Part shown: one piece after another, positions 1-51,308 of the stretch | Layout of the letters: each line of letters starts with the position of its first letter | Numbering within the stretch: position 1 is the first letter of the stretch | IMG/VR virus record: IMGVR_UViG_3300021404_000017 | Span: 1 to 51,308 of that record | Direction: 5' to 3' (one strand) | Source of the DNA: a virus | DNA length: 51,308 nt | Program-made: the position numbers and the translations under genes | Notes under the pieces: model-generated | Seen by the model: only the letters and a program-made list of their open reading frames with translations | Database searches by the model: none | Told to the model about the DNA's origin: nothing

Positions 1-96
1 GCGTGCGTTGCAGTTGGCTGCAATGTCGTCGATTTGGGCGGCGTAGACGCCTAGCTGTATCAACCTTTCACGCTCTGTGTCGGTGAACTCGATCAT
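1..96 (-). CDS. 5' part of the 126-aa zinc-binding protein (cut by contig end)
   Basis: This is the first 32 codons of the gene that is complete at 50889-51269. It begins with ATG at 96 and overlaps the stop of the upstream 46-aa gene (ATGA). It is a duplicate created by the terminal repeat and should be counted once. Confidence 0.9.
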   Translation of the reverse strand, partial: MIEFTDTERERLIQLGVYAAQIDDIAANCNAR

Positions 97-135
97 GTTT
101 TTCTCTCTAGACAGTTAGCGTCGAAACCTAAACAC
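1..135. repeat. Terminal direct repeat, left copy
   Basis: Bases 1-135 are the same as 51174-51308 except at position 9 (T here, G at 51182). A gene reading frame (126-aa protein, minus strand) runs smoothly through the joint, so the repeat most likely comes from assembly of a circular or circularly permuted molecule and not from true short terminal repeats. Confidence 0.95.
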
Positions 136-233
136 TCGCATGTGCTGACCCAGCACCAGGAATGATCGTCCTCATGCACAAGTTGCAAGTGCCCACACGC
201 GCAGACGGGTTCAGCTTTAACGGTTTGACTCAT
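93..233 (-). CDS. Small Cys-rich protein, 46 aa
   Basis: The frame encodes 46 residues beginning MSQTVKAEPVCACGHL. Cysteines at about 11, 13, 27, 32, 34 and 41 together with several His suggest a small metal-binding protein. The start overlaps the previous stop (230) as ATGA and its own stop overlaps the next start (ATG at 96), so it is a link in the leftward early operon. The upstream half of the terminal repeat lies inside it. No family was recognised; function unknown. Confidence 0.7.
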   Translation of the reverse strand: MSQTVKAEPVCACGHLQLVHEDDHSWCWVSTCECLGFDANCLERKT

Positions 234-427
234 GTCGTCCTATCCGCCCTACAGAGCGACACGATTTCACGGGCGTGTTCGCGCCACTTCTCGCGGTCCA
301 GCTCGTCGTGTCCCATCGTCCAGTGCGTACCACCCCGGTCCTCGGTATCGGCAGGCCACTCATCGGGGTTTGTGATGTCGTGCAGGCGTTTGGCTACCGC
401 CTCCACGAGCGCATCGTTGCCCATCAT
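230..427 (-). CDS. Small early protein, 65 aa
   Basis: The protein begins MMGNDALVEAVAKRLHDI, is charged and soluble, and ends in an arginine-rich segment. It has a compact EKWREHAREIVSLCR helix typical of small conserved actinophage early proteins. ATGATG at 427 overlaps the stop of the upstream Cys-rich gene, and its own stop overlaps the following start, so translation is probably coupled along the operon. No enzymatic motif is visible; function unknown. Confidence 0.75.
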   Translation of the reverse strand: MMGNDALVEAVAKRLHDITNPDEWPADTEDRGGTHWTMGHDELDREKWREHAREIVSLCRADRTT

Positions 428-588
428 CCACCGTCCATGCAGTCCAGGCAGCCGCCGCCATCACACGTCCCACAGCCGGTACCGCTTACGCCAATCGTCC
501 AGCTTCGCGTCAACGGCATGGACGGTGCTGGGCACTCGCTGCAACTGTCGCCAAAACCGCAGTCGCACTTGTTCTCGGAAGGGTCCAT
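424..588 (-). CDS. Cys-rich protein, 54 aa
   Basis: The 54-residue product has nine cysteines arranged in CxC and CxxC pairs (CDCGFGDSC..C near the start, CGTC...CLDC near the end), suggesting two small zinc knuckles. Two ATG codons lie side by side (591 and 588). The second is chosen because the strong AGGAGGA ribosome site abuts the first. The stop overlaps the next gene as ATGA. A degenerate copy of the TAACC/GGTTA palindrome lies just upstream (about 604-625). Function unknown. Confidence 0.7.
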   Translation of the reverse strand: MDPSENKCDCGFGDSCSECPAPSMPLTRSWTIGVSGTGCGTCDGGGCLDCMDGG

Positions 589-620
589 CATTCCTCCTGG
601 AGGATAATCGGCCCAGCCGG

Positions 621-809
621 TTACCGGTCGGGCTTGATGGTCTTCATATATGCATCGAACTCGTCGTCGGTTAGATCAATACCGCTATTAGGGTCCGGCT
701 GTGAGTGTCCTGCTACGTCGACTGCCGCCAGGAGCGCGGCGGCGAAATCGTAAGCCGTTCGTGTGTCAAAATATTCAATGATCGAACCATTAAATACGGC
801 GCCAATCGA
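621..809 (-). other. Open frame without a usual start codon, 62 codons
   Basis: Directly after the TGA of the 99-aa gene (810-812) the same frame stays open to a TAA at 621. It reads like protein (SIIEYFDTRTAYDFAAALLA, then an acidic tail ending YMKTIKPDR). No ATG, GTG or TTG occurs near its beginning; ATT codons at 806 and 779 are the nearest possibilities. It could be a gene using ATT, a product of TGA read-through, or the remnant of a gene whose start was lost. Coding by composition only. Confidence 0.4.
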
Positions 810-1109
810 TCATGTTGGCGGTGAACGCCTGCGCCGTGATGGGCCCGGATGACGCTCCGTTTCGGACACCCACCGCGAGTAACGCATCCAATCGGGTCCA
901 GCAATATCATCGGACCATTCCTGCGTAAATCCCATATCAGCGGCGATCATCTGCGCCAGGTGTGAGTTGGCTTCGCGCTGCGTCGTGCCCTTCCACCCGC
1001 ACTTGATGCAGTAGATGCCCTCCACGGGCTCGGGGCCATCCACATCGCAGTAGTCGTCAATATCGTGCTCATTGAGCGTTGCAGCGATATGGTCAGTGAT
1101 GTCCATCAT
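810..1109 (-). CDS. Zinc-ribbon-like early protein, 99 aa
   Basis: The frame starts ATGATGGAC at 1109, overlapping the previous stop (1106). Residues 1-75 look like a conserved small actinophage protein with one CxxC (YCIKCGWKG) and a helical EANSHLAQMIAADMGF segment. The last 15 residues (PGPSRRRRSPPT) are arginine/proline-rich and look unlike the rest. A different frame there ends in ITAQAFTANMIDWRRI, so a small indel near 840-860 is possible. Function unknown. Confidence 0.65.
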   Translation of the reverse strand: MMDITDHIAATLNEHDIDDYCDVDGPEPVEGIYCIKCGWKGTTQREANSHLAQMIAADMGFTQEWSDDIAGPDWMRYSRWVSETERHPGPSRRRRSPPT

Positions 1110-1558
1110 GTTGTGCTCTCTAGCGGCACGGGATGCAGCTTCTCACGCGCCAACCACTCATTGAGGTTGTCCCGCAGGGCTGTCACGGCCTTTTCGTTCA
1201 GGCAGACGGAGTGGACATCCTGGTTGCCGATCTCAACGCCGCCCCAGATTGAAACGGTGCGCATGGTGATGTCCAGCCGCAGCCACGGCCCCAAGTGGGT
1301 ATCCACGTCGAGCCCGTCTATCTCGGCCTGCTGCTCATGGCCCGGAACGCACCACGGCGGCAACCACCCAGTCCCGATTGACGCCGGGGTTTCCTCAGTT
1401 AGATCGTTCGCCGGACTTCGTTGCCGCACCTCGATGCCGAGTGGCGGAAAGTCGCCCGGATAGTGATTTGACCATCCATCGATGTAGGACACGACCGAGC
1501 CGTCGTGCTTATTGTTCTCATCGACGCCGGCAATATCGCCGGAACCCCAAATACTCAT
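1106..1558 (-). CDS. Conserved early protein of unknown function, 150 aa
   Basis: The start MSIWGSGDIAGVDENN is chosen because a strong AGAGAGGAGGAG ribosome site lies just before ATG 1558; upstream in-frame codons read through the palindrome and the previous gene. The protein has the internal sequence TVSIWGGVEIGNQDVHSVCLN, suggesting a beta-rich fold, and a C-terminal helix with ALRDNLNEWLAREKL. The TAACC-N4-GGTTA palindrome lies between it and the upstream gene. No recognised domain. Confidence 0.75.
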   Translation of the reverse strand: MSIWGSGDIAGVDENNKHDGSVVSYIDGWSNHYPGDFPPLGIEVRQRSPANDLTEETPASIGTGWLPPWCVPGHEQQAEIDGLDVDTHLGPWLRLDITMRTVSIWGGVEIGNQDVHSVCLNEKAVTALRDNLNEWLAREKLHPVPLESTT

Positions 1559-1578
1559 GCTCCTCCTCTCTAAACCGT

Positions 1579-1592
1579 TAACCAGCCGGTTA
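1579..1592. repeat. TAACC-N4-GGTTA palindrome, copy 1
   Basis: TAACC AGCC GGTTA, a perfect 5-4-5 interrupted palindrome, in the 38-bp gap between two minus-strand genes and about 20 bp upstream of the start at 1558. Four other perfect copies lie at 13566, 14955, 16151 and 50878. Confidence 0.7.
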
Positions 1593-1596
1593 GTGG

Positions 1597-2094
1597 TTAG
1601 GCGACTTCTTCTTGTGTGCGGTTCCTCAAACGTCGCACGTCTTCTAGCCAGTAGCCGGGTTCGGCTCCCCATTCGTTGCGCTCCGGGATCTTGTTGTTGG
1701 CCCGCCAGTACCGCCAAGTCCGTGGGGGGATGGGTTCCCCGATCTGCGCCATGATCGCCAAGATCTCGTTCGATGAATAGAGCAAACCTCTGACGTTGTC
1801 TACAGCGTCCTGAATCAGCTTCGCAGCGTCATACGACTGCTTACACCGCCAGCAGGTGACCTGCACATCATCGTGTTTGCAGTAGAGGGATTCGCCGCAC
1901 TGGACTTCCTGGCCGCGGTCGTCACGCATCGTGGGGCAGATGCCGCAGAACTTCTTGCTGTGGGGCCTGTTGATCGCCCGCGTGATGTCATCCACAGCCT
2001 TGCGAACTTCAGCGAAGCATTGGCCCGCGTCTTCACGGGCTGCAATCACACCAACACGCCTGGACAAAAACACGGCGGCATCTATTGGTGTCAT
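1597..2094 (-). CDS. Zinc-finger / HTH DNA-binding-type early protein, 165 aa
   Basis: Residues about 50-85 carry paired cysteines (FCGICPT, CGESLYC, VTCWRCKQSY), a likely zinc-binding core. The C-terminal part (NEILAIMAQIGEPIPPRTW...) resembles a winged or helix-turn-helix module. Proteins of this two-part build are common in actinophage early operons and are presumed to bind nucleic acid. ATG at 2094 overlaps the methyltransferase stop at 2091 (ATGA). The role is inferred, not shown. Confidence 0.8.
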   Translation of the reverse strand: MTPIDAAVFLSRRVGVIAAREDAGQCFAEVRKAVDDITRAINRPHSKKFCGICPTMRDDRGQEVQCGESLYCKHDDVQVTCWRCKQSYDAAKLIQDAVDNVRGLLYSSNEILAIMAQIGEPIPPRTWRYWRANNKIPERNEWGAEPGYWLEDVRRLRNRTQEEVA

Positions 2095-2510
2095 GCTGTC
2101 GCCTCGAAGTTGAACCCGATCTCCATAGGCTTAGACAACCGGGACACAATCAACGGTAAATATGTTGGTTCGCGCTCGATCAAAATGGCGCGTTTGTGTT
2201 CGTGGATGGCGGCCTCGCCGGTGGTTCCTGAGCCCGCGAACGGGTCCAACACGACGCCGCCCGGTGGTGTCACTAAGCGGATGAGCCACCGCATCAGGTC
2301 GAGTGGCTTGACGGTTGGGTGTGCGATTCCGTCGGCGGTGGGGCGTTCAGTGCCGGGTGCTTTCGCGGTGTAGCGGAACGTCGGGAAGAACCGGGACGCG
2401 CCGCCCTTGTCCGCTGGGCTCCCCGGCTTCTCAGCCGCCGACCAGTCGCCGTAAACGTCTTTCGTGGTTTGTTCACATGCCGCCCTGCTGACCACCTTTG
2501 ACGCGCGCAC
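2091..2510 (-). CDS. DNA methyltransferase, C-terminal half (frameshifted)
   Basis: This frame holds the second half of a beta-class (N4/N6) DNA methyltransferase: HPTVKPLDLMRWLI followed by the SAM-binding motif I LDPFAGSGTTGEAA and a final IEREPTYLPLIVSRL segment. It continues the frame 2473-2907 after a one-base forward shift near 2478. The likely original junction is MCEQTTKDVYGDWS, which a lost TG in the ATGTG stretch would explain. If translated alone it could start at GTG 2510. It is either one broken gene or a two-subunit enzyme. Confidence 0.75.
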   Translation of the reverse strand: MRASKVVSRAACEQTTKDVYGDWSAAEKPGSPADKGGASRFFPTFRYTAKAPGTERPTADGIAHPTVKPLDLMRWLIRLVTPPGGVVLDPFAGSGTTGEAAIHEHKRAILIEREPTYLPLIVSRLSKPMEIGFNFEATA

Positions 2511-2907
2511 CAACCACTTCCCGTTCAGCCCCCGCCGCCTTGTCGATGGCCTTCGACACGTCCAACGATTTCGGAAACCCGCTGCCGTAAAGCCATGCGA
2601 TGCTGTCGCGGATCTCGAACCCTGCGTCCTCCACGGCACACGCCAACCGATGCCACGTCCTGCTCCCTCCAAAGGCTAGTAGGTGCCCTCCTGGCTTCAG
2701 GATGCGTAAACACTGCGCTGCCCATGCGCCGTGCCATTCCAGGTGTTCGTGCGCTGCTTTCGAGTCCCAATCACGACCCATAAAGCCCAGCAGGTACGGG
2801 GGGTCTGTAACTACCGCATCAATGCTCGCATCAGACAGCAACGCGAGCACATCGATGCAGTCCCCGTGATACAGCGTCACCTGGTCATCCCGGTAGTACG
2901 GCTTCAC
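2473..2907 (-). CDS. DNA methyltransferase, N-terminal half (frameshifted)
   Basis: The product begins MKPYYRDDQVTLYHGDC (GTG start at 2907, overlapping the previous stop as GTGA). It contains the catalytic motif IV DPPY at residues 35-38 and a LKPGGHLLAFGG strand-loop, both standard for N4-cytosine/N6-adenine methyltransferases. It ends early at a TGA (2473) in KGGQQGGM, before the SAM motif that lies in the overlapping next frame. Such enzymes in phages usually protect the genome from host restriction. Confidence 0.8.
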   Translation of the reverse strand: MKPYYRDDQVTLYHGDCIDVLALLSDASIDAVVTDPPYLLGFMGRDWDSKAAHEHLEWHGAWAAQCLRILKPGGHLLAFGGSRTWHRLACAVEDAGFEIRDSIAWLYGSGFPKSLDVSKAIDKAAGAEREVVGARVKGGQQGGM

Positions 2908-3236
2908 TGCTGCCCCAACGTTTCTGCACCCAGGTTCACTACTTCTACCCAGTGTTGGAGCATGTTGTGGATGTTGTTGTAGAGGTCGGAGGCTCGTTCG
3001 TTGTGCAGCATGGGTGACCCTTTTTCTGTGCTGCGGCGCGCCGACTCTCCGAGCCGTGTACGGCCCAACGCTGAGTCCTCTAGGAACTCCAACCATCCTG
3101 GGGCGCGTGTCCCGTTAGGCAACACCTGACCAACAGCCAACCCCGTGAGCATGTCCCGAAGCTCGCGCTGACAAACGGAACAGAGGTTCACGTCTGCTGC
3201 TTGGCCAGCACACGCCTGACATTGAATGCCGCTCAC
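2904..3236 (-). CDS. Zinc-finger early protein, 110 aa
   Basis: The N-terminus has CQACAGQAADVNLCSVC, i.e. two CxxC pairs that should form a small zinc ribbon. It is followed by a helical region and a C-terminal HNMLQHWVEVVNLGAE segment. GTG at 3236 overlaps the preceding stop and the stop overlaps the methyltransferase start, so it is tightly coupled to that gene. Similar proteins are widespread in mycobacteriophage early regions without known function. Confidence 0.75.
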   Translation of the reverse strand: MSGIQCQACAGQAADVNLCSVCQRELRDMLTGLAVGQVLPNGTRAPGWLEFLEDSALGRTRLGESARRSTEKGSPMLHNERASDLYNNIHNMLQHWVEVVNLGAETLGQQ

Positions 3237-3361
3237 GGTGCGTCCTCCATGTCATCGAGCATCTTCTCCAACCGCGCAACAACGGCATCCCAATCCAACT
3301 CAGGCGGTGATTCCTGCGGGCTGTGTGGCTCTGTGGCGGGTTTCCGCGTCCCGTCCGTCAC
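3233..3361 (-). CDS. Small acidic protein, 42 aa
   Basis: The 42-residue frame runs from GTG at 3361 (overlapping the upstream stop, GTGA) to TGA at 3233 (overlapping the next GTG). It has a proline-rich first half and an amphipathic second half, DWDAVVARLEKMLDDMED. It fills what would otherwise be a 120-bp gap in a tightly packed operon, which is the main support. Function unknown. Confidence 0.65.
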   Translation of the reverse strand: MTDGTRKPATEPHSPQESPPELDWDAVVARLEKMLDDMEDAP

Positions 3362-3591
3362 TGTGCCGCCAATCGTCGGAGCGCGAGTGCTAGGGCGTCA
3401 CAGGTAGTTTCCGGATGCGACCCGTTCCTCCGGTAACACGCCAACAGAAGATCGCTCAACGCCAGGGCATGTAGCGCATCATCCGCAGGCGCGTCCTGGC
3501 TGTCCCGCAGCGCCCCGACCATGGAATCCACAAACTCTGCCGCGGAAGCAATCCGCTGATCCGCCCACGCCACCAACTCAGGACTCGTCAC
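3358..3591 (-). CDS. Small helical protein, 77 aa
   Basis: The start is taken at GTG 3591, which overlaps the stop of the previous gene (GTGA); the open frame upstream is antisense to that gene's neighbour. The protein is alanine/leucine-rich and predicted helical (DALHALALSDLLLACYRR), with a His and two Cys. No family recognised. It sits in the run of small genes between the methyltransferase and replication genes. Confidence 0.7.
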   Translation of the reverse strand: MTSPELVAWADQRIASAAEFVDSMVGALRDSQDAPADDALHALALSDLLLACYRRNGSHPETTCDALALALRRLAAQ

Positions 3592-3836
3592 GGCAGACCG
3601 TCTGTCATCCACGAAAGCTCGTAGCAGAGGTCCGTGATCTGCGTCGTCTTAATCCTGGTGTCCGCAAGCACGTATGGTTCGCCGTCACGCGGAGGAACGC
3701 GCACAGGATTAAATGTGAGCATCCCATGAATCGACAAGCCATTACGCCACCATTTGCCCTTCTTGCAGAACCACGTCCGGCCGTACTTATCCCTCCACTG
3801 CTCATCGCGGCGCGAACGCCACACAAACCACCTCAC
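3588..3836 (-). CDS. Basic Trp-rich protein, 82 aa
   Basis: GTG at 3836 overlaps the preceding stop. The product is rich in Trp and basic residues near the start (RWFVWRSRRDEQWRDKYG, then WFCKKGKWW), with a beta-rich C-terminal half. This composition suggests a nucleic-acid-binding or small beta-barrel protein, but no motif fixes a function. Confidence 0.7.
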   Translation of the reverse strand: MRWFVWRSRRDEQWRDKYGRTWFCKKGKWWRNGLSIHGMLTFNPVRVPPRDGEPYVLADTRIKTTQITDLCYELSWMTDGLP

Positions 3837-4027
3837 GCTGTCTCCTTCCCATGCCGGCGGTTGTGTTCCCGCTCCAACGACTTCCACACCGCAAACCACC
3901 CCTCAGTCGTCCCAGGAAACGACGTGAAGTTCAGGGCATGCCAATACGCGGCAACCCGTTGGTGTGCTTCCCACTCCACCGGATACGGGGGTAGGTCGTG
4001 GACGTCTTCGGGGTTGGCGTAGCTCAT
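3833..4027 (-). CDS. Small protein, 64 aa
   Basis: It begins MSYANPEDVHDLPPYPVEW at ATG 4027, which overlaps the stop of the upstream gene (ATGA). The rest is a mixed helix with several aromatics (AYWHALNFTSFPGTTEGW) and a basic tail. Its stop overlaps the next GTG. It is a typical operon filler of actinophage early regions; function unknown. Confidence 0.7.
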   Translation of the reverse strand: MSYANPEDVHDLPPYPVEWEAHQRVAAYWHALNFTSFPGTTEGWFAVWKSLEREHNRRHGKETA

Positions 4028-4212
4028 TGCTCGCCGTCTTCGCAGATGTATGGCACGTCGAAGCACACCCATTGACCGCCGAGGCTTTTCGCAAGACCAA
4101 GCTTGGAAACAAGATCCTTGCTGAGTTCTTCAATGTTGACCCAGTCAACGGCCTCTTGCGCCACCAGACGGTCACGCAGGAAGTCGTGTATCACCTGCTG
4201 GATTTGATTCAT
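4024..4212 (-). CDS. Small protein, 62 aa
   Basis: This is the first gene downstream of the repeat-rich non-coding segment 4213-4353. It starts with ATG 4212 behind a GCAGGGGGGCAGAC ribosome site. The product is acidic and helical (MNQIQQVIHDFLRDRLV...) and shows no known motif. Being the first gene after the candidate origin, it may depend on transcription reading across that segment. Confidence 0.7.
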   Translation of the reverse strand: MNQIQQVIHDFLRDRLVAQEAVDWVNIEELSKDLVSKLGLAKSLGGQWVCFDVPYICEDGEQ

Positions 4213-4353
4213 CTGTCTGCCCCCCTGCGCGTGTTACCTAACGTGAGATAGCTACTTAGGTGAGTAGTTCTTCGTGAGTACGTGCGTACGTACGTGCATT
4301 GCTCAACATGCAGTGCACCAAGCACAACGGGTTTAGCAATGCTCAAGCAATGC
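4213..4353. other. Repeat-rich non-coding segment, candidate replication origin
   Basis: A 141-bp gap in an otherwise overlapping operon, directly downstream of the DnaD-like replication gene. It holds tandem AGCAATGCTCA units, a related GCATTGCTCAA at 4296-4306, an alternating ACGTACGTAC stretch (about 4280-4295), repeated GTGAGTA, and an inverted repeat ACCTAA/TTAGGT (4236-4241, 4256-4261). Repeats beside a replication initiator are typical of iteron-type origins, but no function is proven. Confidence 0.45.
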
Positions 4354-4356
4354 TCA
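4335..4356. repeat. Tandem 11-bp repeat (two AGCAATGCTCA units)
   Basis: Two head-to-tail copies of AGCAATGCTCA at 4335-4345 and 4346-4356; the last bases of the second include the stop codon of the replication gene. A related half-inverted copy lies at 4296-4306, allowing AGCAATGC/GCATTGCT pairing. Confidence 0.75.
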
Positions 4357-4722
4357 AGCATCATCGAACTTTCTTCCGTTCCGATTGGCCCACCGCGCCG
4401 CCGCAGCCTTCTTCGCCTTCTCGCTCCGCTTCGTGGCTTCCTCGTTCGCAAGCTGGTATTCCTCCCAGCCGTTGATCTGCCAACCACCTGGCGCTGGAAC
4501 CCATAAGCCCTCTGTCACAAGCCTGTTCGCGTCCGATGCGGTGGCGCCGATAATCCTCAATGCGGCTTTCGGTATGAACCCAGCAAGCCCATGCCTTCCG
4601 GCGTAACACATGCCCTGGAGGTAGGACACGATCGTGCGATACTGCTTGTCCTCCTGCAGATACAGCAGCTTCGGATTCTCGAACATACTGGTTTCCAAGC
4701 GAATCCACTTCAGGCCCGACAC
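4354..4722 (-). CDS. DnaD-like / replication-initiation type protein, 122 aa
   Basis: It begins MSGLKWIRLETSMFENPKL (GTG 4722). The segments YLQEDKQYRTIVSYLQGMCYAGRHG..GFIPKAALRIIGATASDANRLVTEGLW and GGWQINGWEEYQ match the N-terminal winged-helix type domain of actinophage replication-initiator/DnaD-like proteins. A basic tail, KAKKAAAARWANRNGRK, is typical of them too. It probably helps load replication proteins; the iteron-like segment immediately downstream fits that role. Family placement is by recollection of the pattern. Confidence 0.65.
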   Translation of the reverse strand: MSGLKWIRLETSMFENPKLLYLQEDKQYRTIVSYLQGMCYAGRHGLAGFIPKAALRIIGATASDANRLVTEGLWVPAPGGWQINGWEEYQLANEEATKRSEKAKKAAAARWANRNGRKFDDA

Positions 4723-4725
4723 CGT

Positions 4726-4911
4726 TCACTTGCCCCTATCCATTCCGTGCTGTGCTCTTGCGAGGTGGACTATGCGATCCAGCGGTTCAGATGTTTCCCA
4801 CGGATGCCGACAGTGGATACGGGGCTGGGCTTTGCAGATGGAACACACACGGGTCAACGCCACAACCACACGCGGATCGCTAGCGTCTTCAAGCCACGAC
4901 AGGGCGGTCAT
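4726..4911 (-). CDS. Small Cys-containing protein, 61 aa
   Basis: It starts with ATG 4911, overlapping the HNH gene stop (ATGA). It contains VCSICKAQPRIHCRHPWE, with a CxxC pair plus C/H residues that could hold zinc. It lies between an HNH nuclease and the DnaD-like gene, so a DNA-related role is plausible but unshown. Confidence 0.7.
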   Translation of the reverse strand: MTALSWLEDASDPRVVVALTRVCSICKAQPRIHCRHPWETSEPLDRIVHLARAQHGMDRGK

Positions 4912-5243
4912 GCCGCTTTCTCCACCAGGTTGCCCAAATCGTCTAGGTACAGGTATTCGCCTCTGTACTTCACCGCCGACTTCAGTGGGTTCTCGATCTG
5001 GAGGACTAAGACGCCTTCGAGGAGCGCGTCTGTGCGGTGCGATTCGGCCCAGCGGTGGCAGTCACCGCACAGCAGCAATCCCGCAGATGCCGTATTAGTT
5101 TCGGGGCGTTTCGTCCCGCCCATTCCACGCGGACGGCGGTGATGAATCTCCGCACCTTGTACGTATCCGCAACGCTCACACGTTCCACCGCTGCGTTCGT
5201 GGATGATCCGCCGCACAGCAGGAGGAAAACCGGTGTTACCCAT
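4908..5243 (-). CDS. HNH endonuclease, 111 aa
   Basis: The protein has the classical HNH layout: CERCGY (first CxxC), AEIHHRRPRGMGG with the catalytic His pair, ASAGLLLCGDCHRWAESH with the second CxxC and the last His. Start MGNTGFPPAVRR at 5243 gives an 8-bp overlap with the upstream gene; longer starts to 5279 are possible. It may be a free-standing homing-type nuclease or serve recombination. One of four HNH-type genes in the window. Confidence 0.85.
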   Translation of the reverse strand: MGNTGFPPAVRRIIHERSGGTCERCGYVQGAEIHHRRPRGMGGTKRPETNTASAGLLLCGDCHRWAESHRTDALLEGVLVLQIENPLKSAVKYRGEYLYLDDLGNLVEKAA

Positions 5244-5829
5244 CGGCTGCCGCCGCATCATCAACAGCCCACTCATCAACCAACATGGATAAGAAGGCCC
5301 GGAGCATAGGCTCGTCGGCAGCCTCGATCTGAATGCCGTACTCGGTGCGGAACTTGGTGGCGATCTTCTTCGGCTCCGCGCCGTGCGTTCGGCATGCCGC
5401 TAGCAGGTCGCTGCGTGCCACGTCAGCAGGAGACGGCGGAGGCTCTGGCTGGTTGGCGTCCAAATCTCCTTTAGCCCACAGTTGCAGGGCGATACCGAAC
5501 CGCATCCCCGCATTGCGCAGAGCGTCCCCGATGGCTTCTTTAATGGCGTTGGGTCCTGTGCTGCGACCCGAGTCCCCGTAGCCGGGACGAGTAACGCCAC
5601 ATACCGTGAGGCGAATCCACAAGCCGCCGTTCTCATCCAAGGCGGGCAGGCCGCGTTCGTCTAACGCGAATGGCTCCCAACTCCACAACGGATCAACATC
5701 CAACAGACGCGCAGTCAAATGGGCGTGGCCGACGAAATCCAGGAGGATGCCACCCTTGGGGAGATGCCCTATCTGGTTCTCCGCGAACGGCTCCCGAAGC
5801 TTCTTCAGATCATCGAGTTGGGTTGTCAT
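5236..5829 (-). CDS. Single-strand annealing protein, Rad52/Sak type
   Basis: It starts MTTQLDDLKKLREPFAEN (ATG 5829, overlapping the previous stop). The core FVGHAHLTARLLDVDPLW, GLWIRLTVCGVTRPGYGD and GPNAIKEAIGDALRNAGMRFG corresponds to the Rad52-like phage recombinase fold that anneals ssDNA during recombination-dependent replication. A proline linker near 150 and a C-terminal helical tail follow. No partner exonuclease was recognised next to it; the upstream 155-aa gene is the nearest candidate partner. Confidence 0.85.
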   Translation of the reverse strand: MTTQLDDLKKLREPFAENQIGHLPKGGILLDFVGHAHLTARLLDVDPLWSWEPFALDERGLPALDENGGLWIRLTVCGVTRPGYGDSGRSTGPNAIKEAIGDALRNAGMRFGIALQLWAKGDLDANQPEPPPSPADVARSDLLAACRTHGAEPKKIATKFRTEYGIQIEAADEPMLRAFLSMLVDEWAVDDAAAADG

Positions 5830-6293
5830 TCCAGTTCCTTTATGCCGTCCAATGACACGCGGCCGCCGCTCAGAAGCTGGGCGACGACGAACGGGGCGTC
5901 TGGCTGTTTCCGAACGCTCACGTATGGGTCGCCGTGGACCAACTCGAGACCGGGGATTAGTTCGCCGTTGCTGTCGATCACAGCCCCCACGTCTTTCGCC
6001 CGCGATTCGAGCAGGCGAAGGTATGCGGGGTTGATGGACATGACGATCTCGTCGGGCTGGTTGTACTGCAACCACTCCAACAGTTTCCGCTCATCCGTGA
6101 CAACGATCTTCGTTCGGCCGGTGGTCATGGTGGCTTTGCCGAGTAGTTGGCCGTCCCACTTGCCGGCAATCGTGTCGCCAGGTTCCAAGGCGGCGAGTTC
6201 GGCGCGGGCCTCGTCTTTGCGGGCCTTCGCGGCTTGCTCGATGATCTGCCACGCCACAGCCCGAGCTGCAGCGTCCCTCATGTCGTCGTTCAC
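5826..6293 (-). CDS. Conserved early protein, 155 aa, upstream of annealing protein
   Basis: GTG at 6293 overlaps the previous stop, and the stop overlaps the annealing-protein start, so both are translated in concert. N-terminal helices (ARAVAWQIIEQAAKARKDEARAEL) are followed by a beta-rich part with PGDTIAGKWDGQLLGKATM. Proteins of this build regularly accompany phage annealing proteins, but the activity is not known; no nuclease motif can be seen. Confidence 0.75.
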   Translation of the reverse strand: MNDDMRDAAARAVAWQIIEQAAKARKDEARAELAALEPGDTIAGKWDGQLLGKATMTTGRTKIVVTDERKLLEWLQYNQPDEIVMSINPAYLRLLESRAKDVGAVIDSNGELIPGLELVHGDPYVSVRKQPDAPFVVAQLLSGGRVSLDGIKELE

Positions 6294-6469
6294 GGCTTGT
6301 CTTTCAGGTTGTTTGTGCGGCGGATGGCGTCGTTGAGGCTGTTGCGGATGCGGTCCAACGCAATCCGCTCCTCAGCTGGCAAGCCATCGCCGTCGTCTCT
6401 GATGTCGGCCACCAAAGTTCGCGCGTCGTCAACGAGAGCTGCAATGTGATTAAGTCTGGTGTCGTTCAC
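6290..6469 (-). CDS. Small helical protein, 59 aa
   Basis: The frame of 59 residues (MNDTRLNHIAALVDDA...) uses GTG 6469, overlapping the WhiB stop, and ends overlapping the next GTG. It is charged and predicted to be wholly helical (PAEERIALDRIRNSLNDAIR). Perfect overlap spacing on both sides supports it as real. Function unknown. Confidence 0.75.
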   Translation of the reverse strand: MNDTRLNHIAALVDDARTLVADIRDDGDGLPAEERIALDRIRNSLNDAIRRTNNLKDKP

Positions 6470-6696
6470 GATGCCTTCCTGCGTTTCAGTTCTTGCCGAT
6501 CACGTTCGGTCGTCCCACCCCACACACCGGCTATGCCTCGGTTGGTGAGTGCGTATTCCAGGCACTGCTTGCGGACTTCACATTGCTGGCAGAAACGTTT
6601 CGCCGCCCTCGTAGTCGCCGCCTCCCCCTTACCCGCGAAGAACAGGTCGGGGTTTACTTCTGTGCAGCGGGCCTGCTCACGCCAACTCACGCGCAC
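6466..6696 (-). CDS. whiB: WhiB-family iron-sulfur regulator, 76 aa
   Basis: Four cysteines with the family spacing C11-x24-C36-x2-C39-x5-C45 bind a [4Fe-4S] cluster, and the GIAGVWGGTT turn plus the basic ERDRQELKRRK tail are the WhiB signature for sigma-factor and DNA contact. At 76 aa it is a short, single-domain member. WhiB proteins occur only in actinobacteria and their phages; phage copies such as TM4 WhiB are known to repress host whiB2 and cause septation defects. The gene overlaps its upstream neighbour by 10 bp. Confidence 0.93.
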   Translation of the reverse strand: MRVSWREQARCTEVNPDLFFAGKGEAATTRAAKRFCQQCEVRKQCLEYALTNRGIAGVWGGTTERDRQELKRRKAS

Positions 6697-6821
6697 TCCC
6701 GACCGGACATAGGGCAGGCTTGGCCGGCTTTATCGGTGTGCGCGACAAGGGTTCCCCGGAACGGGGAGATGGCGATGGAACGTCCGCACACGGGGCATTT
6801 CTCTTTCATCCAGACGGTCAT
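6687..6821 (-). CDS. Zinc-ribbon micro-protein, 44 aa
   Basis: ATG at 6821 overlaps the previous stop (ATGA). The product MTVWMKEKCPVCGRSIAI ... QACPMSGRECA has one CPVCG knuckle and two more Cys near the end, enough for a single zinc site. It is directly upstream of the WhiB gene, overlapping it by 10 bp. Function unknown. Confidence 0.65.
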   Translation of the reverse strand: MTVWMKEKCPVCGRSIAISPFRGTLVAHTDKAGQACPMSGRECA

Positions 6822-7123
6822 CGGGTTAGTTCCGGGTACAGGAACACGCCAGCATCCACATACGCCTCCAGGAGGGAAAGATGCTGAGGACAAGAGGTTT
6901 CGACCGTGTCCACCAGAATGTTCGCCGCCGCTTCGACGTCGTGGCCGTTGTCGAGCAGGGCTTGCATCACCGCATTAACACTCGCGAACGTCGGTGCAGC
7001 CGTGAACGCCGCACAGATAGACGGTGTTTGGATTGTGGCGGCGTGAGCACGGAACAGAGATGCGCTACCAATCACCAAACCGGCCAACGCACTCCACACA
7101 ATGATCTGCCAAAACAGTTTCAC
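6818..7123 (-). CDS. Exported or membrane-anchored small protein, 101 aa
   Basis: Residues 1-29 form an N-terminal hydrophobic segment (MKLFWQIIVWSALAGLVIG, then SLFRAHA|ATIQ) that looks like a signal peptide or anchor. The mature part has two Cys (SICAAF, TSCPQH) and resembles the small secreted mycobacterial proteins of the DUF732 type. GTG 7123 overlaps the upstream stop. A secreted early protein suggests action on the host envelope or on superinfection; this is inference. Confidence 0.7.
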   Translation of the reverse strand: MKLFWQIIVWSALAGLVIGSASLFRAHAATIQTPSICAAFTAAPTFASVNAVMQALLDNGHDVEAAANILVDTVETSCPQHLSLLEAYVDAGVFLYPELTR

Positions 7124-7347
7124 GCCGCTTCCCCGTCCAACTCTGCGCGCCAGTCAGCGATCAGTTGCGCTGCTTTGTCTTCCGGCCAAAACCGTGCGTA
7201 CACCGATGCTGTATCCCAATAGATGCCCTCCGGTGTCCAACCAAAGTTCGCTTCGGCAGGCGGACCCACATCTCCGATCGCGGCGAAGACCCGGCATGCA
7301 AGCTCCCGCAACTCCCCCAAATCGTCTGCTACAGTTTTTTCTGACAT
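7120..7347 (-). CDS. Small acidic protein, 75 aa
   Basis: It starts at ATG 7347 behind a GAGAGG ribosome site and restarts translation after a 49-bp gap with a stem-loop. The sequence MSEKTVADDLGELRELAC ... WTPEGIYWDTASVYARFWPED has a helical first half and an aromatic second half. Function unknown. Confidence 0.75.
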   Translation of the reverse strand: MSEKTVADDLGELRELACRVFAAIGDVGPPAEANFGWTPEGIYWDTASVYARFWPEDKAAQLIADWRAELDGEAA

Positions 7348-7369
7348 TGACTACCTCTCTTTGTCGTTA

Positions 7370-7395
7370 CCCCGGTCTGGTGACTCAGGCCGGGG
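7370..7395. promoter_or_regulatory. GC stem-loop in operon gap
   Basis: CCCCGG (7370-7375) pairs with CCGGGG (7390-7395) around a 14-nt loop, directly after the TAA of the 167-aa gene. On the leftward transcript no T-run follows, so a full intrinsic terminator is unlikely. It may be an RNA processing or attenuation point in the early operon. Confidence 0.5.
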
Positions 7396-7396
7396 T

Positions 7397-7900
7397 TTAC
7401 TTCATTTCCTCCGCAGCAGCGGCGAACTTGGCGGACAGCGAGTTCCAGAGGTCTACAGCGGACGTGTAGTCGCGGCCGTACGCCTCCGTCGCTAGAGAAG
7501 CTCGGTGCAGGTCAACCCAAGTGAAGTTTGGTTGCCCCGGATCGGATGGGGGCGCAACCGATCCGGGGCATTCCGCTGCGGCTTCGGGGGACACAGCGGA
7601 AGACACAAGGTTGCGGATATCCTCAACAACGGCGATCAGATAGTCGACAGGATCAGGCTTTTCAGGCCACACATCATCCGGACCAACACGGCCCCCGCCA
7701 CCGCACTCCTCGAACGCTTCTCTGAGCTTTTGTTTCTCATCCTCAGTTAGTGGCTTCTCAGTCGTGACGATGCCGCCTTTAACGTTGATGGTGTGGGCAT
7801 CGGGCTCCAGGCCATCCATCGACGGTTCCTGCTCTAGCGGGAACCAGGCTTTCAAAACTGTGTCGGCATACCAGCCGGCCAAACGCAACAGAGGATTCAC
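7397..7900 (-). CDS. Conserved early protein, 167 aa
   Basis: GTG 7900 follows the previous stop by one base. Residues 30-65 are acidic and polar (NVKGGIVTTEKPLTEDEKQKL), followed by a Gly-rich linker, a helix (DYLIAVVEDIRNLVSSAV) and a C-terminal helical segment ending FAAAAEEMK. No known fold recognised. Its position near the start of the early operon is typical for regulators or host-takeover proteins, but nothing specific can be said. Confidence 0.75.
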   Translation of the reverse strand: MNPLLRLAGWYADTVLKAWFPLEQEPSMDGLEPDAHTINVKGGIVTTEKPLTEDEKQKLREAFEECGGGGRVGPDDVWPEKPDPVDYLIAVVEDIRNLVSSAVSPEAAAECPGSVAPPSDPGQPNFTWVDLHRASLATEAYGRDYTSAVDLWNSLSAKFAAAAEEMK

Positions 7901-7901
7901 G

Positions 7902-8234
7902 TCACCAGCCTGTTCTGCTGTAGTGGGTGCGGTAGTGCGCTACCTGTGTTTGGGCGGTGTCCCTCGCTTGCTGCGCTGAGGCGAGATCGTTTCGCAGCTT
8001 GGCGTTTTCGGCGATCAGCGAATCCAACGCCGCATACGCTTCCGCGATAGACTGCAAACCCCCGGCGTTGGACGGCGCTTGGCAAAGGTGGTCAACTTGT
8101 TGCGGCCGGTGGAAGTGAATCCACTCCCTGGCCAGACGAACCAACGTCCGATATACATGGGGGTTGGTTTTGTGGAACTCCTCGAAGCGTTCGGAGATCG
8201 AGGCATCGAACGTCAACGACAGCTGATCGGTCAT
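7902..8234 (-). CDS. Early protein with phage NPHVYRTLVRLARE motif, 110 aa
   Basis: The N-terminal half (DASISERFEEFHKTNPHVYR TLVRLAREW) matches a motif widespread in phage early proteins, sometimes next to repressors. The family often continues with a helix-turn-helix, but here the sequence diverges after AREW into a coiled-coil-like tail (ALDSLIAENAKLRNDLASAQ). It could be a natural fusion or a changed C-terminus. ATG 8234 overlaps the excisionase-like stop. Confidence 0.75.
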   Translation of the reverse strand: MTDQLSLTFDASISERFEEFHKTNPHVYRTLVRLAREWIHFHRPQQVDHLCQAPSNAGGLQSIAEAYAALDSLIAENAKLRNDLASAQQARDTAQTQVAHYRTHYSRTGW

Positions 8235-8416
8235 GACGCTTCCTCCCACGGATGCGCCTCAAGCCACGCATCAACGTCCGCGGCTTTAAGACGTATCGCG
8301 GACTGGCCGTAAGTGAAGGCCGGCAACTCACCGCGCTTGATGGCGTCCCGGATCATGCGCGGGTGCTTGGCCCGGATGTGCGCAGCAGCCTCAGCGACCG
8401 TCAGCCAGACAGTCAT
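8231..8416 (-). CDS. Excisionase-like HTH DNA-binding protein, 61 aa
   Basis: The 61 residues form a MerR/excisionase-type winged helix-turn-helix: LTVAEAAAHIRAKHPRMIRDAIKRGELPA then IRLKAADVDAWLEAHPW. Such proteins act as recombination directionality factors or early regulators. It lies second in the leftward operon after the Cro-like gene, as expected for a function switched on in lytic growth or excision. ATG 8416 overlaps the Cro stop (ATGA). Confidence 0.8.
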   Translation of the reverse strand: MTVWLTVAEAAAHIRAKHPRMIRDAIKRGELPAFTYGQSAIRLKAADVDAWLEAHPWEEAS

Positions 8417-8643
8417 TTGTCGTCATCCGAGATCACGTCGAACAACTCGCCGAACCATTCCTTGCCGAATACGTGACACAGGCCGGCGATGGTGCGTGTT
8501 CCGGGGTTGGTGTCGTCGTTGAGGAGGCGGTGGAGCTGGGTGGCGTGTATTTCCGCTTTGCGGGACAGTTGGCTGTCGCTCATCGGTTCCGCTAGTCGGC
8601 GGAGCCTGGCGAGTCCTTCTTTACGAAGCCTGATGTATGCCAA
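8413..8643 (-). CDS. cro: Cro-like XRE-family HTH regulator, 76 aa
   Basis: It contains a lambda-type HTH (PMSDSQLSRKAEIHATQLHRLLND, then TRTIAGLCHVFG). The TTG start at 8643 with AAGGGTG eight bases upstream is the only sensible start. It is divergent from the immunity repressor across a 234-bp region with repeated operator-like sites, and it is the first gene of the early operon. That makes Cro, the anti-repressor-side regulator, the likely role. Confidence 0.8.
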   Translation of the reverse strand: MAYIRLRKEGLARLRRLAEPMSDSQLSRKAEIHATQLHRLLNDDTNPGTRTIAGLCHVFGKEWFGELFDVISDDDK

Positions 8644-8681
8644 CGTGATTCACCCTTGGTTTGCCTGGTGTTGTAGTGGTG

Positions 8682-8711
8682 AGCATACGCACGGCACCCA
8701 TGCATATGCAA
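8682..8711 (-). promoter_or_regulatory. Predicted early leftward promoter for cro operon
   Basis: On the minus strand TTGCAT (8711-8706), an 18-bp spacer and TATGCT (8687-8682) form a near-consensus sigma-A promoter about 40 bp upstream of the Cro start. The operator-like repeat 8692-8705 lies inside the spacer, well placed for repression. Confidence 0.6.
8692..8705. promoter_or_regulatory. Operator-like 14-bp repeat, copy 1
   Basis: CGGCACCCATGCAT, identical to 8851-8864 in the same 234-bp intergenic region. It lies inside the predicted early promoter and runs into a TGCATATGCA palindrome. Confidence 0.65.
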
Positions 8712-8805
8712 GGGCCAATTGGGGGTGTGTTTGGGTGAGTCGAACTGAAACTGAGCACATCCTGCGTAGATGCGATTACATGGGACTTCTATTTATGGGC
8801 TGTGA

Positions 8806-8831
8806 CCTGCGATACTTTCGGTATCCGCAGG
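8806..8831. promoter_or_regulatory. Inverted repeat CCTGCG.ATAC / GTATCCGCAGG
   Basis: The arms CCTGCGATAC and GTATCCGCAGG pair with a single unpaired base around a TTTCG loop. It lies 50-70 bp upstream of the repressor start. It could be a dimer-binding operator (repressor or Cro) or a hairpin in an upstream transcript. Confidence 0.55.
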
Positions 8832-8850
8832 AAACGGGGCCTAGATTGTG

Positions 8851-8864
8851 CGGCACCCATGCAT
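8851..8864. promoter_or_regulatory. Operator-like 14-bp repeat, copy 2
   Basis: CGGCACCCATGCAT again, ending one base before the predicted -10 box of the repressor (8865-8870). Placement against the repressor's own promoter suggests autoregulation. Confidence 0.65.
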
Positions 8865-8877
8865 TACAGTTGCGTCC
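8865..8877 (+). promoter_or_regulatory. Predicted -10 box for leaderless repressor mRNA
   Basis: TACAGT (8865-8870) followed by exactly 7 nt and then ATG 8878, with no ribosome site. The same spacing occurs at both divergent starts at 13.3 kb, fitting leaderless transcription starting at the start codon. Confidence 0.55.
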
Positions 8878-9300
8878 ATGCAGAGGATCGAGACGTGGCC
8901 GCAATACGTGCGCCACCACTCCCGAAACGCGCACCAGGACGACATCGCCTACGCCGTAGGGGTGGATCAAACCACCGTTGGACGCTGGCTTGATGTTGCA
9001 CGCTGGAACGCAGGCAAACGACCCATGCCCGATCAGGTGGTGAAGTTCGCGAAAGCTTACGGACGCAAGCCTGTTGAGGCGTTCATTGCCGCCGGGTTCC
9101 TAGCCATAGAGGACGTATCTGGGCCTATCCAGATCGGCGTGTCTATAGATGATGTGACGGATGAGGACTTAGTGAAGGGGCTAGCCGACCGACTGAAATC
9201 CCTCCGCAGCCGCCTCCATGGGGGCGATGGTGAGGGTTGGTCTAGTGCTGGATGGGCCACCCAAGACCCTAGCGTGGGCCGCGTGAAGAACGGCGATTAA
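8878..9300 (+). CDS. Immunity repressor, 140 aa
   Basis: The protein MQRIETWPQYVRHHSRNAHQ... carries a helix-turn-helix (DDIAYAVGVDQTTVGRWLD) followed by MPDQVVKFAKAYGRKPVEAFIAAGFL. That is the characteristic build of mycobacteriophage immunity repressors (about 130-190 aa). ATG 8878 is preferred to an upstream in-frame start because it follows a -10 box by 7 nt. It is divergent from Cro, with shared operators. Its 3' 120 bp overlap the convergent gene 9181-9459. Confidence 0.85.
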   Translation: MQRIETWPQYVRHHSRNAHQDDIAYAVGVDQTTVGRWLDVARWNAGKRPMPDQVVKFAKAYGRKPVEAFIAAGFLAIEDVSGPIQIGVSIDDVTDEDLVKGLADRLKSLRSRLHGGDGEGWSSAGWATQDPSVGRVKNGD

Positions 9301-9459
9301 CCCTGCCAGCTCGAGGGTGGTGAGGTCGCTGGGTTGGAGGTGGGTGACCATCTCTCCTGCCTCCCACATGAGGTGGGGTCTGACGTGGTGTTGGGTGGAG
9401 TTCCCTACTTTCAGTGCTCCGTTGATGCGTGTGATAATTTCGTCTCGTTCAGAGTCCAT
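9181..9459 (-). CDS. Protein antisense to repressor 3' end, 92 aa
   Basis: Start MDSERDEIITRINGALKVGN at ATG 9459, with GGGGCAGGGGCAAATC upstream. The core MWEAGEMVTHLQPSDLTTLELAGLIAVLHAAH is helical and resembles a small conserved protein of mycobacteriophage integration regions. Its last 40 codons are antisense to the repressor, so one of the two 3' ends is unusually compact. Last gene of the leftward integrase operon; function unknown. Confidence 0.65.
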   Translation of the reverse strand: MDSERDEIITRINGALKVGNSTQHHVRPHLMWEAGEMVTHLQPSDLTTLELAGLIAVLHAAHARVLGGPSSTRPTLTIAPMEAAAEGFQSVG

Positions 9460-9678
9460 GCCGATTTGCCCCTGCCCCAACACTTTTCACCTAGCCTGTC
9501 CGGCGCCGCTTGTTGACGTCGAACGTAAACCTACTCCTGGGTAACGGTGCGGTAAACTGTACCGGCGGTAACGCTACAACAATCCGGATGGTTCAGCCGA
9601 TGGAATGGACTGACACAGCTAGTTGACAGATTCGCGTCTACTATTTCAGCCCAGCAGGCTTGATTTAACGGCCTTACG
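9460..9678. other. Non-coding segment near integrase; possible attP region
   Basis: A 219-bp gap with no convincing frame. It holds an inverted repeat CGGTA-AACTG-TACCG (9550-9564) flanked by direct GGTAAC repeats, and a TTGACA at about 9624. Arrays of short repeats near an integrase suit arm-type integrase sites, but no tRNA-like core could be recognised, so attP stays unplaced. Confidence 0.35.
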
Positions 9679-9876
9679 TCAGCCGCCAGGGTTAACGATG
9701 ATGAAGTCAAGCACATCGCGGAGTGCCTGCATACGCCCAGCGGTGAAGCGTGGGTCACCTACACCGTCGATTCGCTTCAACTCGGCCTCAGCAGCCTCGA
9801 TCTGGTCAGCTACCCAGCCCTCTAGCTCCTGGTAAAGCTCTTTCAGTTCGCCGGGAGTTCCGTACCGTTCACTCAT
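9679..9876 (-). CDS. Small coiled-coil-like protein, 65 aa
   Basis: ATG 9876 follows a good GGAGG ribosome site. The sequence ELKELYQELEGWVADQIEAA EAELKRI is strongly helical and may form a coiled coil; the C-terminus ends VLDFIIVNPGG. It sits 34 bp after the integrase stop in the same operon. Function unknown. Confidence 0.75.
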   Translation of the reverse strand: MSERYGTPGELKELYQELEGWVADQIEAAEAELKRIDGVGDPRFTAGRMQALRDVLDFIIVNPGG

Positions 9877-9910
9877 CTCATCCTCCGTTGACTACCGATA
9901 AACTGGGCGT

Positions 9911-11164
9911 TCAGCCCAACAGTTGATCCAGTGCTTTCATGGCGTCCCGTGTTCGGGACTGGTCGATGTACACGTAGCTTCGGTGAGCAGTCAGACTGAC
10001 CTGTCCGAGTATCGCCATCCGAATGTCTTCGGGGACGCCTGCTTCCGCCAGGAGGGTCGCACACGTGTTCCGTGCGACGTGAAGTGGCGCAGCGGGAAGT
10101 CCAGCCGTCTCGAGGGCTGTCTGCCAGTTGGCGTAGTCGTCCCGCGGGGAGACCGGCCGTCCGTCTTCATGGCGCCAGACGAGATCATGCGGATTGCGGA
10201 TATCCCCCTCAACCTCACTGTCATACCGAGGAATGGTCGTGGGCTTGTACTGCTCGAGCATCACCCACAGCGGGGCGGGGATAGGGACGATGCGGGTTCC
10301 GGCCCGTGTTTTAGGTGAGGTGAGTGCGAGGGAGCGGTGGAGGATTTGGTGCTCGAATCCGCGGGGTAGGTCCCAACGCCTGGACGGGCAGTAGCCGACC
10401 CTGACCTTGCCGCACGGATAGGTTCCGTCACTGTGACGTTCCCCGCATCCGTGGGTTTGTTCTAGTTGTTGGAGTTGCCAGCGGAAGTCGGCTATGCCGT
10501 TGTCCAGGTCGAGGCGGGACCATTGGAGGCCGAGGATCTCCCCCTGCCTAGCCCCGAGAAGCAACGCCGCCGCCCACCTTGTTGCCCACGGGTCCTTCGT
10601 ATCAATCGCGGAGCGGAGTAGCTGCTTCGCCTGCGCCGCAGACAGTGGCTCGCGGGCTTTGGTGAGGTGTTTGGGTTTATCCGCTACCTCCGCCACATTC
10701 CGCGACAACATCCCTTCCTTGATCGCATCATCAAGTGCGGAGCGGAGGATGACGTGGGCGAGCTGAGCCGTGCGGGAGGCTTTGATGGAGGTTTGCATCA
10801 CTCGCACATCCTGAGCCGTCAACCGGTCCAGGCGTTTGGTTCCGATGTGGGGGTTGATGTGTAGGCGGATGGTGCGGGCGTAATCGTCTTTCGTTCCGGG
10901 GCGGAGTTTCGGTCCGCGGATGTCCTCAATCCACCGCTCCAACCAAGACTCCACCGTCGTCTTGCCCGTGACCGCGATCCGGCCGGCGTCCACTGCTTTG
11001 CGAAGTTCCTTCAGCTTTCGGATAGCCTCGTTCCGGTTCTTCGAAGCAACACGTTTCTGGCGGCGCTTACCGTCCGTGGACGGGATCTCCACACTGCCGA
11101 TCCACAAGCCCCGGTCGTGGTCCTTCCACAACCCACCATCACCAGGAGAACGACGCCTAGGCAT
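9911..11164 (-). CDS. int: Tyrosine integrase, 417 aa
   Basis: Phage-type tyrosine recombinase. It has an N-terminal arm-binding part with PRRRSPGDGGLWKDHDRG, a core-binding SAM-like domain (about 70-165), and a catalytic domain with Arg206 (GARQGEILGL), Lys near 285, His362-x2-Arg365 (LHVARNTCATLL), His394 and Tyr397/399 (SYVYID). A Cys-rich insertion around 240-259 (three Cys and nearby His) is also seen in other mycobacteriophage integrases. ATG 11164 is chosen since earlier codons overlap the previous gene. It drives integration into the host chromosome. Confidence 0.95.
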   Translation of the reverse strand: MPRRRSPGDGGLWKDHDRGLWIGSVEIPSTDGKRRQKRVASKNRNEAIRKLKELRKAVDAGRIAVTGKTTVESWLERWIEDIRGPKLRPGTKDDYARTIRLHINPHIGTKRLDRLTAQDVRVMQTSIKASRTAQLAHVILRSALDDAIKEGMLSRNVAEVADKPKHLTKAREPLSAAQAKQLLRSAIDTKDPWATRWAAALLLGARQGEILGLQWSRLDLDNGIADFRWQLQQLEQTHGCGERHSDGTYPCGKVRVGYCPSRRWDLPRGFEHQILHRSLALTSPKTRAGTRIVPIPAPLWVMLEQYKPTTIPRYDSEVEGDIRNPHDLVWRHEDGRPVSPRDDYANWQTALETAGLPAAPLHVARNTCATLLAEAGVPEDIRMAILGQVSLTAHRSYVYIDQSRTRDAMKALDQLLG

Positions 11165-11330
11165 ACAGTTCAAATTGGTCCGCCGCGCCACTAAGTAGGG
11201 CCATTTGTCCGGCAAGCTTCCACTTGAGCCGATCTCCGTATACGCGGTCAGCGGTGAGACCGCAACGGACGCACGGATTTGTCGCGGCAGTCCAGCCCCG
11301 GAAGTGGTGTTGACATATCCGATCAGTCAT
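11157..11330 (-). CDS. Zinc-binding small protein, 57 aa
   Basis: MTDRICQHHFRGWTAATNPC VRCG shows C/H ligands followed by a CVRCG knuckle, a probable zinc site; the rest is helical. It overlaps the integrase start by 8 bp and could act with it. Unknown function. Confidence 0.7.
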   Translation of the reverse strand: MTDRICQHHFRGWTAATNPCVRCGLTADRVYGDRLKWKLAGQMALLSGAADQFELYA

Positions 11331-11487
11331 GGTTACACCGGCACGAGGTGGGGTGGTCATCGGCATGGCAATGGACGCATATGCAGCCGCATGACGCAGG
11401 TTCGCGGCCGGTCAGCGCCTCTATGTCTATCGGCAGCGCCATTGCTTCCTCAAGCCTGATCCGCCAGGGCAGCGTGTAGTCGCTCAT
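11323..11487 (-). CDS. Small Cys-rich protein, 54 aa
   Basis: MSDYTLPWRIRLEEAMALPI ... followed by a C-terminal Cys/His cluster (SCGCICVHCHADDHPTSCRC) with six Cys and three His, enough for one or two metal sites. ATG 11487 overlaps the upstream stop and its stop overlaps the next start by 8 bp. Unknown function. Confidence 0.7.
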   Translation of the reverse strand: MSDYTLPWRIRLEEAMALPIDIEALTGREPASCGCICVHCHADDHPTSCRCNHD

Positions 11488-11696
11488 CTTCTTGGCGCCG
11501 CATAGAGGTCGTCGTAGCGGCAAGGGAACCGGCGTTCAGCTTCATAGGTCTGCCGGATAATCTCTTCCAACAGGTCATATGACGGGTGGTCATTCCCAAG
11601 CTGTTGACGGGCGGTATCCAATTGCCCTATCGCATTGTGTATTGCCGCGAGAGCAGTGCGGTGATACTGGTAGTTAGTTCCCTGGCACATCCTCAC
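11484..11696 (-). CDS. Small helical protein, 70 aa
   Basis: GTG 11696 overlaps the previous stop (GTGA); a second start ATG lies two codons later behind GAGGAGTGAGG. The sequence HRTALAAIHNAIGQLDTARQ QLG...YDLLEEIIRQTYEAERRF is helical, like a short coiled-coil or helical hairpin. Function unknown. Confidence 0.7.
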   Translation of the reverse strand: MRMCQGTNYQYHRTALAAIHNAIGQLDTARQQLGNDHPSYDLLEEIIRQTYEAERRFPCRYDDLYAAPRR

Positions 11697-12013
11697 TCCT
11701 CGCCTAGACCCTGCGCGATTGTTCTCAGAAGCAGCTCAACCGACACCACCGTCATGGCGCGGATCTCAAAGTTGGGAATGCCGCTGCGGCGACCCGGCTG
11801 CGCGGGCACCTGAACAAACCAACCGGACTGCGTTTCCAATGCTTCGGCGACAAGCTCCCCGGCACTGTTGAAGACCTGAATCCCCGCATCCCTGTGAGCC
11901 ACAGTCCTAGCTTCAATACCCATTGCTTTCCTTTCGAACTCGATACGGCTGGTGTAGCGAACGCAAGTCGGATCAACCCAGATCATCTGTGCGCAGTTCG
12001 GGCCGACGCTCAC
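11693..12013 (-). CDS. Unknown protein, 106 aa
   Basis: GTG 12013 follows the previous stop by four bases; internal ATG starts near 11920 are also possible. The centre (AHRDAGIQVFNSAGELVAEALE) looks like a beta hairpin and the C-terminus (TVVSVELLLRTIAQGLGEE) a helix. No family recognised. Confidence 0.6.
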   Translation of the reverse strand: MSVGPNCAQMIWVDPTCVRYTSRIEFERKAMGIEARTVAHRDAGIQVFNSAGELVAEALETQSGWFVQVPAQPGRRSGIPNFEIRAMTVVSVELLLRTIAQGLGEE

Positions 12014-12016
12014 TAC

Positions 12017-12343
12017 TTACTTCCATCCTTTGATGTTGTACTTCTCGGCAATCGTGAGTGGTGACCCGTTGGCTACCTCAATAGCCCGCCCAACAGATCG
12101 GTGAATGTCTCCGAGCATTTCCTGCATCCGCTCCATCGGGTCTGGCTCTGGCTCCTTGAAGTCTGGCGGGACAACGCTCGATCTCGACCACTCGATCAGG
12201 CTGCGCACCGCTTGTAGCTTCTCTTCAAGATTGTCAATCGCGGCGAGGTACTCAGGGTAAGAGCCGTGGTCGGCGTGGTGCGCAAACTCCCGCGCAGCCT
12301 TCTGCAACGCGCGGTGCACGTCTACCGGATCGCTGATGCTCAT
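12017..12343 (-). CDS. Unknown helical protein, 108 aa
   Basis: The start MSISDPVDVHRALQKAAREF at 12343 overlaps the stop of the 52-aa gene (ATGA). The protein is mostly helical with a proline-rich hinge (VVPPDFKEPEPDPMERM). Upstream in-frame sequence is antisense noise to the 52-aa gene. Function unknown. Confidence 0.7.
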   Translation of the reverse strand: MSISDPVDVHRALQKAAREFAHHADHGSYPEYLAAIDNLEEKLQAVRSLIEWSRSSVVPPDFKEPEPDPMERMQEMLGDIHRSVGRAIEVANGSPLTIAEKYNIKGWK

Positions 12344-12498
12344 CTCTTCCCCAACCGCTTGAACTGCACAACCACGCCATATCGGCCTTTGGGAATTGGC
12401 ACGGAGATATAGCAGCAGACGCCGCAGAACGGCCCGATACAGACGCCCCGCGTCTTGTCGTACGGGTGTGTCGGCCAGTTCCAGGTGCAGACTTTCAT
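12340..12498 (-). CDS. Cys/Trp-rich small protein, 52 aa
   Basis: MKVCTWNWPTHPYDKTRGVC IGPFCGVCCYISVPIPKGRY ... has five Cys in a short stretch and a beta-rich tail. ATG 12498 follows GGAGAGATGGAAG, and its stop overlaps the next start. Probably metal-binding or disulfide-bonded; unknown function. Confidence 0.65.
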   Translation of the reverse strand: MKVCTWNWPTHPYDKTRGVCIGPFCGVCCYISVPIPKGRYGVVVQFKRLGKR

Positions 12499-12523
12499 TT
12501 GCTTCCATCTCTCCGATCTCGGC

Positions 12524-12730
12524 CTATTTCACTTGCTCGGCGAACGCATAGCCCTTCGCCCTGTCATTGCAGGCACCGAACTTGAGCTGCCAAATATCGC
12601 CGCTGTTGAGTTCGATCGCCAGATACCACTGTGACTGATCCAGCGCCTCGAAGTGGACCAGTTTCACATCCGAGGCCGCGAAGTCGTCCAGCGTCCCATC
12701 GTCGTCCAAGCCGATGCGCGGTTGGGTCAT
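12524..12730 (-). CDS. Unknown small protein, 68 aa
   Basis: MTQPRIGLDDDGTLDDFAAS DVKLVHFEALDQSQWYLAIE... gives an acidic protein with beta strands, ending AKGYAFAEQVK. ATG 12730 overlaps the stop of the upstream gene (ATGA), which fixes the start. No domain recognised. Confidence 0.7.
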   Translation of the reverse strand: MTQPRIGLDDDGTLDDFAASDVKLVHFEALDQSQWYLAIELNSGDIWQLKFGACNDRAKGYAFAEQVK

Positions 12731-12900
12731 CGCTTCTCCGGCAATGCGTCTGATACGTAGACGGGAAGGCCGCAGTAATGGCCGATCGGTTCTTCCATCT
12801 CTAACGCCACCTCTATCAGCGCATGCAGACATAGCCCCGTGTCGGTTGGACCGTTGGGGATATCGCTATTGCATTTCGGGCACCAGTCGTCGCTCGTCAT
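12727..12900 (-). CDS. Small zinc-ribbon-like protein, 57 aa
   Basis: The product MTSDDWCPKCNSDIPNG ... has a CPKC knuckle with two further Cys (GLCLHAL, HYCGLP). Both its start (12900) and stop (12727) overlap neighbours as ATGA. Function unknown. Confidence 0.7.
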   Translation of the reverse strand: MTSDDWCPKCNSDIPNGPTDTGLCLHALIEVALEMEEPIGHYCGLPVYVSDALPEKR

Positions 12901-13112
12901 CGGGGTATACGGCTATCGCGCTGCATGGCAAGCCATGTTCCAGTCACTTCGAACATGCAGCGGTAAACCGAAGCCCCGAAGCCCTCATCGTGGCGCACTA
13001 TCGCAAACCGTTCCGCCTCAGCGCGATCAGAGAACGGCCCCTCGAAGGCATCCTTCATTTTCCTGCCGCCGTAACTCACATGGACGAACCACGCCTCATC
13101 GCCCAAGATCAT
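12897..13112 (-). CDS. Unknown small protein, 71 aa
   Basis: Start MILGDEAWFVHVSYGGRKMK at ATG 13112 overlaps the upstream HTH gene stop. The fold looks alpha-beta (FSDRAEAERFAIVRHDEG), resembling small dsRBD-like or SPOR-like units, but this is weak. Function unknown. Confidence 0.65.
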   Translation of the reverse strand: MILGDEAWFVHVSYGGRKMKDAFEGPFSDRAEAERFAIVRHDEGFGASVYRCMFEVTGTWLAMQRDSRIPR

Positions 13113-13303
13113 CTTTTTCCCACCCATTTCCTTACGGTCATACGGTCCACACCCAAAAGCTCAGCGATACGCCACTGAGGCATCTTCGCAGCGGTGGCTT
13201 CCACAGCCAGCTCGATGCACCGGCCGCGGGCATACTCTGCTTCCTCCCTTGTGCCGGCGAACACTTCACCCTGCACACGCAGCCGCTTCTCCAGGTCCGT
13301 CAC
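13109..13303 (-). CDS. HTH DNA-binding protein, 64 aa
   Basis: First gene of the leftward integrase operon. The C-terminus MPQWRIAELLGVDRMTVRKW VGKR is a clear helix-turn-helix, and the N-terminal helix TDLEKRLRVQGEVFAG... may dimerise. The start is taken at GTG 13303, exactly 7 nt after a TACAGT box (leaderless); GTG 13312 is the alternative. Likely a local regulator of the divergent operons at 13.3 kb. Confidence 0.75.
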   Translation of the reverse strand: MTDLEKRLRVQGEVFAGTREEAEYARGRCIELAVEATAAKMPQWRIAELLGVDRMTVRKWVGKR

Positions 13304-13316
13304 AGCACCCACTGTA
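13304..13316 (-). promoter_or_regulatory. Predicted -10 box, leftward leaderless promoter
   Basis: TACAGT (13316-13311) then 7 nt, then GTG 13303, with no ribosome site. The hexamer is identical to that of the repressor promoter at 8865. Confidence 0.55.
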
Positions 13317-13330
13317 ACAGGAAAATGCTG

Positions 13331-13343
13331 TAGACTGATCACC
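13331..13343 (+). promoter_or_regulatory. Predicted -10 box, rightward leaderless promoter
   Basis: TAGACT (13331-13336), 7 nt, then GTG 13344. It is divergent from the leftward promoter 14 bp away, so the two may compete or share control. Confidence 0.5.
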
Positions 13344-13568
13344 GTGACAGAGGTGTGCCGCGAGGGTAGCGACGGAGACTGTGTAGACATCGTCGCTGGC
13401 GTCCTCGCTGAAATGTTCGGCCGCCGCGGTGTCAGCAACGGAATGCAGTTCCGGGCACGGAAAATTGTCAGGACACTTCAGAAATCCGGCCACCTAGCTG
13501 GGGCCGTTGAGTTAGGCGCCGCGGATTTCCGCGATCTTCCTAAGAAGTGGTCCGACAGAGAACTCTAA
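13344..13568 (+). CDS. First gene of plus-strand small-protein operon, 74 aa
   Basis: GTG 13344 lies 7 nt after a -10 box. The product (MTEVCREGSDGDCVDIVAGV LAEMFGRRG...) is alpha-helical with a basic centre (RARKIVRTLQKSGHL) and could bind nucleic acid. It ends in the TAA that forms part of palindrome copy 2. No family recognised. Confidence 0.7.
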   Translation: MTEVCREGSDGDCVDIVAGVLAEMFGRRGVSNGMQFRARKIVRTLQKSGHLAGAVELGAADFRDLPKKWSDREL

Positions 13569-13579
13569 CCTGACGGTTA
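13566..13579. repeat. TAACC-N4-GGTTA palindrome, copy 2
   Basis: TAACC TGAC GGTTA; its first three bases are the stop codon of the 74-aa gene, and it lies 20 bp before the next start. Confidence 0.7.
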
Positions 13580-13598
13580 ACGACGAAAGGACACGGCG

Positions 13599-13754
13599 AT
13601 GAGCACACAGAATGAAAGCTACGTCATAGTGACGACTGGGCCGCCAGAACGGATTGGCGACGGTGACGGTTGGTCTGAGGATGATGCGCGCGAGTGGGCG
13701 CGAACGCATTTTCTGGAGCGCAGTTACGACTCATTCAAGATAGTTCCCGCATGA
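13599..13754 (+). CDS. Small acidic protein, 51 aa
   Basis: ATGAGC at 13599 follows GAAAGGACACGGCG. The product starts MSTQNESYVIVTTGPPER and has an acidic loop plus a helix (SEDDAREWARTHFLERSY), resembling small conserved phage proteins of similar length. Function unknown. Confidence 0.7.
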   Translation: MSTQNESYVIVTTGPPERIGDGDGWSEDDAREWARTHFLERSYDSFKIVPA

Positions 13755-13787
13755 CTATTCGTCAGCTTCGTAAGGAGGGCTAGAGCT

Positions 13788-13943
13788 ATGAACCTACGGC
13801 CTACTATCTGGCACCACCGTTTCGACCCCGACGCCTCCGGCAAATGCGCCCACCGTTACAGCAGCGACGGCACATATTGCGGGCGCCCTGAGGTAGAGCA
13901 TTTCTACACCGGGCAGCCCGGAACACACGGCCCGGTTTGCTGA
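13788..13943 (+). CDS. Small His/Cys protein, 51 aa
   Basis: ATG 13788 follows a strong AAGGAGGG site. MNLRPTIWHHRFDPDASGKC AHRYSSDGTYC... has HH, two Cys and further His, a likely zinc site. A 9-codon mini-ORF between 13751 and 13780 precedes it. Unknown function. Confidence 0.7.
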   Translation: MNLRPTIWHHRFDPDASGKCAHRYSSDGTYCGRPEVEHFYTGQPGTHGPVC

Positions 13944-13971
13944 CCGTTAAACGACCGACCGAGAGGACGAG

Positions 13972-14154
13972 ATGAGCGGCGGACGCTGGCGGCATCGCAA
14001 TCACTGCGGACGGTGCGGCAGGCGCGACAGTGAGCATGGCACCCGACCCGAAGATGGGCCGAGCTACTGCGGTTGGACGCTGGTAATGGTTCGCCGCCAC
14101 CGCGCTAATCCGATCAACCACAACCCGACTTTTGGGGCGGTTAGGACGACATGA
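13972..14154 (+). CDS. Small zinc-binding protein, 60 aa
   Basis: MSGGRWRHRNHCGRCGRRDS contains a CGRCG knuckle; a later YCGW adds a third Cys. The start follows the recurring box GACCGAGAGGACGAGATGAGC. Its stop overlaps the next gene as ATGA. Unknown function. Confidence 0.75.
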   Translation: MSGGRWRHRNHCGRCGRRDSEHGTRPEDGPSYCGWTLVMVRRHRANPINHNPTFGAVRTT

Positions 14155-14375
14155 GCAGCGAGACGATGGTGTGTTGCCCGTTCTGCCTATCGGCGGACCC
14201 AAACAAGGTAGGCATCGAAAAGGCAACGGGTATTCGATGCAACCACTCATTCCACTGCCCATCACCAGAGTTCCACGGCAATCCGTTCCGCATCTGCCCG
14301 CACTGCGCGTGGTCCGAGGACGGCAGCACGGAACAGCAGTTGATCGACAACCCAGACCGGTACAGGACGATATGA
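14151..14375 (+). CDS. Double zinc-ribbon protein, 74 aa
   Basis: Cysteine pairs CCPFC near residue 8-12 and CPHC near 49-52, with CNHSFHC between, suggest a treble-clef or two-site zinc ribbon. ATG 14151 overlaps the previous stop and follows an AGGACGAC box; its stop overlaps the next start. Unknown function. Confidence 0.75.
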   Translation: MSSETMVCCPFCLSADPNKVGIEKATGIRCNHSFHCPSPEFHGNPFRICPHCAWSEDGSTEQQLIDNPDRYRTI

Positions 14376-14521
14376 ACCAGCACGCCAACTGGAACGACCC
14401 GAGGTACGTGAAGCCCGACGACTGCGACGAGGACGGCTATTGCGTCGCCTGCTGGTCGGCGACTGTGCATCGTGATGGCTGCATAGTGCTGATCGGCAGT
14501 TTGGAAGGTAGGACGACATGA
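14372..14521 (+). CDS. Small Cys protein, 49 aa
   Basis: MNQHANWNDPRYVKPDDCDE DGYCVACW... has a CxxC-like group (CVAC) plus two Cys. Both ends overlap neighbours (ATGA), which supports it despite its size. Unknown function. Confidence 0.7.
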   Translation: MNQHANWNDPRYVKPDDCDEDGYCVACWSATVHRDGCIVLIGSLEGRTT

Positions 14522-14688
14522 GCAGCTTTGAGCAGCGGAAGTGGACCGAGATGAGCACAGCCGAGGTTGAAGGACACGCACTGTGGCCAGTGCGGAAGGC
14601 CGACATTGACGGGAAAACGGGCGGTTTGCATCCGTCAGCTATGTGCGACTGCTCGACGAGCTGTTGTGACGAGTGGGAGTGGAAGTGA
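14518..14688 (+). CDS. Small protein, 56 aa (frame uncertain)
   Basis: ATGAGC at 14518 follows TAGGACGAC and overlaps the previous stop. The frame ends with a Cys cluster (CDCSTSCCDEWEW). A second frame from about 14567 encodes HCGQCGRPTLTGKRAVCIRQ, which looks more like a zinc ribbon. Either the two overlap or an indel has split one gene. Confidence is reduced for that reason. Confidence 0.5.
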   Translation: MSSFEQRKWTEMSTAEVEGHALWPVRKADIDGKTGGLHPSAMCDCSTSCCDEWEWK

Positions 14689-14710
14689 CGGGTGGAGGCG
14701 AAAGGACGAC

Positions 14711-14791
14711 ATGAGCGAGAGGCCAGACCGCGATGCTTGGGTGGGCGTTTCTGATCCACGTCGGCATCGCATGAACCAACAGGGAGGATGA
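14711..14791 (+). CDS. Micro-ORF, 26 aa
   Basis: ATGAGC at 14711 is preceded by GGCGAAAGGACGAC, the same start box as its neighbours. It is in frame with the alternative zinc-ribbon frame upstream, so it may be the tail of that protein instead of a separate gene. Product basic, ends MNQQGG. Confidence 0.4.
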   Translation: MSERPDRDAWVGVSDPRRHRMNQQGG

Positions 14792-14792
14792 G

Positions 14793-14957
14793 ATGAGCGC
14801 CACGCCAGAGGAACGGTTGCTTATGGCGATATTCCAAGACGGCTGCATCCGGTGCGAGCGCGCATTCGAGGCCGACGAAGACACCACAGTCGTTACTGGC
14901 TTGCTGCTGCACACCGCCTGCTTGACCGACGACGACAAACTATTCCTAGAACTCTAA
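14793..14957 (+). CDS. Small protein with CxxC, 54 aa
   Basis: MSATPEERLLMAIFQDGCIR CERAFEADEDTTVV... has CIRC and one further Cys, helical at both ends. ATGAGC follows AGGGAGGATGAG. The TAA forms part of palindrome copy 3. Unknown function. Confidence 0.7.
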   Translation: MSATPEERLLMAIFQDGCIRCERAFEADEDTTVVTGLLLHTACLTDDDKLFLEL

Positions 14958-14968
14958 CCCCGTGGTTA
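14955..14968. repeat. TAACC-N4-GGTTA palindrome, copy 3
   Basis: TAACC CCGT GGTTA, starting with the stop codon of the 54-aa gene and lying 17 bp before the next start; followed by ACGACCGAGAGGACGAG. Confidence 0.7.
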
Positions 14969-14985
14969 ACGACCGAGAGGACGAG

Positions 14986-15117
14986 ATGGCGAAGCATCGG
15001 TATCGAGGCCGACGACGCGAGTTCCCCGGAATCGTAATCCGGATACTGGGCGAGTGGGTGCGGATCGTCCAGCCGCCCTACGGCATCCAACTCGTCAAGC
15101 GTCCTGTAGTCCGTTAG
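14986..15117 (+). CDS. Small basic protein, 43 aa
   Basis: ATG 14986 follows the box GACCGAGAGGACGAG. MAKHRYRGRRREFPGIVIRI LGEWVRIVQPPYG... is strongly basic at the N-terminus with short beta strands, as for a small nucleic-acid-binding protein. Unknown function. Confidence 0.65.
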   Translation: MAKHRYRGRRREFPGIVIRILGEWVRIVQPPYGIQLVKRPVVR

Positions 15118-15136
15118 AGGTCTAGAGAGGAACAGC

Positions 15137-15286
15137 ATGGACGAGTGTTGTGCATCAGGTTCGTGTGAAGTCTGTCGGCGGTCAAGCGGATACAGCCGGG
15201 AGCGGCGTGAACGAATCCAGCGGGACGCCGAAACCTACGATCCACCGTGGGTGCGCGAGCATCGCCGCGACGGATGGTACCGCTGA
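15137..15286 (+). CDS. Small Cys-rich, charged protein, 49 aa
   Basis: MDECCASGSCEVCRRSSGYS has four Cys within 12 residues, followed by a long charged helix (RERRERIQRDAETYD). ATG follows TAGAGAGGAACAGC. Probably one zinc site; unknown function. Confidence 0.65.
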   Translation: MDECCASGSCEVCRRSSGYSRERRERIQRDAETYDPPWVREHRRDGWYR

Positions 15287-15304
15287 GGTCTGGAGAGGAT
15301 GAGC

Positions 15305-15850
15305 ATGAGCATCATCGGCTTCAAGGCTCAGAATCATCCGCAGCAGCCAGTCAGCGACGAGGTGGACGATCGTGGCACGACAGCGGAGGATTTCGCGTGG
15401 TTCAACACGTTGGGTCCGTTCACGCTGGATGTTGCCGCCGCACCACACAATGCGAAGTGTGACCGCTACTTCACGGTGCGCGATGACGGACTGCGTCAGT
15501 CGTGGTCCGGGGAGCGCGTATGGTGCAACCCGCCATACTCCAACATCGGAGCCTGGGTAGAAAAGGCTTGGCAGGAACACGAAACCGCAGACGGCATCGC
15601 CATGCTGTTACCGGCTAATCGCTGCGAGCAAGTCTGGTGGCAGCGATGGGTAGAAACGCGCCGCGACGAGCCCACGTCGCCGTTGTGTGTGACATTTCTG
15701 CCTGGGCGAATGCGGTTCATCCGTGCCGGTTCTACCCGTGTCGGAATGAATGAGCGACCGCCGTTTGGATGTTGTCTGCTGACCTGGGGACTCGGATATC
15801 TGGCGCCGCGTCCAGAGCCGACACTGTTCAACCCAGAACCTAGGGATTAA
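15305..15850 (+). CDS. Phage N6-adenine methyltransferase (Dam-like), 181 aa
   Basis: The protein resembles the phage-type Dam family. An early TLDVAAAPHNAKCDRYFT segment (plant/phage motif around the SAM site) is followed by the catalytic RVWCNPPYSNIGAWVEKA with NPPY, and MLLPANRCEQVWWQRW. Unlike the split enzyme at 2-3 kb it is intact. ATG 15305 is chosen over 15299 because of spacing to GGAGAGG. Likely methylates phage DNA against host restriction. Confidence 0.88.
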   Translation: MSIIGFKAQNHPQQPVSDEVDDRGTTAEDFAWFNTLGPFTLDVAAAPHNAKCDRYFTVRDDGLRQSWSGERVWCNPPYSNIGAWVEKAWQEHETADGIAMLLPANRCEQVWWQRWVETRRDEPTSPLCVTFLPGRMRFIRAGSTRVGMNERPPFGCCLLTWGLGYLAPRPEPTLFNPEPRD

Positions 15851-15896
15851 CAGTTTGGCCGACGAAACGCACGGTTATCGGTGAAAGGATCGACTG

Positions 15897-16127
15897 ATGG
15901 ATGAGTTTGATCGCGAAGCACTGGCGGCGGGATTCCAGCCAATCAATCCCGACTGGCTGGATGCCGAACCTGTCGGCCAGTGCCGCCGCTGTGGGCGCAA
16001 AACATGGTCTGACATGGAAATCGGTCGAGAGGACCGCATGACACAACCCGACGGTGATCCGTGCGGTGGCCGGATCGAAGCAACCGGCGCAACCCTGCCG
16101 CCGATGTTCCTGGACAACCCGACGTAA
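15897..16127 (+). CDS. Zinc-knuckle protein, 76 aa
   Basis: MDEFDREALAAGFQPINPDW ... has QCRRCGRKTW (CxxC) and a later Cys. ATG 15897 follows GTGAAAGGATCGACTG. Small, acidic at the start, otherwise featureless; unknown function. Confidence 0.7.
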   Translation: MDEFDREALAAGFQPINPDWLDAEPVGQCRRCGRKTWSDMEIGREDRMTQPDGDPCGGRIEATGATLPPMFLDNPT

Positions 16128-16150
16128 GGCATGAGTTATCGGCTGACCGC

Positions 16151-16164
16151 TAACCGTGCGGTTA
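16151..16164. repeat. TAACC-N4-GGTTA palindrome, copy 4
   Basis: TAACC GTGC GGTTA, 20 bp before the GTG start of the last gene in the plus-strand operon. Confidence 0.7.
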
Positions 16165-16183
16165 CCGACCGAAACGAGGGCAA

Positions 16184-16474
16184 GTGAGTACCGTGATTGA
16201 CCAGCAGACTTACGTCACTGATCCTGCACCGCAGGAGCCATCGAGTGACGCGCCGCGATGCGAATTCAAGCTTTACCCGAGCCCCGATGAGGTGGTGTTC
16301 TGCGACCGACCTGCCATCGCCGTGCTCACCGCGCCATGCTGCGGGCAAAGCACCCACATCTGCGCGACATGTATCGGCATCATGCCGCACTCGGGGTGGC
16401 ACCTATGCCTTGGCTGCGGTGTGAAAACAGACTGCCGCTGGACCCCGATGGAATTCGGAATCCGCTGGCTATGA
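16184..16474 (+). CDS. Cys-rich zinc protein, 96 aa, last of operon
   Basis: GTG 16184 follows ACGAGGGCAA. The product carries CEFKLY, CDRP, then PCCGQSTHICATC and CLGCGVKTDC: about ten Cys forming probable zinc-ribbon pairs, similar to small actinobacterial zinc-ribbon proteins. It ends 14 bp before the convergent late operon end. No clear terminator separates the two. Confidence 0.75.
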   Translation: MSTVIDQQTYVTDPAPQEPSSDAPRCEFKLYPSPDEVVFCDRPAIAVLTAPCCGQSTHICATCIGIMPHSGWHLCLGCGVKTDCRWTPMEFGIRWL

Positions 16475-16487
16475 CTGACCGTTAAAC

Positions 16488-16610
16488 CTAGAGATTGCCG
16501 CGTCGAACCTTCCGCCAGCGCGCCGACAGCGTGTACGTGTTGGACGGCTCCAGCCACTGCACCCGCAAACGTCCACGCCGGCGGCGTATGTAGAGCCGGT
16601 AGATGATCAA
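16488..16610 (-). CDS. Possible last late gene, 40 aa basic protein
   Basis: From TTG 16610, overlapping the hydrolase stop, a 40-codon frame reads MIIYRLYIRRRRGRLRVQW and ends SARWRKVRRGNL. It is very basic with beta propensity. Support is the coupled start and protein-like composition; no ribosome site is evident. Confidence 0.5.
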   Translation of the reverse strand: MIIYRLYIRRRRGRLRVQWLEPSNTYTLSARWRKVRRGNL

Positions 16611-17392
16611 CTACCGACAGCTGGTTCGGCTGCCTGCGACACTTCCATCGGCCCCGGAGCCTGCTCGTCGGTGGCCGCGGCCGTCTGCTGCTCGCTGGGC
16701 GCGGGCCGCGAATAGGCGCCGTCGATCTCGGGGCGCTGTGACTCGTCACCGAGCGGAAGCTTCTGGTTCGGTATCAGGATGGCGGTGATGTTGCCGCGGG
16801 TCTGCACCACATTCGCTGGCGCGCCCGGCTGGGTGGCGGCGTAGTTGTGGACCTGCTGGCCGCCGATCGCCGCGTTGAGCATCGCTGTCCAATACCCGGG
16901 CGCCGAGGTTTTGTCGGGCTGATCGGACCAGCCGTCATATTCGTTGGCGACCATCGTCACCGCGTTCGGTGTGTCCCACGGGATACCTTGGCCGGCGTCG
17001 ACGAGCTGCTGATTACGGAACAAGGTGTCACCGCACAACACCAGCTTCACCCCGCCCGGGAGCGGGTGCTGGCTCATAAACAGTGAAATGACCTGCACCC
17101 CGAGCGAGAAGCCCATCAGCGTGTCACCCGGCTTGATCGTGCCCTGTTGCACGAGCGCCCAGATCGCGTCGGCGCCCTTCTGGTTATCGGCCGGCAACCC
17201 GGTGGAGGGGTATTGCACCTTCTCGCACGGGCACTCGCTGCCGCCGAGTTGCAGTTGGGTGATGGTCGGCTGCCACCAGGCGACGACGCCGTCCAGGTCG
17301 AAGGGCTCCACGGTGTAGGTGGTGTCGGCGTGCGCTGGAACTCCCAGCAGTGCGGCCAGAGATAGTGCGAGCGCGGCTATGAACAGTTTCAT
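16607..17392 (-). CDS. Secreted PE-PPE-domain serine hydrolase, 261 aa
   Basis: A clear signal peptide (MKLFIAALALSLAALLGVPA|HAD) is followed by a PE-PPE-type alpha/beta hydrolase domain. Visible are the nucleophile elbow GFSLG near residue 95-99, the ANEYDGWSDQP loop typical of this mycobacterial family, and a likely Asp/His pair further on. The last 50 residues are Pro/Gln-rich and disordered. ATG 17392 follows AGGAGGGTTGAC. It is distinct from lysin B in this window. Role inferred: esterase acting on host envelope lipid, or a lysogenic-conversion factor. Confidence 0.85.
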   Translation of the reverse strand: MKLFIAALALSLAALLGVPAHADTTYTVEPFDLDGVVAWWQPTITQLQLGGSECPCEKVQYPSTGLPADNQKGADAIWALVQQGTIKPGDTLMGFSLGVQVISLFMSQHPLPGGVKLVLCGDTLFRNQQLVDAGQGIPWDTPNAVTMVANEYDGWSDQPDKTSAPGYWTAMLNAAIGGQQVHNYAATQPGAPANVVQTRGNITAILIPNQKLPLGDESQRPEIDGAYSRPAPSEQQTAAATDEQAPGPMEVSQAAEPAVGS

Positions 17393-17407
17393 GTCAACCC
17401 TCCTGGG

Positions 17408-17959
17408 TTAGTGGCCCGGTGGTGCGGTGTTGTCGGGGTTGGGCAAGGTGGGGTTCAAATTGTTACCTGGCACCACATACCCCGGAGTCCCTGGAACAGG
17501 AGGTGCGATGGGCGGTGGGGGTTCAGGAGCGCCTGGGGGTGGTTGCCAGTCGGGGAGTAGTTCGGGTTTCGGGGCGATGGTTTTGCATTTCGCGGGCACG
17601 ATGTAGGACTTCCACGCCCCCGGCGGGTTCGGGGGGTCACTGATCGACAAATCCGGGCAGGCCCAGTAGGTGATCACCCTCAACACCCCCACAGGGGAGG
17701 TGATGGAGGCGTTGAACATCATGATCGACACACCCACATTCGCCGTCCACATCCCACCCCCCATCAGAGAGAGCCAATGCGATCCGTTGATCTCCGTCGG
17801 CCCAGAACACGAGTAGTCGTACTCGCCGAACGCGGCCCCGGAGCCGCCGATCATCGGATAGTCGCACCCGCCGGGGCCGGGAACGCTTCCACCAATATCC
17901 GCATGTGCAGGCGCGGCGAGGAGGACTGCCGCCGCGGGGATGAGTAGGAGGCGCTTCAT
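17408..17959 (-). CDS. Secreted mycobacterial-type protein, Pro-rich, 183 aa
   Basis: The signal peptide MKRLLLIPAAAVLLAAPAHA precedes a mature domain with paired Cys (GGCDYP, YSCSGP, YWACPD, AKCKTI), as in small secreted mycobacterial CDGP-type proteins. A proline-rich tail of about 50 residues follows. ATG 17959 overlaps the previous stop (ATGA). It lies next to the secreted hydrolase and may be a partner. Function unknown. Confidence 0.8.
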   Translation of the reverse strand: MKRLLLIPAAAVLLAAPAHADIGGSVPGPGGCDYPMIGGSGAAFGEYDYSCSGPTEINGSHWLSLMGGGMWTANVGVSIMMFNASITSPVGVLRVITYWACPDLSISDPPNPPGAWKSYIVPAKCKTIAPKPELLPDWQPPPGAPEPPPPIAPPVPGTPGYVVPGNNLNPTLPNPDNTAPPGH

Positions 17960-18192
17960 CTTTTGAGCCGCCGCAAACCAACACCGAGGCCGTGGATAGG
18001 GTCCACCCACGGCGGGATACGGGCCGTGAGATGAGCTGCGACTGACCCGATCACCGCATATGCCACAACGGGATGCTTCTTTGCATACCGTGCGGAGGCT
18101 TCGGACAGCATCTCGCCGGGCTCACACAGGACATCCCACGCCACCACCCCGACCGCTAGCGTGATCCACGCCCGATCAGCCGGCCGTAGCAC
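17956..18192 (-). CDS. Small membrane-associated protein, 78 aa
   Basis: GTG 18192 gives MLRPADRAWITLAVGVVAWD; a hydrophobic helix (10-25), then CEPGEMLSEASARYAKKHP and a second hydrophobic stretch. This build is shared by a family common in mycobacteriophage lysis regions (resembles DUF7427). The open frame further upstream is antisense-like and basic. It may help holin function; not proven. Confidence 0.7.
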   Translation of the reverse strand: MLRPADRAWITLAVGVVAWDVLCEPGEMLSEASARYAKKHPVVAYAVIGSVAAHLTARIPPWVDPIHGLGVGLRRLKR

Positions 18193-18598
18193 GCAGCGAC
18201 TCCCTCGCCGTTTTGATAGCCGCCCTAGTCGCCGACCGAACCTCCACCGGATCAATAGCCTCAGGAGCACTGAGCAGCGGGATTATCTGGTCCTCTAATT
18301 CTTCGAGGAGGAGATAGACAACCCTGCGGGTGTGCTCAAGTTCTTTGCGGCATTCCTTGGATTCCGCACGTGCGTCGGCGGCCTCTTTTTTCGCCACGTC
18401 ATAGTGGTTGCGGGATTCCCGATACCACGTCTGGGAGTCTTCGGCCTGGCGGGCGCGGCGATCCTCAACCTTTTTGGCCGCGGCGTCCTTCTTGTCCTGT
18501 TCCTTCTTCTGCCTGCTCGCCAGCCACAGAGACACAACCCCCCACATTCCGGTGCTGCCGAGTGCGGTGATGAGCGCCAGAACAAACTCATGGCTCAT
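18176..18598 (-). CDS. Membrane-anchored coiled-coil protein, 140 aa
   Basis: One N-terminal transmembrane helix (MSHEFVLALITALGSTGMWG VVSLWLAS) is followed by a long charged coiled coil (about residues 30-105). The topology fits spanin- or holin-associated proteins that bridge the envelope. ATG 18598 overlaps the previous stop. Role inferred from position in the lysis region. Confidence 0.75.
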   Translation of the reverse strand: MSHEFVLALITALGSTGMWGVVSLWLASRQKKEQDKKDAAAKKVEDRRARQAEDSQTWYRESRNHYDVAKKEAADARAESKECRKELEHTRRVVYLLLEELEDQIIPLLSAPEAIDPVEVRSATRAAIKTARESLRATAG

Positions 18599-19113
18599 TC
18601 CGGTGCCTCTAGACGGTCATGTGCGGTGAGTGAGGAAGAGTGAGCGAACGCCTGAGCCCCCATGTACATCATGAACGGGGCTTCCATTAAGCCTTGGTGG
18701 CCGAGGAGCCCTTCAGCGCCCAAAGTTATGCCGGCGGTCCAGTACACGAAGCCGGTGAGGAACAGCAGGATGGAGATGATGCGTGCGCTCAGATCCAGCC
18801 GCAGCGCGAGTATGAGCAGGATGCCTAATCCTGTGCAGCACACGCCCATACCGAAACCGTTAGGCGGGATGTACTGCTGAAAGTAATGCCACGACGGGCC
18901 GTACCAGTATTCCGGGGCTGCTATCAGAACAGCACCTAAACCTACTGTCCAGGCGGCGTAATTCCAATACAGCGGACCGGTGTTCATGGTGATCGGCCGC
19001 CGAGGTAAAGCGTTGCCCTTCTTGGTCAGCGACAATAAAGGGACCAGGGATGTGAGAGCCCCCACCGAGAGGGATACGATTGCCGCTATCAGGATCACCG
19101 CGACAGCGGTCAT
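18595..19113 (-). CDS. Multi-pass membrane protein, 172 aa
   Basis: About five hydrophobic segments can be counted: AVAVILIAAIVSLSVGAL at the start, then WTVGLGAVLIA, GMGVCCTGLGILLILAL, IISILLFLTGFVYWTAG and a last one. Start MTAVAVIL at 19113 overlaps the preceding stop. No transporter signature is visible. It may belong to the lysis or superinfection-exclusion functions. Confidence 0.75.
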   Translation of the reverse strand: MTAVAVILIAAIVSLSVGALTSLVPLLSLTKKGNALPRRPITMNTGPLYWNYAAWTVGLGAVLIAAPEYWYGPSWHYFQQYIPPNGFGMGVCCTGLGILLILALRLDLSARIISILLFLTGFVYWTAGITLGAEGLLGHQGLMEAPFMMYMGAQAFAHSSSLTAHDRLEAPE

Positions 19114-19586
19114 GGCTTGATCTGTTCTGCGGTAACAATTTTCACGACACCCTGCACCGTGAGAAGCAGGCAACCTATGACGTAGGGGACGATGACGAAG
19201 ATGCTGTAGGTGCCCTGCCCCCATGCGGCGGCGGTGATCGCGGACACTTCATAAGCCAGCAGAATGAAGAACATGCAGGCGAGGCCACCCGTTTGAAGAT
19301 GAACACCGTGCCGAACCAGCCTGATCGACTTGGCTTTATCCTCGATAGTTAAGCCGCACATAACAATGGACGGGGCGATGATGTGCAGCCAAACCCACGC
19401 ATCATAAACACGCTGGCCCATCACAGGCAGAACGTAAGTGACTGGTGCGGCGAAAAAGGTGCTGTAGATGCCCCAAGTCAACAGTGCTACAGAGTAAACC
19501 CAGACGAAAGGGCGCACTCGGTCACTGAGGATCACCCGCCGCAGGGTGGCTTTGATCTTGTCCAACAGACGGGACCGCGTTTTCAT
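19110..19586 (-). CDS. Four-helix membrane protein, 158 aa
   Basis: A basic N-terminus (MKTRSRLLDKIKATLRR) precedes hydrophobic segments near 28-45, 65-80, 103-120 and 128-148. It overlaps neighbours at both ends. Function unknown; it may be a co-holin or exclusion protein given its place between two other membrane genes. Confidence 0.75.
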   Translation of the reverse strand: MKTRSRLLDKIKATLRRVILSDRVRPFVWVYSVALLTWGIYSTFFAAPVTYVLPVMGQRVYDAWVWLHIIAPSIVMCGLTIEDKAKSIRLVRHGVHLQTGGLACMFFILLAYEVSAITAAAWGQGTYSIFVIVPYVIGCLLLTVQGVVKIVTAEQIKP

Positions 19587-20032
19587 CAGCGACCCATATG
19601 GACGACAACCTCATTCACGATGGCGATCACCAAAGTCAGCACAACACTCACCCCAGCGACCACCAGTGCGATAGTGGCCCGCGAATCAGCACGCTGATCG
19701 ATCACTTCATCGCGGGTCAGAGCTGCCCCCAACGCTTTCGACTCAACCGTTGTCATCCGATCCTTCAATTCACCGATAGCCGAAGTCTGGACGCCCTGAG
19801 CCAGATCGTATGCAGCCCCCAGGGACGCAACGGATTCCTTCGCAGCCAGCAGCGCGGCATCGAGGGCCTTTTGGTTGTCTTCTTTGGACTCAAGACGGCG
19901 GCTCTCAATGAGGTCGAAGCGCAGGTGGATGAGCTCTTTTAGATGCGCGATCTCCCGGTTCAATTGCTCCGTCGTCAGGAGGGTGGGATCAGGCCGAGGC
20001 TTCAGGTCACGAAGCAGATCATCGCCTTCCAC
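19586..20032 (-). CDS. Coiled-coil protein with C-terminal membrane anchor, 148 aa
   Basis: Residues 20-110 form a long coiled coil (LNREIAHLKELIHLRFDLIE), and residues 121-140 a single transmembrane helix (IALVVAGVSVVLTLVIAIV). It starts at GTG 20032 with AGGGAGGG before it. Similar anchored coiled coils occur beside mycobacteriophage holins and may be spanin-like or second holins. It is the mirror topology of the 140-aa protein downstream. Confidence 0.78.
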   Translation of the reverse strand: MEGDDLLRDLKPRPDPTLLTTEQLNREIAHLKELIHLRFDLIESRRLESKEDNQKALDAALLAAKESVASLGAAYDLAQGVQTSAIGELKDRMTTVESKALGAALTRDEVIDQRADSRATIALVVAGVSVVLTLVIAIVNEVVVHMGR

Positions 20033-20064
20033 AATGCCCTCCCTGAATGGGAGCCGTCCGGAAG

Positions 20065-20331
20065 TCAGTCATCTCCGAGCGGATCTACCGGATTCCAGCC
20101 ATGCACAGCGGTCAACATCGGGGAGCCCTTCTGCCCAACCTCAATGCTCGACAAAGAAGCCACCACAGACAGCACGGCACCGGACAAGGCGAACCCGGAA
20201 ACAGCTTTCCAATCCAGATGCCACGCATCGACAGCGCTTCCACCGATAGCGGAGCCGCCGCAGATCGCCGCACCGCGCACCGCCAGCTCAGCAGTATTCC
20301 GCCAAAACTGAACGGAGAAAAGGGTGCTCAC
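20065..20331 (-). CDS. Holin, r1t-like, 88 aa
   Basis: It has FWRNTAELAVRGAAICGGSA, a second hydrophobic helix (WKAVSGFALSGAVLSVVASL) and the small C-terminal SPMLTAVHG. This matches the r1t-like holin family, whose two transmembrane helices open the membrane to endolysin. GTG 20331 overlaps the upstream stop. It sits directly after lysins A and B and one small gene, as expected. Confidence 0.82.
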   Translation of the reverse strand: MSTLFSVQFWRNTAELAVRGAAICGGSAIGGSAVDAWHLDWKAVSGFALSGAVLSVVASLSSIEVGQKGSPMLTAVHGWNPVDPLGDD

Positions 20332-20504
20332 AGGTTCAGTTGCTTCTCAACCGACTCAATCCAAGTCAGCGCAGCCTGCACCTTGATCACATACGGCACG
20401 GGGTAGAAGCCGTCGACCTTTTCGACAAGACTCAACACGTCCTGCAGACCTGCAGTGATCGCGACGGCGTCGCCTTCAATCTTCGATTCATCAATGTTCG
20501 CCAT
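20328..20504 (-). CDS. Small lysis-region protein, 58 aa
   Basis: MANIDESKIEGDAVAITAGL ... is soluble and helical (VLSLVEKVDGFYPVPYVIKV). ATG 20504 follows a perfect AGGAGGAAA site. Its TGA overlaps the holin GTG, so it is translationally coupled to the holin and could be an antiholin or regulator; that role is a guess. Confidence 0.72.
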   Translation of the reverse strand: MANIDESKIEGDAVAITAGLQDVLSLVEKVDGFYPVPYVIKVQAALTWIESVEKQLNL

Positions 20505-20534
20505 GCTGGTTTCCTCCTGTTGTGTGGTGATAAA

Positions 20535-21404
20535 TCAGATCGGGCCGAATGGTTCTGTCTGACTTCCCGCCAAGGCGACGAAGTTGTAGATCGGTGTCGG
20601 ATCGTAGGTGTAGTGGTCGGCATTCCCTGTCGCGGCGAGGAATTGGAAGCCGTTGATGATCGCGTCGAAGGTGTTGATCGGCGCGTCTAGGTCCATGAAC
20701 ACATCCCACGCCGCCAAAGGTGTCAGGTTTTGTACAGCGTTGAAGATGGTCTGTTCCACCGACCCAACCCCGTTCTGTGGCGCGTTCGCGTACAGCTCCG
20801 TAGCGCCAACATCCGGGTTGTTGGTGTTCACAAAGTCACCCCAAAAATGTGTGACCGGAGTAGACAGGCGGGGCTGGACCTGCTCGAGTGTCAGGTTCAC
20901 CGGCCCATCGCTATTGGTGCCCTGCGCGATACCGCCCGTCTGCGAACCATCCTTAACCCCTGGGATGGGCCATCCGGCGAATTCGTTACCGGACGCAAAT
21001 CCCTCCGGCCGTTGAGGATTCCCAAGCACAGCCACACACACGATACGAGACAGGATATCCATCCTGTTGAACTGATAGCACCACTGAACGAATTGCGCAA
21101 TCACCATCGCGCCCTGCGAATACCCGATAAGGACAAGGGAATTCTCGCCGTAGGTTTGCCCCGGCGTGATCTGGAAACCCGGATAAGTTTCCCCGGTCGT
21201 CAGATATATCAACGACTGCACACCCATCGTCACAGACGGCCCCATAGGGAAAGTCGCCGCAGGAAAATCCCCGACGGGTTGCCAAAAGTACCGATCCGGT
21301 TGATTGGCAGCTAGATTGGAGCCGATACCTGCCGGCTGCGGCGGGGCGGTATTCCACAGGTCGGAGCCTGTACCAGCGACGGTCAGAACAACATGACGGC
21401 TCAC
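20535..21404 (-). CDS. Lysin B, mycolylarabinogalactan esterase, 289 aa
   Basis: An alpha/beta hydrolase of cutinase type: catalytic Ser96 in GYSQG, likely Asp191 (FWGDFVN) and His265 (GNADHYTYDP). Lysin B cleaves the ester bond between mycolic acids and arabinogalactan, releasing the outer membrane at the last lysis step. Length and motif order fit the family. GTG 21404 is the start. This gene is strong evidence for a mycolic-acid host. Confidence 0.93.
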   Translation of the reverse strand: MSRHVVLTVAGTGSDLWNTAPPQPAGIGSNLAANQPDRYFWQPVGDFPAATFPMGPSVTMGVQSLIYLTTGETYPGFQITPGQTYGENSLVLIGYSQGAMVIAQFVQWCYQFNRMDILSRIVCVAVLGNPQRPEGFASGNEFAGWPIPGVKDGSQTGGIAQGTNSDGPVNLTLEQVQPRLSTPVTHFWGDFVNTNNPDVGATELYANAPQNGVGSVEQTIFNAVQNLTPLAAWDVFMDLDAPINTFDAIINGFQFLAATGNADHYTYDPTPIYNFVALAGSQTEPFGPI

Positions 21405-21412
21405 AAATGTGC

Positions 21413-22636
21413 CTAACTGTTGGGTTTCTCGGACGCGATGAACGTCAGAATGTTGGCGACGGAGTTCTCCTGCGCCGCAAGAGCATCCACAACCGTCAAG
21501 TTCTCCCCCGCGCTATTGGTGCCGAGCTGCGGCCAGCCTTGAAGGTTCGGGCCCCGCAGCTGGACTTGGATGTCCTGCACCACCGCCAAAATCTGTGCGA
21601 GTGTCGGATCTGGTTGGGTCACTGTGCCTCCTGTGTCGATGCCGCATGCCGTAGCGAACGTTTGGGGTGTGTAGCCGTCTGCGGAGTTCATGTCGCAAGT
21701 CCCGAACGGCGGACAGCCATCAGGCAGCCCAGACGCCGCGCCGTATCCGGTGCCGTCTGTGTACTGGTGCGCGAGTTTGATCAGGGTGGGGTCGTCGGGG
21801 TTGGCGCCGTACCCGGCCAAGATCCATTCCAGGTGGGCGGGTTTGAACTGCCACATCGTTTTCTCGTCACCCAGGTTGGCGTAGGCGATGACACGTTGTT
21901 CGTTGCCCAACCAGGCTGCGAGGGTTTGGTATTCGCCGTCCAGGTCAGTAGTTTGATCGACGTCGGGGTTGCCGCCGGATTCGAGGTCGATCATGGTGAC
22001 CATCTTCGGATGCGGTCCGCCCGCGGCATTGACCATCTGCATGTGGGTGTTGGAGCCGGTAGCACCGGGGCGCCAGTAGAAGTAGACGATGAAGCATTCC
22101 AATGTTCCTGCATTGCAGGCGTTGACGCACCACTGGTAGTTTTGGGTGAAGTTGTGGTCTTCATAGGTGCCGTCGTTGGAGCGGATCGACAACACCGGAT
22201 ACGGATACGAATCGTTAACAGCGGTCTGAAATTCGGACACGTCGGCGAAGAGTGTGTAGACGGGCTGTGTCACTGCTTCTCCTGTGAGGTATCGGCGTGC
22301 TGTGTTGTAGGGGCCGGCATCGTTGACCGGTACTTCTTCGATGGGCACCCCGTAGGTGGAGGCTTCGATCACATTCCCGCTACCCGAATACAGGGCCACA
22401 TGCGAAGCATCTGGGTAGTAGATGATCAGATCCCCAGGCTGCAGGTCGCTGTACGCTACCGGAACCCCACCCGCGGCTTGCGCCTGGGAGGTTCGTGGAA
22501 TCGCTATACCGATCTGCGCGTACGCCCACTGTGTGAGCCCCGAGCAGTCGAACACGGTGGGTCCTTCAGCACCCCACCCGTAGGAGTCGCCGATCTTCGA
22601 CCGCGCCACATCCACAACTTGCTCTTGTTGTGTCAC
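21413..22636 (-). CDS. Lysin A endolysin, NlpC/P60 plus GH25-like, 407 aa
   Basis: N-terminal NlpC/P60 peptidase domain (about 1-115) with catalytic Cys31 in VFDCSGLTQWAY and His79 in ASHVALYSGSG. It is followed by a GH25-like muramidase domain (LFADVSEFQ through MIDLESGG and AYANLG). The C-terminal tail has a proline-rich linker and helix and may bind the wall. GTG 22636 overlaps the preceding stop; the longer start 22648 is less likely. The enzyme cuts host peptidoglycan at two bond types. Confidence 0.9.
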   Translation of the reverse strand: MTQQEQVVDVARSKIGDSYGWGAEGPTVFDCSGLTQWAYAQIGIAIPRTSQAQAAGGVPVAYSDLQPGDLIIYYPDASHVALYSGSGNVIEASTYGVPIEEVPVNDAGPYNTARRYLTGEAVTQPVYTLFADVSEFQTAVNDSYPYPVLSIRSNDGTYEDHNFTQNYQWCVNACNAGTLECFIVYFYWRPGATGSNTHMQMVNAAGGPHPKMVTMIDLESGGNPDVDQTTDLDGEYQTLAAWLGNEQRVIAYANLGDEKTMWQFKPAHLEWILAGYGANPDDPTLIKLAHQYTDGTGYGAASGLPDGCPPFGTCDMNSADGYTPQTFATACGIDTGGTVTQPDPTLAQILAVVQDIQVQLRGPNLQGWPQLGTNSAGENLTVVDALAAQENSVANILTFIASEKPNS

Positions 22637-22791
22637 AACCGGTCCCACGGATTCCGCTGCCGAATCAACCTGACCGTCATCCCACCCGAGACGTGCGGGG
22701 CCGAGTGGTAGTGGCGTTTCATCTCCGCGAACAACACCGCCAACCAGGCTTTCGCCTCATCGCTTAACTCATCAAGCAGCGGATTCGGCAC
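22633..22791 (-). CDS. Small protein before lysin A, 52 aa
   Basis: MPNPLLDELSDEAKAWLAVL FAEMKRHYHS... is helical with a basic C-terminus (VRLIRQRNPWDRL). GTG 22791 overlaps the protease-like gene by 20 bp; the TGA overlaps lysin A's GTG (GTGA). Conserved placement suggests a regulator of lysis expression; unknown. Confidence 0.68.
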   Translation of the reverse strand: MPNPLLDELSDEAKAWLAVLFAEMKRHYHSAPHVSGGMTVRLIRQRNPWDRL

Positions 22792-24310
22792 TACGTTTCG
22801 CTGTTCCGCCGAGAGCTTCGATGTCGCCGCGTAATGCGTCTATGTCGATGTTGTGGTTGTCGACATCCTCTTGGGTGATGATGACCCACGCTTCTTCAAC
22901 GCATTCCGCCGTCCACCCCGTCGTGGCTGCTTGGTCAGCGCCCCATGTGACATAGCCGTCCAGGCTGTGACCGTCGGCTTTAACGAGGAGGACGCAGTGC
23001 CCGTCATTAGGGTCGGACCGCTGCCCGTCCGCGACGGTCCACGGCTGGTGTCCGGAGAACAGTTCGTCGGCGTCGTCGGTGAGGGACACCCCGCAATACA
23101 CGCCGGTGAACGCGGCTAGCGCGGCGTCGAGTTTAGTGCGGTCCGTGTGGTCGACCGGGGCGAACGCCACAATCTTCCCGACATGAAACCAATGCAGCAA
23201 AAGTTTGGCGATGTTCGCGCCCTGATCCACACCCCGGTCATACGTCAGGTATTCCTCAACCAACTGGTTTGAGGTTTCCCACGTTTCGACTTCCTGACCG
23301 CGGGCGGATTTCGCCATCCGATAATGCTGCCTACCCGCGAAAGTGCAGTTATGGGAGAGCATTCCCTCTGCAACGAAAGTCCGGGTGGATGTCTGAATCG
23401 CCGTAACCCACTGCTCTCCAACGTCCTTACGCTCCACGATTTGCACCGGATTGGCGATAACGCGCCGTAGGTGTTCGGGTTGAAACAGATCAAGTAGACG
23501 CTTCGGGCGCACGTGCCCTAGGAACTTGGCGGTTTCTCGCCGGCCGCCCAGAAGGACGAGCCGGTCGTAGCCCTTGGTCGACAGGCTGCTGTATGTCATA
23601 GTGCGGCGAGCCACGCGGTATCCGTGGTGGTTCAAGATTCGGGCTACTTCGGAAAGCATCCGGTTATCGCGCTGTGAGAAGATGACGGATTTCAGCGCGC
23701 CAGTGCTGGTGGAGCGAGATAGGCAACCTTCTCCGTCGAAGGCAGCTGCTAGATACCCGAGGTCATATGAGTCTTCGCTTTCCCAGGTTGGGAAGGCTTG
23801 GTAGAGGGCGCTGTCTGATCGCATGGCGTCAGTTCGTAGCCATGCCCCACCCGCTGACATGCCTCGGCTTCCGCGGTACCACTGATGGTCGAAAGAAGAA
23901 CGGATTATTGTTCCGTCTTCTAGCTCGAGGTCGTAGCAGGGCTTGCGTAGCGCCTTTACTGCTTCGACCCTTGAAGTTAGGAACCGCCGTCCCTGTCCCC
24001 TGTTGATCGGAGTTTCCTCAAACCCCACCAACTCGTCGCCCACTCTCAATGACGAGATCGGCACCCACCGAAGGTCTGCCGTCAGCACGCGGGTATCAGG
24101 GCCAAGGCAGTTCCCGACACCGTCGGGCTGCACAGTGCAGGTCGGGTCGGGTCCGTTGCCGAGCATCCCCCAGTCGGTGATCCCACCCGTGACGTCGACC
24201 GGATATTCCACTGGAGGCAATGGGGCGTATTCGTGTACGAACTTGAGGGCCAACCGCTTCGGGAGGGCTGGGAGACGTCCCCGTTTACCGGGGATGCGAG
24301 GCGGGGTCAT
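22772..24310 (-). CDS. Papain-like protease fold protein interrupted by an intein, 512 aa precursor
   Basis: Residues 1-67 and 322-512 form the mature protein (258 aa after splicing); residues 68-321 are an intein. The joined sequence has GVGN-CTFAGRQHYRM (nucleophile-like Cys), DGHCVLLVK (His) and GYVTWGADQA, the order and spacing of a papain/C39-like cysteine peptidase. The Cys is the +1 residue of splicing. The gene is between a small membrane protein and lysin A, so a role in lysis or host-envelope processing is possible. Peptidase identity is inferred from pattern. Confidence 0.8.
   Translation of the reverse strand: MTPPRIPGKRGRLPALPKRLALKFVHEYAPLPPVEYPVDVTGGITDWGMLGNGPDPTCTVQPDGVGNCLGPDTRVLTADLRWVPISSLRVGDELVGFEETPINRGQGRRFLTSRVEAVKALRKPCYDLELEDGTIIRSSFDHQWYRGSRGMSAGGAWLRTDAMRSDSALYQAFPTWESEDSYDLGYLAAAFDGEGCLSRSTSTGALKSVIFSQRDNRMLSEVARILNHHGYRVARRTMTYSSLSTKGYDRLVLLGGRRETAKFLGHVRPKRLLDLFQPEHLRRVIANPVQIVERKDVGEQWVTAIQTSTRTFVAEGMLSHNCTFAGRQHYRMAKSARGQEVETWETSNQLVEEYLTYDRGVDQGANIAKLLLHWFHVGKIVAFAPVDHTDRTKLDAALAAFTGVYCGVSLTDDADELFSGHQPWTVADGQRSDPNDGHCVLLVKADGHSLDGYVTWGADQAATTGWTAECVEEAWVIITQEDVDNHNIDIDALRGDIEALGGTAKRSAESAA
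23348..24109 (-). other. Intein with LAGLIDADG homing endonuclease domain, 254 aa
   Basis: Block A CLGPDTRVLTADLRWVPISS starts with Cys1. Block B is IIRSSFDHQWY with the His of the N-terminal splice site at intein residue 75. The endonuclease motif is DLGYLAAAFDGEGC (116-129), one LAGLIDADG copy, with later FLGHVRPKRLLDLF of the same fold. The C-terminus TFVAEGMLSHN ends with the canonical His-Asn, followed by +1 Cys. All residues needed for splicing are intact. Confidence 0.92.
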
Positions 24311-24447
24311 ATGAGTCTTTCGTCCTCTTCGTCCCAGTCAACGGTGGGGGCAATGAACGGGGCCACCAGGAACAGCACCAACTCGAGGACACCCACCAGG
24401 GCGAGCAGGATGATGCCCGCGTCGATGACATACCGGAGAACACTCAT
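24307..24447 (-). CDS. Small membrane protein, 46 aa
   Basis: MSVLRYVIDAGIILLALVGV LELVLFLVAPFIAP has one long transmembrane stretch and an acidic tail (DWDEEDERLI). Both ends overlap neighbours as ATGA. It could be a small holin-type protein or anchor for its neighbours; unknown. Confidence 0.75.
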   Translation of the reverse strand: MSVLRYVIDAGIILLALVGVLELVLFLVAPFIAPTVDWDEEDERLI

Positions 24448-24860
24448 CCGATCAGCCCTCTCACATACCGTTGCGCTTCAAAATCGCTGGAGGACAGCAG
24501 GTGCACTCCGTGCGCCCCTCGATGATGCTCCAAGCAAAGCCATGTCAGATTTGCCCCCGACTCCACCCACGCACCAACAGTGTTTGGGTCGGAGACGCCG
24601 GGGTAGTCGACCTCAAGCCACGCGAGGTCCACACCGTTTTGCAACGCGAATTCGATGTGGCTGTGGTGGAGTTCGAGTTGGCCTTTGCACTCGGAGAAAT
24701 CGTTGCGGTGCAGTCCGATCGCGCACTTCGCTGTCTTGCGGGTGCGGCGGCGGTAAGCGTTAAAGTCCTTGTAGTGGATATCGGTGCGGCGTTCTGGGTG
24801 CGCAGGGTAGTGAACCAGATAGGATTTCGTTTCCTTCTGGTCGTGCGCCGGGGTAGTCAT
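24444..24860 (-). CDS. HNH-like zinc nuclease domain protein, 138 aa
   Basis: The motif order CAIGLHRNDFSECKGQLELH HSHIEF, then NLTWLCLEHHRGAHGVH gives a CxnC, His pair and C..HH arrangement like an HNH/treble-clef nuclease, though the classical Asn is not obvious. MTTPAHDQKETKSYL at 24860 overlaps the previous stop. Similar proteins sit after the minor tail genes in other mycobacteriophages. Confidence 0.65.
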   Translation of the reverse strand: MTTPAHDQKETKSYLVHYPAHPERRTDIHYKDFNAYRRRTRKTAKCAIGLHRNDFSECKGQLELHHSHIEFALQNGVDLAWLEVDYPGVSDPNTVGAWVESGANLTWLCLEHHRGAHGVHLLSSSDFEAQRYVRGLIG

Positions 24861-25045
24861 GTCCCTGGGGTGTAGAGGTCGTCCCAATGGTCAACGTCGG
24901 CAGTGGTTTTCGTGACCGCACCACTACCCGTAGTAGCGACTAGCCATGCGTGTATGGCGAGGGCGCCGACTTCAGGAAACTCGGTGCGTATCGCCACAGC
25001 ACCCGTGGACGGGTCACGCTTTACATGACTTGTCTGATAGTCCAC
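24857..25045 (-). CDS. Small protein after minor tail genes, 62 aa
   Basis: MDYQTSHVKRDPSTGAVAIR ... is a short beta-rich protein with a C-terminal DVDHWDDLYTPGT. It follows the 547-aa minor tail gene without a gap, and related small proteins occupy the same place in other mycobacteriophages; perhaps a structural accessory. GTG 25045. Confidence 0.75.
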   Translation of the reverse strand: MDYQTSHVKRDPSTGAVAIRTEFPEVGALAIHAWLVATTGSGAVTKTTADVDHWDDLYTPGT

Positions 25046-26689
25046 CTAGTTCTCCAATTCCACGGTGATACCAGCCCACTGCAGATTGGTGCCGCCACCG
25101 CTTGCAGAAGAAGTTGCGCCGAAAGACACCGACGACGCCCCCGCAGCATCACCGATCACCACAGCACCGCCGCCCGAGCTTGCGTTGTAACGCTGCGTCT
25201 GGGTATAGGCCGAAAGCGATTGCGACCCAGAACTGATTTCAGCGCAGAACGCGCCGACCACCATATTTCCGGTAACGGATGCAGCCGACATAGACAAGGT
25301 ATCCGAGCCGCCACCCAAGTTTGGGCCGACAGTTCCCACCTTCGACGCGACGTAAGAAACCGAGTTGCCCATCAACTGGCTGAAGTTCGCGCCGCTCACC
25401 GAAACGGCCACCGTCTTAGCACCAGATGCCGGTGATTTCAGCCACCACGCCTCAAGCACACCAACACCCAAGCCACTGGACGCAGACGAGGTTTCCTTCT
25501 GAATCATCGTCATAGCAGTCCCGCCGTATGTGACGGAACTCGATGCGGTCTGGCCGGGACTGACGACGTAACCGATAAATACCAGCACACCGAGATCCCC
25601 CGTGGCGATTGTGTGCGACCACGAAAGCGACGACGATGTAGCGCCGAACAAGTTACCCGCATTATTGCCCGCACCGGCAGCCCCGAATGTCACTGTGGCA
25701 CCGGCACCCCCGACAATAGCGGACGTCGGGATCGCCGCCGCAATAGTCGGGATGGTCGTGACCGGGTTGCCTGTGCCGCCCGCACTCCATGCGGTGTTCA
25801 ACCCGTCGATCGTGCCTTGCGCCAACGTATTCGCCGCCGAGGCACTCGATATCGCTATCGACGCATTCGTTCCCGCCGTCGTCGCCGCAGCAGACGCAGC
25901 AGAAGCTGTGGTACCGACATCGGAGACTGGGTTACTTGGCGCCGAGGTGGAGTGGACGACACCGAACAAAGCAAGAATATCGGCAATCGCCGAATACCAG
26001 GTTCGGACACCGCTGATGGTGGTAGTCGGGCCATCCGACGGAGATCCCACCGGATAGGTGGTGTGGAACAGGTCCAAATAGATGGAGACGTCGGTCATCC
26101 ACCGGCCCCACCAAGCGTTCTGGGTGGTGGCTTGGGTGTTCACAGATGTCACATCCGAGCCGAGGCTCGAGCCGCCCAACACGTTCCCGATGTTCGTCGG
26201 CGTCATCTGCCCCGTAGTGGGGCTGATCCCCAGTAGGGTGTTGAACAGGTTTTGCAGCGTAAAAATTGCGCCCGACGACAGCCCGGACTCCGTGGTGGAG
26301 TAGGTGGTCCACGCCGTCTCCAACGCAGTAATGAACGTTGACCAGCTGGTGTAGCCGGTGATCGCCGCTTCCCACGACGTCAACAAGGTTGCGAACGCCG
26401 CCTCAGATGCTGTTGAATCCGCTTGCAGCGCAGCGACATCGGTGTTTACCGTCCCCAGCTCAGTTTGCACCGCATCGTAATATGTCGTTGCGTCGTTGTT
26501 GTAGGCATCAATAGTGGACTGTGACACCCCCAGCGCCTTCAAAATGGCGTCCATCAGTTTCAGGGTCATCGCCAACGGCAGCGACTGCGCCCACGCCTGC
26601 AACTGACCCCCGGAGTACAGCATCTGCTGCGCACCAATACCGGCCGGCTGTACATGGATCGCCGGGTTCGGCGTGATCGGGAACGTCAC
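25046..26689 (-). CDS. Minor tail protein, 547 aa
   Basis: An N-terminal helical region (GGQLQAWAQSLPLAMTLKLM and a long coiled-coil-like stretch, about 30-200) is followed by Ala/Ser/Thr-rich and beta-rich repeats with Gly-Ala-Thr runs (GGAGATVTFGAAGAGNNAG). Its C-terminal 200 residues resemble a fibre domain. GTG 26689 overlaps the previous stop. It fits the tail-tip minor proteins found between tape measure and lysis genes. Confidence 0.8.
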   Translation of the reverse strand: MTFPITPNPAIHVQPAGIGAQQMLYSGGQLQAWAQSLPLAMTLKLMDAILKALGVSQSTIDAYNNDATTYYDAVQTELGTVNTDVAALQADSTASEAAFATLLTSWEAAITGYTSWSTFITALETAWTTYSTTESGLSSGAIFTLQNLFNTLLGISPTTGQMTPTNIGNVLGGSSLGSDVTSVNTQATTQNAWWGRWMTDVSIYLDLFHTTYPVGSPSDGPTTTISGVRTWYSAIADILALFGVVHSTSAPSNPVSDVGTTASAASAAATTAGTNASIAISSASAANTLAQGTIDGLNTAWSAGGTGNPVTTIPTIAAAIPTSAIVGGAGATVTFGAAGAGNNAGNLFGATSSSLSWSHTIATGDLGVLVFIGYVVSPGQTASSSVTYGGTAMTMIQKETSSASSGLGVGVLEAWWLKSPASGAKTVAVSVSGANFSQLMGNSVSYVASKVGTVGPNLGGGSDTLSMSAASVTGNMVVGAFCAEISSGSQSLSAYTQTQRYNASSGGGAVVIGDAAGASSVSFGATSSASGGGTNLQWAGITVELEN

Positions 26690-27546
26690 GACGGCGGAAC
26701 CGGGCTAGGTGTCAACTGAAACGAGGTGGTCGCTGACGATGTGGCCCACGAATCTGTGGTGTTCGCGGTCTGCGTAGCGGACAGAACAATCGTTGCGGAC
26801 GAGTTAGCCGCGACCTGCCCATACCCCGATGCTGAGCCGGCGGGGATACCGGACTGCAGGACAACAGTTTGGGACGCCTGCCCAGTGACACCGAAACCCA
26901 CACCGACCTGCTGCCCGGACGCCGAACCGAGATTCGCCGTCAACTCGATCACCGTGTTCACGGTTCCTGTCACAACGGTCTGCCCGAACATCACCGGTGT
27001 CCACGCGAACGGCAACGCCGGAACCGAGATCGACGTCAACGTTCTCGGGGTGTTTTGCGCGGTGAACCCTGATGTGTTGTTGATCGTGGACGGCCAATAC
27101 GTGGCCCCCACATATAGGGGTTGGTATTCGAACTGGTTGGAGATGGCGTTCCACACCAAAGTCCAGTTGTTCGTCGCCGTCCCAGACAGATCCGTAGAAC
27201 CGGCAATCGAATACGAACCGGCGGTACCGGCTTCACCGGAGTTCACCCAAATATCCAAGTCGTACACCGACGCAACCCCAGGACCCCCAGGCGCGATTGG
27301 GGTCCACACCGACGACGGGGACGGCAACGCAGTCCCCGCCGGAACAGGATGGGTGGTGATATTCCGCAAAACAGGGGGCAGACCTGGCTGGCCCTGCAAC
27401 AACGCTGGCAACGTTCCCAAACCCCCAGCGGGGGTGATGATGATGACCGCGGCACCGTTGGACTGGTCGAACGCATTCTCGACGGTGATGGTGGCGTTGG
27501 ATATGACGAGTGAGTTACCGTCCACCGAAATACCTGGTTGGGTCAC
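26686..27546 (-). CDS. Minor tail protein, 286 aa
   Basis: MTQPGISVDGNSLVISNATI ... is a beta-rich Gly/Thr/Pro protein with jelly-roll-like strands (WTLVWNAISNQFEYQPLYVG). GTG 27546 has AGGAG before it. Conserved among mycobacteriophage tail-tip genes; it probably forms part of the baseplate-like tip. Exact role unknown. Confidence 0.78.
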   Translation of the reverse strand: MTQPGISVDGNSLVISNATITVENAFDQSNGAAVIIITPAGGLGTLPALLQGQPGLPPVLRNITTHPVPAGTALPSPSSVWTPIAPGGPGVASVYDLDIWVNSGEAGTAGSYSIAGSTDLSGTATNNWTLVWNAISNQFEYQPLYVGATYWPSTINNTSGFTAQNTPRTLTSISVPALPFAWTPVMFGQTVVTGTVNTVIELTANLGSASGQQVGVGFGVTGQASQTVVLQSGIPAGSASGYGQVAANSSATIVLSATQTANTTDSWATSSATTSFQLTPSPVPPS

Positions 27547-27572
27547 CCGAAACTCCTAGTTGTCAAAGCTCA

Positions 27573-29378
27573 TTAGTTGTAAGACAGCGTCTCGATTTGA
27601 AATGCTTTTTCTGCATTCACAAGCTTGCGGTAGATTTTTGCCACGGGATTCTCCACGAACGTCCCATCACCCACCGTCACCTCAAGCCTGCCTAGACGTG
27701 TGGTGCGGTCGTCGGTGTACACGACGGAGTCAATCCAATCCGTATACAGCTGGCCGCGATTCGCGAACGAAGCGAGCTGTCCGACGAAAATATCCACCCC
27801 GAGCGTGTAGGGGAACCCGTTGAGCCACGTCCACTGATACGTGTACAAGCCCCGCGTGTCCCACATCGCCCCCATGAGGGCAAACCACTCATCCAACGTG
27901 TACGCACTGCAACCGGTTTGGACGAAGAACTCAGGGAACCCGTACGGCCCTAAATCGAGTCGTCGGCCACCGTTTTCGATCTGTTGGAAGGCCAGGATTA
28001 CGTCATCTATGACCCCGTTGAAAAGGTCGTCGGGCACGCCTGAGATTCCGATAATGGTGGTGAGAGCGTCGATAGCCCACGACGACGTAATGTTCAACAG
28101 GTCGTCTATCCACTGAGGCGATTTCCCGCCTCCAACCACGGTGTAGGCCAACGGGTGTCGGCCTTTGATGGAGTAGTTGATCAGTCCGGATCGTGGGTCG
28201 TCGGTGAACAGCACCCACGGTTGGACGAAGTTGATTCCCAGGACGGGGGCGATGTTGATGCCTTGGGGGGCGTATTCGTTGCCGGGGTTGAGGAAGGGGG
28301 CGAGCATGTCCCCCACATCGGAGGCACTTAGGTCAACGACGTCCTGCAAAATTCCGTCCAGGAACGACCCCGAGGGGCCTGTCACTCCGAGGTTGTTGGT
28401 GACCTCTACAAGAATGGTGGGGGTGGTGAGGGTGGCTGAGAGTCCTTGTGGTTGGGCGTCTCCGAGGAGCCACAACCCCACGCTCACGTTCGTGCCGGTG
28501 TCTTTGCACACCTGCTCGATCAGGGTGTCGAGCTGATCCATCCTGCCTGAAAAACTCACCCACGGTGACGTGTCGTAGATAGGGTCTACGGGGACAACCA
28601 CAATGGGGGTCATCAGCATGGTTGTCGGGTTTCCGTTGGACTCCAACAGGGTTCCGAACCAGGCCCTCCAATCCAAATCCAAAGATCCGAGGTTGTTGGA
28701 CAGTTCCCAAATCCCCGACTGCAACCGGAACGCCTGCTCAGTGATGAGAGTGGCGACACACGTACAGGCAGGACCTAAATACAAAGCCTCATCGGGGAAT
28801 TGCGCCTGGATGGGCAGTGTGAAATTCGGCCAGCACAAAATCTTGGACAGCCACATGTAGTCGTCGGCGAGCGTCAACACGACTGTGTTCACGGGGCGGT
28901 CGGCGCCGTGGATCATGGACAGCCGGTCCTCGCACGCGATCACCCGACCCGACCAGCGGACAGTCCCGGTTTCGATGGTGATCGGAACCGTCGTGTTGGG
29001 GCAGTTCAAAAAGATAGGAATATTGGAGTCGGTGCCTTTGAGGATGATCTCCCCGCCACCAACCTTGTTACGGGCTAGCTGGAACGTCAGGGAAATGTAG
29101 TCGTTGATCTCCCCTTGAGGGACATATGTTTTGGAGTAGAAAACGATTGTGACGTCGTCGGGGGCGTTCTGCGCCACATCCCCGACAATCGACGCGGCCC
29201 CCATCTGAACTTCGGGAACACCGGACTGCAGCAGTTCCAAAAGGGTTTTCCCCGAAGCGAACTGGCCCTGCGAGTATGAAACCGGAGGCTGGAACGGTAG
29301 CAACACCTGGTCAGGCGGGTACGGGATGTTCAACGGCTGCGGGTTAACCGGCTGTGTAAGATTCGCTGGCTGCGTCAC
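27573..29378 (-). CDS. Minor tail protein (tail-tip hub type), 601 aa
   Basis: The segment YISLTFQLARNKVGGGEIIL KGTD..., then WSGRVIACEDRLSMIHGADRPVN, matches the large hub-like minor tail protein of mycobacteriophages (Tal/gp27-like position after Dit). GTG 29378 overlaps the Dit stop (GTGA); GTG 29387 is possible. It likely forms the tip opening through which DNA leaves. Confidence 0.85.
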   Translation of the reverse strand: MTQPANLTQPVNPQPLNIPYPPDQVLLPFQPPVSYSQGQFASGKTLLELLQSGVPEVQMGAASIVGDVAQNAPDDVTIVFYSKTYVPQGEINDYISLTFQLARNKVGGGEIILKGTDSNIPIFLNCPNTTVPITIETGTVRWSGRVIACEDRLSMIHGADRPVNTVVLTLADDYMWLSKILCWPNFTLPIQAQFPDEALYLGPACTCVATLITEQAFRLQSGIWELSNNLGSLDLDWRAWFGTLLESNGNPTTMLMTPIVVVPVDPIYDTSPWVSFSGRMDQLDTLIEQVCKDTGTNVSVGLWLLGDAQPQGLSATLTTPTILVEVTNNLGVTGPSGSFLDGILQDVVDLSASDVGDMLAPFLNPGNEYAPQGINIAPVLGINFVQPWVLFTDDPRSGLINYSIKGRHPLAYTVVGGGKSPQWIDDLLNITSSWAIDALTTIIGISGVPDDLFNGVIDDVILAFQQIENGGRRLDLGPYGFPEFFVQTGCSAYTLDEWFALMGAMWDTRGLYTYQWTWLNGFPYTLGVDIFVGQLASFANRGQLYTDWIDSVVYTDDRTTRLGRLEVTVGDGTFVENPVAKIYRKLVNAEKAFQIETLSYN

Positions 29379-30460
29379 CAGGGCCACGTCCTGTACGGGG
29401 TAGCCGCAGCCACAATCTGCGAATCACTATTTCCGCCCGTGATCCCGACTGTGATGTATTGGGTCACAGCCGGATAGCCGTCCTGCTTAGGCGGCAAAAC
29501 TGACGCCGACGTGAACCGGCGACTCAGCAGCGAATACAACGGGCCTTGCGGCGGCAGAATCCCATACGCTGATTCCAGAGCCGTTAAAGACGGGGGTACG
29601 GGGGCTTGGCCGATGGAGGTGTTGACCCAGGTTTGGATCATCTGCTGGAACGCCGTCAACAACTGCGCCGGCTGCGAAGGCGACAGATCCACCACGGACC
29701 GAATGCGTGGTTGCGTGTAGATCAACGCCATCTGCCCGGCCTCCAACGGGCCGAACGTGATCGGCGAACCAGCATTCGAAATCATGCCCTGCGCGGTCGG
29801 AACCGCGCCGTTACCCAAAGTGAACGTTCCAGGCCCCGTCACAAGAAACCGCGGGAATATCGGTCGTGTACCGAAATTCGTTAACGGGCAGAAACCCGTC
29901 CCCGCACCACCAACCAGAGCGGTTTGAGGAAAAACACTGGTGGTGTCGATGCCCTGCCAGAACGCGTTATCCCCCCTACAGGTCCACTCAAAATCCAACA
30001 ACCGGTGCAACGACGGGTCCTGAATAAGCTTGTCCGGGATGGCTTTGTACTGCCGGACAGGCATCCACCACTGCCCCAACTCCTGGGTCGTCACATTCAA
30101 CGCCCCAACATTCGGCGGGTTCCACGACGAAATCCAGGTGCGGACCGTGGTTCGCAGCGACTGCGGGGTTTTCCCCGACGCCTGCAGCGTGAGTTTGATG
30201 ATGGCCGGGTCGAAGACGGTGTCCAGGTTCGTAATACCGTCCTGGCGTGCGCCCTGCTCATCCAACAGCACCAACGGTGCCTGGAATCCCTCCGTCCCAA
30301 CAAGTCCAACGCCGTCCTGACACGACAGGATAGGGGCACGGCCGCCTTGCAGATAAAACGTTGAGCTGTCGGCACCCACAAACGAAATATCGGGAACAAC
30401 ACCGGACATCAGACGGGCCGCACCCAAAGGGGTGATCGTGTCGGGAGGAAAAACAGGCAC
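29375..30460 (-). CDS. Distal tail (Dit-like) minor tail protein, 361 aa
   Basis: It lies right after the tape measure gene and contains SLRTTVRTWISSWNPPNVGA and WWMPVRQYKAIPDKLIQDPS..DFEWTCRGDNAFWQG, a pattern seen in the first tail-tip protein of mycobacteriophages. Beta-sandwich composition. It presumably caps the tail tube and holds the hub. GTG 30460 follows the tape-measure stop by two bases. Confidence 0.85.
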   Translation of the reverse strand: MPVFPPDTITPLGAARLMSGVVPDISFVGADSSTFYLQGGRAPILSCQDGVGLVGTEGFQAPLVLLDEQGARQDGITNLDTVFDPAIIKLTLQASGKTPQSLRTTVRTWISSWNPPNVGALNVTTQELGQWWMPVRQYKAIPDKLIQDPSLHRLLDFEWTCRGDNAFWQGIDTTSVFPQTALVGGAGTGFCPLTNFGTRPIFPRFLVTGPGTFTLGNGAVPTAQGMISNAGSPITFGPLEAGQMALIYTQPRIRSVVDLSPSQPAQLLTAFQQMIQTWVNTSIGQAPVPPSLTALESAYGILPPQGPLYSLLSRRFTSASVLPPKQDGYPAVTQYITVGITGGNSDSQIVAAATPYRTWPW

Positions 30461-30462
30461 GG

Positions 30463-32409
30463 CTACGGCACCGACATCGTCATAGCAGGAAGAGTGCTCA
30501 TAGCACTAGTCGCCGAACCCTGCTGCGGCTGCTGAGGATTCGTGACCTTCACATGCATCGGATCGTCTTTATCCCCAGACGGCCCTGACGGCGACTCCCC
30601 CTGTGGCTGTTGGTCGTCGGGTTTCTGGTCCGGTTTCTTCGGGGGCTGCACCGAGCCGGCAAGGTTGGGGATTTGGTTCATCTGACCCAACGCCCCGCCG
30701 ACGAGTTTCCCTATCCAGCCGCCCATCGGATTCACCGTGGGGGCGCCCATCATTCCGCCACCCAAACCGAACGTCTCGAACGGTGCCGTCGCCAACGCTG
30801 CGACCATCTGAGTGCTTTTCTGGACAGCGAGGTTGGATTCCTGCACCGCCATCTGCGCGGCGATCGAACCCCCACCAAACCCGGCAACCCCCGCCGCTGC
30901 GACACCGGCTTGTTCCGCGGCGCCGATGATTCCGCCACCGGAGATGCCGCCGCCCTGACCTGAACCGAACTGCTGCGGCTGAATCGGCCCGTTACCGCCC
31001 CCAGCATTGTTAGGGGTTGTGGGTGGGGTGGACAGGGTGGTGTTATTCGGGTCACCACCAACCCCACCGGGGCCCCCCGTGCCCGAGTCAAAGCCTTTAT
31101 TCAGCTGAGATACCAAGGACGGAACACCGGGAATACCCATTGCTTTGGGGTTGAGAACCCCTTCCGTGCCTTCGAGGCCGACCATTCCACCGCTAGGAAG
31201 AACCCCAATCATGTTGTCGTAGCCCGGTGCATCGCCAGGCAGGATTCCGCCCTCGGAGTGTTTGTCCTTTGGTGCCAATAGATCCAGTGGGTTCGTGAAA
31301 GATGTTGGTCCATGAGGGGTATTGAGCACGGGGGCGCCCGCCGCCGGACGGGCACTAGGAACCGACGACGCCGATGAGCCGACTCCGAGGCTAGACAGCG
31401 AAACACCGCCCAGGCTGACACTGCTAGCCACAACCGTGGCTGATCCTGCCGAGACGTTTGCCTGCTGCGCCTCAACATTGGCGCTCCCGCTGCGCGCTGG
31501 TAAATCATCGGAGTGGCTGATCCCCGTGCGCCCTGTCGGGTTTTTAGGATCACTGGGCATGTCTAGCGGCGCGAATGCCGGCAGCGAAGGCAGTGCGGCG
31601 ACAGGTGATAGGGAGCCCATCCTGGGCTGATCGAACGGCGACACAATCGGCTGCTGCGGCCCGTCCGGTATTTTGTAACCCACTGCGGATGGGATGTCGA
31701 GAGCCGGGACATGCCCCACACCAGCGTTGAACAGGCCGGTCCCGATCCGGTCGGCAATACCGCCTGGTCCTGCAAGGGCCGTGGCCCCCAAGAGCGGCAG
31801 CGCCACTTCTGGACCTGCAAGCAAACTAGCCAGACCAGTGCCTTCAGAAAGACCCTTGACTTCGTCTACGAGGCCCTTGACTTGGTCGAAATTCCTGCTG
31901 ATTTCGTCCAATGCCCCGCCGCCGGGAAGCCCTAATGCACCGAGCAGACCGGAGGCCCCGCCCAAACCGCCGCTAAGATCGCCGCTCCGAAAGGACTTGA
32001 AGGTATCGGCGAGAGTGTGCGCTTTGCCAATGACCTCATCGAGTCCCCCTAGGGCGTCCTCTAGCCCTAATGCTTGGCCGATCTTCCCGCCGAGGCCCTT
32101 ACCTAGGGAAGTCCCCAGTCCCGTCCAGTCTTTGTTGAGAGCTTTACCGATGGCGTCATCAAGATCGACGCCGATCGCCGAACTCATATCACGCAGGGGC
32201 TGCCCCACGCTGTCGGAGATGACGGAGCCCATCTTTGTGCCGAGCTGCTCAAGAACACCGCTACTACTCAGCGCATCCATGAACTCGGGACCGACATCTT
32301 TAGCGACGTCTTTGAACTTGTCTTTAAGCCTGCTTACGGCGGAATCGGCAGCCGCATCATCGACGCGCGGGATGACATCAATGAAAATTTCGTCATCGGA
32401 GTCGTCCAT
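30463..32409 (-). CDS. Tape measure protein, 648 aa
   Basis: N-terminal helices (MDDSDDEIFIDVIPRVDDAA, KDKFKDVAKDVGPEFMDAL) are followed by Gly/Leu-rich amphipathic stretches, a low-complexity middle and a Pro/Gln tail. Position after the frameshifted chaperones is diagnostic. At 648 aa it is short; by the usual 0.15 nm per residue rule the tail would be roughly 95-100 nm. No peptidase domain is seen. Confidence 0.9.
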   Translation of the reverse strand: MDDSDDEIFIDVIPRVDDAAADSAVSRLKDKFKDVAKDVGPEFMDALSSSGVLEQLGTKMGSVISDSVGQPLRDMSSAIGVDLDDAIGKALNKDWTGLGTSLGKGLGGKIGQALGLEDALGGLDEVIGKAHTLADTFKSFRSGDLSGGLGGASGLLGALGLPGGGALDEISRNFDQVKGLVDEVKGLSEGTGLASLLAGPEVALPLLGATALAGPGGIADRIGTGLFNAGVGHVPALDIPSAVGYKIPDGPQQPIVSPFDQPRMGSLSPVAALPSLPAFAPLDMPSDPKNPTGRTGISHSDDLPARSGSANVEAQQANVSAGSATVVASSVSLGGVSLSSLGVGSSASSVPSARPAAGAPVLNTPHGPTSFTNPLDLLAPKDKHSEGGILPGDAPGYDNMIGVLPSGGMVGLEGTEGVLNPKAMGIPGVPSLVSQLNKGFDSGTGGPGGVGGDPNNTTLSTPPTTPNNAGGGNGPIQPQQFGSGQGGGISGGGIIGAAEQAGVAAAGVAGFGGGSIAAQMAVQESNLAVQKSTQMVAALATAPFETFGLGGGMMGAPTVNPMGGWIGKLVGGALGQMNQIPNLAGSVQPPKKPDQKPDDQQPQGESPSGPSGDKDDPMHVKVTNPQQPQQGSATSAMSTLPAMTMSVP

Positions 32410-32481
32410 CGCGCGTCACCCCCAGCGTTTTCTTAGGAAATATGTGGAACACGGGCGGTCGGCGCGTGCGTTAATACCGGT

Positions 32482-32646
32482 ATGAAAATCAAGGAGTGGG
32501 CGCCGCTCGCGTTGATCGCCGCGACATGTCTGCTTGCCGAAGGCGCTGTCGTTGTTGCGTTGGCGTTCGGGCTGGGCAACTTGCTGTACAGCCACACCAT
32601 TCCGGTTGTTCCCCCGGCGATACCGGGTATAGATCAGCTCCGTTAG
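32482..32646 (+). CDS. Plus-strand membrane-protein ORF inside late operon, 54 aa
   Basis: MKIKEWAPLALIAATCLLAE GAVVVALAFGLGNLLYSHTI ... shows a basic N-terminus, one long transmembrane segment and high GC at third positions. It fills the 233-bp gap between the chaperone and tape measure genes, opposite to both. No ribosome site is seen; TAATAC lies 4 bp before the ATG. Possibly a moron with its own promoter. Confidence 0.5.
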   Translation: MKIKEWAPLALIAATCLLAEGAVVVALAFGLGNLLYSHTIPVVPPAIPGIDQLR

Positions 32647-33041
32647 CCGCCGATTTGGGCGATGATGCTGTCGTGGCCTTCCCGCATTTGTTGGCATTTC
32701 TCGTCTTGTTCCCGCTGCGCTGACGGGGATAGGACAGCCTGATATGTCAAGCCGCCTTGGCCGCTCAAGGTCCATACGTCGCTACGAAACGCGTTGATCG
32801 CGTTCAACGTCCACGCGCTCAGCTGCTGCTCTAACGGCCAGTCGTACTCTTCCGGGAAGTCAGCGAAGTAGGCCACCTTGAACGGCGACGTATTCGGAAG
32901 GTATCTGAGCAAGATGAGAAGGCGCCGGCTGGACATTTTGCCTTGGTACCAGTCGAAGATGTCGATGTTTCCTGGGCTCAACAGCAGGGAGGCTTCGATC
33001 TCCTCCGGGTAGTGAGCTACGAGTCCTTCGACGTCTGGTCT
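32643..33041 (-). CDS. Tail assembly chaperone, frameshift extension (GT)
   Basis: This frame is entered by a -1 shift from the upstream chaperone at CCCAAAA (33041-33047), giving a joined protein of about 243 aa. After the shift it reads PDVEGLVAHYPEEIEASLLL then SPGNIDIFDWYQGKMSSRR, a standard tail-chaperone T part. No stop or start is needed between. The fusion is presumed to help wrap the tape measure protein during tail assembly. Independent start at about 32981 (TTG) is unlikely. Confidence 0.88.
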   Translation of the reverse strand, partial: RPDVEGLVAHYPEEIEASLLLSPGNIDIFDWYQGKMSSRRLLILLRYLPNTSPFKVAYFADFPEEYDWPLEQQLSAWTLNAINAFRSDVWTLSGQGGLTYQAVLSPSAQREQDEKCQQMREGHDSIIAQIGG

Positions 33042-33373
33042 TTTGGGTCGGAACCCTCTTCCCCCTCAAGAGCATCGCCGCGCCTCAGTAATCCAATTGC
33101 CAACGCGATTTGACTGGATTTGCCGCCGCCTTTGATGAACCTGGCGTGTTCCTTCTTCCCCAACACAGCCCTAGCCAGGCGCGTGTTGTACGGTTCGGCG
33201 CCGTCTTCCGCAGCTTGCTTGACGGCTGCTTCGGTGGTGTCGTCCCACAACCATGGATGCAGAACTTCAACTGTGGAACCATCGGCTAGCTCAAGTTCAA
33301 GCCGTGAGGGGAGGCCGAGGGCTTCCAGCTGTTGTTCACCGTATTCGGCGGCTTTGATACGAAGATTCTTCAT
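33017..33373 (-). CDS. Tail assembly chaperone G, 118 aa
   Basis: MKNLRIKAAEYGEQQLEALG ... PSRLELELADGSTVEVLHP is followed by WLWDDTTEAAVKQAAEDG and AVLGKKEHARFIKGGGKSS, typical of the short chaperone of siphoviruses. ATG 33373 is chosen; upstream residues are antisense-like. It ends 24 nt after the slippery site. It stabilises the tape measure protein with its frameshifted partner. Confidence 0.88.
   Translation of the reverse strand: MKNLRIKAAEYGEQQLEALGLPSRLELELADGSTVEVLHPWLWDDTTEAAVKQAAEDGAEPYNTRLARAVLGKKEHARFIKGGGKSSQIALAIGLLRRGDALEGEEGSDPKDQTSKDS
33041..33047 (-). promoter_or_regulatory. -1 programmed frameshift slippery site CCCAAAA
   Basis: On the minus strand the zero frame reads GAC CCA AAA GAC; the X XXY YYZ heptamer C-CCA-AAA lets both tRNAs slip to CCC AAA. 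The -1 frame continues open into the chaperone extension, at the expected place between major tail and tape measure genes. Confidence 0.88.
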
Positions 33374-33452
33374 GGCTGTCCCTGATTTCTTGGCTGTGTG
33401 GTTTGGACCGGTTGGGGTGTCAGCACAGGCAGCACCCACCCCAACCGGGGCT

Positions 33453-34478
33453 TTAACTTGCGGTTGAGGTGAACGAGTTCGACGGAGCCGACGTAATCAC
33501 CTGCGGGGTGGGTGATGTGGAGTCCGTAGCGGTCACCGTCGTAGCTGTGTATAGGGTCGACGCGGCCAAGGTGGTGCCCTGGACGGTGGTGGTATTCCCC
33601 GACACGGTGGGTGAACCCGTCAGGGTCAGTGCCGTAGTCGTACCGCCGGTCGTCTTCGACGCCGTGTAGGTAATGGGCGCGATCAAACCCTGCGGGGTGG
33701 TGAACGCGATGTTCACCTTCAACCCGGTCACCGGTGTTGCAACGGGGGCTGTGGGGAAACCGATTTCGAAGTTCGCCTCACCCTGCTGGCGCCATCCCGG
33801 ACCATCCCGCAGTATCCAGCGCGGGGAACCGGTGTTGATGGTGCCGTCCGGGTTCGCGGGGGGAACCGAGTATTCATCCGGGATAGCGAAGGCTTTGACG
33901 GGGGTGCCGGCGGGGTCATCGATGTTCCATGGTGTCTTCCCGAAGTCCCCGATCAGAACCTTCGGGTAGATCCGCAGCGTGTAATAGTTCTGCCCCGACC
34001 GTCCGTCGACGGCGATGAAAAGGCTTTGCCGCCACCGCAAATCCAACTCAACGGGGGCCGAGGATGCGTACCCGATCTGGCCGACTTGCTGCAAACTCGA
34101 CAGCGCAGCATTGGAGTACAGGGCATCCAAAACGGGGTTCTGCTCCTGGATCGTCGCCCCGATCTCTTCGGACTGCCCGGTGTAGTCGTACCGTGCGGGC
34201 CAGCGGGACTGCATCACCTTCACCGGTTTCACATCCAGCTTCGGGGTGAACTCCGGCCCCTTCGCGTCCATGTAGCCGAGGTCGTACCACTGACCGCCGG
34301 GGAACGTACTGGACATGAGGTTGGTGGCGAGGTTGCCGTCCGTCCCGAAAAACGACACCCCGGTCAGGGAGGTGGCGTCGAAGTTCCAGTCACGGATCAG
34401 CCACGACCCGTAGAGGGCCTTCCGGATGTTCTGTTCGTCGCCCTGAAATAGGGTGGGCCACAAGACGCCGTTAGCCAT
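33453..34478 (-). CDS. Major tail protein, 341 aa
   Basis: The N-terminal 230 residues form the tube-subunit type domain (LIRDWNFDATSLTGVSFFGT, MQSRWPARYDYTGQSEEIGA). The C-terminal 100 residues (TYTASKTTGGTTTALTLTGS...) form an Ig-like decoration domain rich in Thr/Ser/Val. It directly precedes the chaperones. ATG 34478 follows AAGGAAGGG-like context. Expected to be the most abundant tail protein. Confidence 0.9.
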   Translation of the reverse strand: MANGVLWPTLFQGDEQNIRKALYGSWLIRDWNFDATSLTGVSFFGTDGNLATNLMSSTFPGGQWYDLGYMDAKGPEFTPKLDVKPVKVMQSRWPARYDYTGQSEEIGATIQEQNPVLDALYSNAALSSLQQVGQIGYASSAPVELDLRWRQSLFIAVDGRSGQNYYTLRIYPKVLIGDFGKTPWNIDDPAGTPVKAFAIPDEYSVPPANPDGTINTGSPRWILRDGPGWRQQGEANFEIGFPTAPVATPVTGLKVNIAFTTPQGLIAPITYTASKTTGGTTTALTLTGSPTVSGNTTTVQGTTLAASTLYTATTVTATDSTSPTPQVITSAPSNSFTSTAS

Positions 34479-34515
34479 GAATGCCTCTCAAAAAGGAAGG
34501 GTTAAAAGGGTGTGC

Positions 34516-34941
34516 TCAGTAACCGAGGATGGACGGGAGACGGATGTCGAGGACGTAGCGTCCGACGTAGCGGTCTGATACTGCACCGCCCCCGGATTCC
34601 TGATATTCCAGGTATATGGGGGTTTGCTCAACCGTCATCCGGTTGATGTTCCATTGGGTACCGTTAACTGCGACAACGGTTTTCGAGTGCAGTCCGCGCA
34701 TCGCATGATGCATCGACATTGCCACAGATTTCGCTGACGGCTGATCTGCTCCGAAGCTGTGAACAGAAACTGTGGCGTAGTCGATGATCCAGTCATCCCC
34801 GCCAGCCACCCGCTGCACCAACACAAACGGAAGCGAAGGCTGGGGCGGCATCCGGATTGACACGTTCCCCGCGGCCACAACATTCTGGCTGGACAGGTAG
34901 GCGATGACGAAACCCTCAGCGTCCAATTCCGGGGCGCTCAT
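34516..34941 (-). CDS. Tail terminator protein, 141 aa
   Basis: MSAPELDAEGFVIAYLSSQN ... with LPFVLVQRVAGGDDWIIDYA TVSVHSFG matches the tail-completion/terminator family that caps the tail tube at the head side. ATG 34941 overlaps the preceding stop. Immediately before the major tail gene, as in other siphoviruses. Confidence 0.82.
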   Translation of the reverse strand: MSAPELDAEGFVIAYLSSQNVVAAGNVSIRMPPQPSLPFVLVQRVAGGDDWIIDYATVSVHSFGADQPSAKSVAMSMHHAMRGLHSKTVVAVNGTQWNINRMTVEQTPIYLEYQESGGGAVSDRYVGRYVLDIRLPSILGY

Positions 34942-35249
34942 CTGAACTTCGCTCGAGTCTTGGCGCGCGGCGCATATTCGGGCATGTGGGCCGAGCCGAA
35001 CTCGATCCACTTCGCTTTAAAATCAGTATCTTTGACCCGTTTACCGGGAACATCCCCAGACGGGTGGTCTTCGATGCTGATGGAGGCTTTGTAATCCCCC
35101 GGCGAACCATGAGAAGGCGCAGCCCTTTTCGGGGGCTTGTCACCGAACACCGGGGCGATGGACTGCCAGTATGCGGCGACCTTCTCGGCTTTCTTCTCCA
35201 CCCCGGCCTGAACCTTCTTCGACTTCAACACCTTGACCCACTTAGGCAT
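34938..35249 (-). CDS. Neck protein, HK97 gp10-like, 103 aa
   Basis: MPKWVKVLKSKKVQAGVEKK AEKVAAYWQSIAP is followed by SGDVPGKRVKDTDFKAKWIEFGSAHMPEYAP, the pattern of HK97-gp10-type neck/tail-connector proteins. ATG 35249 gives an 8-bp overlap; the longer open frame upstream is antisense-like. Presumed to link connector and tail. Confidence 0.8.
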   Translation of the reverse strand: MPKWVKVLKSKKVQAGVEKKAEKVAAYWQSIAPVFGDKPPKRAAPSHGSPGDYKASISIEDHPSGDVPGKRVKDTDFKAKWIEFGSAHMPEYAPRAKTRAKFR

Positions 35250-35580
35250 TGAGACCGCTGGGGTTCTCGAGGAGGATCTCCACATGATGTGGGGTTCCGT
35301 TGGCGCGGGGTTTGATCTTCGCCCCGAACACCCGATACGTGAGCCCTTGGGAGTCAACGAGGCGGTCGGTGGCTTTCGCCGCCAACGCCACAGAGGTTGG
35401 GGGCGTGATGAAATGATATTTTTCGATGGCGTAGTCAATGTTGGTCACTGCTTCTTTGACTTCCATCGGCTGCAGCGACCCATACAAGGTGGTGTCTGTG
35501 TAGGTGAGGGTGGCTACGTTGTTGTAGTCCAGCGCACCGTTAGCCGCGGTTTGGTAGGTGACTTGCTGGGCGCCGATCAC
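35242..35580 (-). CDS. Head-to-tail stopper, 112 aa
   Basis: MIGAQQVTYQTAANGALDYN ... EKYHFITPPTSVALAAKATD RLVDSQGLTYRVFGAKIKPR is a beta-barrel-like protein in the stopper (SPP1 gp16-like) position. GTG or ATG 35580 overlaps the adaptor's stop. Function inferred mainly from order. Confidence 0.78.
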   Translation of the reverse strand: MIGAQQVTYQTAANGALDYNNVATLTYTDTTLYGSLQPMEVKEAVTNIDYAIEKYHFITPPTSVALAAKATDRLVDSQGLTYRVFGAKIKPRANGTPHHVEILLENPSGLNA

Positions 35581-36257
35581 AGATGCACCAGCCGGTACTC
35601 ACCCAGCAGGGTTTCATCGAGCCACTTCGCCGGCCCGGTGGTGTCCCACTTGTAGCCGATCTCCCCGATCCGCACATCGGTAGCGAGCTGGGGGTTCTCC
35701 AAAAATAGTGCGGCACCGCGGATAGTGGCGTTCACAATCCCCGAAGGGAGGGTCGGCACGCCCTCTATCGGGTCGCCGCCGGGGAGAATGAACCCATGGG
35801 AGTAGGTGACCTGAAGTGATCTAGGGAGTCTCGGCCAGGACGGGACGTTACCGTAGTCGAAATAGCCGTCGGCGTTCGTGACCCCGGACCAGAAACTAGA
35901 CCCAGTGACCCCGAAGTAGCCGTAATATTTAGTTGTGTCGTACAGCAGGCCATCCTTAGCCCACTGATAGTACTGCAGCGCAACCCATTCCAGACCGGCG
36001 TCATATCCCGCCATTTGTGCTAATACCTGAGACACATTCCACACCGGCGGATTTGGGAGCATCGCCATCGCTTTGCCGCCATCCCCGCGGTAGGGGTTGA
36101 TGAACACCACATCGGATGGGTTGTAGGCGAATCGCCGCTCACAGTAGGCTTCGATGGATTCCGAAGCCCAATCCAGAGCAAGCTGCACCTCATCCTGGGT
36201 GTGGGCGCCGACGATCATCGGCATGCCCATCACCTGGGATGCGGGAACAAGGCTCAC
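35577..36257 (-). CDS. Head-to-tail adaptor, 226 aa
   Basis: It begins MSLVPASQVMGMPMIVGAHT, with QLALDWASESIEAYCERRFA YN, a pattern common to connector (gp6/gp15-like) adaptors. The middle has YQWAKDGLLYDTTKYYGYFG, and a C-terminal helical hairpin VNATIRGAALFLENPQLATD. It sits under the portal in the neck. Placement before the stopper agrees. Confidence 0.82.
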   Translation of the reverse strand: MSLVPASQVMGMPMIVGAHTQDEVQLALDWASESIEAYCERRFAYNPSDVVFINPYRGDGGKAMAMLPNPPVWNVSQVLAQMAGYDAGLEWVALQYYQWAKDGLLYDTTKYYGYFGVTGSSFWSGVTNADGYFDYGNVPSWPRLPRSLQVTYSHGFILPGGDPIEGVPTLPSGIVNATIRGAALFLENPQLATDVRIGEIGYKWDTTGPAKWLDETLLGEYRLVHL

Positions 36258-36490
36258 TTCGTCTGAGCTGCCGAGCTGCCCTTGGGCTTCGCCTGCTCAG
36301 CAGGCTCAACCACCTTGGCGTGAATCGGGTTGTCGGCCAGGAACTTCAGCCGCGATTCCACCTCGGCGCCATGCTGGTGGGGGCGTTTCCCTGTCGGTGC
36401 CGGACCGGCGGTGCCGTGGTCGTGCTTGCGACCATCGTCCTCACGCTCATCAACGGGAGGTCCTACTTTGGTTACATCTTTGTCAGTCAT
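36254..36490 (-). CDS. Small charged head-region protein, 78 aa
   Basis: MTDKDVTKVGPPVDEREDDG RKHDHGTAGPAPTGKRPHQH is hydrophilic and probably disordered, with a short helix and a Lys/Ala-rich tail. It overlaps the 47-aa gene by 8 bp and the adaptor start by ATGA. It may be an accessory or decoration protein; unknown. Confidence 0.7.
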   Translation of the reverse strand: MTDKDVTKVGPPVDEREDDGRKHDHGTAGPAPTGKRPHQHGAEVESRLKFLADNPIHAKVVEPAEQAKPKGSSAAQTK

Positions 36491-36626
36491 CGTCCTTGGG
36501 CTCCTTGCTAGGTACTGACATGGTTACTTTGCGGGCCAACGCGATCCGCTCCTCATTGGTGAGGTGTTCGTACACCTCGGGAGGTGGCCCGTAGCTGTTA
36601 ATGGGTTCTCCCCATTGCTGCGGCAT
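36483..36626 (-). CDS. Small protein after capsid gene, 47 aa
   Basis: MPQQWGEPINSYGPPPEVYE HLTNEERIALARKVTMSVPS ... is followed by an acidic tail. ATG 36626 has TTAGGAGCATTC upstream. It is well supported by spacing and ribosome site, but no function is recognised. Confidence 0.72.
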   Translation of the reverse strand: MPQQWGEPINSYGPPPEVYEHLTNEERIALARKVTMSVPSKEPKDDD

Positions 36627-36688
36627 GAATGCTCCTAACTGGGGCGGTGGGGACGCAGGGGTGGCGCGCCCCCACCGCTATTCAGTTA

Positions 36689-38146
36689 TCAGCTATGCAG
36701 CTGCGCGAACTCGAACAGCTCGGGACGTTCAACAGCCAAGCCAACTCTGGAATAGCAGCGCATCGTCCAAAGTCCTTGTTCGAAGTCGTAGCCGTTCACG
36801 TTCACCGTTTCCAGTCGGAGGCCACCCTTACGGATCACAAAGCCGCCGTTCGTGAAGTCACCGACCAAGATGTAGCCCTGGGGGATGGCAGGGGTGGTGA
36901 CGACACGCTTGCCCCAGATCTGGCCCGCAGTGTCTACCGCCTGCACATCAGGGCGAACGTTGTTCTGCTGTTGACCGTAATCAGTGAAGAACGGTCCACC
37001 AGCCATGAACTGACCATTGTTGTCGGTCCAAGTCCGCACCGTGAACCAGTCATACGGGTTCATCACCACTGCGGTCGGCTCGAAGAAGTGCGTCACACGA
37101 ATGTCGGTGAGCATCCCTAAGATACCGATCGCAATGTCCGAGCCCTTCGGTGCCGCGCTCCCCGCGTTGTTCAGGGAGATCAACCGGCCCGGAGTCACAG
37201 AGGTGACAGTCGAGGAGGTCGTTCCCTCACCCGGCGTGTTCAGCGCCGGGACAACGAAGTTGGTGACTGCGGATTGCGGGAACGGCATGGTGAAGCTTGT
37301 CGTCAACTGCAGCAAACCCTCCACACCGGGGTATCCTCCGGAGCTGCCGTTGCCGGCGAGGATCTGCACTTCTTCCTGACGGGCAACACCCTGCGCGGTG
37401 CGTTTCTGCACCAACGACCAGAACAGCGGCGCGTCTTGGATCATTTCATCCGTGACGCGGGAAATGTTCGCGACCTTGCCGATTTGGGCGGTGTACCGGG
37501 TGATCTGGTTAGTGGAGGTCGGGAACGTCTGACCTTCACCAGTCGCTGCAGCGTTGTTGTTCCACTGTGTTTCCCGAAGATACGTCACGATCGGGGAGTC
37601 GCTGGGGAACGTCGGGAACAGCGACGCAATGACGTTGTCGTACCAGCGCAACTCAAGGATGCCGGGGATGAAATCCGGAATCACCGCTGGGCCGGCGGTA
37701 CCGGGCAGGAAGTACTCCCCCGGCGCCAGAGCGACACCTGCGGTGGTGCCGTAGGCGTTCTCGCCCTGTAGATTCGCTTCGCCCTGAGTCTTCAACCCAA
37801 GATCGAAACCGAAATCGCCCCCGCGCTTCGCCGCTGAGGATGCCTTAAAGCGGGCGTATTCGTCGGCTAATGCGGCAGCTTTAGTCACCGTGTCATGCTG
37901 TGGTGCAGGCATATTCGGCTGACCCGGAGCCGCTACTTCGGTGCCACCGGAAAGACGCTTCTTCGCGGCGTCCCCAGCGTCGAACGTCTTTAGGTCCTCG
38001 GCGATCTCATTGGATTCCGAAACGGCCTTCGCGACGAACTCGCGGTAGTCAGCCTTGGTCATCTTATCGGCTTCAACGTCGGCAGTTTTCTGCTCGATCT
38101 CAGTCTCTAATTCTTTTGCGCGTCTGCGCATGTCATCACGGTTCAC
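36689..38146 (-). CDS. Major capsid protein, HK97 fold, 485 aa
   Basis: The N-terminal 100 residues form a charged coiled coil (MRRRAKELETEIEQKTADVE), the delta/scaffold part removed by the protease. The HK97-type domain follows: PGEYFLPGTAGPAVIPDFIP, then VVMNPYDWFTVRTWTDNNG, and RVVTTPAIPQGYILVGDFTN. GTG 38146 preceded by GAAAGGG is the best start. It forms the icosahedral shell. Confidence 0.93.
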   Translation of the reverse strand: MNRDDMRRRAKELETEIEQKTADVEADKMTKADYREFVAKAVSESNEIAEDLKTFDAGDAAKKRLSGGTEVAAPGQPNMPAPQHDTVTKAAALADEYARFKASSAAKRGGDFGFDLGLKTQGEANLQGENAYGTTAGVALAPGEYFLPGTAGPAVIPDFIPGILELRWYDNVIASLFPTFPSDSPIVTYLRETQWNNNAAATGEGQTFPTSTNQITRYTAQIGKVANISRVTDEMIQDAPLFWSLVQKRTAQGVARQEEVQILAGNGSSGGYPGVEGLLQLTTSFTMPFPQSAVTNFVVPALNTPGEGTTSSTVTSVTPGRLISLNNAGSAAPKGSDIAIGILGMLTDIRVTHFFEPTAVVMNPYDWFTVRTWTDNNGQFMAGGPFFTDYGQQQNNVRPDVQAVDTAGQIWGKRVVTTPAIPQGYILVGDFTNGGFVIRKGGLRLETVNVNGYDFEQGLWTMRCYSRVGLAVERPELFEFAQLHS

Positions 38147-38216
38147 GTGAATCCCTTTCAAAGCATGGGAAATCCCCGAGACGATGTCCCGGTTCGGCTG
38201 TGCTTGAATGCTGCTG

Positions 38217-39068
38217 CTAGATGGACCGCAGCTTGATGAGGGCTTTCGCTACCTCAGTCGCCACATCGTCGGCTGATTCGTCGTCCTCGTCGTCTGCATT
38301 CGCGGTATCTAATGCAGGTGCAATGGGCTCGCTCAAATCACCGGATTCTGGTGGCGAAGACTTTGTTTCAACCTCGTCGTTAATTGATCGGTTGGATGGC
38401 GCTAACACGCCGGGGGTTGCGGATGGGTCGCTGTATGGGCATCCGGCGCCGAGTTTGACCGCGAGGTCGTGGACGCCTTGGAAGTAAGACTTCCGCGCTG
38501 GATCGTTGGGGTTGTCGACCTGATCAAACATGGACGCGACCGCGGCCATAGTGTCCTCACGCCAGTCCACCGCATCCTTCTTTTCTGAAGGGGTGAAAAT
38601 CTCAGGATGTGCATGGGGGCCGGCACCCTTAGATGAGAGGACTCGGGCTTCGGGGTTGGCGGGGACAGCGACGAACGCTCCGTTGAGGAGTTCTCGTTCG
38701 GGTTTGGCGGTTTTCGACGTTCTCGGGAGGTTCCGGAACGCCACACTGACGCGGTCGATGTGGCCTTCGTTCACCAAGGTTCGGACAGCCTGCCCGTGCG
38801 GGGTACTAGCGAATACGCCCCGAACCTGCAGTTGCCCAGAATCGTTGATGAACGGCCTACCCGAACCGACGCAGGTGGCTACGGACATGCCATGGTCGGA
38901 GTCGAAAGTGATCTTGTCGGGGAGTGGGGATTTCCACTCATCGGGGTGTAGTTCATCCCCGTCACGGTCCAAGCTGCTAGTGCTCAAAATGACATCGAAC
39001 TCGCCGTGCTTCGATTTGGAATCTTCGACGGGGGTAACGGTAGCCGTCGCCTTGGTTACCACATCCAT
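38217..39068 (-). CDS. Prohead (capsid maturation) protease, 283 aa
   Basis: HK97-type serine protease: TFDSDHGMSVATCVGSG (catalytic His), then GHIDRVSVAFRNLPRTS (catalytic Ser). The region from 150 onward is acidic and scaffold-like, ending in repeated acidic residues. It cleaves the capsid's delta domain during maturation. ATG 39068 is directly after the portal stop. Confidence 0.88.
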   Translation of the reverse strand: MDVVTKATATVTPVEDSKSKHGEFDVILSTSSLDRDGDELHPDEWKSPLPDKITFDSDHGMSVATCVGSGRPFINDSGQLQVRGVFASTPHGQAVRTLVNEGHIDRVSVAFRNLPRTSKTAKPERELLNGAFVAVPANPEARVLSSKGAGPHAHPEIFTPSEKKDAVDWREDTMAAVASMFDQVDNPNDPARKSYFQGVHDLAVKLGAGCPYSDPSATPGVLAPSNRSINDEVETKSSPPESGDLSEPIAPALDTANADDEDDESADDVATEVAKALIKLRSI

Positions 39069-40607
39069 TTAGGCGATCCTCTCAGCAAAATGGTGGTGCG
39101 CTTCGCGGATCGCGTCAGCGTCGTGAGGGTTCCGGCTGTGCAAAAGCCCTATAGCTTCGGGCAACGACTTCCCAAGTCCCATCAGGGATTTGATGTCCCC
39201 TATGTATTTGCGTCCCGCGACGGAGGGAACGGCAGGGCCGCTTCCGCCGCCGGCTGCTGTGGTGGAAACCTGCTCGCCGCCGTCGTGGCTGTCTGATTGG
39301 CCCGGTGGAAGTGCCGTGCGTGCGGGTGGGGTGTCGAGGGGCACGAGTTGCTGCTGGTGGTACAGCTTGGCGGCTGCCGGGTCGCCTGATGCCCCCAAAT
39401 CGAACTCTGGGCGCGCTTCTTCGGGTGTTTCCACTCCGGACTGGATGAGCATCGTGTGCATCTGGGCGCGCTGCACAGGATCACCGCGCATCACCCTGCG
39501 GGTGTCGTACCGCATTTCCTGCTGCCCGTTGAACTCTGAGCCCACGTAGTAGTTGAAACCGGACTCGAAGAACTCCAACCGCGGGCAGATTGAATCGCGG
39601 TAGACGCCGATCAGTTCTTCGGTGACGTTGGTGAGGGTGGCGTGCTCGAGGATGTGGACGGCGACGGGTGAGAGGTCGAAGCGGGAGCAGACTTCTTCGC
39701 GGTCAATCTTGCGGGCGTCGATGTACTGCATTTCGGTGGCGCTGTTTTGCAGCGTCTCCAACTTGGAGCCATTCTCCAGGATGGGAACCTTGCCGACGTT
39801 CTCCGCACCGGAGTACATCATCGACAACTGCTCCTGCAGCCGCAGTTTCGCCTCTGGGTTGAGTTTCCCCTCAACGTGCATCACCGCGGAGGGACGCAGG
39901 TTATGCCGCCAGAACGACGTATATGCGCGGCGGATAGCGTCTTCGTTTGTGATGGTCGACCGGAGCGCCTCAAGCCTCGACAAACCCCGCATCGCCGTCT
40001 CAGGGTTGTACCGCACGAAGGGTACAACCATGTCTTCGGAGATCAACTCGTTGGGTTGCCCCATGAACCGGTACGTCAGGTCGCCGTACTGGTCACGGAA
40101 GATCTGCGTCAAAGCGGGATGCATCGGGATCATCCCGACGGTCTTACCTGTGTTGCTGGACACCTGGACGCGCTTACCGTCCACGACAGTGTTACGGGTG
40201 TAATCGTCGCCGTTTTTAACTTTGATGAGGAACGCTTCGCCGTAAATCTCGAACGTGGACGCCAGCCACTCCCGGAACTGGTGCGGGTGCATCGTTGGGC
40301 ACGGGTTCGCCATCAATTTCGCGTAGGAACTGGCGCCTTCGCCCCTGGGGGGTTTCAGCACATTCCCGTCCGCGGGGCTGGTGTCCCACACGGTCATTTG
40401 AAGTCGAGCGATGTTCTTTGCGATGGCATCCACGACTGTCGCCACCCAGGTTGATTGGGCGTAAATCTGCGCGTAGGTGGCGTACCGTGTTTCTAGCTGC
40501 AGCCCCTGATGCGGGACGAAGTAGCCGTTGAAGAACAGCGGCGCGGTTTCGGCGAACGCTTGGGGGGCGATGGGCTGCGCGAGCCCGTTTTCGAGGATGA
40601 ACCCCAT
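39069..40607 (-). CDS. Portal protein, HK97 family, 512 aa
   Basis: MGFILENGLAQPIAPQAFAE ... STWVATVVDAIAKNIARLQM, then HPHQFREWLASTFEIYGEAF is the standard start of HK97-type portals. Later segments include LRLQEQLSMMYSGAENVGKV PILENGSKLE. ATG 40607 (TGATG overlap) is preferred to GTG 40628. It forms the twelve-subunit DNA channel. C-terminal tail disordered. Confidence 0.93.
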   Translation of the reverse strand: MGFILENGLAQPIAPQAFAETAPLFFNGYFVPHQGLQLETRYATYAQIYAQSTWVATVVDAIAKNIARLQMTVWDTSPADGNVLKPPRGEGASSYAKLMANPCPTMHPHQFREWLASTFEIYGEAFLIKVKNGDDYTRNTVVDGKRVQVSSNTGKTVGMIPMHPALTQIFRDQYGDLTYRFMGQPNELISEDMVVPFVRYNPETAMRGLSRLEALRSTITNEDAIRRAYTSFWRHNLRPSAVMHVEGKLNPEAKLRLQEQLSMMYSGAENVGKVPILENGSKLETLQNSATEMQYIDARKIDREEVCSRFDLSPVAVHILEHATLTNVTEELIGVYRDSICPRLEFFESGFNYYVGSEFNGQQEMRYDTRRVMRGDPVQRAQMHTMLIQSGVETPEEARPEFDLGASGDPAAAKLYHQQQLVPLDTPPARTALPPGQSDSHDGGEQVSTTAAGGGSGPAVPSVAGRKYIGDIKSLMGLGKSLPEAIGLLHSRNPHDADAIREAHHHFAERIA

Positions 40608-40834
40608 CAGGGAAGCTCCTGCAGCCACGCAACGGTGTTGCGTTCCACAAATAGCCGCCCAGGGATCTTCGCCACCGTTTCGCCCTCTTTCGTGGGCACC
40701 TTGTAGCAGTCCTCAAATACGTACATTTCCGTATCGAACTCGGTCAAAATACCGCTGAAAGTATCGTCAATTCCGCGTAAAGTGACCGCAAAACGCCGTA
40801 GAACGGCTCGCTTGACGATTCCTTTGCGGAACAA
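40607..40834 (-). CDS. Small protein between terminase and portal, 75 aa
   Basis: A TTG start at 40834 with GGAG five bases before it gives MFRKGIVKRAVLRRFAVTLR GIDDTFSG... VFEDCYKV..., a beta-rich small protein with an Sm-like look (LRRFAVTLRGIDDTFSGILT). The stop overlaps the portal start. Similar small proteins sit at this place in many mycobacteriophages; function unknown. Confidence 0.72.
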   Translation of the reverse strand: MFRKGIVKRAVLRRFAVTLRGIDDTFSGILTEFDTEMYVFEDCYKVPTKEGETVAKIPGRLFVERNTVAWLQELP

Positions 40835-40842
40835 CGGGACTC

Positions 40843-42534
40843 CTAGACAATTAGCAAAGATTCTGTGTTGTACATCGAGTCCACGTCCCGGCCGCGGGTC
40901 CACCACGCATTCACAGCCATAATCCCCGACGCAACGGCGTCGATCCGGTTGGATGACAGATCGCGTTTGATCTTGTTCGGCATGATCAAATCCGGGTCGG
41001 ATGTATGGAGTTTGGCTTCGCAGCAGTCGAAACACCACCGCGCGAGAGGATTGCCGTGGTGGCGGAGCTTCTTCTCCATGACTAGCTCAAAGAGGCGGTG
41101 CATCCCACCACTCATGTGGTTGAAGTCATTCGTGTAGGCCATGATGTCGTCTTCATGGATATATGTGCGGTACCCGATGTCCTGCAGTAGACCGTCGGTT
41201 GACCAGCGGTCCGCATCGATTCCCAGGACGGTGTATCTCTCGGCGTCCGCTTCAATAGCCTTCAAAACGGGTGACGTATCGGACTTGAGATCCAACACGT
41301 TGCCCTCGGTGACCGTCAGCCAACCCTCTTTAGCCCACAGGGAGAGTTTCCCATTGTTCGCCTGGTTTAGACGTTCGTAGGCTTCTTGTGGGAGCCAGTG
41401 CCGCCACACCAGATCGCATGAGTCTTCGCCATCGGGGAACAGGTAGCAGATGGACATCAAGTCCTGTCGCGCCGCCAAGTCAATCCCAAGCCAGCAGTCC
41501 CGACCGGCAAACGCATCCATTGTCGTTTTGGCGTCGCCGTGGATTGTTCCGGTGGTGTCGTCCCACAAATGCATCGGCATCCAATGCACCTCAGACGACA
41601 AAGTCTGGTTCATCTGGAAGCGGCGGAACGCCAGCTCCCTAACCGGATCGTTTTTCGCTTCGAGGGCCATGCGCCGCATTTCCTCCAACAGGAGGAAATC
41701 CCCTAAAGCGGGGTTAGGTATGTACCAGTTCCGCTCATCGTAAATATCAGCGTCGAGCGGCAGGTTTTTGATCCACGCGAACACGTGCGGCGCTCTGGTG
41801 GGGTCCTCGAGGACTCGCACCATTTCGCGGTGCATATCCCCGCCAAAGCTCTCCGAATCCCCTGGGGCTGTTGTAGCGGCCACCATCAACGGCTGCATGC
41901 GGTCCGCAGACCCCATACCCGACCGGAGGGCGTCCCAAATGTCCGGTTTGAGCCACGCCAGGATTTCGTCCGCCGCCACACCCGACGGATTAGACCCAAG
42001 AGCGGAGCCGGCGTCAGCTGCGATGACCCGATACACGCCGTTGGTGTCGACCCGGACGATTCTTTTGGTGGAGTGAATCACCCGACAAGCTCTAGATAAG
42101 ACCGGGGACAGCAGAACCATCCGGGAGGCAACGTCGAAAACCAACCCGGCCTGGTTGCGGTCCTTAGCCACAGAGAAGATTTCGGCGGACTCTTCACCAT
42201 CACCAAACAGCAGGTACAGCATAATGCCTGCTAGAAGCTGCGATTTCCCGTTCTTCCTAGCCATCTCCACATACGCGATGCGGGTCTGCCGCACATACGC
42301 TTGGTGCTCGTCCGACCACACCACCCGCCCGAAAATCGGTCGCAGAATTTCCTCGGACTGCCAATCCCGCAACAAGAACCGTTTCCGCGCATGCTGCCCC
42401 TTCGTGTGGACCAGAAGGTTCTCGAAGAACCCCACCACATGATTCGCACGGGGAACACAGAAATGATCGCCCTGTTCGAGGCATTCGTGCTGGTCAGCGG
42501 GGTTTACGAAACCGCACGGCTCAAAATCGGGCAT
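40843..42534 (-). CDS. terL: Terminase large subunit, 563 aa
   Basis: ATPase domain with Walker A ARKNGKS (92-98), Walker B GVAADEILAW (Asp189/Glu190) and an arginine-finger region. The nuclease domain has CWLGIDLAARQDLMSICYLF (first metal Asp) and GIDADRWSTDGLL near the end. It packages DNA into the prohead through the portal. The length is typical of the HK97-like terminase_1 family. Confidence 0.95.
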   Translation of the reverse strand: MPDFEPCGFVNPADQHECLEQGDHFCVPRANHVVGFFENLLVHTKGQHARKRFLLRDWQSEEILRPIFGRVVWSDEHQAYVRQTRIAYVEMARKNGKSQLLAGIMLYLLFGDGEESAEIFSVAKDRNQAGLVFDVASRMVLLSPVLSRACRVIHSTKRIVRVDTNGVYRVIAADAGSALGSNPSGVAADEILAWLKPDIWDALRSGMGSADRMQPLMVAATTAPGDSESFGGDMHREMVRVLEDPTRAPHVFAWIKNLPLDADIYDERNWYIPNPALGDFLLLEEMRRMALEAKNDPVRELAFRRFQMNQTLSSEVHWMPMHLWDDTTGTIHGDAKTTMDAFAGRDCWLGIDLAARQDLMSICYLFPDGEDSCDLVWRHWLPQEAYERLNQANNGKLSLWAKEGWLTVTEGNVLDLKSDTSPVLKAIEADAERYTVLGIDADRWSTDGLLQDIGYRTYIHEDDIMAYTNDFNHMSGGMHRLFELVMEKKLRHHGNPLARWCFDCCEAKLHTSDPDLIMPNKIKRDLSSNRIDAVASGIMAVNAWWTRGRDVDSMYNTESLLIV

Positions 42535-42687
42535 TTACCCATTGAGCTGTTTTATGAGGTCACCGAGCGCGATTGCCAGGTGCTGCACCGCGATTTGGAC
42601 GTGGTCTCCACCGCGCGACACCAGCCTCGCCGCCTCGCTGACGTGCTGCTCGGCGCCGGAAAGGTCGGATTCAGTCTTGGCTGGCAT
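42535..42687 (-). CDS. Small helical protein between terminase subunits, 50 aa
   Basis: MPAKTESDLSGAEQHVSEAA RLVSRGGDHVQIAVQHLAIA LGDLIKQLNG is a wholly helical micro-protein. ATG 42687 follows GGAGAAGCC and its TAA is adjacent to the large terminase ATG. It may bridge subunits; function unknown. Confidence 0.75.
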   Translation of the reverse strand: MPAKTESDLSGAEQHVSEAARLVSRGGDHVQIAVQHLAIALGDLIKQLNG

Positions 42688-42695
42688 GGCTTCTC

Positions 42696-43154
42696 CTAGA
42701 CGACGTAGGCTTCAGCGCCAGATTTGCCGCCGCTGCTGTGATCAATTTTCAAACCGGCGCGGTCACCGGGACTGAGCCCGAATCTTTGCCCGATAGACCG
42801 CATTTCCGATGACGCCATCTGCATTATTCGAAACACTGGGTTTTGCACGGTGCCGCCATGCGAGCCATCAACTTCGAACGGTGCATGGGCGGCGCTGTCC
42901 GCAGCACGCTGGTATAAGGCTGCGTATTGGCAGAACGCCGCGAATTGGTCGACATCCCAGCTGGTCAGGACCTTTTTCGTGATCAGATCCGGCGCTAGAC
43001 GGTTCCAGACGAGGATTGCATCCTCATCGAGCTCGACAGGTGGAATGATGCGTCCGTCGCCCGGGATGGGTTCATCCCGGTTTAGGCGGTCCTCGCGTTC
43101 ACCCTCGAGAGCCTTCAAATGGTTCGGACGCCCAGTAGGACCACGCTTACCCAT
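42696..43154 (-). CDS. terS: Terminase small subunit, P27-like, 152 aa
   Basis: MGKRGPTGRPNHLKALEGER EDRLNRDEPIPGDGRIIPP ... WDVDQFAAFCQYAALYQRAA ... RIMQMASSEMRSIGQRFGLSP GDRAGL corresponds to the P27-type small terminase that recognises phage DNA. Its place between HNH nuclease and large subunit is classic. Confidence 0.9.
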   Translation of the reverse strand: MGKRGPTGRPNHLKALEGEREDRLNRDEPIPGDGRIIPPVELDEDAILVWNRLAPDLITKKVLTSWDVDQFAAFCQYAALYQRAADSAAHAPFEVDGSHGGTVQNPVFRIMQMASSEMRSIGQRFGLSPGDRAGLKIDHSSGGKSGAEAYVV

Positions 43155-43156
43155 TT

Positions 43157-43606
43157 TCAGCCCATCAGGGCCAGCTGATCCCCGCAGCCGGTCCTACTTT
43201 TCTTGACATTGCAGCGCAAATGAGCTGCCTGAACATTGACGTAAAGGTGCGGACCACCCAGAGACATCGGCTCAATATGATCAAGGGTGGCGAACCCCGG
43301 CGCAGGGTACTTGGCATCCTGACTGATCGGCTGGCGACAGATACCGCAGCGCCAACCATCCCTCTCATACACAGTGCGCCGGCAGATGTCCTCGTACTCC
43401 ACGCCCCAATACGCGGCGCGCTGCTTATCACCACCATTAGCAGCAGGATGCGTCGGAGACGGGATGCTGGTGTACAGCTCCCGCACCCTCGAAACACCGA
43501 ACCTTGAGCCATTCGCGGCAATAGCCGCATAGCCCGCCAACCACTTATTCCACTCCCCGCGACCAGTTGGATATTTATACAACGGCGGTTTTGGCTGTGC
43601 TGACAT
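43157..43606 (-). CDS. HNH endonuclease beside terminase, 149 aa
   Basis: HNH motif: RDGWRCGICRQPI, ATLDHIEPMSLGGPHLYVNVQ AAHLRCNVKKSR. HNH proteins next to terminase are required for cos cleavage and head morphogenesis in HK97-like phages, so this one may assist packaging. Start MSAQPKPPLYKY at 43606 is favoured over upstream 43666, with AAAGG in front. Confidence 0.88.
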   Translation of the reverse strand: MSAQPKPPLYKYPTGRGEWNKWLAGYAAIAANGSRFGVSRVRELYTSIPSPTHPAANGGDKQRAAYWGVEYEDICRRTVYERDGWRCGICRQPISQDAKYPAPGFATLDHIEPMSLGGPHLYVNVQAAHLRCNVKKSRTGCGDQLALMG

Positions 43607-43877
43607 GTATAGAACCTTTGTTCGAATTTGAATCGAATGAACGTTCGGAAAAACCCCATCCGGCAAAACGTGGCAGCAAAATCAGACGACTGGATGGGTC
43701 GTGGGGTGGTCGATATGGGACCTCTTACCCTCCCCCCGTGCCATCTGACCTGGGGTTATGCGTCGGGCGGGGCTTTGACCTGCATGTTTGTTGGGGTTGT
43801 GAGATTCTCGAACGTGTGTACGTAGGATGATCGCACTATTGTTCGAGTGATCTCGCGCCATCCACGCCTATGTATGA
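43607..43877. other. Non-coding segment before the terminase block; possible cos/terminase site
   Basis: A 271-bp gap without a convincing gene. It carries a cluster of TTCGA-type sequences (GTTCGAA, AATCGAATGAACGTTCGG, CTCGAACG ... GTTCGAG at 43808-43841) and an inverted repeat CCCATCC/GGATGGG followed on the minus strand by GTTTTT, with a long loop. A cos site or packaging signal beside terminase and HNH genes is plausible, as is a weak terminator/promoter region. Confidence 0.4.
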
Positions 43878-44195
43878 TTATGCGGTGGGGTAGAGGTAGG
43901 TGACGAGTGCGCCGGCGGATGCTGCGATGGCGTAGAGCTGGCATTGTGCGTCACCGAGTGTGGGAACGTTGATGGATGCGTTCTGCGTGAGTGTGTAGCC
44001 CTGTGTTGCACCTGTAGCTGTGACGCCTGCACCGCCGAGGTAAACGGTGATAGCAGTGGTGCTGTTGTTTTGTACCACCACAGCACCAGGGCTAGTCACG
44101 GTAGCTAGCAGGACCGCTGTGGTTCCTACTGTGACTGTGCCGCTTGCGTACGGGGCTAGGGGTGGTGTGCCCGGGTAGTTATCGAAGTTAGGCAT
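43878..44195 (-). CDS. Fibre/decoration-like protein, 105 aa (paralogue A)
   Basis: MPNFDNYPGTPPLAPYASGT VTVGTTAVLL... is a small beta-rich protein with alternating Thr/Val/Gly strands, ending LVTYLYPTA. It is a paralogue of the 122-aa gene at 44576: both share an AxxxVYxG-like centre and a C-terminal TYL-PTA. They may be head-fibre or decoration proteins; function unknown. Confidence 0.72.
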   Translation of the reverse strand: MPNFDNYPGTPPLAPYASGTVTVGTTAVLLATVTSPGAVVVQNNSTTAITVYLGGAGVTATGATQGYTLTQNASINVPTLGDAQCQLYAIAASAGALVTYLYPTA

Positions 44196-44571
44196 CGGTT
44201 TCTCCGGTTTCGTATTCCTTCTCGGCCATCAGCCATGCCTCAACTAGGTAGTCATCCGATATCAGTGAGTCACGTAATTTCTTGCGTCGCTCAACACAGG
44301 AAAAGCGCGTCCCGTGGACGAATCCATCCTTGGGAAAGATCCCGGTTTCCGCCGTGTGAATCGACCACTCAAGCTCGTCAGTGCTATACACGGTGAGCAG
44401 ACACGTGCTCGTTGGCACATCTTGGATGATTGGCGTGAGAACGTGATCCGGTTTGACGAAGAACTGTGCGTACGGACCCTGCTGTTCCCAGTCGACGAAT
44501 GCGGTTATGGGGTCGGACTGGTATCCGTCTTTCCAGTATCTGACGAGCCTTGGCTGTGCTGCGTCTGGCAT
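44188..44571 (-). CDS. Unknown late protein, 127 aa
   Basis: MPDAAQPRLVRYWKDGYQSD PITAFVDWEQQGPYAQFFVK is followed by CLLTVYSTDELEWSIHTAET and FSCVERRKKLRDSLISDDYL. It lies between the two paralogous small beta proteins. Mixed alpha/beta composition; no family recognised. Confidence 0.7.
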   Translation of the reverse strand: MPDAAQPRLVRYWKDGYQSDPITAFVDWEQQGPYAQFFVKPDHVLTPIIQDVPTSTCLLTVYSTDELEWSIHTAETGIFPKDGFVHGTRFSCVERRKKLRDSLISDDYLVEAWLMAEKEYETGETDA

Positions 44572-44575
44572 GTGG

Positions 44576-44944
44576 TTACTCGTTTCCGGGCCATGCGGTG
44601 GGCACCAGATAGGTGATCACGCTCGAGGTGGACGACACGATGCCGTACAGGGCGCACGACGTACCACCACTGTCGGGGGCGAACATCCCATACGTCACCA
44701 ACACTGATCCGGATGCGGGGATCTGATAGCCGGTGGTGGTGGTGACACCGCTGTTGCCGATGAACACTGGGGCTGTGGCGGCGTTGGTCAGCAGGATGGG
44801 GGCGCCGGTGGCGGGGATGGTGCAGATACTGGTGCCGCCCGCAGTTGAGGTGCAGCTGACTGTTGCGGAGGTGTAGGGCACCACGGACGGGTCGGTGCCG
44901 GCGTTGCTAGCACCTTGCGGGCCTTGATTCGGGAAGGTTCCCAT
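44576..44944 (-). CDS. Fibre/decoration-like protein, 122 aa (paralogue B)
   Basis: MGTFPNQGPQGASNAGTDPS VVPYTSATVSCTSTAGGTSI ... is similar in plan to paralogue A (ILLTNAATAPVFIGNSGVTT TTGYQIPASGS..., ending VITYLVPTA). An N-terminal GPQG segment looks like a short collagen-like start. The pair probably arose by duplication. Function unknown. Confidence 0.72.
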   Translation of the reverse strand: MGTFPNQGPQGASNAGTDPSVVPYTSATVSCTSTAGGTSICTIPATGAPILLTNAATAPVFIGNSGVTTTTGYQIPASGSVLVTYGMFAPDSGGTSCALYGIVSSTSSVITYLVPTAWPGNE

Positions 44945-44960
44945 TATTCCTTTTCCTTCG

Positions 44961-45269
44961 TTAGTTTCTTCTCTTGGCGGCAGTGCTGCGATTGCATCGG
45001 ATGTGTTCAGGACCGCGAGTTATTGAGCGGTCGTTGTCGTCGTGGCCCAAATCCCACTCATCGGTGGGCAGGATCGGTTCTCCGCAGCGCCAACACACGA
45101 CTCGGCCTTGCGCTACAGCGGGCTCATACGAGGCTCTGAGACGCTTATGGGGCTCGTTGTAGCCACGCGCTGTGGTTGTGCCGCGCTTATGCCGATTACA
45201 GCGGCCACGAACAGTCCCTTTAGACCCACAGCCGGGGAAGGTGCAGGGGCTAGCCGTCTTGTTCGGCAC
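44961..45269 (-). CDS. HNH endonuclease, 102 aa
   Basis: Two CxxC pairs (TFPGCGSKGTVRGRCNRH; VVCWRCGEPILP) and DEWDLGHDDNDRS...GPEHIRCN give an HNH layout; the WDLGHDD portion carries the catalytic His. GTG 45269 overlaps the upstream 48-aa gene by 20 bp. It is a second HNH gene in the late operon, perhaps a free-standing homing nuclease. Confidence 0.85.
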   Translation of the reverse strand: MPNKTASPCTFPGCGSKGTVRGRCNRHKRGTTTARGYNEPHKRLRASYEPAVAQGRVVCWRCGEPILPTDEWDLGHDDNDRSITRGPEHIRCNRSTAAKRRN

Positions 45270-45396
45270 GGCGTACTGCGATCTTGAGTGTGGTGTACTC
45301 AGGTTTCCTGGTGACTTTCACCTTCAACCCAGCCTTCGCAAGCAAAGGCAGGATGAATTTGTCGATGTAGGCGACCTGAATATTGGAGTCAGGCAT
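45250..45396 (-). CDS. Small basic protein, 48 aa
   Basis: MPDSNIQVAYIDKFILPLLA KAGLKVKVTRKPEYTTLKIA ... reads as a compact alpha-beta protein. ATG 45396 overlaps the preceding TAA (TAATG) and the stop lies inside the HNH start region. Function unknown. Confidence 0.68.
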   Translation of the reverse strand: MPDSNIQVAYIDKFILPLLAKAGLKVKVTRKPEYTTLKIAVRRAEQDG

Positions 45397-45635
45397 TACT
45401 TCAGCCGCTCATGTTTTCTGAGTAACTGAATGATGGCCTCGCAGAAGCGGCGGTTAACCTCCATCACCCCTTCGCGATTCCCTGACAGGAGCGGCTGGAA
45501 GTAGGGGTGTTTGATCCACATCGACGCACCGGGCATGCGGTATTCAAGGTTGCCGATGTTCGCCATCAATAGTTTCAGGGTTTCCTGATCGTGGCTGTCG
45601 AGTTTGGCGAACGGCTTCTTTTTTGGCTGTGGCAT
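45396..45635 (-). CDS. Small protein, 79 aa
   Basis: MPQPKKKPFAKLDSHDQETL KLLMANIGNLEYRMPGASMW IKHPYFQPLL... then a helical end (REGVMEVNRRFCEAIIQLL RKHERLK). Basic at both ends. Function unknown; late gene by position. Confidence 0.72.
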   Translation of the reverse strand: MPQPKKKPFAKLDSHDQETLKLLMANIGNLEYRMPGASMWIKHPYFQPLLSGNREGVMEVNRRFCEAIIQLLRKHERLK

Positions 45636-45641
45636 GAGTTT

Positions 45642-45842
45642 CTATCCGTTGGGGGGAACCAGAAACGTTCGCGCATTCGGCAGCACGGACACGCTCCGGA
45701 CTGTGTTCAGGACGTGGCAGGTGCGTTGCGGTGCCGTGGTAACCACCGGGGGTGTGAAGAAATACAGCGTGTACGGCAGCGTGTAAGGAAGGGATGGAGC
45801 GCCCGGTTGAAACTGGAACGGAAAACTGACCGGGAATGTCAT
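45642..45842 (-). CDS. Small Pro/Tyr-rich protein, 66 aa
   Basis: MTFPVSFPFQFQPGAPSLPY TLPYTLYFFTPPVV... is rich in Pro, Phe and Tyr, suggestive of a structural small protein at the tail tip. ATG 45842 overlaps the stop of the SGNH hydrolase gene. Function unknown. Confidence 0.65.
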   Translation of the reverse strand: MTFPVSFPFQFQPGAPSLPYTLPYTLYFFTPPVVTTAPQRTCHVLNTVRSVSVLPNARTFLVPPNG

Positions 45843-47410
45843 AGCAGTGCTGTGTTGATGGCCTGAGCCATCAGGTTGTGGCCTCGGCCTGTCGGGTGGG
45901 CGCCATCCGTCGTCATTGTTCCGATAACGAACTGCGCCCCGGACACTGTCGTAGCGGCGCCCGGTGACAAGACTGCCTGCGTGGAACTGGTGACAGAGAA
46001 GATGATGGTCGACAAGTTAGCGCCCGACGTACCCGCACCGACCACGACCACGGTCAACCCCACATCGCCGCCGTTTTCCTGGATGGCGGAATTGAAGTTC
46101 GCTGACGGCGCTGTGATCGTGGTTTGAGACGCAGTTATTGACCCTGTTGTGGTGCGCAGGGCGGGCGCCCAGAGTCCCGAGTTGAACGAGGATTCCGTCT
46201 GGCCGGCGGTGTCGAAGAACCCAGTGACCGGATGCCCGAAACTCCCAGCCAACAACGCCCCGGATGTTCCGACAGCCACAGGCGCCAACGTTGCGCCGTT
46301 GATGGGGCAGCCGGCACGCACCCACGCGTTGTGGGCTATGCGCTGCGGCTCGGTTGTCAACGGGGTTTGGTTGACCAGCGTTGCCCAGTTGTCCGTTGAG
46401 GTTGTCCTGGGGCTGATGGTGACCAGAAATACTTTGGCTATCCCCAACCTGCGTAGATTCTGGGCGATGCCGAGCAAGTTTGCCTGCAAAGCTGTTGCGG
46501 CTGCACCGTTCGCGATGTCGTTGGTGCCGTACTCGATGATCGCGGTGTTGCATTTCCCGGCGATGGTGAGCCTGTGGAAACTGCCGTTTGTGGTGAGGAA
46601 ACTCGACGCGGTGTCCCCGCTTTGCGCTATGTCGAGGAGCCCACCCACCCCATACAAGGCGCGCACACCGAACCCGCCGAGGCCGAGCGCAGGTTGCGTG
46701 AGGAGTGCGTCTTCTCCTATCGCCGCAGCGATGGAATCACCCAGCAAAACAACAGATTTCGCGCTTCTGCCGTTCTGGGGATAGCCGAGTAGGTTCGAGG
46801 GCCCGAAATAGTTCCCGGTGGTTGGGGTGATCGCTGCACTACCGGGAGCGGTTAAATCGCCTGTAACGAAACCACCTTGGGATGTGTACGTTCCGTAGGT
46901 GGGCCGCACCGGGTAGGCGGTGCCGCTGGAAAGGTAAGTTCGAATAGCTACGACATCACCTTGGGCGACGGACACGCCTAACAGGTCGGCCTGACTCCTT
47001 CCGCCCGGATCAAGGGTCGCGGTGGTGCGCCCCCCGAACGTCATTCGGTAGATAGTGCCCACCGTGGTACCGGGGTTAGTGCTGGAGACGACCTTCAACG
47101 AGGCGTTGAAACTGATCGACCCCGACGGGTCTGTGTCGAGCAGCGTGGCGGTGTACCAGTGAATCCACTCCGCTGTAACGTTCGATGCGGTGACGCCTAC
47201 TTTGAAAATCATTTCGCTGGTGCCGGTGGTGCTCGTAGCGTTGGGTGATTGCCCCAAACCCCAGCCTTGGTCGCCGATGGACACCAGCTTCGCGCCGCTT
47301 TGGATGGCGACGGTGTCCAGGTTGACGGCGGTTTCGACAGCCACTTCTTGCGCAGCTGTGAACGTTGAACCTGTCGTTTCGTTGGCCGGCAGCTGGCCTG
47401 GGAGCGTCAT
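45839..47410 (-). CDS. SGNH/GDSL hydrolase tail protein, 523 aa
   Basis: Residues 1-210 are a beta-rich attachment region. A SGNH hydrolase domain follows: Ser226 in VVLLGDSIAAAIGED (block I), Asn297 in EYGTNDIANG (block III), and Asp502/His505 in TTDGAHPTGRG (block V). It probably de-esterifies cell-surface glycolipid or arabinogalactan during adsorption. ATG 47410 overlaps the preceding stop (TGATG). Confidence 0.88.
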   Translation of the reverse strand: MTLPGQLPANETTGSTFTAAQEVAVETAVNLDTVAIQSGAKLVSIGDQGWGLGQSPNATSTTGTSEMIFKVGVTASNVTAEWIHWYTATLLDTDPSGSISFNASLKVVSSTNPGTTVGTIYRMTFGGRTTATLDPGGRSQADLLGVSVAQGDVVAIRTYLSSGTAYPVRPTYGTYTSQGGFVTGDLTAPGSAAITPTTGNYFGPSNLLGYPQNGRSAKSVVLLGDSIAAAIGEDALLTQPALGLGGFGVRALYGVGGLLDIAQSGDTASSFLTTNGSFHRLTIAGKCNTAIIEYGTNDIANGAAATALQANLLGIAQNLRRLGIAKVFLVTISPRTTSTDNWATLVNQTPLTTEPQRIAHNAWVRAGCPINGATLAPVAVGTSGALLAGSFGHPVTGFFDTAGQTESSFNSGLWAPALRTTTGSITASQTTITAPSANFNSAIQENGGDVGLTVVVVGAGTSGANLSTIIFSVTSSTQAVLSPGAATTVSGAQFVIGTMTTDGAHPTGRGHNLMAQAINTALL

Positions 47411-48870
47411 CAGGTGTACACCCAGTTGATCCGGCAATAGGCTGGGCCGCCGTTACCGCCTGCACCGGAGTTGTTGCCGTTCAGGGAAGCTCCACCTCCA
47501 CCGCCGCCGGCTCCGTAACCTGTTGGGGTTGCGCCGGCTTGGGCTGCCCCGGTGATCGAAGCCGCGCCACCACCGCCACCTAAACCGCCGACACTCGCTA
47601 CTGCCGCGTTCCCTACGCCTGGTGAAGCGCCACCCACGATTCCGCCGGCAGCCGCGGAGAAGGCGTAGTTGAATGTTTGGAAACCCCCAGCACCCCCAGC
47701 ACTGGCTGTGGGGGTTGTGGTGATTCCGCCGCCCGCACCCCCACCGGAGGGTGCGCTGTTAGCGGCGAGGCCACCCTGAACACCCGCACCACCAGTGGTG
47801 GATGCGGAACCACCGATAGCGCCGTTAATCACCGACTGGGCGATGTTTCCGCCCGTACCAGAAGATGCTGTTCCACCCGCTGCGGCGGTGCCTGCGACGG
47901 TGGAAATCGTGAACGACCCCGACGAGAACGAGGCTGCGGCGGAGATACCGCCGTTGTTGCCGTTCGTGGAATCCGTTGTCACCGCGGCACCCCCAGACCC
48001 GGGAGCGGGAAGGGTGATCGTGAAGGTTGTTCCGAGGAGTGCGGCGGGGATGAAGTAGTTCGATATGACTGCACCGGATGCGCCGCCACCGCCGCCGCAG
48101 CACACCGTCCCCGACGCCCAACGCCGACCGCTAGCACCGCCACTACCGGCTTGGATGAGGGATTCGATCCACACCCCCGTCACCCCAGTAGGAACGGTGA
48201 GGTTCGTTTGCGTTGTCGTGTACGCAACCCGCGTAGAAGAAAGATTCGTGACACCGGAGATGGGGAGGCTCGTGCCGTTAGTCAGATTGATGGAGGGTGT
48301 TCCAGTTATGGCGGGGGAAGTGCCCTCGAACGCAACAACATTCGCGTACACGTCAGCCCAATAATTCGATACGCTGCCCAGGTTGACGGTGTTCCCCGAT
48401 GCAGGAACAACACTCGCCGCAACCCCAGTTTGGTAGCGGGTATCCAACTGACCTAAGGGGGCGCCGGTGCTGATGATGTACCAAATGTTGGACGGTAAAT
48501 AGTATTGCAGCTGCACAGCCTGGAAAGGCAGTTGTAAAGTTCCTGACGTCGCTCCGGCGTGCGCGTTGAGAACGTCCGATCCGCCGCACGCATACGTCAC
48601 CGTGTTCGAACTGGAATCAACTTTTTTGATGAACACCACAGACCCGTCGGGGGGGGCTGCGGGGAGTGTCACCGTGAACGCACCGGATGTTGCGTTGCAT
48701 GGAATGATCTGGCCCGGTGATGCGGTGTACGCGGATGTTTGAACAGCGACGGGTTCGGCTTGAACACCGGCTGCGTTCACGGCTGCGCTGATGGCATTCA
48801 AATCCGCCGCAGTCACATTAGTGGGGGTTGGTGTCGCGCCGCCGTCGGTGTAGTTCGTTCGAAGTGTCAT
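47410..48870 (-). CDS. Glycine-rich minor tail / fibre protein, 486 aa
   Basis: A beta-rich N-terminal half (with CNATSGAFTVTLPAAPPDGS) is followed by a long Gly/Ala/Ser-rich region with GGGGGASGAVISNYF, GGAGAGGG and similar runs, ending AYCRINWVYT. This is the make-up of mycobacteriophage host-range tail fibres. ATG 48870 overlaps the Fn3-like gene's stop. Confidence 0.85.
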   Translation of the reverse strand: MTLRTNYTDGGATPTPTNVTAADLNAISAAVNAAGVQAEPVAVQTSAYTASPGQIIPCNATSGAFTVTLPAAPPDGSVVFIKKVDSSSNTVTYACGGSDVLNAHAGATSGTLQLPFQAVQLQYYLPSNIWYIISTGAPLGQLDTRYQTGVAASVVPASGNTVNLGSVSNYWADVYANVVAFEGTSPAITGTPSINLTNGTSLPISGVTNLSSTRVAYTTTQTNLTVPTGVTGVWIESLIQAGSGGASGRRWASGTVCCGGGGGASGAVISNYFIPAALLGTTFTITLPAPGSGGAAVTTDSTNGNNGGISAAASFSSGSFTISTVAGTAAAGGTASSGTGGNIAQSVINGAIGGSASTTGGAGVQGGLAANSAPSGGGAGGGITTTPTASAGGAGGFQTFNYAFSAAAGGIVGGASPGVGNAAVASVGGLGGGGGAASITGAAQAGATPTGYGAGGGGGGASLNGNNSGAGGNGGPAYCRINWVYT

Positions 48871-50162
48871 AGATTCAGCACATTCACTGTCTGTGTGTTT
48901 TGCGCGACCCGACCCGCTGCAGTGCTTATCTGGCAGGTCACCGGGTAACTACCTCCAGCGGTGCCGTCGGCGATAACCACCGTCGCTGTTGTGGTGGTGT
49001 GGCCGTTCAGTGGATTGCTCGCTGCTTGGCTGATCGACGTCACCGCGGTGTTCGCCGCAGGGGGGGTTGCTGCTGTGCCCGTAGAACCCGTGTCGGTGTA
49101 TTGCGTAGTGGACGGGTTGTTGATCGAGGTGACCAACGTGTTGATGGGAGGGGCTGCCGGCAACAGTGTTAGTGCTGCCGCACTCCACCATTGGTCGATG
49201 TTCGCCGCAGCGACAGACGCAGCAAATGACACGGTTGAGCCGCCCGACGACGGGCCGGCGGTGTACCCGACTAACAGGGCGAGCTGGTCCGATAACGCCA
49301 GTGAGATGTTTCCCGAGTTCTCCAAACTCATTCCGCCAGTGAGGGAAGACATGGCGGCGTTGATGGCCGACCCGGTGACGTTCACGGCGGACCACACCAC
49401 CATGTCGCCGTACACTGCGGAAACAGTCTGCGATGGTGAACCTTCTTGCCCGCCAGCGGTTCCGGTGTATTGGGTGGAACCCCACCCGACATAGGAAGAG
49501 CAGGCGACGACGACGCCGAACACGTTGCCGTACGATTGAACAGTCGCGCTGACTGTTTGCGAACCCGTTGCGGGGCTGGACAAACCGAAGTAGGCGATAC
49601 CGCCGTAGGCGGTGACATTCCACCCCAGCAACGTCATTGTTTGGGTGCCGTAAGAGCAGGTCATCAACGACGGAGTGAGTCCCGCAAAGAAACCGACTGA
49701 GGCGACCACATAGTTCGCGGACGATCCTCGGGTGTAGGTGCAGGTTGCGGTGAGCGTGGTTGTGGTTCCGGTGGCGTTGCCGATCTTCGTGCCCGTAGCC
49801 GAGGAATCGAGAGTTACCGGTGTGCCCGACGAGTTCGATCCCCGGTACAGGTTGTAGCCGGTAGCCCCCGGAACTGGGTTCCAGCCCAACCCCACAGATG
49901 ATGTTGTCCCCGTGAGGGTGGCGGTGACTTCATTCGACGGGGTGGTTTCCCCAGCGAAATTGACCGCTGTGACAACCCAGTAATAGGAGTTAGCCGCGAA
50001 CGAGCCGCCGATTGTGGAGGGGGAGTCAATCAACCCCACCGGGGGTGGAAGAAACGTTTCCGGTATGACCCAGTCCACCGTGGAAATGGCGTCCCCAGAA
50101 GGCATCCACGTGGTCCAGTCCCACGTAAAGTCCAGCACGTCCTCGGGAGCCTTCTCAAACAT
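48867..50162 (-). CDS. Tail protein with Fn3-like domain, 431 aa
   Basis: An Fn3-type segment (YYWVVTAVNFAGETTPSNEV TATL, then GYNLYRGSNSSGTPV) lies near residues 50-130. The remainder is Ser/Thr/Gly-rich with further beta domains. ATG 50162 overlaps the preceding stop; TTG 50165 is possible. Likely a surface adhesion module of the tail. Confidence 0.82.
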   Translation of the reverse strand: MFEKAPEDVLDFTWDWTTWMPSGDAISTVDWVIPETFLPPPVGLIDSPSTIGGSFAANSYYWVVTAVNFAGETTPSNEVTATLTGTTSSVGLGWNPVPGATGYNLYRGSNSSGTPVTLDSSATGTKIGNATGTTTTLTATCTYTRGSSANYVVASVGFFAGLTPSLMTCSYGTQTMTLLGWNVTAYGGIAYFGLSSPATGSQTVSATVQSYGNVFGVVVACSSYVGWGSTQYTGTAGGQEGSPSQTVSAVYGDMVVWSAVNVTGSAINAAMSSLTGGMSLENSGNISLALSDQLALLVGYTAGPSSGGSTVSFAASVAAANIDQWWSAAALTLLPAAPPINTLVTSINNPSTTQYTDTGSTGTAATPPAANTAVTSISQAASNPLNGHTTTTATVVIADGTAGGSYPVTCQISTAAGRVAQNTQTVNVLNL

Positions 50163-50359
50163 CAAGAGTCCTTTACGTGACGGATCTTCAGAGTGGTGGT
50201 GACGGTGCCGCGCTTCTTTTCCACCGCGACTTGCTCGACCACATAGGTTGGGTTGTTGCCGATCACCTTCCCGGTGTCGGCATCAAAAACGATCACTGCA
50301 TGGCCGTGGGGATGGTCAGAAGGTGCGCCGACGATGGGGACGTGGTGGAGTTGGTCCAT
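50162..50359 (-). CDS. Small late protein, 65 aa
   Basis: MDQLHHVPIVGAPSDHPHGH AVIVFDADTGKVIGNNPTYV ... has a small beta-barrel look with His-rich start. It overlaps neighbours by one base on each side (TGATG). Function unknown. Confidence 0.72.
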   Translation of the reverse strand: MDQLHHVPIVGAPSDHPHGHAVIVFDADTGKVIGNNPTYVVEQVAVEKKRGTVTTTLKIRHVKDS

Positions 50360-50541
50360 CAGAACCAGTAGCGGCGGTTACCGACTGCCACACCGAAGAA
50401 CGACAGAATTAGTAACACCAGGCCGACTGCGATGAGGAGTCCACCGACAAGAGTGAGCGCGTGCTCGACGCCGTAAGGAACTGCAAACCAGTCGGGCAAC
50501 AGCTTGCCGAGAACGAGCAGCACGATTCCGAGGATGATCAT
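50359..50541 (-). CDS. Small membrane protein, 60 aa
   Basis: MIILGIVLLVLGKLLPDWFA VPYGVEHALTLVGGLLIAVG LVLLILSFFG... has two transmembrane helices. ATG 50541 follows GGAGAAAGC and overlaps the preceding stop. Its place at the start of the late operon is unusual for a holin; role unknown. Confidence 0.75.
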   Translation of the reverse strand: MIILGIVLLVLGKLLPDWFAVPYGVEHALTLVGGLLIAVGLVLLILSFFGVAVGNRRYWF

Positions 50542-50690
50542 GCTTTCTCCCTTGGTAAACGGTCGATTAATCGGTCCAGGGCTCGCTGGTTGCTGCAGAT
50601 GATGCAGGCACCAGAGCACGTCGATGTTTTATGGGCCGGGTCGCCATCCTCGCGGGCGTCACGCAGATTCTTCAACGCTTCACGGATCAT
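50538..50690 (-). CDS. Small protein at start of late operon, 50 aa
   Basis: From ATG 50690: MIREALKNLRDAREDGDPAH KTSTCSGACIICSNQRALDR ... with CSGACIIC as a possible metal site. GTG 50711 (57 aa) is an alternative start. First frame after the early terminator; its stop overlaps the next ATG. Function unknown. Confidence 0.65.
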   Translation of the reverse strand: MIREALKNLRDAREDGDPAHKTSTCSGACIICSNQRALDRLIDRLPREKA

Positions 50691-50747
50691 GGAATGCAGC
50701 GGAACAACAGTCACAAACAGCCATGTCGGACCTCTGGTGTGTGCAAG

Positions 50748-50777
50748 AAAAAACCCCACACCGAAGGGGATGCGGGG
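50748..50777 (-). terminator. Intrinsic terminator of early leftward operon
   Basis: Minus-strand CCCCGCA (50777-50771) pairs with TGTGGGG (50760-50754) over a 10-nt loop, followed by TTTTTT (50753-50748). One pair is G-U only on the minus strand, which supports this direction. It ends early transcription before the late genes. Confidence 0.85.
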
Positions 50778-50849
50778 CTTGATTTAAGGCGCGTTTGTAA
50801 ACACCTTTTGCCGCGACAATAACACAGCAGGTCACAGAACAGGTGGCAC

Positions 50850-50863
50850 CGCGCGATGGCGCG
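50850..50863. promoter_or_regulatory. GC hairpin CGCGC-GATG-GCGCG
   Basis: A perfect 5-bp GC stem with a 4-nt loop in the gap between early and late operons, next to CGTCA repeats (50863-50876). Possible regulatory role near the late promoter; no T-run. Confidence 0.4.
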
Positions 50864-50877
50864 TCACGTCACGTCGT

Positions 50878-50891
50878 TAACCCCTAGGTTA
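50878..50891. repeat. TAACC-N4-GGTTA palindrome, copy 5
   Basis: TAACC CCTA GGTTA at the 3' end of the last early gene (its stop is 50889-50891), just before the early/late junction. Confidence 0.7.
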
Positions 50892-51269
50892 GAGGTCAGT
50901 ATCCGGTCGGCCTTTGATGGTGAAGTACACGTCTGGGCCAACCTTGTCCATCAGTTGCATCTCGTATGCGGCCCTGGACACCTGTGATTCTTCGCGCATC
51001 TGCTTGAGCTGGGACAGTGTGTAGCCGCGGCCGCGGTCGGGATTGCATGGCTCGCAATAAAGATCGTGTCTGCCTTTGTCGTCCATCACTAGGGCGATAC
51101 CGAGGTCCATGGAAAGTAGCTCGCCGCATCCGCAACAGCGGGCGTTCTTGAGTGCTTCCTCGATCCACTCGGGGCGTGCGTGGCAGTTGGCTGCAATGTC
51201 GTCGATTTGGGCGGCGTAGACGCCTAGCTGTATCAACCTTTCACGCTCTGTGTCGGTGAACTCGATCAT
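50889..51269 (-). CDS. Zinc-binding early protein, 126 aa
   Basis: MIEFTDTERERLIQLGVYAA QIDDIAANCHARPEWIEEAL is followed by CCGCGELL and YCEPCNPDRGRGYTL, two CxxC pairs of a zinc ribbon (treble-clef, HNH-like but lacking catalytic His). ATG 51269 is the same position as base 96 of the left end; the gene joins across the contig ends. It closes the early operon before the terminator. Confidence 0.78.
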   Translation of the reverse strand: MIEFTDTERERLIQLGVYAAQIDDIAANCHARPEWIEEALKNARCCGCGELLSMDLGIALVMDDKGRHDLYCEPCNPDRGRGYTLSQLKQMREESQVSRAAYEMQLMDKVGPDVYFTIKGRPDTDL

Positions 51270-51308
51270 GTTTTTCTCTCTAGACAGTTAGCGTCGAAAC
51301 CTAAACAC
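51174..51308. repeat. Terminal direct repeat, right copy
   Basis: Matches bases 1-135 with a single T/G difference at 9/51182. Real genome length after joining is about 51,173 bp. Confidence 0.95.
51266..51308 (-). CDS. 3' end of the 46-aa Cys-rich gene (cut by contig end)
   Basis: Only the last 14 codons of the gene at 93-233 are present here because of the terminal repeat. It is listed so that the duplicate is not counted as a new gene. Confidence 0.85.
   Translation of the reverse strand, partial: CLGFDANCLERKT

Follow-up and report, generated by a model that had tools for sequence, protein, structure and literature searches.

An Intein Directly before the Presumed Catalytic Cysteine of a Papain-like Protein, Probably a Lysis-Cassette Enzyme of a Mycobacteriophage-like Siphovirus

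Introduction

Inteins inserted at the active sites of their host proteins are a known theme, mycobacteriophages included. Most of the described mycobacteriophage inteins are found in proteins of DNA packaging, in portals, and in proteins of nucleotide metabolism; in the covered part of a survey of 13 host groups, no peptidase or lysis protein is named as an intein host (PMC5050341). None of 224 lysin A proteins was found to contain an intein (PMC3314691). The terminase-like intein Pham3880-g of cluster C1 mycobacteriophages (ScottMcG gp245) is reported to splice in an MBP-intein-GFP reporter, although part of the precursor remained visible (Kelley et al. 2016, PMC5050341). Judged by cluster and gene description, Pham3880-g and the terminase intein of the phage EmmaElysia appear to represent one locus.

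Here, we describe an intein-bearing gene in a virus record of 51,308 bases, which was analysed in full and is referred to below as the window. The account as a whole, which we hold to be probable, is that of an intein directly before the nucleophilic Cys of a papain-like lysis-cassette enzyme in a mycobacteriophage-like siphovirus; its splicing, catalysis, substrate, and mobility are parts that we infer. As far as searched, within the open-licence literature, what is new is the host protein, a lysis-cassette cysteine hydrolase with an intein at its nucleophile, and the intein itself is of a known kind.

Precursor Gene and Insertion Point

The precursor is encoded by one reading frame that is open across its whole length and in which the candidate catalytic residues of the C-extein are intact. 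Its parts are as follows.

22772..24310, minus strand: precursor ORF, predicted papain-like protein interrupted by the intein (512 aa; reading frame)
24110..24310, minus strand: N-extein, residues 1-67, ending QPDGVGN (67 aa; junction seen in intein-free relatives)
23348..24109, minus strand: intein, Cys1 to Asn254, CLGPDT...GMLSHN (254 aa; full-length matches to phage inteins and NF038136)
22772..23347, minus strand: C-extein, starting CTFAGRQHYRM (191 aa plus stop)

The ORF and its length agree with the preliminary description of this DNA. The split that was proposed there, after GVGN with the Cys of CTFAGRQHYRM as the +1 residue, is borne out by the intein-free relatives, which close exactly at GDC or GNC; the intein length of 254 aa is matched by a tblastn alignment with the C1 terminase intein that spans residues 1-254, and the length of 258 aa given for the spliced protein is correct. 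In a structure model of the precursor the extein halves are confident and the intein is poor (mean pLDDT 63). The GC content of the intein (58%, against 59% for the virus) is uninformative on a foreign origin, and DNA similarity of the region to known phages is limited to a short lysin A stretch that is common with mycobacteriophages.

The spliced 258-aa protein matches phrog_19005 (E 2.4e-13, residues 61-245). It was aligned with 38 intein-free relatives from IMG/VR, GenBank phages, and bacterial genomes, and seven residues are invariant in 39 of the 39 proteins, namely Asn52, Cys68, Ala71, Tyr100, Asp108, Gly110, and His184 in spliced numbering. No intein is present at this position in the 38 aligned relatives, and one member in 39 thus carries one. 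Because the relatives close up at the invariant Cys, the intein directly precedes that residue, and because a Cys follows the junction in every one of the 39 sequences, the site cannot be put down to chance in a single protein. A conserved Cys at this place in intein-free homologues was the test that had been set in advance for the account, and it is found in all 38.

The residue at -1 is Asn in the window (24110-24112) and Asp in 36 of the 38 intein-free relatives; the Asn is possibly an adaptation to splicing, which is a guess. In the window protein, ten extra residues also separate the oxyanion Asn from the Cys (24125-24154), and a similar insertion occurs only in the intein-free relative L005. 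A search by way of lysin A and the tail protein found no intein-free allele more than 50% identical. The nearest virus, L063, has a tail protein 90% identical to that of the window, and its contig stops within the tail genes, before the lysis region; L064 provides a distant, syntenic intein-free allele. Relatives of the extein were found in no plasmids and in three of 199 genomes of the phylum of one bacterial match.

Fold and Candidate Catalytic Residues

The residues that would form the active site were assigned from the family alignment, from a model of the closest intein-free relative, L003, and from a comparison with papain.

23345..23347, minus strand: Cys+1, presumed catalytic Cys (spliced 68, precursor 322; 39/39; equals Cys59 of the L003 model)
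22997..22999, minus strand: presumed catalytic His (spliced 184, precursor 438; 39/39; papain His159 by weak profile comparison)
24155..24157, minus strand: Asn52, at the place of papain oxyanion Gln19 (39/39)
22940..22948, minus strand: Thr-Trp-Gly turn (spliced 201-203), at papain Ser176-Trp177-Gly178 (alignment, weak profile comparison)

The fold is read from the AlphaFold model of L003 (43-47% identical), not of the window protein. This model has a pLDDT of 94 and a pTM of 0.91; its helix 59-70 begins exactly at Cys59, and the strand bearing His166 begins at residue 165. Foldseek comparison with the PDB returned xylellain at the top (4.4e-7), followed by papain-family enzymes, many of them proenzymes, with TM-scores against the papain family of about 0.5-0.6, as for a related but diverged fold. 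Among viral models, the best matches are annotated Peptidase C1. A papain-like fold of the clan CA type is thus supported for the extein by the model of its relative. The structural outcome that had been set in advance as a refutation did not arise in this model.

At the level of sequence, a low-confidence comparison of family profiles, with a papain sequence identical to PDB 1khp, sets a Gly-His of the family at papain His159 and the Thr-Trp-Gly at Ser176-Trp177-Gly178. The equivalent of Asn52 lies six residues before the Cys in most relatives and 16 before it in the window. In the same weak alignment the position of papain Asn175 is occupied by Val, Ile, or Lys, followed by the almost invariant Thr-Trp-Gly, and the Cys-His-Asn triad is absent. 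At a threshold as loose as E 10, none of seven records matched Pfam Peptidase_C1 (PF00112), and a PDB sequence search with the family profile gave no match. Membership of C39 or of Pfam C1 by sequence was considered and rejected, as no Pfam C1 or C39 model matches. Of the papain/C39-like pattern that had been claimed from the letters, the papain C1-like part therefore stands, by fold (AlphaFold and Foldseek, L003) and by the conserved Cys and His, but the C39 part does not, and the triad Asn is not conserved. Papain-like families with a complete core but without the triad have been noted in a survey (PMC10318531), so a Cys-His dyad is not unusual; a dyad, perhaps with the addition of Thr, seems more likely here than the canonical triad.

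Gene Neighbourhood and Lysis

The genes around the precursor gene are listed below, in the order of transcription.

24444..24887, minus strand: free-standing HNH endonuclease-like gene, just upstream (phrog_8048 E 8.9e-6)
24307..24447, minus strand: small one-helix membrane protein, 46 aa (reading frame; TGA overlaps the precursor ATG as ATGA)
21413..22648, minus strand: lysin A, NlpC/P60 plus a second endolysin domain (PF00877 E 2.2e-20; phrog_26250 endolysin E 5e-21)
20535..21404, minus strand: lysin B-like, cutinase family (phrog_102 E 1.4e-30; Pfam Cutinase below cut-off)
20065..20331, minus strand: r1t-type holin (PF16945 E 2.2e-11)

The order in the window is tail genes, precursor gene, lysin A, lysin B, and r1t holin. 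The placement in the lysis region that was first proposed is upheld by the holin, lysin A, and lysin B beside the gene and by a relative that is fused to an endolysin domain. Around the intein-free relative of L064 the order is minor tail proteins, the relative, lysin A, and lysin B. In L033 (4899-5804) the family member precedes lysin A and lysin B and has a twin-arginine-like N-terminus, NRRNALKFLGLATALG, which suggests export without a holin. In the protein at L028:4977-6863, a natural fusion, an Ig-like domain links a phrog_19005 domain to an endolysin domain (phrog_3513 E 9.4e-18); this protein is the best functional clue for phrog_19005. Within two genes of 31 relatives the commonest PHROG matches are endolysin families, compared with single endolysin matches only among farther ORFs of the same loci that served as a control; this enrichment is a tendency and not a rule, and one protein may match several families. 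Some relatives have no adjoining lysis gene, and several lie beside portal, terminase, or other genes.

A lysis role is likely for the papain-like protein, judging from gene order, endolysin neighbours, and the L028 fusion. It is conceivable, though in our view unlikely, that the papain-like extein has another task, such as the processing of phage or host proteins by a protease of the cytosol. No signal peptide is evident in the window protein, whose third catalytic residue is unlike that of papain, and such a task would also suit the relatives that adjoin portal or terminase genes; against this, endolysin genes are the most frequent neighbours, one relative is joined to an endolysin domain, and the L033 relative combines its twin-arginine-like N-terminus with a position ahead of lysin A and B.

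Two further observations concern the surroundings of these genes. The 46-aa one-helix membrane protein at 24307-24447 is a possible holin-like partner. A GH114-family glycosidase gene (L003:3092-4267; PF03537 E 7.6e-74) lies two genes before the closest intein-free relative.

The Intein and its Relatives

The element is a class-1-like intein that carries a LAGLIDADG domain and belongs to the mycobacteriophage terminase/portal/Rv2578c type, with its identity and boundaries computed. Its main features are as follows.

24107..24109, minus strand: intein Cys1 codon, first splicing nucleophile (intein alignment)
23885..23887, minus strand: block B His75, SSFDH (invariant in the intein alignment)
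23519..23767, minus strand: LAGLIDADG_3 domain, intein residues 115-197, motif LAAAFDGEG (Pfam PF14528)
23348..23350, minus strand: C-terminal Asn254, after penultimate His253 (intein alignment)

The closest phage match is the terminase intein of cluster C1 mycobacteriophages (37% identity, 7e-36, residues 1-254, tblastn); portal inteins of Gordonia phages give a weaker full-length match (32-34%) and are among the 138 phage records that match at 1e-5. The best curated model is NCBIfam NF038136 rSAM_Rv_intein (E 2.2e-17 over residues 1-254), and the closest solved structures by sequence are mycobacterial replicative helicase inteins. A search of IMG/VR with the peptides of the intein itself gave no further copies, and a terminase-intein query there matched a single contig, the C1 terminase itself.

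Of the features of a class 1 intein, the element has a Cys at position 1, a C-terminal junction SHN/C in which His-Asn is followed by Cys, and exteins that in intein-free relatives join without a gap at the insertion point. Block B reads S72-x-x-H75 (S-F-D-H); the His is kept and Ser replaces Thr, a substitution that the Gordonia portal intein also has. For block F, inspection of the alignment by eye did not reveal the usual Asp and His, either here or in the relatives. The preliminary description had credited the intein with all splicing residues; this holds for Cys1, His75, His253, Asn254, and Cys+1, but not for the block-B Thr, which is Ser, or for the block-F pair. The LAGLIDADG domain that it had also reported is recovered by PF14528 (E 5e-5, 23.9 bits against a cut-off of 22.5), with one clear copy only of the motif. 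The +1 residue varies among related inteins, being Ser in the terminase and Thr and Cys in portals; the Cys+1 here is therefore a residue of the host protein.

A decayed or splicing-poor relic, with the protein lost or merely cleaved in this phage, is improbable, as the block-B Ser, the obscure block F, and the single clear LAGLIDADG motif that would fit it are deviations shared by the terminase and portal inteins, one of which is reported to splice (PMC5050341), and the open frame and intact C-extein catalytic residues also speak against it.

Proposed Mechanism and its Meaning

In the proposed mechanism, Cys1 of the intein would attack the Asn67-Cys1 bond, and the thiol of Cys+1, which would also be the catalytic Cys of the enzyme, would take over the N-extein. 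Cyclisation of Asn254 would then leave Asn67 joined to Cys68 and free a 258-aa enzyme with its active site restored. The likely activity of the spliced enzyme is cleavage of a peptide or amide bond of the cell envelope, in support of lysin A and B. The precursor should be inactive until it is spliced, since the intein would separate the Cys helix from the oxyanion loop right at the nucleophile.

The presence of the intein is explained most simply by a mobile (selfish) element at a conserved site that is intolerant of imprecise loss, and we prefer this to a regulatory reading. Splicing as a regulated on-switch, by which a lysis enzyme is held as a zymogen and spliced at or near lysis, for example by the action of redox or metal ions on the Cys thiols, seems to us very doubtful. 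The junction lies exactly at the nucleophile, from which an inactive precursor is expected, the splicing thiols and the catalytic thiol all belong to Cys, and conditional splicing is described for mycobacterial DnaB inteins (PMC6195587, PMC7360933). However, an intein in one of 39 family members means that no such switch is needed elsewhere, the best studied related intein spliced readily, though with some precursor left (PMC5050341), and no regulatory feature was found. We see equally little likelihood in a splicing-gated lysis zymogen whose intein is retained since (conditional) splicing times the delivery of the nucleophile, one thiol serving splicing and then catalysis.

From this analysis phrog_19005 gains a testable activity, that of a papain-like Cys-His hydrolase linked to lysis, together with candidate catalytic residues. 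The locus also offers a simple system for asking whether splicing gates an enzyme that is harmful to the host cell if active early.

Comparison with Known Systems

The C1 mycobacteriophage terminase intein (Pham3880-g type, EmmaElysia gp258) resembles the intein of the window in its match from Cys1 to Asn254, its LAGLIDADG-type insert, and its HN end, but it is 37% identical, resides in another host protein, and has Ser at +1 and Tyr at -1. The Gordonia portal intein (Lidong gp8) likewise matches over its full length at 32-34% and differs in its portal host and in the Thr at +1. The Rv2578c-type intein (NF038136) matches all 254 residues, and its host is a radical SAM protein; the window protein falls below the whole-protein cut-off of NF038136, as its different host would predict.

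The spliced extein belongs to phrog_19005, of function unknown, in which no other member was seen with an intein; one member, MW202816, is annotated 'cysteine protease and beta' and adjoins an amidase. With papain C1 enzymes (xylellain, cathepsins, papain) the family would share the fold, a Cys at a helix start, a His at a strand start, the Trp-Gly turn, and, in most members, a polar residue six before the Cys. It differs from them in that there is no sequence-profile match, the triad Asn is not conserved, the oxyanion Gln is replaced by Asn, and no propeptide was identified. The N5 (papain/C39-like) and N4 (RipA-like) domains of mycobacteriophage lysin A are also lysis cysteine peptidases (PMC3314691). 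N5 and N4 are, however, domains of lysin A, whereas the papain-like protein described here is encoded by a separate gene, and the lysin A next to it carries an NlpC/P60 domain of its own.
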